From positions 1-11,419 of the forward strand of contig JAGAUM010000117.1 of assembly GCA_017620795.1 (NCBI GenBank): a DNA stretch of 11,419 bases, written 5' to 3'. Each line of letters begins with the position of its first letter. Within the stretch, counting starts at the first letter, position 1. The position numbers and the translations under genes were made by a program. A model generated the notes under the pieces. The model had not been told where the DNA came from and ran no database searches. It saw only the letters and a program-made list of their open reading frames with translations. This document shows positions 1-11,419 of this stretch, in pieces. Source of the stretch: Clostridia bacterium. GTDB lineage: Bacteria > Bacillota > Clostridia > RGIG8785.

Positions 1-8
1 GAAGATAT

Positions 9-48
9 AAAAAAGGCAGGCATACTGGATGTATGTCTGCTCTTTTTT
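9..48. terminator. Bidirectional intrinsic terminator
   Basis: A 10-bp stem (16-25 with 31-40, one G-T wobble) closes a 5-base loop. It has six A's on its left (9-14) and six T's on its right (43-48), so it can end transcription in both directions. It would stop minus-strand transcripts from the oxidoreductase gene that ends at 134, and plus-strand transcripts entering from an unseen gene to the left. Bases 49-133 hold only a weak long-loop CTCCC/GGGAG pairing and no gene that I can support. Confidence 0.8.
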
Positions 49-133
49 ATACGCACGATCAGCGGAAAATAACAAGCCAAAACCGACTTCTCCCTAAGAA
101 ACACCGCCGAATCGGGGAGCTCTTTTATTTTGT

Positions 134-1363
134 TTATTCGACAATCAAATCCAAAGAATGGGGATGTGCCACCGCAGGCTCGCGGTTCATCCATTTGCCG
201 TTGGTGAAGTCGGGGATGGCAACGGGTGCGCCGCCCATAGCGATGGAGTCTTCAATCAACGGCGTCAGCGCCAACCAAGCTGCCGCGTCGTAAACGTCGA
301 TGGGAGCAGGCAGGTCATTTTCCAAGCAGTAGAAGAAGGCGTCAAACATTAACCAGTCCATACCGCCGTGACCGCCCTTGACCCCTTCGGTGGTGAACTT
401 CTTCCAGATGGGGTGGTCAAACTCTTTGTAGCTTTCCTCCAGATTACCGGTGGTGAAGTTTTCGCAATGGTCACGCTCGTCTAAAAAGACCGACTTGTTC
501 TCTTCATTGACCATGCCCTTCGTGCCCCAAACCGAGAAGAGTCTAGAATAGTTCCGAGGCGTGGTGGTCGCCAACGTCATGGTGATGGTCTCACCGTTGG
601 CGCAACGGATGGTGGTGTGAATCACGTCGCCCTGGTTAAACCGTGCCCGAGCCAGTGCGTCACCTGCACCGCGCTCCTTCGCGCAGTACTCGTTCATGCC
701 ATAAGCGCCCGAAGCCATGGCGGTCAGCGCCAGCATGCGGTTGCCTCGGTTGATGTCAATGCATTTGGCAACAGGTCCCAGTGCGTGCATGGGGTAGTTG
801 TCGGTGTTCCGACAGAGGTAGTTATCCAAGCGGTAGTGCTTGTTCTCCCGACCAAACGCCAGCTGACGGCGCAGGTCATGGCAGTAACCTGCCGTTGCAT
901 GAACAATCTTACCCAAAAGACCTTTTTTGACCATGTTGAGAGACATCAGCTCGATACGGCCGAAACAGCAGTTCTCCAGAAGCATGAAGAAAGTGCCTGT
1001 TTCTTCATAAGTATGTACCAGCTGCCAAGCTTGGTCTACCGAGAAGAAACCGCCGATTTCCATGCCTACGGGAATGCCCTTCTTCATGGCTGCAATGGCA
1101 ATCTCCACATGGGGCACCCAGCCGGTGGTGATGATAATGGCATCCAGATTAGGAACCTCCATAACCTCTTTCCAATCGGTGGTGGTTACAGGACGCTTGC
1201 CGGTTTCCTTTTCTACCTGATCGGCATAGGAAACCACGCGGTCCTCTAAAATATCGCAAACAGCGGAAATCGTTACATTGTCACGGGGCATGGCATTTTG
1301 CAGGACCAGATAATCTCCGCGTCCGCCCAAGCCGATGACACCGATGTTCGAATGTTTCTTCAT
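134..1363 (-). CDS. Gfo/Idh/MocA family oxidoreductase, GH109-like
   Basis: A 409-residue NAD(P)-binding protein of the Gfo/Idh/MocA fold, probably cytosolic because no signal peptide is seen. The N-terminal Rossmann domain has the dinucleotide loop GLGGRG at residues 11-16. The usual EKP region reads MEIGG (101-105). The C-terminal half looks like GH109 enzymes, which cleave alpha-N-acetylgalactosaminides by an NAD-dependent oxidation-elimination route: an RLDNYLCRNTDNYPMH stretch (178-193) with the paired Tyr190 and His193, then INRGNR (204-209), GHGGMD (331-336) and DVYDAA (356-361). The exact substrate cannot be read from the sequence, so a dehydrogenase or another sugar-modifying role is also possible. 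The start at 1363 is chosen because AAAGGAGA lies 8 bases upstream and the glycine loop follows at once; an upstream in-frame start at 1444 would add 27 residues and run through the promoter. No sugar transporter or other glycan gene is adjacent, so context does not help. Confidence 0.9.
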   Translation of the reverse strand: MKKHSNIGVIGLGGRGDYLVLQNAMPRDNVTISAVCDILEDRVVSYADQVEKETGKRPVTTTDWKEVMEVPNLDAIIITTGWVPHVEIAIAAMKKGIPVGMEIGGFFSVDQAWQLVHTYEETGTFFMLLENCCFGRIELMSLNMVKKGLLGKIVHATAGYCHDLRRQLAFGRENKHYRLDNYLCRNTDNYPMHALGPVAKCIDINRGNRMLALTAMASGAYGMNEYCAKERGAGDALARARFNQGDVIHTTIRCANGETITMTLATTTPRNYSRLFSVWGTKGMVNEENKSVFLDERDHCENFTTGNLEESYKEFDHPIWKKFTTEGVKGGHGGMDWLMFDAFFYCLENDLPAPIDVYDAAAWLALTPLIEDSIAMGGAPVAIPDFTNGKWMNREPAVAHPHSLDLIVE

Positions 1364-1394
1364 AATCGTCTCTCCTTTGTTTTTTACTGTGATA

Positions 1395-1423
1395 ATTTTA
1401 TGATATTTTCTCACAAAAGTCAA
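1395..1423 (-). promoter_or_regulatory. Sigma-A promoter of the oxidoreductase gene
   Basis: Read on the minus strand, TTGACT (1423-1418) and TAAAAT (1400-1395) are separated by exactly 17 bases. The -10 box lies 31 bases before the ATG at 1363. The gene is therefore likely to be transcribed independently of the yajC side, although no convincing terminator separates it from the TIGR04086 gene that ends at 1451. Confidence 0.7.
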
Positions 1424-1450
1424 TGGGTTTTTGTTAAAAAACAAAATAAA

Positions 1451-1861
1451 TTAACATTTTCTGCCGAGCCAGTTGATGCCCAATATTCCACCCAAAACGC
1501 CTGCCAAAAAGACGCCGAGTAAGGTCCATAAAAAACCTCCGTCAATGGCAAAAACACCATAGCCGAAGGAGCGGAAGGCGTAAAGAACCATCCCGTAAAA
1601 CAGGGCGAGCAAGAATCCCGACAGCCAGCCTTTGGTGTAGGCGCGTCCACCTGACAGTATCGTCCCAATTAAAACCGCAACGGGTGAAAGGAACTGCGCC
1701 AGTAATGTTGCCACCCCTTCGGAAAGAGAGGAGTAGGTTAAAAGTACCGAGCATAAAAGCAACCCCAAAAGGGTCAGAAGCAAGGAAATCGGCAATCCCA
1801 AAAAGAGGGCATTTCCCAACCGATTTTGGGAAGAACCGCCCACCGACTCGTTTTTACGCAT
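1451..1861 (-). CDS. TIGR04086/DUF3792 (YrzE-like) four-helix membrane protein
   Basis: A 136-residue integral membrane protein of unknown function. After a polar N-terminus (residues 1-16) there are four hydrophobic segments at about 20-43, 48-70, 78-98 and 106-130, rich in Leu, Gly and Val. The ending GILGINWLGRKC is typical of short TIGR04086 family proteins. That family is known from Clostridia and related Firmicutes, where it often sits next to yajC as it does here; this is recall of the family, not a search result. The ATG at 1861 is the only usable start. Its Shine-Dalgarno sequence AAGGGGG lies in the 3' arm of a strong hairpin (1863-1909), so translation may be gated or coupled to yajC. 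A link to protein export is suggested only by the neighbour. Confidence 0.8.
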   Translation of the reverse strand: MRKNESVGGSSQNRLGNALFLGLPISLLLTLLGLLLCSVLLTYSSLSEGVATLLAQFLSPVAVLIGTILSGGRAYTKGWLSGFLLALFYGMVLYAFRSFGYGVFAIDGGFLWTLLGVFLAGVLGGILGINWLGRKC

Positions 1862-1862
1862 G

Positions 1863-1909
1863 AAAAATCCCCCTTATCATGATGGTATTACAATCTATGA
1901 CAAGGGGGA
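1863..1909 (-). terminator. Terminator-like hairpin between yajC and the TIGR04086 gene; also hides a ribosome binding site
   Basis: A 13-bp stem (1868-1880 with 1897-1909; one G-U pair in the minus-strand RNA) has a 16-base loop. On the minus strand it is followed by ATTTTTC, giving a short U-tract. It starts 13 bases after the yajC stop codon. Its 3' arm contains the AAGGGGG that would serve as Shine-Dalgarno sequence for the ATG at 1861. It can act as an intrinsic terminator that ends most yajC transcripts, as an RNA structure limiting translation of the next gene, or both. Confidence 0.7.
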
Positions 1910-1922
1910 TAAAATATGCCGA

Positions 1923-2282
1923 TTATTCAGGCTTGGTAACGGTCTTTACAGCCCATTTCTGGAACTCTAACTTGGTGCGGTCTGCGCCAACTTCCAAAGT
2001 GACCGTCTCGTCTTTGACGTTTAAAATCTTACCGGTGATACCGCCGATGGTGATTACTTCATCGCCAGCTTCCATGCTGTTTAGCATATTCTGAGCGTTC
2101 TTCTTGCGCTTGCGCTCGCTCCAGAACATCCAGCCGTACAGAGCAACGAAAACAATGATGATAATCAAGAAGCTTCCGCCACCTGCAGCACCTGCAGCGG
2201 CAGGGTCAGCGGCAGCAGGCTCTGCGAAAACAGGCATGCTCATGCTGAATAATGCAACCAGTAATGCAAAAATCTTTTTCAT
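1923..2282 (-). CDS. yajC: Preprotein translocase subunit YajC
   Basis: A 119-residue YajC-family membrane protein, known as an accessory subunit associated with SecDF in the Sec translocon. The single main membrane helix is at about 38-54, followed by the basic stretch ERKRKK (56-61). The conserved cytoplasmic domain begins with GDEVITIGGITGKI (73-86) and continues through DETVTLEV (91-98). Unusually for YajC there is an additional N-terminal signal-like segment: MKK, a hydrophobic run (4-18) and a possible AxA-type cleavage site after VFA at residue 20, then an Ala/Gly/Pro linker (21-36). The common RPQ motif after the helix reads WSER here. The ATG at 2282 is preferred over an in-frame TTG at 2288 because GGGAGG lies 8 bases before the ATG. 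secDF is not in the window. Confidence 0.93.
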   Translation of the reverse strand: MKKIFALLVALFSMSMPVFAEPAAADPAAAGAAGGGSFLIIIIVFVALYGWMFWSERKRKKNAQNMLNSMEAGDEVITIGGITGKILNVKDETVTLEVGADRTKLEFQKWAVKTVTKPE

Positions 2283-2310
2283 AGTCAATACCTCCCATTT
2301 GTTTTAATGT

Positions 2311-2339
2311 ATTTTACCATTTTTTCAAGATAAGGTCAA
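2311..2339 (-). promoter_or_regulatory. Sigma-A promoter of yajC
   Basis: On the minus strand, TTGACC (2339-2334) and TAAAAT (2316-2311) are 17 bases apart, with TGG directly before the -10 box, which is the extended -10 form. The -10 box lies 28 bases before the yajC start at 2282. This promoter would transcribe yajC and, past the hairpin at 1863-1909, the TIGR04086 gene. Confidence 0.75.
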
Positions 2340-2346
2340 TAATAAT

Positions 2347-2375
2347 TTGTAACTTTTTCGTGAACAGTGCATAAG
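2347..2375 (+). promoter_or_regulatory. Possible promoter of the PRK06851-like gene
   Basis: TTGTAA (2347-2352) and CATAAG (2370-2375) are separated by 17 bases, and a second -10-like GATAAT sits at 2375-2380. The match is much weaker than for the other promoters in this window. Its position, divergent from the yajC promoter and just ahead of the ribosome binding site at 2387-2391, makes it the best candidate. Confidence 0.35.
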
Positions 2376-2398
2376 ATAATTCAAACGGAGGTGCTTTT

Positions 2399-3448
2399 TT
2401 GAATATTTTGCATTACTTTGCAGGAGGGAATACCCCACTCGGCTTTTATTCCTATTATGATGAAATCTTGCCGCCTGCCCAGGCTCAAAAAACCATTTAT
2501 ATCAAGGGCGGTCCCGGTACAGGGAAATCCACCCTGATGAAACAGCTGGGCGCCCATTGGGCAAAACAGGGTCATTTGGTAGAGTTTCTGCATTGCTCAG
2601 GCGACCCCGTTTCCTTAGACGGTGTCGTTGTTCGGGAGAAGGGGTGGTCGGTACTGGATGCCACGGCTCCTCATGCCCAGGACCCCAAACTTTTAGGAGC
2701 GGTAGACCTGATTTTTGACCCGGGGCGGTTTGTGGACGCTTCGGTCGTAAAACCGCATCGGGAGCGGCTATTGGAGCTGACCGCTGCGAAAAAGGCTTGC
2801 TATGCCCGCGCATATCGCTATCTTTCCATGGCAGGGACTCTGTTTTCAGCCATGACCGAGCAACAGGAAAAAGCCCTACACCCCAACGTTGTTGCCCAAA
2901 CGGCCCAGACTTTTTATGAGGAGTTTTTTGCCCACCTTCCTTTAAAAGAGAATCGGGGGCGGTTGCGTCATGCCTTTGCTCGCGCCATCACACCCATGGG
3001 GGTCATGGGCTACTTCGATACCCTTTTTGATGGAAACGAGGTTTACGTCCTGCACACCGAAAATAGAGTCGGAGCGGACGGGGCTTTCAAGCAGATTGCT
3101 GAAATGGCACTGGCACGGGGTATCTCGGTGCAGGCTTATTGTAGTCCGCTATTCCCCGAAAAAATCGAGCACCTGGTGCTAAAGGAGCTGCATCTTGCCA
3201 TTACCACCGAGGCGTTGCCCTGCAAAAATGCCATCGATTTGATGGACTCTGCTCGTTTGGAACAGGTCAACCGTAGCCTTTCGGGGGACTCTGAACTCTT
3301 TAATCTGTTGTTGGAACGCACGGTCGTTGCCCTGCGCTGTGCCAAAGAGGAGCACGCACGGATAGAAGAAATCCTGATTCCGTCCATGGATTTTGAAGGA
3401 ATGCAGGACGAATTTTCACAAATTTTGTCACGCCTTGGTCTGTCTTGA
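2399..3448 (+). CDS. PRK06851-type P-loop ATPase with degenerate second P-loop
   Basis: A 349-residue soluble P-loop NTPase, function unknown. Residues 4-45 give the hallmark start LHYFAGGNTPLGFYSYYD and a perfect Walker A GGPGTGKST (37-45), followed by FLHCSGDPVSLDGV (63-76) and DATAPH (87-92). From memory, PRK06851 proteins are tandem duplications with two ATPase halves. Here the second half begins around ITPMGVMGYFDTLF (197-210), but where a second Walker A would stand the sequence reads HTENRVGADGAF (219-230), with no GKS/T. The start is a TTG at 2399, supported by GGAGG (2387-2391) 7 bases upstream and by the conserved motifs beginning directly after it. It diverges from yajC, and its stop codon lies inside the promoter of the next gene, so it is probably a single-gene unit. 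No terminator is visible after it. Confidence 0.8.
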   Translation: MNILHYFAGGNTPLGFYSYYDEILPPAQAQKTIYIKGGPGTGKSTLMKQLGAHWAKQGHLVEFLHCSGDPVSLDGVVVREKGWSVLDATAPHAQDPKLLGAVDLIFDPGRFVDASVVKPHRERLLELTAAKKACYARAYRYLSMAGTLFSAMTEQQEKALHPNVVAQTAQTFYEEFFAHLPLKENRGRLRHAFARAITPMGVMGYFDTLFDGNEVYVLHTENRVGADGAFKQIAEMALARGISVQAYCSPLFPEKIEHLVLKELHLAITTEALPCKNAIDLMDSARLEQVNRSLSGDSELFNLLLERTVVALRCAKEEHARIEEILIPSMDFEGMQDEFSQILSRLGLS

Positions 3449-3473
3449 CAAGAGGACGCTTTTATGGTATAAA
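3445..3473 (+). promoter_or_regulatory. Consensus sigma-A promoter of the lipoprotein gene
   Basis: A perfect TTGACA (3445-3450), a 17-base spacer and TATAAA (3468-3473), with TGG before the -10 box (extended -10). Initiation would fall near 3480, giving a leader of about 30 bases before the GTG at 3510. The -35 box overlaps the TGA stop of the upstream ATPase gene (3446-3448). Confidence 0.85.
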
Positions 3474-3509
3474 TAGAAGGTAAATATATGAGAAGGAGGG
3501 AGTCGAACA

Positions 3510-4067
3510 GTGGTACGGCAATGGATTGCAGTTGCAATAATCATCACGTTAGGACTCGCTCTTTGTTCTTGTCAGGAACAACCGCCCGAACTGCCTGTGG
3601 ATTTGCCGATTACAGAACCGCCCGCAGTGGAGGAGCCGAATGTAGAGGAACCGCAGGTAGTCGAAGAACCCCAAGAACAGCCGGTAGAATATCCGACGGA
3701 AGTTTTTGAAGGGGTTTTATATACCCTTTTGGAAATCAACCCCGACTATATTTCTGCAGGCAAGTACGCCACGCCCAAAACAGGCTATCATTTTGTAACG
3801 GTCAAACTGCAGTACCAGAACCAGACCGATGTGGCGAAGGAGTTTTCTTCTTTACTGATGTTAAGCGTACTGGACGGAGCGGGAAATGAGTATCCCATTA
3901 CCATCACCGTTTCCGACTTGCCCCAGACTTTGGACGGAACGGTTGCGCCCGGTGGCATTTTAGAAGGCTACGCCGCTTTTGAAGTCCCCGTGACGGCAGA
4001 GCATTTAACCCTTCAGATTGCCCCCAACCTCTTTTCTGACGAGGTTGTTCAATTCCCCTTATTTTAG
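3510..4067 (+). CDS. DUF4352-type lipoprotein
   Basis: A 185-residue predicted surface lipoprotein of unknown function. It has a short basic N-terminus, a hydrophobic segment (5-18) and the lipobox LCSC (18-21), so Cys21 would be lipidated after signal peptidase II cleavage. A Pro/Glu-rich acidic linker (22-64) built from EEP-like units probably spans the cell wall. The rest (66-172) has the pattern of the beta-rich DUF4352 domain: GYHFVTVKLQYQNQT (92-106), then alternating strands ending in TAEHLTLQI (162-170). Members of that domain family are typically secreted or lipid-anchored. The start is GTG at 3510, with AAGGAGGG (3493-3500) 9 bases upstream; an ATG at 3488 is out of frame with this protein. 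It has its own promoter (3445-3473) and terminator (4078-4109), so it is monocistronic. Confidence 0.8.
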   Translation: MVRQWIAVAIIITLGLALCSCQEQPPELPVDLPITEPPAVEEPNVEEPQVVEEPQEQPVEYPTEVFEGVLYTLLEINPDYISAGKYATPKTGYHFVTVKLQYQNQTDVAKEFSSLLMLSVLDGAGNEYPITITVSDLPQTLDGTVAPGGILEGYAAFEVPVTAEHLTLQIAPNLFSDEVVQFPLF

Positions 4068-4077
4068 TGAAAACTTC

Positions 4078-4109
4078 AGGGTTGCTACGGCAACTCTGTT
4101 TGTTTTTTT
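4078..4109 (+). terminator. Intrinsic terminator with UACG tetraloop
   Basis: An 8-bp stem (4078-4085 with 4090-4097, one G-U pair) is closed by a C(UACG)G tetraloop, one of the most stable loop types. GTTTGTTTTTTT follows. It ends 11 bases after the lipoprotein stop codon begins to be cleared and separates that gene from the glmU cluster. Confidence 0.88.
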
Positions 4110-4112
4110 GTG

Positions 4113-4150
4113 AACTGTCAAGAAATTTAACATTTCTTCGAAAAACAGTT
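4113..4150. repeat. Nested inverted repeat upstream of the glmU promoter
   Basis: An inner perfect dyad AAGAAAT-TTAAC-ATTTCTT (4120-4138) sits inside an outer dyad AACTGT (4113-4118) and ACAGTT (4145-4150). The outer right arm overlaps the first two bases of the glmU -35 box. Because it lies upstream of the transcription start and has no U-tract, it reads better as a DNA-level site, such as an operator, than as a second terminator. No regulator is identified. Confidence 0.5.
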
Positions 4151-4177
4151 GAAAAAAAGTAAAATCCATGTCATAAT
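4149..4177 (+). promoter_or_regulatory. Sigma-A promoter of the glmU-prs-pth-mfd cluster
   Basis: TTGAAA (4149-4154), a 17-base spacer and CATAAT (4172-4177), with TGT just before the -10 box (extended -10). The start of transcription should fall around 4184, leaving a very short leader: the ribosome binding site AAAGGAG is at 4181-4187 and the ATG at 4196. Confidence 0.7.
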
Positions 4178-4195
4178 AATAAAGGAGTGTCAAAA

Positions 4196-5197
4196 ATGAC
4201 AACGACCCCGTTTTCCGCTTTCATTCGCACCGACATTTCAGAGCCGTCATTTTTATCGTCCACCCCAATGGCGTTCCATACGCTCTGCGGTGTGCCCATG
4301 TATGATTGGGTGCGAAGAGCGTGTATCGAAGCAGGCGCCAAGACCGTGACCATTCTTTCTGAAGGGGAGTCGCCAAAACAGGTAGAGGAACGGGCAATCG
4401 TCCTGCCTGCCAATATTCCGCTGATTACCCCTCGGGAGCTGTTGTTTTTTGTGGAGCATGAAACGGCTTTGGTTGCAGAATTTCCGCAGGATGCGGACAC
4501 CTTCTTTGTCCGCGACCGCGACACCTTAAATCAAGCAGAAGAACAGCTACGCAAGCGTATGATTCGTAAGCATCAGCAAAATGGCGTAACCATTCGGATT
4601 CCCGAGACGGTTACCATCGGCCCTGATGTCTTTATCGGACAAGATACCGTCGTTGAAGGCGGTTGTACCATTTTGGGTAACACCACCATCGGGAAAGAAT
4701 GTACCATCGGTGCATTTACCGAGCTTTTGGACATGACTGTTGGCAATCGGGTTAAAATCCGTCAGTCGGTTTTGGAATCGGCATCTGTCGGTTCGGACAC
4801 CACGGTCGGACCTTTTGCCTACATTCGACCCAACAGCCAAATCGGTGAAAGAACCCGCATCGGTGATTTTGTGGAAATCAAAAACTCGGTCATCGGCAAC
4901 GGTACCAAGGTCTCTCACCTTACCTATGTCGGAGACAGTGATGTGGGCGAGGGTGTGAACTTCGGTTGTGGCACGGTTACCGCCAATTATGACGGCAAGA
5001 ACAAGCACCGCACCACCATCGGCAATGGCGCATTCATCGGTTGCAATACCAACCTGATTGCCCCTGTTACCGTCGGTGACGGAGCAATGACCGCCGCAGG
5101 CTCCACCATTACCGATTCGGTTCCTGATGGTGCCATGGCAATCGCCCGTGAGCGGCAGACCAACAAAGTGAAACGCAGTCCGTTTCGGATTGATTAA
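4196..5197 (+). CDS. glmU: GlmU with intact acetyltransferase and collapsed uridyltransferase domain
   Basis: GlmU normally acetylates glucosamine-1-phosphate (C-terminal domain) and then couples it to UTP (N-terminal domain) to make UDP-GlcNAc. This protein has 333 residues against about 450 for the family. The left-handed beta-helix half (about 131-333) is complete, with counterparts of the E. coli catalytic residues: Arg211 (IRPN), Lys229 (EIK), His241 and Tyr244 (SHLTYVGD), Asn255 and NYDG (264-267). The N-terminal half is only about 110 residues. Where LAAGxGTRM should stand it reads [10 protein letters not shown]; the PKVLH lysine is Met25; the GDxPL metal-binding Asp is Asn73; the NDR metal-binding Asn is Arg106. 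Roughly 100 central residues are absent. Recognisable remnants ([33 protein letters not shown]) show descent from full GlmU. I infer an acetyltransferase-only enzyme. The start is the ATG at 4196 with AAAGGAG 8 bases upstream; an in-frame GTG at 4187 is part of that site. The gene keeps its usual place before prs. Confidence 0.9.
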
Positions 5198-5226
5198 ATA
5201 TTCAAAAGCAAACAGGAGGAAGAGTA

Positions 5227-6186
5227 ATGATCACACACGGTAAGAACATCAAAATCTTCGCAGCGAACTCCAACCCGGCTCTGGCCAAGGATATCGCGCA
5301 AATCCTCGGCGTCGGTGTCGGCGAATCGCAGGTAGGAAAGTTCAGCGACGGAGAAATCTTCGTTAACATTCGGGAGACTGTCCGCGGCTCGGACGTTTTC
5401 GTTGTCCAGTCGACTTCGACCCCCGTCAATGACAACCTGATGGAAATGCTGATTATGATTGATGCGTTCAAGCGTGCTTCGGCAGGACGCGTCACCGCAG
5501 TAATGCCTTATTTCGGCTATGCCCGTCAGGACAGAAAAGCAAAGGCTCGTGATCCGATCTCTGCAAAACTGGTTGCCGACCTGCTGACCACTGCAGGTGC
5601 AGACCGTGTTTTAACCATGGACTTGCACGCTGCACAGATTCAGGGCTTCTTCAATATCCCTGTTGACCATCTGTTAGGCGGTCCTGTTTTGGCTCCTTAT
5701 TACGTAGAAAAATTCCAGAACTGCGACCCCGAGGACGTTGTTGTTGTTTCTCCTGACTTGGGTAGCGTTACCCGTGCAAGAAACTTCGCACAGCGCATCG
5801 ATGCCAGACTGGCTATCGTTGACAAGCGCCGTCCCAAACCCAACGTTTGCGAGGTTATGAACATCATCGGTGAAATCGAAGACAAGCATGTCATTCTGAT
5901 TGACGATATGATTGACACTGCAGGTACCATCTGCAACAGCGCCAACGCATTAAAAGAACGCGGCGCACGTAGCGTATACGCTTGCTGTACCCACCCTGTT
6001 CTGTCCGGTCCCGCCATCGAACGGATTCAGGAATCCGCCATCGAAGAACTGGTTGTTCTAGATACCATCCAGCTTCCTGAAGAAAAGAAAATCGACAAGA
6101 TTAAGGTGCTGTCCATTGCTCAGGTATTTGCCGACGCCATCGACTGCATTTACGAAGACAAGTCGATTAGCACCGTCTTTAACTAA
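5227..6186 (+). CDS. prs: Ribose-phosphate pyrophosphokinase (PRPP synthetase)
   Basis: A 319-residue cytosolic enzyme that makes PRPP from ribose-5-phosphate and ATP, feeding purine, pyrimidine, NAD, His and Trp synthesis. Length and motifs are those of class I enzymes: KFSDGEIFV (38-46), the catalytic loop [18 protein letters not shown] (98-115), the metal/ATP site [11 protein letters not shown] (132-142), [11 protein letters not shown] (175-185) and the PRPP-binding loop [14 protein letters not shown] (222-235). The start at 5227 has AGGAGGA 6 bases upstream. It follows glmU by 29 bases and no terminator lies between them, so the two are co-transcribed. The hairpin 17 bases after its stop may reduce expression of pth and mfd. 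The ctc gene found between prs and pth in Bacillus is absent. Confidence 0.98.
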
Positions 6187-6202
6187 TCTGTTTACAAACG
6201 AA

Positions 6203-6230
6203 AAGCGCGGCGATTCTGCCGCGCTTCTTT
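6203..6230 (+). terminator. GC-rich hairpin between prs and pth, possible attenuating terminator
   Basis: A perfect 9-bp stem (6203-6211 with 6218-6226), mostly GC, with a 6-base loop, followed by CTTT then CCGC. The U-tract is poor, so full termination is unlikely. It may act as a partial terminator or as a 3' end stabiliser for the glmU-prs message. No promoter is evident between it and pth, so pth and mfd probably depend on read-through. Confidence 0.6.
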
Positions 6231-6246
6231 CCGCTATGGAGGTATT

Positions 6247-6822
6247 ATGAAACTGATTGTCGGCTTGGGCAACCCGGGGAGTGAGTACCAAAGTACCCGT
6301 CACAACATGGGCTTTGCCGCCATTGACTACATTTCTGAAAAACAGGGCATCTCTGTCAAAAAGTCCAAGCACCAAGCCCTTATCGGCGAAGGTACCTTGG
6401 GTGGTGAACGGGTGGTTCTGGCAAAACCCATGACCTACATGAACCTAAGCGGTGATGCTGTTTCTGCCTTAGCACGGTGGTATAAAGTGGAACCTTCCGA
6501 TATTCTGGTCATCTACGACGATATGGACCTTCCTGTCGGTCAGATGCGCCTGCGCCCCTCGGGAAGTGCTGGGGGACACAACGGCATGAAATCCATCATC
6601 CTGCGCCTCTCGTCCGACCAGTTCCCCCGCCTGCGTATCGGCATCGGTCGGAAGGAAAACAGCGACACCATCGACTATGTTTTAGGCAAGCTCAACCGTG
6701 AGGAACAGGAAATCCAGTTCAAGCTCTTAGGCGACGTTTGTGACGCTGTCGAGCTATTTGTAAAAAGTGGCATTGAACCTGCCATGAACCGTTATAACCG
6801 TAAACCGAGTAAAGAATCATGA
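6247..6822 (+). CDS. pth: Peptidyl-tRNA hydrolase
   Basis: A 191-residue enzyme that frees tRNA from peptidyl-tRNA dropped by stalled ribosomes. Family signatures are present: GLGNPGSEY (6-14) with Asn9, the catalytic His19 in TRHNMGF (17-23), KPMTYMNLSG (60-69) with Asn66, YDDMDLPVG (90-98) and GSAGGHNGMKS (106-116). The length is normal for the bacterial Pth family. GGAGG (6238-6242) lies 4 bases before the ATG. The stop TGA overlaps the mfd start in an ATGA arrangement, so mfd translation is likely coupled to pth. Confidence 0.97.
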   Translation: MKLIVGLGNPGSEYQSTRHNMGFAAIDYISEKQGISVKKSKHQALIGEGTLGGERVVLAKPMTYMNLSGDAVSALARWYKVEPSDILVIYDDMDLPVGQMRLRPSGSAGGHNGMKSIILRLSSDQFPRLRIGIGRKENSDTIDYVLGKLNREEQEIQFKLLGDVCDAVELFVKSGIEPAMNRYNRKPSKES

Positions 6823-9800
6823 ACTTTTTAAGCACACTTTTAAAAGACTACAGCCCCTTTGACGAAATCCGTTCGGGTATCGTCAAGGGTCAAACACCGA
6901 TAACTGTAACAGGGGTGACCGAATCACAAAAGGCGCACCTCTGTTTTTCGTTATTTGAAAGCGAAAACCGTTCTATGGTCCTTCTGACCCAGAACGAACT
7001 GCAGGCGCGTCGCATTTATGAAGACCTGTCCTTTTTTGCCCGTCTTTCGGGAATGGGGGAGCAGGTTCTGCTCTTTTTAGATCGCGAGCCTGTTTTTTAC
7101 GATGTGGAAGCCGTCGGCAACGATGTGAAGCGTCAGCGGATGCAGACCCTGTTTACCCTTTGCAACAGCGACGCTCCCTGTCTTTTGGTCTGCCCCATTG
7201 ATGCAGCCATGCGTCCTATTCTCCCCAAAGCCCGACTGTCCTCCTGCCTCCGTTCGTTTCAGGATGGGGATCGGGTGGACTTGGAAGAACTACGCCGCCA
7301 GTTTATCCTAGCGGGCTACCACCGTGAAGATGTGGTGGAAGGCCGTGGTCAGTTCAGCATCCGTGGCGGTATCGTAGACTTTTTCGGCTATGACACCGAA
7401 AATGGCATCCGTATCGAATTCTTTGACGATGAAGTGGACTCTATCCGCGCCTTTGATGTGGAGAGTCAGCTTTCCTATAAACGCTTGAAGCAAGCCACCT
7501 TGACTCCGGTTAGCGAAATCATCTACACCCGTGAGGAAGCAGAAGGCTTACTGGAGCGACTGGAACAAAAATCCGACGCTTATGCCGAGGATCTGGAAAA
7601 GATTGCCGAGCGCCACTATTTTCCGTCTTTAGACAAATACCATCCGCTGATTTATCCACAGCGTGTCAGCGTATTGGACTATATTGACGCACCGCTGGTG
7701 GTTTTGGACGAACCGCAAAAGCTCAACGATGCGGCAGAATCTTTCTGTTGGAGCGTGGAAGAAACCTTAAAATCCATGTTGGAAAAGGGCATTTTGGTTG
7801 AAATCTTTGACGGCTATACAATCCCTTATGGTGATTTATTAAAGCGCCTGCTTGCCCATCCTTTGGTGGGACTTGCGGCACTGCAACACCAGACCAATGA
7901 CTACCGCGCCAAGGCGTTGGTGGACTTTGCCACCAAAACGGTGCCCTCGTATCAGGGGAATTTCGAGTACCTGACCGAAGCCCTGCGCGCTTACACAGAA
8001 AGCAAAACCGCTGTGTTGTTATTAAGCGGTACCAAAGGCCGTACCGAAAAGCTGACCCAATCTTTGCAGGAAGAGGGCTTCTCTGCCTTTGAAATGACCG
8101 AACCGTACCGCCTCCCTGCCCGTGGGGAAATCGGCGTCTTACGCGGAAGCTTGCTCAAAGGCTTTGAATACCCCCATTTAGGCTTTGCGGTCATCAGTGA
8201 CACCGAAGCTTTCGGCAAGCAGAAAAAACGCAAAACCAAAAAGAAAAATGCCCTGCGCTCTTATCGTGACCTGTCGATTGGCGATTTTGTAGTGCATCAG
8301 AACCATGGCATCGGCCGCTATGTGGGCATCGAGCAGGTGGTTATCGAAGGAGTCACCAAAGACTATTTAAAGCTCCAGTACCAAGGCACCGATTTATTGT
8401 ATGTCCCCGTCAACCAGTTAGACTTTTTGTATAAGTATGTGGGTGGCGAAAACCAACGGATGAAGCTCAACAAGCTGGGCGGAACCGACTGGGCAAAGAC
8501 CAAAGCACGGGTTCGTGCTTCCTGTGAGGAGCTGGCACGGAATCTGGTGGCGCTCTACGCCGCACGGCAGAACGAAAGTGGCTATGCCTTCTCCGCCGAT
8601 ACCCCGTGGCAACGGCAGTTTGAAGAAACCTTCCCCTATGAGGAGACTGAAGACCAGCTTACCTGCATCGAAGAGGTCAAACGGGATATGGAAAGCCCTC
8701 GACCCATGGACCGTCTTTTGTGCGGTGATGTAGGCTATGGCAAGACCGAAGTCGCTTTGCGTGCCGCCTTCAAAGCAGTGAATGACGGCAAGCAGGTAGC
8801 CTATCTGGTACCTACCACGCTATTGGCACAGCAACAGTACACCAACTTCAAAGAACGGATGAAAGACTTCCCCGTCAAGGTGGAAATGCTTTCCCGTTTC
8901 CGTACCCCCACCCAGCAGAAAAAGATTGTTTCCGAAGTCCAATCGGGCGCCGTGGACGTGATTATCGGCACCCATCGGTTGCTTCAAAAAGACTTGGCGT
9001 TTAAGGATTTGGGTCTTTTGATTATTGACGAGGAGCAACGCTTCGGTGTTACCCATAAAGAAAAAATCAAGGAAATGCGTCGGGATGTGGATGTGCTGAC
9101 CCTGACCGCAACGCCTATCCCCAGAACCCTGCACATGGCGATGGTGGGCATTCGGGATATGAGCGTCATTGAGCAACCGCCCCAAGACCGTTACCCTGTC
9201 CAGACCTATGTGCTGGAATACAACGAGGGTATTCTGACCGATGCCATTGCCAAAGAAATTGCCCGTGGCGGTCAGGTCTATTACCTGTGTAACCGCGTGG
9301 GAAGCGTCGGCTCTGTTGCTGCACGCATCGCCAAATCCCTGCCCGATATCCGTGTTGCTGCCGCCCACGGTAAAATGGAAGAGGCGGAGCTGGAAAACAT
9401 CATGGGCGAAATGCTCAATGGCGAGATTGATGTATTGGTCTGCACCACTATTATCGAAACAGGTCTGGACATCCCCAATGTCAATACCATTATCATCGAG
9501 GACAGTGACCGATTAGGTCTTTCCCAGCTCTATCAGTTGCGTGGCAGAGTAGGGCGTTCCAACCGCTTGGCGTTTGCTTACTTAACCTTCCGCCGGGACC
9601 GTGTCCTGCAGGAAAATGCCGAAAAACGGCTACAAGCCATCCGTGAGTTTACCGAGTTCGGCTCGGGCTTTAAGATTGCTCTGCGAGACTTGGAAATCCG
9701 CGGCGCAGGAAACCTGCTGGGCGCTGAACAACACGGTCACATGGATGCAGTCGGCTATGACCTTTACTGTCAGCTATTAGAAGAAGCGGTCAAGACCGAG

Positions 9801-9962
9801 CAGGGCGAAGCACCGAAGCCTGCATTGGAAACCACTGTGGACTTGCAGGTCGACGCCTTTATCCCCGAATACTATATCCGCAACCATGAAGGGCGCATTG
9901 AGATGTACCAGAAAATCGCCAATGTCCAGAACGAGGAGGATGCGCAAATCGTGGAAGAGTAA
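6819..9962 (+). CDS. mfd: Transcription-repair coupling factor Mfd, prematurely stopped
   Basis: Mfd pushes or releases RNA polymerase stalled at DNA lesions and recruits UvrA. The reading frame encodes 1047 residues. In order: a UvrB-like N-terminal region (about 1-340, with VVEGRGQFSIRGGIVDFF at 172-189), a Lys-rich linker (468-477), the RNA-polymerase-interacting domain (about 485-545), then the RecG-like translocase with Walker A GDVGYGKT (636-643), DEEQ (737-740), SAT-like TATPIPRT (763-770), IIETGLDIP (878-886) and QLRGRVGRS (906-914). The protein stops at a TAA (9960-9962) just inside the C-terminal TRCF/D7 domain, which continues in the same frame downstream. The family length is about 1150. 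In E. coli Mfd, D7 is autoinhibitory, so this product would lack the brake, if the stop is real. The start overlaps the pth stop and there is no strong ribosome binding site of its own. Confidence 0.93.
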   Translation: MNFLSTLLKDYSPFDEIRSGIVKGQTPITVTGVTESQKAHLCFSLFESENRSMVLLTQNELQARRIYEDLSFFARLSGMGEQVLLFLDREPVFYDVEAVGNDVKRQRMQTLFTLCNSDAPCLLVCPIDAAMRPILPKARLSSCLRSFQDGDRVDLEELRRQFILAGYHREDVVEGRGQFSIRGGIVDFFGYDTENGIRIEFFDDEVDSIRAFDVESQLSYKRLKQATLTPVSEIIYTREEAEGLLERLEQKSDAYAEDLEKIAERHYFPSLDKYHPLIYPQRVSVLDYIDAPLVVLDEPQKLNDAAESFCWSVEETLKSMLEKGILVEIFDGYTIPYGDLLKRLLAHPLVGLAALQHQTNDYRAKALVDFATKTVPSYQGNFEYLTEALRAYTESKTAVLLLSGTKGRTEKLTQSLQEEGFSAFEMTEPYRLPARGEIGVLRGSLLKGFEYPHLGFAVISDTEAFGKQKKRKTKKKNALRSYRDLSIGDFVVHQNHGIGRYVGIEQVVIEGVTKDYLKLQYQGTDLLYVPVNQLDFLYKYVGGENQRMKLNKLGGTDWAKTKARVRASCEELARNLVALYAARQNESGYAFSADTPWQRQFEETFPYEETEDQLTCIEEVKRDMESPRPMDRLLCGDVGYGKTEVALRAAFKAVNDGKQVAYLVPTTLLAQQQYTNFKERMKDFPVKVEMLSRFRTPTQQKKIVSEVQSGAVDVIIGTHRLLQKDLAFKDLGLLIIDEEQRFGVTHKEKIKEMRRDVDVLTLTATPIPRTLHMAMVGIRDMSVIEQPPQDRYPVQTYVLEYNEGILTDAIAKEIARGGQVYYLCNRVGSVGSVAARIAKSLPDIRVAAAHGKMEEAELENIMGEMLNGEIDVLVCTTIIETGLDIPNVNTIIIEDSDRLGLSQLYQLRGRVGRSNRLAFAYLTFRRDRVLQENAEKRLQAIREFTEFGSGFKIALRDLEIRGAGNLLGAEQHGHMDAVGYDLYCQLLEEAVKTEQGEAPKPALETTVDLQVDAFIPEYYIRNHEGRIEMYQKIANVQNEEDAQIVEE

Positions 9963-10271
9963 TTGATTGACCGTTATGGTGACATTCCGCCTTCGGTTCA
10001 GAACCTCATCTGCGTTGCCACCATCCGCCATACCGCTTCGGCATTGGGTATCAGCGAAGTGACCCAAAAAGGGGAGCAACTGACCATCCGTTTTGCCGAC
10101 GAGCAGTTCTTAAGTCGGGAACAGATTACGGCACTGGTTTCCAAAGCCGACCGTAAGCAAAAGGTCATGGTCTGCCCTGGAAAATCTCCCTTCTTCCGTT
10201 TGCATTTGCTATCCCAGAACCAAGACCAGATTCTGCGTAATGTTACATTTCTGTTACAAGCGTTGAATTGA
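9963..10271 (+). pseudogene. mfd: C-terminal D7 (TRCF) fragment of mfd, detached by an in-frame TAA
   Basis: A 102-codon stretch, directly after the mfd stop and in the same frame, encodes the rest of the TRCF domain: LIDRYGDIPPSVQNLI, then a mixed alpha/beta region up to the TGA at 10269-10271. Together with the upstream part it makes a normal-length Mfd of about 1150 residues. The frame is intact on both sides and only one codon is wrong. Related proteins usually have an acidic residue before LIDR, so a GAA-to-TAA change would explain it. A TTG start at 9963 is possible, with only GGAAGAG (9953-9959) as a weak ribosome binding site. I read this as one broken gene, or a sequencing error, rather than two genes. 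Confidence 0.8.
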
Positions 10272-10272
10272 A

Positions 10273-10301
10273 TTGAAATCCGTGGATTTTTCCTGTATAA
10301 T
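10273..10301 (+). promoter_or_regulatory. Sigma-A promoter of the foldase gene
   Basis: TTGAAA (10273-10278), a 17-base spacer and a perfect TATAAT (10296-10301). The -35 box begins one base after the stop of the mfd remnant (10271). It would give a leader of about 45 bases before the ATG at 10355, so the foldase gene can be expressed independently of mfd. Confidence 0.82.
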
Positions 10302-10354
10302 GATTACAATGCAGGATTAGCACAAAAAATCCAATGAAAGCGAGGATATACACG

Positions 10355-11419
10355 ATGAAAAAATGGATGGGCTTTTTACTGGCTCTTTGCATGCTCACAA
10401 GCCTTTTGGCTGGTTGCGCAGGTTCGGCAATCATTTCCTTTGAAGGGGAGTCTTTGAACGCAGAAACCCTACGCTATCAGATTTACAACACCAAACTGGG
10501 TCTTGAAATGCAGACCAATATTCTGGACGAGGCGGCTGCCGATGCCTATTGGGCAGAGGATAACACCGCGGACCTGATTGAAGGCAAGACTCCTTTCGAG
10601 TATGCTTCAACCACACTGTTAAAGGAACTGAAAGAGGAACTGCTGATTGTTGACATGGCAAAGGAACGGAACGTTGCCGCTACCGAGGATGAAATCAAGA
10701 ACATGAAAGAAATGCTGATTTCTCAGATGTTCGGTAGTCAGGAAGCGTTTGACCAGACCGCAGAGCTGTTCGGCTTTGAAGACAAGAACCTGTTGTGGGT
10801 CGCCAAGGTCAATGCCAACTACGCAAAGATTATCGCAGACCTGTACCCCCGTGAAAAGCTGGCCACTTATGCCAATGACAATGGCTGGGTTCGTGTCAAG
10901 CATGTGTTGATCAACTTCTCCGAGACCGTGACCGAGGCAGACGCACTTCAAAAAGCACAGGACGTTTGTGACCGCGCCGCCAAGGGTGAAGACTTTGACG
11001 CCATGGTTGCAGAGCTGTCCGAAGACCCAGGCTCTAAGACCTATGCTGATGGTTATCTGGTTGCCAAGGGCAGCGGCATGGTTGCAAGCTTCGAGGACGC
11101 TTCTTTGGCACTGGCTGAAGGTCAGGTTTCCGCTCCCGTTAAGAGCGACTACGGCTATCATGTAATCAAACGCTACCCCATCGGCAATATCAGTGATTTG
11201 GACCTGTCCATGGGTAACGCTTTAACCACCCACTATCAGGAAGAAGCCACCAAGCTCTTCCAGACTGAGCTGGACGCTGCAATGGCAGCCAAGGGCGACG
11301 CCGTTCGTGTGGACGAGGAAGCCTTTAAAGAACTGCTCCGCACCTTAAAAGTTCCGCAGGATTACTACACTGCAATGCAGGCGGCACAACAACAGATGAT
11401 GGAGCAAGCACAGTCTCAA
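10355..11419 (+). CDS. PrsA-like parvulin foldase lipoprotein (cut at right edge)
   Basis: At least 355 residues with no stop before the window ends, so the gene is partial at its 3' end. It has a signal peptide MKK plus a hydrophobic run (4-18) and the lipobox LAGC (18-21), so Cys21 would be lipidated and the protein placed outside the membrane. An N-terminal helical SurA/PrsA-like chaperone region (about 25-175) precedes a parvulin peptidyl-prolyl isomerase domain (about 178-274): VRVKHVLINF (179-188) with His183, FDAMVAELSEDPGS (214-227), and GYHVIKRY (267-274) with His269. The C-terminal tail is rich in Gln, Met and Ala. It should help exported proteins fold. The start at 10355 has GAGGA (10342-10346) about 8 bases upstream; an in-frame ATG at 10334 would put 7 residues before the signal peptide and has no ribosome binding site. 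A foldase after mfd is a common Clostridia arrangement. Confidence 0.88.
   Translation, partial: MKKWMGFLLALCMLTSLLAGCAGSAIISFEGESLNAETLRYQIYNTKLGLEMQTNILDEAAADAYWAEDNTADLIEGKTPFEYASTTLLKELKEELLIVDMAKERNVAATEDEIKNMKEMLISQMFGSQEAFDQTAELFGFEDKNLLWVAKVNANYAKIIADLYPREKLATYANDNGWVRVKHVLINFSETVTEADALQKAQDVCDRAAKGEDFDAMVAELSEDPGSKTYADGYLVAKGSGMVASFEDASLALAEGQVSAPVKSDYGYHVIKRYPIGNISDLDLSMGNALTTHYQEEATKLFQTELDAAMAAKGDAVRVDEEAFKELLRTLKVPQDYYTAMQAAQQQMMEQAQSQ

Follow-up and report, generated by a model that had tools for sequence, protein, structure and literature searches.

GlmU is a textbook essential bifunctional enzyme of cell-wall synthesis and a drug target. The two domains of E. coli GlmU have reportedly been separated experimentally, and the halves are said to work as separate proteins. 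A second way of making UDP-GlcNAc is described in PMC10128056, where experiments show GlmR, assayed from B. subtilis, to be an accessory GlcNAc-1-P uridyltransferase in Firmicutes. In this work, we analysed a stretch of DNA of 11,419 nucleotides (the window) that carries a short glmU gene, and sequence comparison suggests that the activities of GlmU are very probably split naturally in this bacterium, with a monofunctional acetyltransferase GlmU encoded in the window and a uridyltransferase supplied in trans from another contig, C80, of the same draft genome.

The glmU short form (positions 4196 to 5197, forward strand, 333 aa) is one uninterrupted open reading frame that begins with an ATG at 4196 and whose stop codon ends at 5197; a ribosome-binding-site-like motif, AAAGGAG, is read directly at 4181 to 4187 on the same strand, 8 bases before the ATG. 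Downstream, also on the forward strand, are prs (ribose-phosphate pyrophosphokinase, 5227 to 6186), pth (peptidyl-tRNA hydrolase, 6247 to 6822) and mfd (6819 to 9962), the last recognised from the translation of its open reading frame. We take prs to be the usual downstream neighbour of glmU and pth to be part of its usual context. The 333-aa protein belongs to the GlmU lineage, as seen from its position before prs and pth and from a GlmU fold along its whole length, and the reading frame, the length and the normal operon reported by a first-pass annotation of the window all agree with our results. The gene encodes a degenerate N-domain and a complete GlcN-1-P acetyltransferase domain: an eroded uridyltransferase (Rossmann) remnant (residues 1-100, positions 4196 to 4495, forward strand), a linker with a long helix (residues 101-130, helix at 108-128, positions 4496 to 4585, forward) that joins the remnant to the beta-helix and carries Arg106, and the left-handed beta-helix (LbH) acetyltransferase domain (residues 131-325, positions 4586 to 5170, forward). 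In the C-terminally longer homologues of clusters P0007-P0012, the protein ends in ...KQEEEK, and in the window the frame past the glmU stop (5195 to 5227) reads ...KQEEE over the ribosome-binding site of prs; the glmU frame of these homologues seems to overrun the ribosome-binding site of the next gene. Further downstream, mfd contains an in-frame TAA at 9960-9962 (forward) after 1047 codons, and Mfd-like sequence resumes directly in the same frame (9963 to 10271), which may reflect a natural nonsense variant, a pseudogene or a sequence error.

The acetyltransferase half of the protein is well preserved. It matched the GlmU models NF010934 (E 3.1e-98, residues 93-325) and TIGR01173 (E 6.9e-88, residues 100-324), with scores of 329.2 bits against a cut-off of 450 and 295.5 bits against 366.85, respectively, so that it falls below the curated whole-protein equivalog cut-off of both models. 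The S. aureus GlmU structure 9dqf matched residues 102-324 at E 4.9e-73, and the archaeal-type GlmU model TIGR03992 matched only at 6e-33. Arg211, Lys229, His241, Tyr244, Asn255 and Lys270 are invariant in an alignment of 44 homologues and correspond to E. coli positions 333, 351, 363, 366, 377 and 392 (structural alignment offset 121-122, rows 2oi6 and 4aa7), which we take to be catalytic residues; the first five had already been recognised as retained in the first-pass annotation. With its LbH repeats and all six catalytic counterparts, the protein is by sequence a member of the GlmU C-terminal acetyltransferases, and it is the sole strong match of this type in the genome, the other one reaching E 5.3e-5.

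The N-terminal half is very different. We defined 15 key positions as the residues invariant in an alignment (A3) of 15 GlmU-type uridyltransferases, comprising six cis GlmU N-domains and nine stand-alone proteins; these positions span the Gly-rich loop as well as Lys, Gln, GT, GD, Gly, Glu and Asn positions. At these positions the window protein reads IESM---AN-----R against GGRKQGTGDGENNEN, i.e., 0/15, and thus the N-terminal uridyltransferase site of bifunctional GlmU (GxGT/KR loop, Lys, Gln, GTG, GD, Glu and Asn) is absent. Compared with the intact homologue P0117, the protein is without internal blocks of 32 and 91 residues (123 in total), which held the Q...GTGHAV loop and the sugar-binding part (GYGR, Glu, Asn, NAQGEYYLTD). 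According to PMC10128056, H. influenzae GlmU absolutely requires K25, Q76 and D105; their counterparts here are Met25 (in place of the PK Lys), a deletion and Asn73 (in place of the GD Asp), respectively, while the metal-ligand Asn of the uridyltransferase is replaced by Arg106. The replaced Gly-rich loop and the three substitutions are exactly as they had been described from the sequence; the loss of residues is also real, the earlier figure of about 100 being slightly low. Thus, the 333-aa protein is not a bifunctional GlmU by membership and, by inference, would work as the acetyltransferase half of GlmU.

The remnant nevertheless retains a recognisable shape. Among the matches listed, the first 100 residues were the best stretch of no Pfam family, and the best stretches of the NCBIfam LpxD models, which start at residues 46 and 74, were far weaker than GlmU. 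AlphaFold predicted a compact lobe (block pLDDT 81-97) with strands at 7-11, 51-54, 67-71 and 93-95 and helices at 35-45 and 79-88, and 316 of the 333 residues of the predicted fold align to GlmU structures. All 12 aligned short forms contain the remnant, with P24, P34, R41, C43, A46-G47-A48, P71 and P75-T78 invariant. For a test of constraint, we compared pairs of short forms with pairs of intact proteins over the homologous N-domain columns, binned by acetyltransferase identity. N-domain identity was 41.7% in short-form pairs versus 59.1% in intact pairs in the 70-75% bin, 42.6% versus 63.2% (means) at 75-80%, 54.3% versus 65.3% at 80-85%, and 62.2% versus 75.5% at 85-90%; in the two highest bins, each with one short-form pair, it was 57.4% versus 85.7% (90-95%) and 96.8% versus 98.1% (95-100%). 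Because the remnant diverged faster than the intact domain at matched acetyltransferase divergence, it appears to be under relaxed constraint, but the invariant motifs and the confidently predicted fold indicate that a residual structural role is possible. The earlier description of an unused domain therefore calls for some qualification. We read the remnant as a scaffold relic, for which a new docking or sensing role is possible.

The short form also exists beyond this genome. Besides the window's own cluster, P0002 (98% identity, 3 members), it occurs over its full length at 60-88% identity in ten others (P0003-P0012, 333-355 aa), which comprise 15 sequences from several sources; the close homologues form a series, P0002-P0006, at 75-98%. 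The window protein and these eleven clusters form one group in the acetyltransferase tree (SH-aLRT 100). A profile search of genome contigs with the N-terminal alignment A2 gave three loci, matching residues 91-157 at most, and no short form; the 59 others from the search for relatives share no more than the class with the window's genome. Searching relatives for the short form, as had been proposed, thus returned ten further clusters, and the domain loss proved recurrent across the class, as described below.

The cell would need another GlcNAc-1-P uridyltransferase, as the first-pass annotation had argued, and at the sequence level a candidate is present. The window's genome (G000), a draft assembly, amounts to 1.20 Mb on 253 contigs and is 62.8% complete; its nucleotidyltransferases comprise three matches to PF00483 and three to PF12804, two of them the same. 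The search for a stand-alone nucleotidylyltransferase that had been suggested found one on contig C80, where a GlmU-type uridyltransferase of about 245 aa (245-250 aa) is encoded. It matched the GlmU profile NF010934 at 5.2e-77 over the N-domain half and PDB GlmU N-domains at 1.5e-55, other families reaching 4.6e-8 at best, and its identity to the six cis GlmU N-domains of A3 is 39-45%. It has 15/15 key residues by construction, being itself a row of A3, whereas the profile and PDB matches are independent. Its homologues form a series, P0122-P0125, at 83-96%, and the sources of its relatives include Oscillospiraceae and Ruminococcaceae. Three other proteins were not good candidates for a GlcNAc-1-P uridyltransferase: that on C63, whose best NCBIfam match was RmlA-long, under its cut-off; that on C112, which is GlgD; and that on C42, which is IspD. 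Because glmU and the C80 gene are on different contigs of a draft genome, their link rests on binning; the similar GC contents of the window (50.4%) and the C80 locus (49.3%) lend weak support to a common genome. Directly downstream of the C80 uridyltransferase gene is a GlmM/PGM-type mutase gene, cut by the contig end, whose product is best matched by archaeal-type GlmM (2.5e-66), and a related mutase adjoins the stand-alone uridyltransferase in 10 of 19 loci, with none within the fetched flanks of the other 9. The genome has two GlmM-like mutases (L002, 3-983, reverse strand, and L196), a full bacterial GlmM on C2 and the archaeal-GlmM-like one on C80; our guess would be that the latter serves GlcNAc-6-P salvage.

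In the proposed scheme, glmU would now encode a monofunctional glucosamine-1-phosphate N-acetyltransferase, whose beta-helix domain would convert GlcN-1-P and acetyl-CoA to GlcNAc-1-P. The N-terminal domain, which no longer has its nucleotide loop, metal ligand or sugar-binding lobe or the Lys, Gln and Asp of catalysis, would stay as a folded scaffold lobe, and the separate GlmU-N-type enzyme from C80 would form UDP-GlcNAc from GlcNAc-1-P and UTP. The stand-alone copy presumably came first and erosion followed later. From sequence, we infer both activities and that the stand-alone enzyme would use GlcNAc-1-P.

To see how widespread this loss is, we surveyed 391 class genomes including the window's own, with at least 80% completeness asked of the others. 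An acetyltransferase was detected at E<=1e-38 in 288/391 genomes (first 5 candidates per genome scored) and a GlmU-type uridyltransferase at E<=1e-25 in 243/391 (first 7 candidates scored). Hand comparison of the acetyltransferase, uridyltransferase, UAP1-like and GlmR tables, from which all genome counts come, gave 65 genomes with the acetyltransferase and no GlmU-type uridyltransferase detected at E<=1e-25; 30 of the 65 were inspected, and an intact cis domain was absent in 30/30. Altogether we inspected 90 acetyltransferase genes, which were the best-scoring loci plus chosen suspicious ones and hence not a random sample that could give a prevalence: 48/90 had an intact cis uridyltransferase domain (14-15/15 key residues) and 42/90 had none. 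The 42 consist of 23 eroded genes, 11 without an N-domain and 8 with an N-terminal extension (seven of family f39, plus G166) judged unrelated from reading and key-residue scoring. In family f39 (L131, L146-L151), this extension is about 100 aa long and unlike uridyltransferase, and the genomes carry the stand-alone uridyltransferase. When 27 database proteins, picked for short length or closeness, were added, no scored row had 11-13/15 key residues. Nearly full-length but mutated forms had 9-10/15 at 421-423 aa (P0096, P0059, G004), eroded forms 0-7/15 at 324-451 aa, and acetyltransferases without an N-domain were 212-240 aa long. Relatives at many stages between an intact domain and none are therefore found, in line with the gradual erosion that had been suggested. 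A quick tree of 117 acetyltransferase domains, in which 38 of 113 inner branches are weakly supported, requires 18 switches between intact and lost, counts of this kind carrying no direction; after branches under 80, 90 and 95 were collapsed, an approximate script of our own counted 16, 10 and 8. Since the tree calls for 18 switches, and for 8 with strongly supported branches only, the comparison indicates that the loss of the uridyltransferase half is recurrent in the class.

The same split is seen in relatives. The stand-alone type occurs in 12/42 genomes whose cis domain is not intact, counting the window's, versus 1/48 with an intact one, the exception being G046 (Fisher p 5e-4), a test that takes genomes as independent although 7 of the 12 are from one family (f39) and the genomes are best-hit or suspicious picks. 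Relatives of the stand-alone enzyme are found in G167 (58% identical) and G258 (57%), whose GlmU acetyltransferases are without any N-domain. In family f10, G009 has only an intact GlmU, G046 an intact GlmU and a stand-alone enzyme, and G098 and G166 an acetyltransferase without a recognisable N-domain and a stand-alone enzyme; the acetyltransferases of G046, G166 and G098 group at SH-aLRT 95, and the family is possibly a series of acquisition and then loss. In the two genomes whose stand-alone enzyme is closest, G374 (61%) and G390 (58%), the bacterial-type GlmU acetyltransferase is absent, its best matches reaching 6e-12 and 8.7e-14, so the uridyltransferase is paired with something else there. 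Six genomes (L152-L157), G374 and G390 among them, carry the stand-alone uridyltransferase and no bacterial GlmU acetyltransferase; in these, an open frame of 226-248 aa comes next as a beta-helix match. Three of these frames were scanned (L152, L154 and L157, 219-233 aa); they match the acetyltransferase half of TIGR03992 at 2e-40 to 3e-42 and are apparently a stand-alone form of the acetyltransferase half of archaeal-type GlmU.

However, loss of the cis domain does not in general require the stand-alone type: of the 42 genomes in which that domain is not intact, 30 gave no GlmU-type uridyltransferase at E<=1e-25. An A3 profile search of the 65 genomes matched 59 at E<=1e-6. The matches listed were either the eroded GlmU of the genome itself or other open frames, about 195-860 aa long; none of those listed was full-length below 7e-22, the best full-length one being on G287:C1 (287 aa, 7.1e-22), so this search gave no general substitute. 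GlmR was detected in 192/391 class genomes and in 23 of the 65, and its absences are unreliable, as the control missed B. subtilis; in the window's genome it gave no match, with 62.8% completeness, 7 of 14 controls detected and the B. subtilis control missed. The UAP1-like family PF01704 was found in 55/391 genomes and 3/65 (0/14 controls detected) and was rejected as a general replacement; it gave no match in the window's genome, which is incomplete. Neither GlmR nor a UAP1-like enzyme was detected in 41 of the 65 genomes, both searches having imperfect controls. Among these genomes there are probably several replacements, or one not yet recognised.

Other explanations of the window's locus should be weighed against this background. 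An assembly error, frameshift or pseudogene confined to this one genome is extremely unlikely: the assembly is a draft and the neighbouring mfd has an in-frame TAA, but glmU is a single uninterrupted frame with a ribosome-binding-site-like motif, its product has a confidently predicted fold with 316/333 residues aligned to GlmU structures, and the short form recurs, besides P0002, in ten clusters of several sources, so the earlier judgement that this is not an assembly gap holds. It is also very unlikely that the substrate of the short protein is another amino-sugar phosphate, outside UDP-GlcNAc synthesis; a change of role could go with the loss of one activity, but the genome has no other strong match of the GlmU acetyltransferase type, the gene lies before prs and pth, and all catalytic counterparts are retained in its product. 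An unlikely alternative accepts the acetyltransferase and assigns the uridyltransferase step mainly to GlmR (YvcK) or to an unassembled gene, with the C80 enzyme making a different UDP-sugar together with its mutase. The experimental demonstration of GlmR as an accessory GlcNAc-1-P uridyltransferase in Firmicutes (PMC10128056) and its detection in 23 of the 65 genomes favour the GlmR variant, and a C80 mutase despite the full GlmM on C2 would fit a separate pathway; on the other hand, GlmR was not detected in G000, of which about 37% may be missing, by a search that also missed the B. subtilis control, and the C80 protein is a far better match to GlmU than to other nucleotidyltransferase families.

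The remaining alternatives concern the remnant, and the first is compatible with the preferred split into a monofunctional GlmU and the C80 enzyme. There is a small but appreciable chance that the remnant is re-used as a docking or sensing lobe that would, for example, hold the stand-alone uridyltransferase near the acetyltransferase trimer or bind UDP-GlcNAc for feedback. Its retention with invariant residues in all 12 short forms, its predicted folding and the complete absence of the N-domain in other lineages (11/42) are consistent with re-use, but it diverges faster than the intact domain, as under relaxed constraint, and the invariant motifs resemble scaffold residues of the old fold. Rather unlikely, as a whole, is the broader proposal that GlmU dissolves recurrently in the class with several replacements, apparently the GlmU-type stand-alone enzyme, GlmR, a UAP1-like enzyme and perhaps one not yet known, and that the dead half here persists as a folded pseudo-domain newly employed in scaffolding or regulation, for which docking of the uridyltransferase that acts in trans is one possibility.

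If the recurrent loss is true, annotation and metabolic models assign a uridyltransferase activity that is absent, and compounds that inhibit the GlmU uridyltransferase would have no effect by way of GlmU in these bacteria. For example, the 381-aa P0021 is named bifunctional by its source; at G007 (L005), this protein retains 3/15 key residues. The graded stages from intact to fully trimmed would also offer a natural series for studying the break-up of a bifunctional enzyme and the use of a dead domain. In addition, a further uridyltransferase may await discovery in the 41 genomes without a detected GlmU-type, GlmR or UAP1-like enzyme, the GlmR and UAP1-like searches both having imperfect controls. 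Among open-access PMC titles and abstract openings, a sample that says nothing on the literature beyond, we found no description of this GlmU loss.

Compared with bifunctional GlmU (TIGR01173, NF010934; PDB 9dqf, 1hm8, 2oi6), the window protein has no uridyltransferase site and 123 fewer residues, and it also differs from archaeal-type GlmU (TIGR03992), being of the bacterial GlmU type. Archaeal-type GlmM (TIGR03990) is the known enzyme to which the C80 neighbour mutase scores best. GlmR/YvcK is similar in being a second GlcNAc-1-P uridyltransferase besides GlmU (PMC10128056), but it is of a different, CofD-related family (TIGR01826), whereas the C80 protein is of the GlmU type. The arrangement resembles the separated E. 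coli GlmU domains in having the two GlmU halves as separate proteins; unlike there, the probable split here is natural, a remnant persists in cis, and the trans enzyme shares just 39-45% identity with the cis N-domains of A3.
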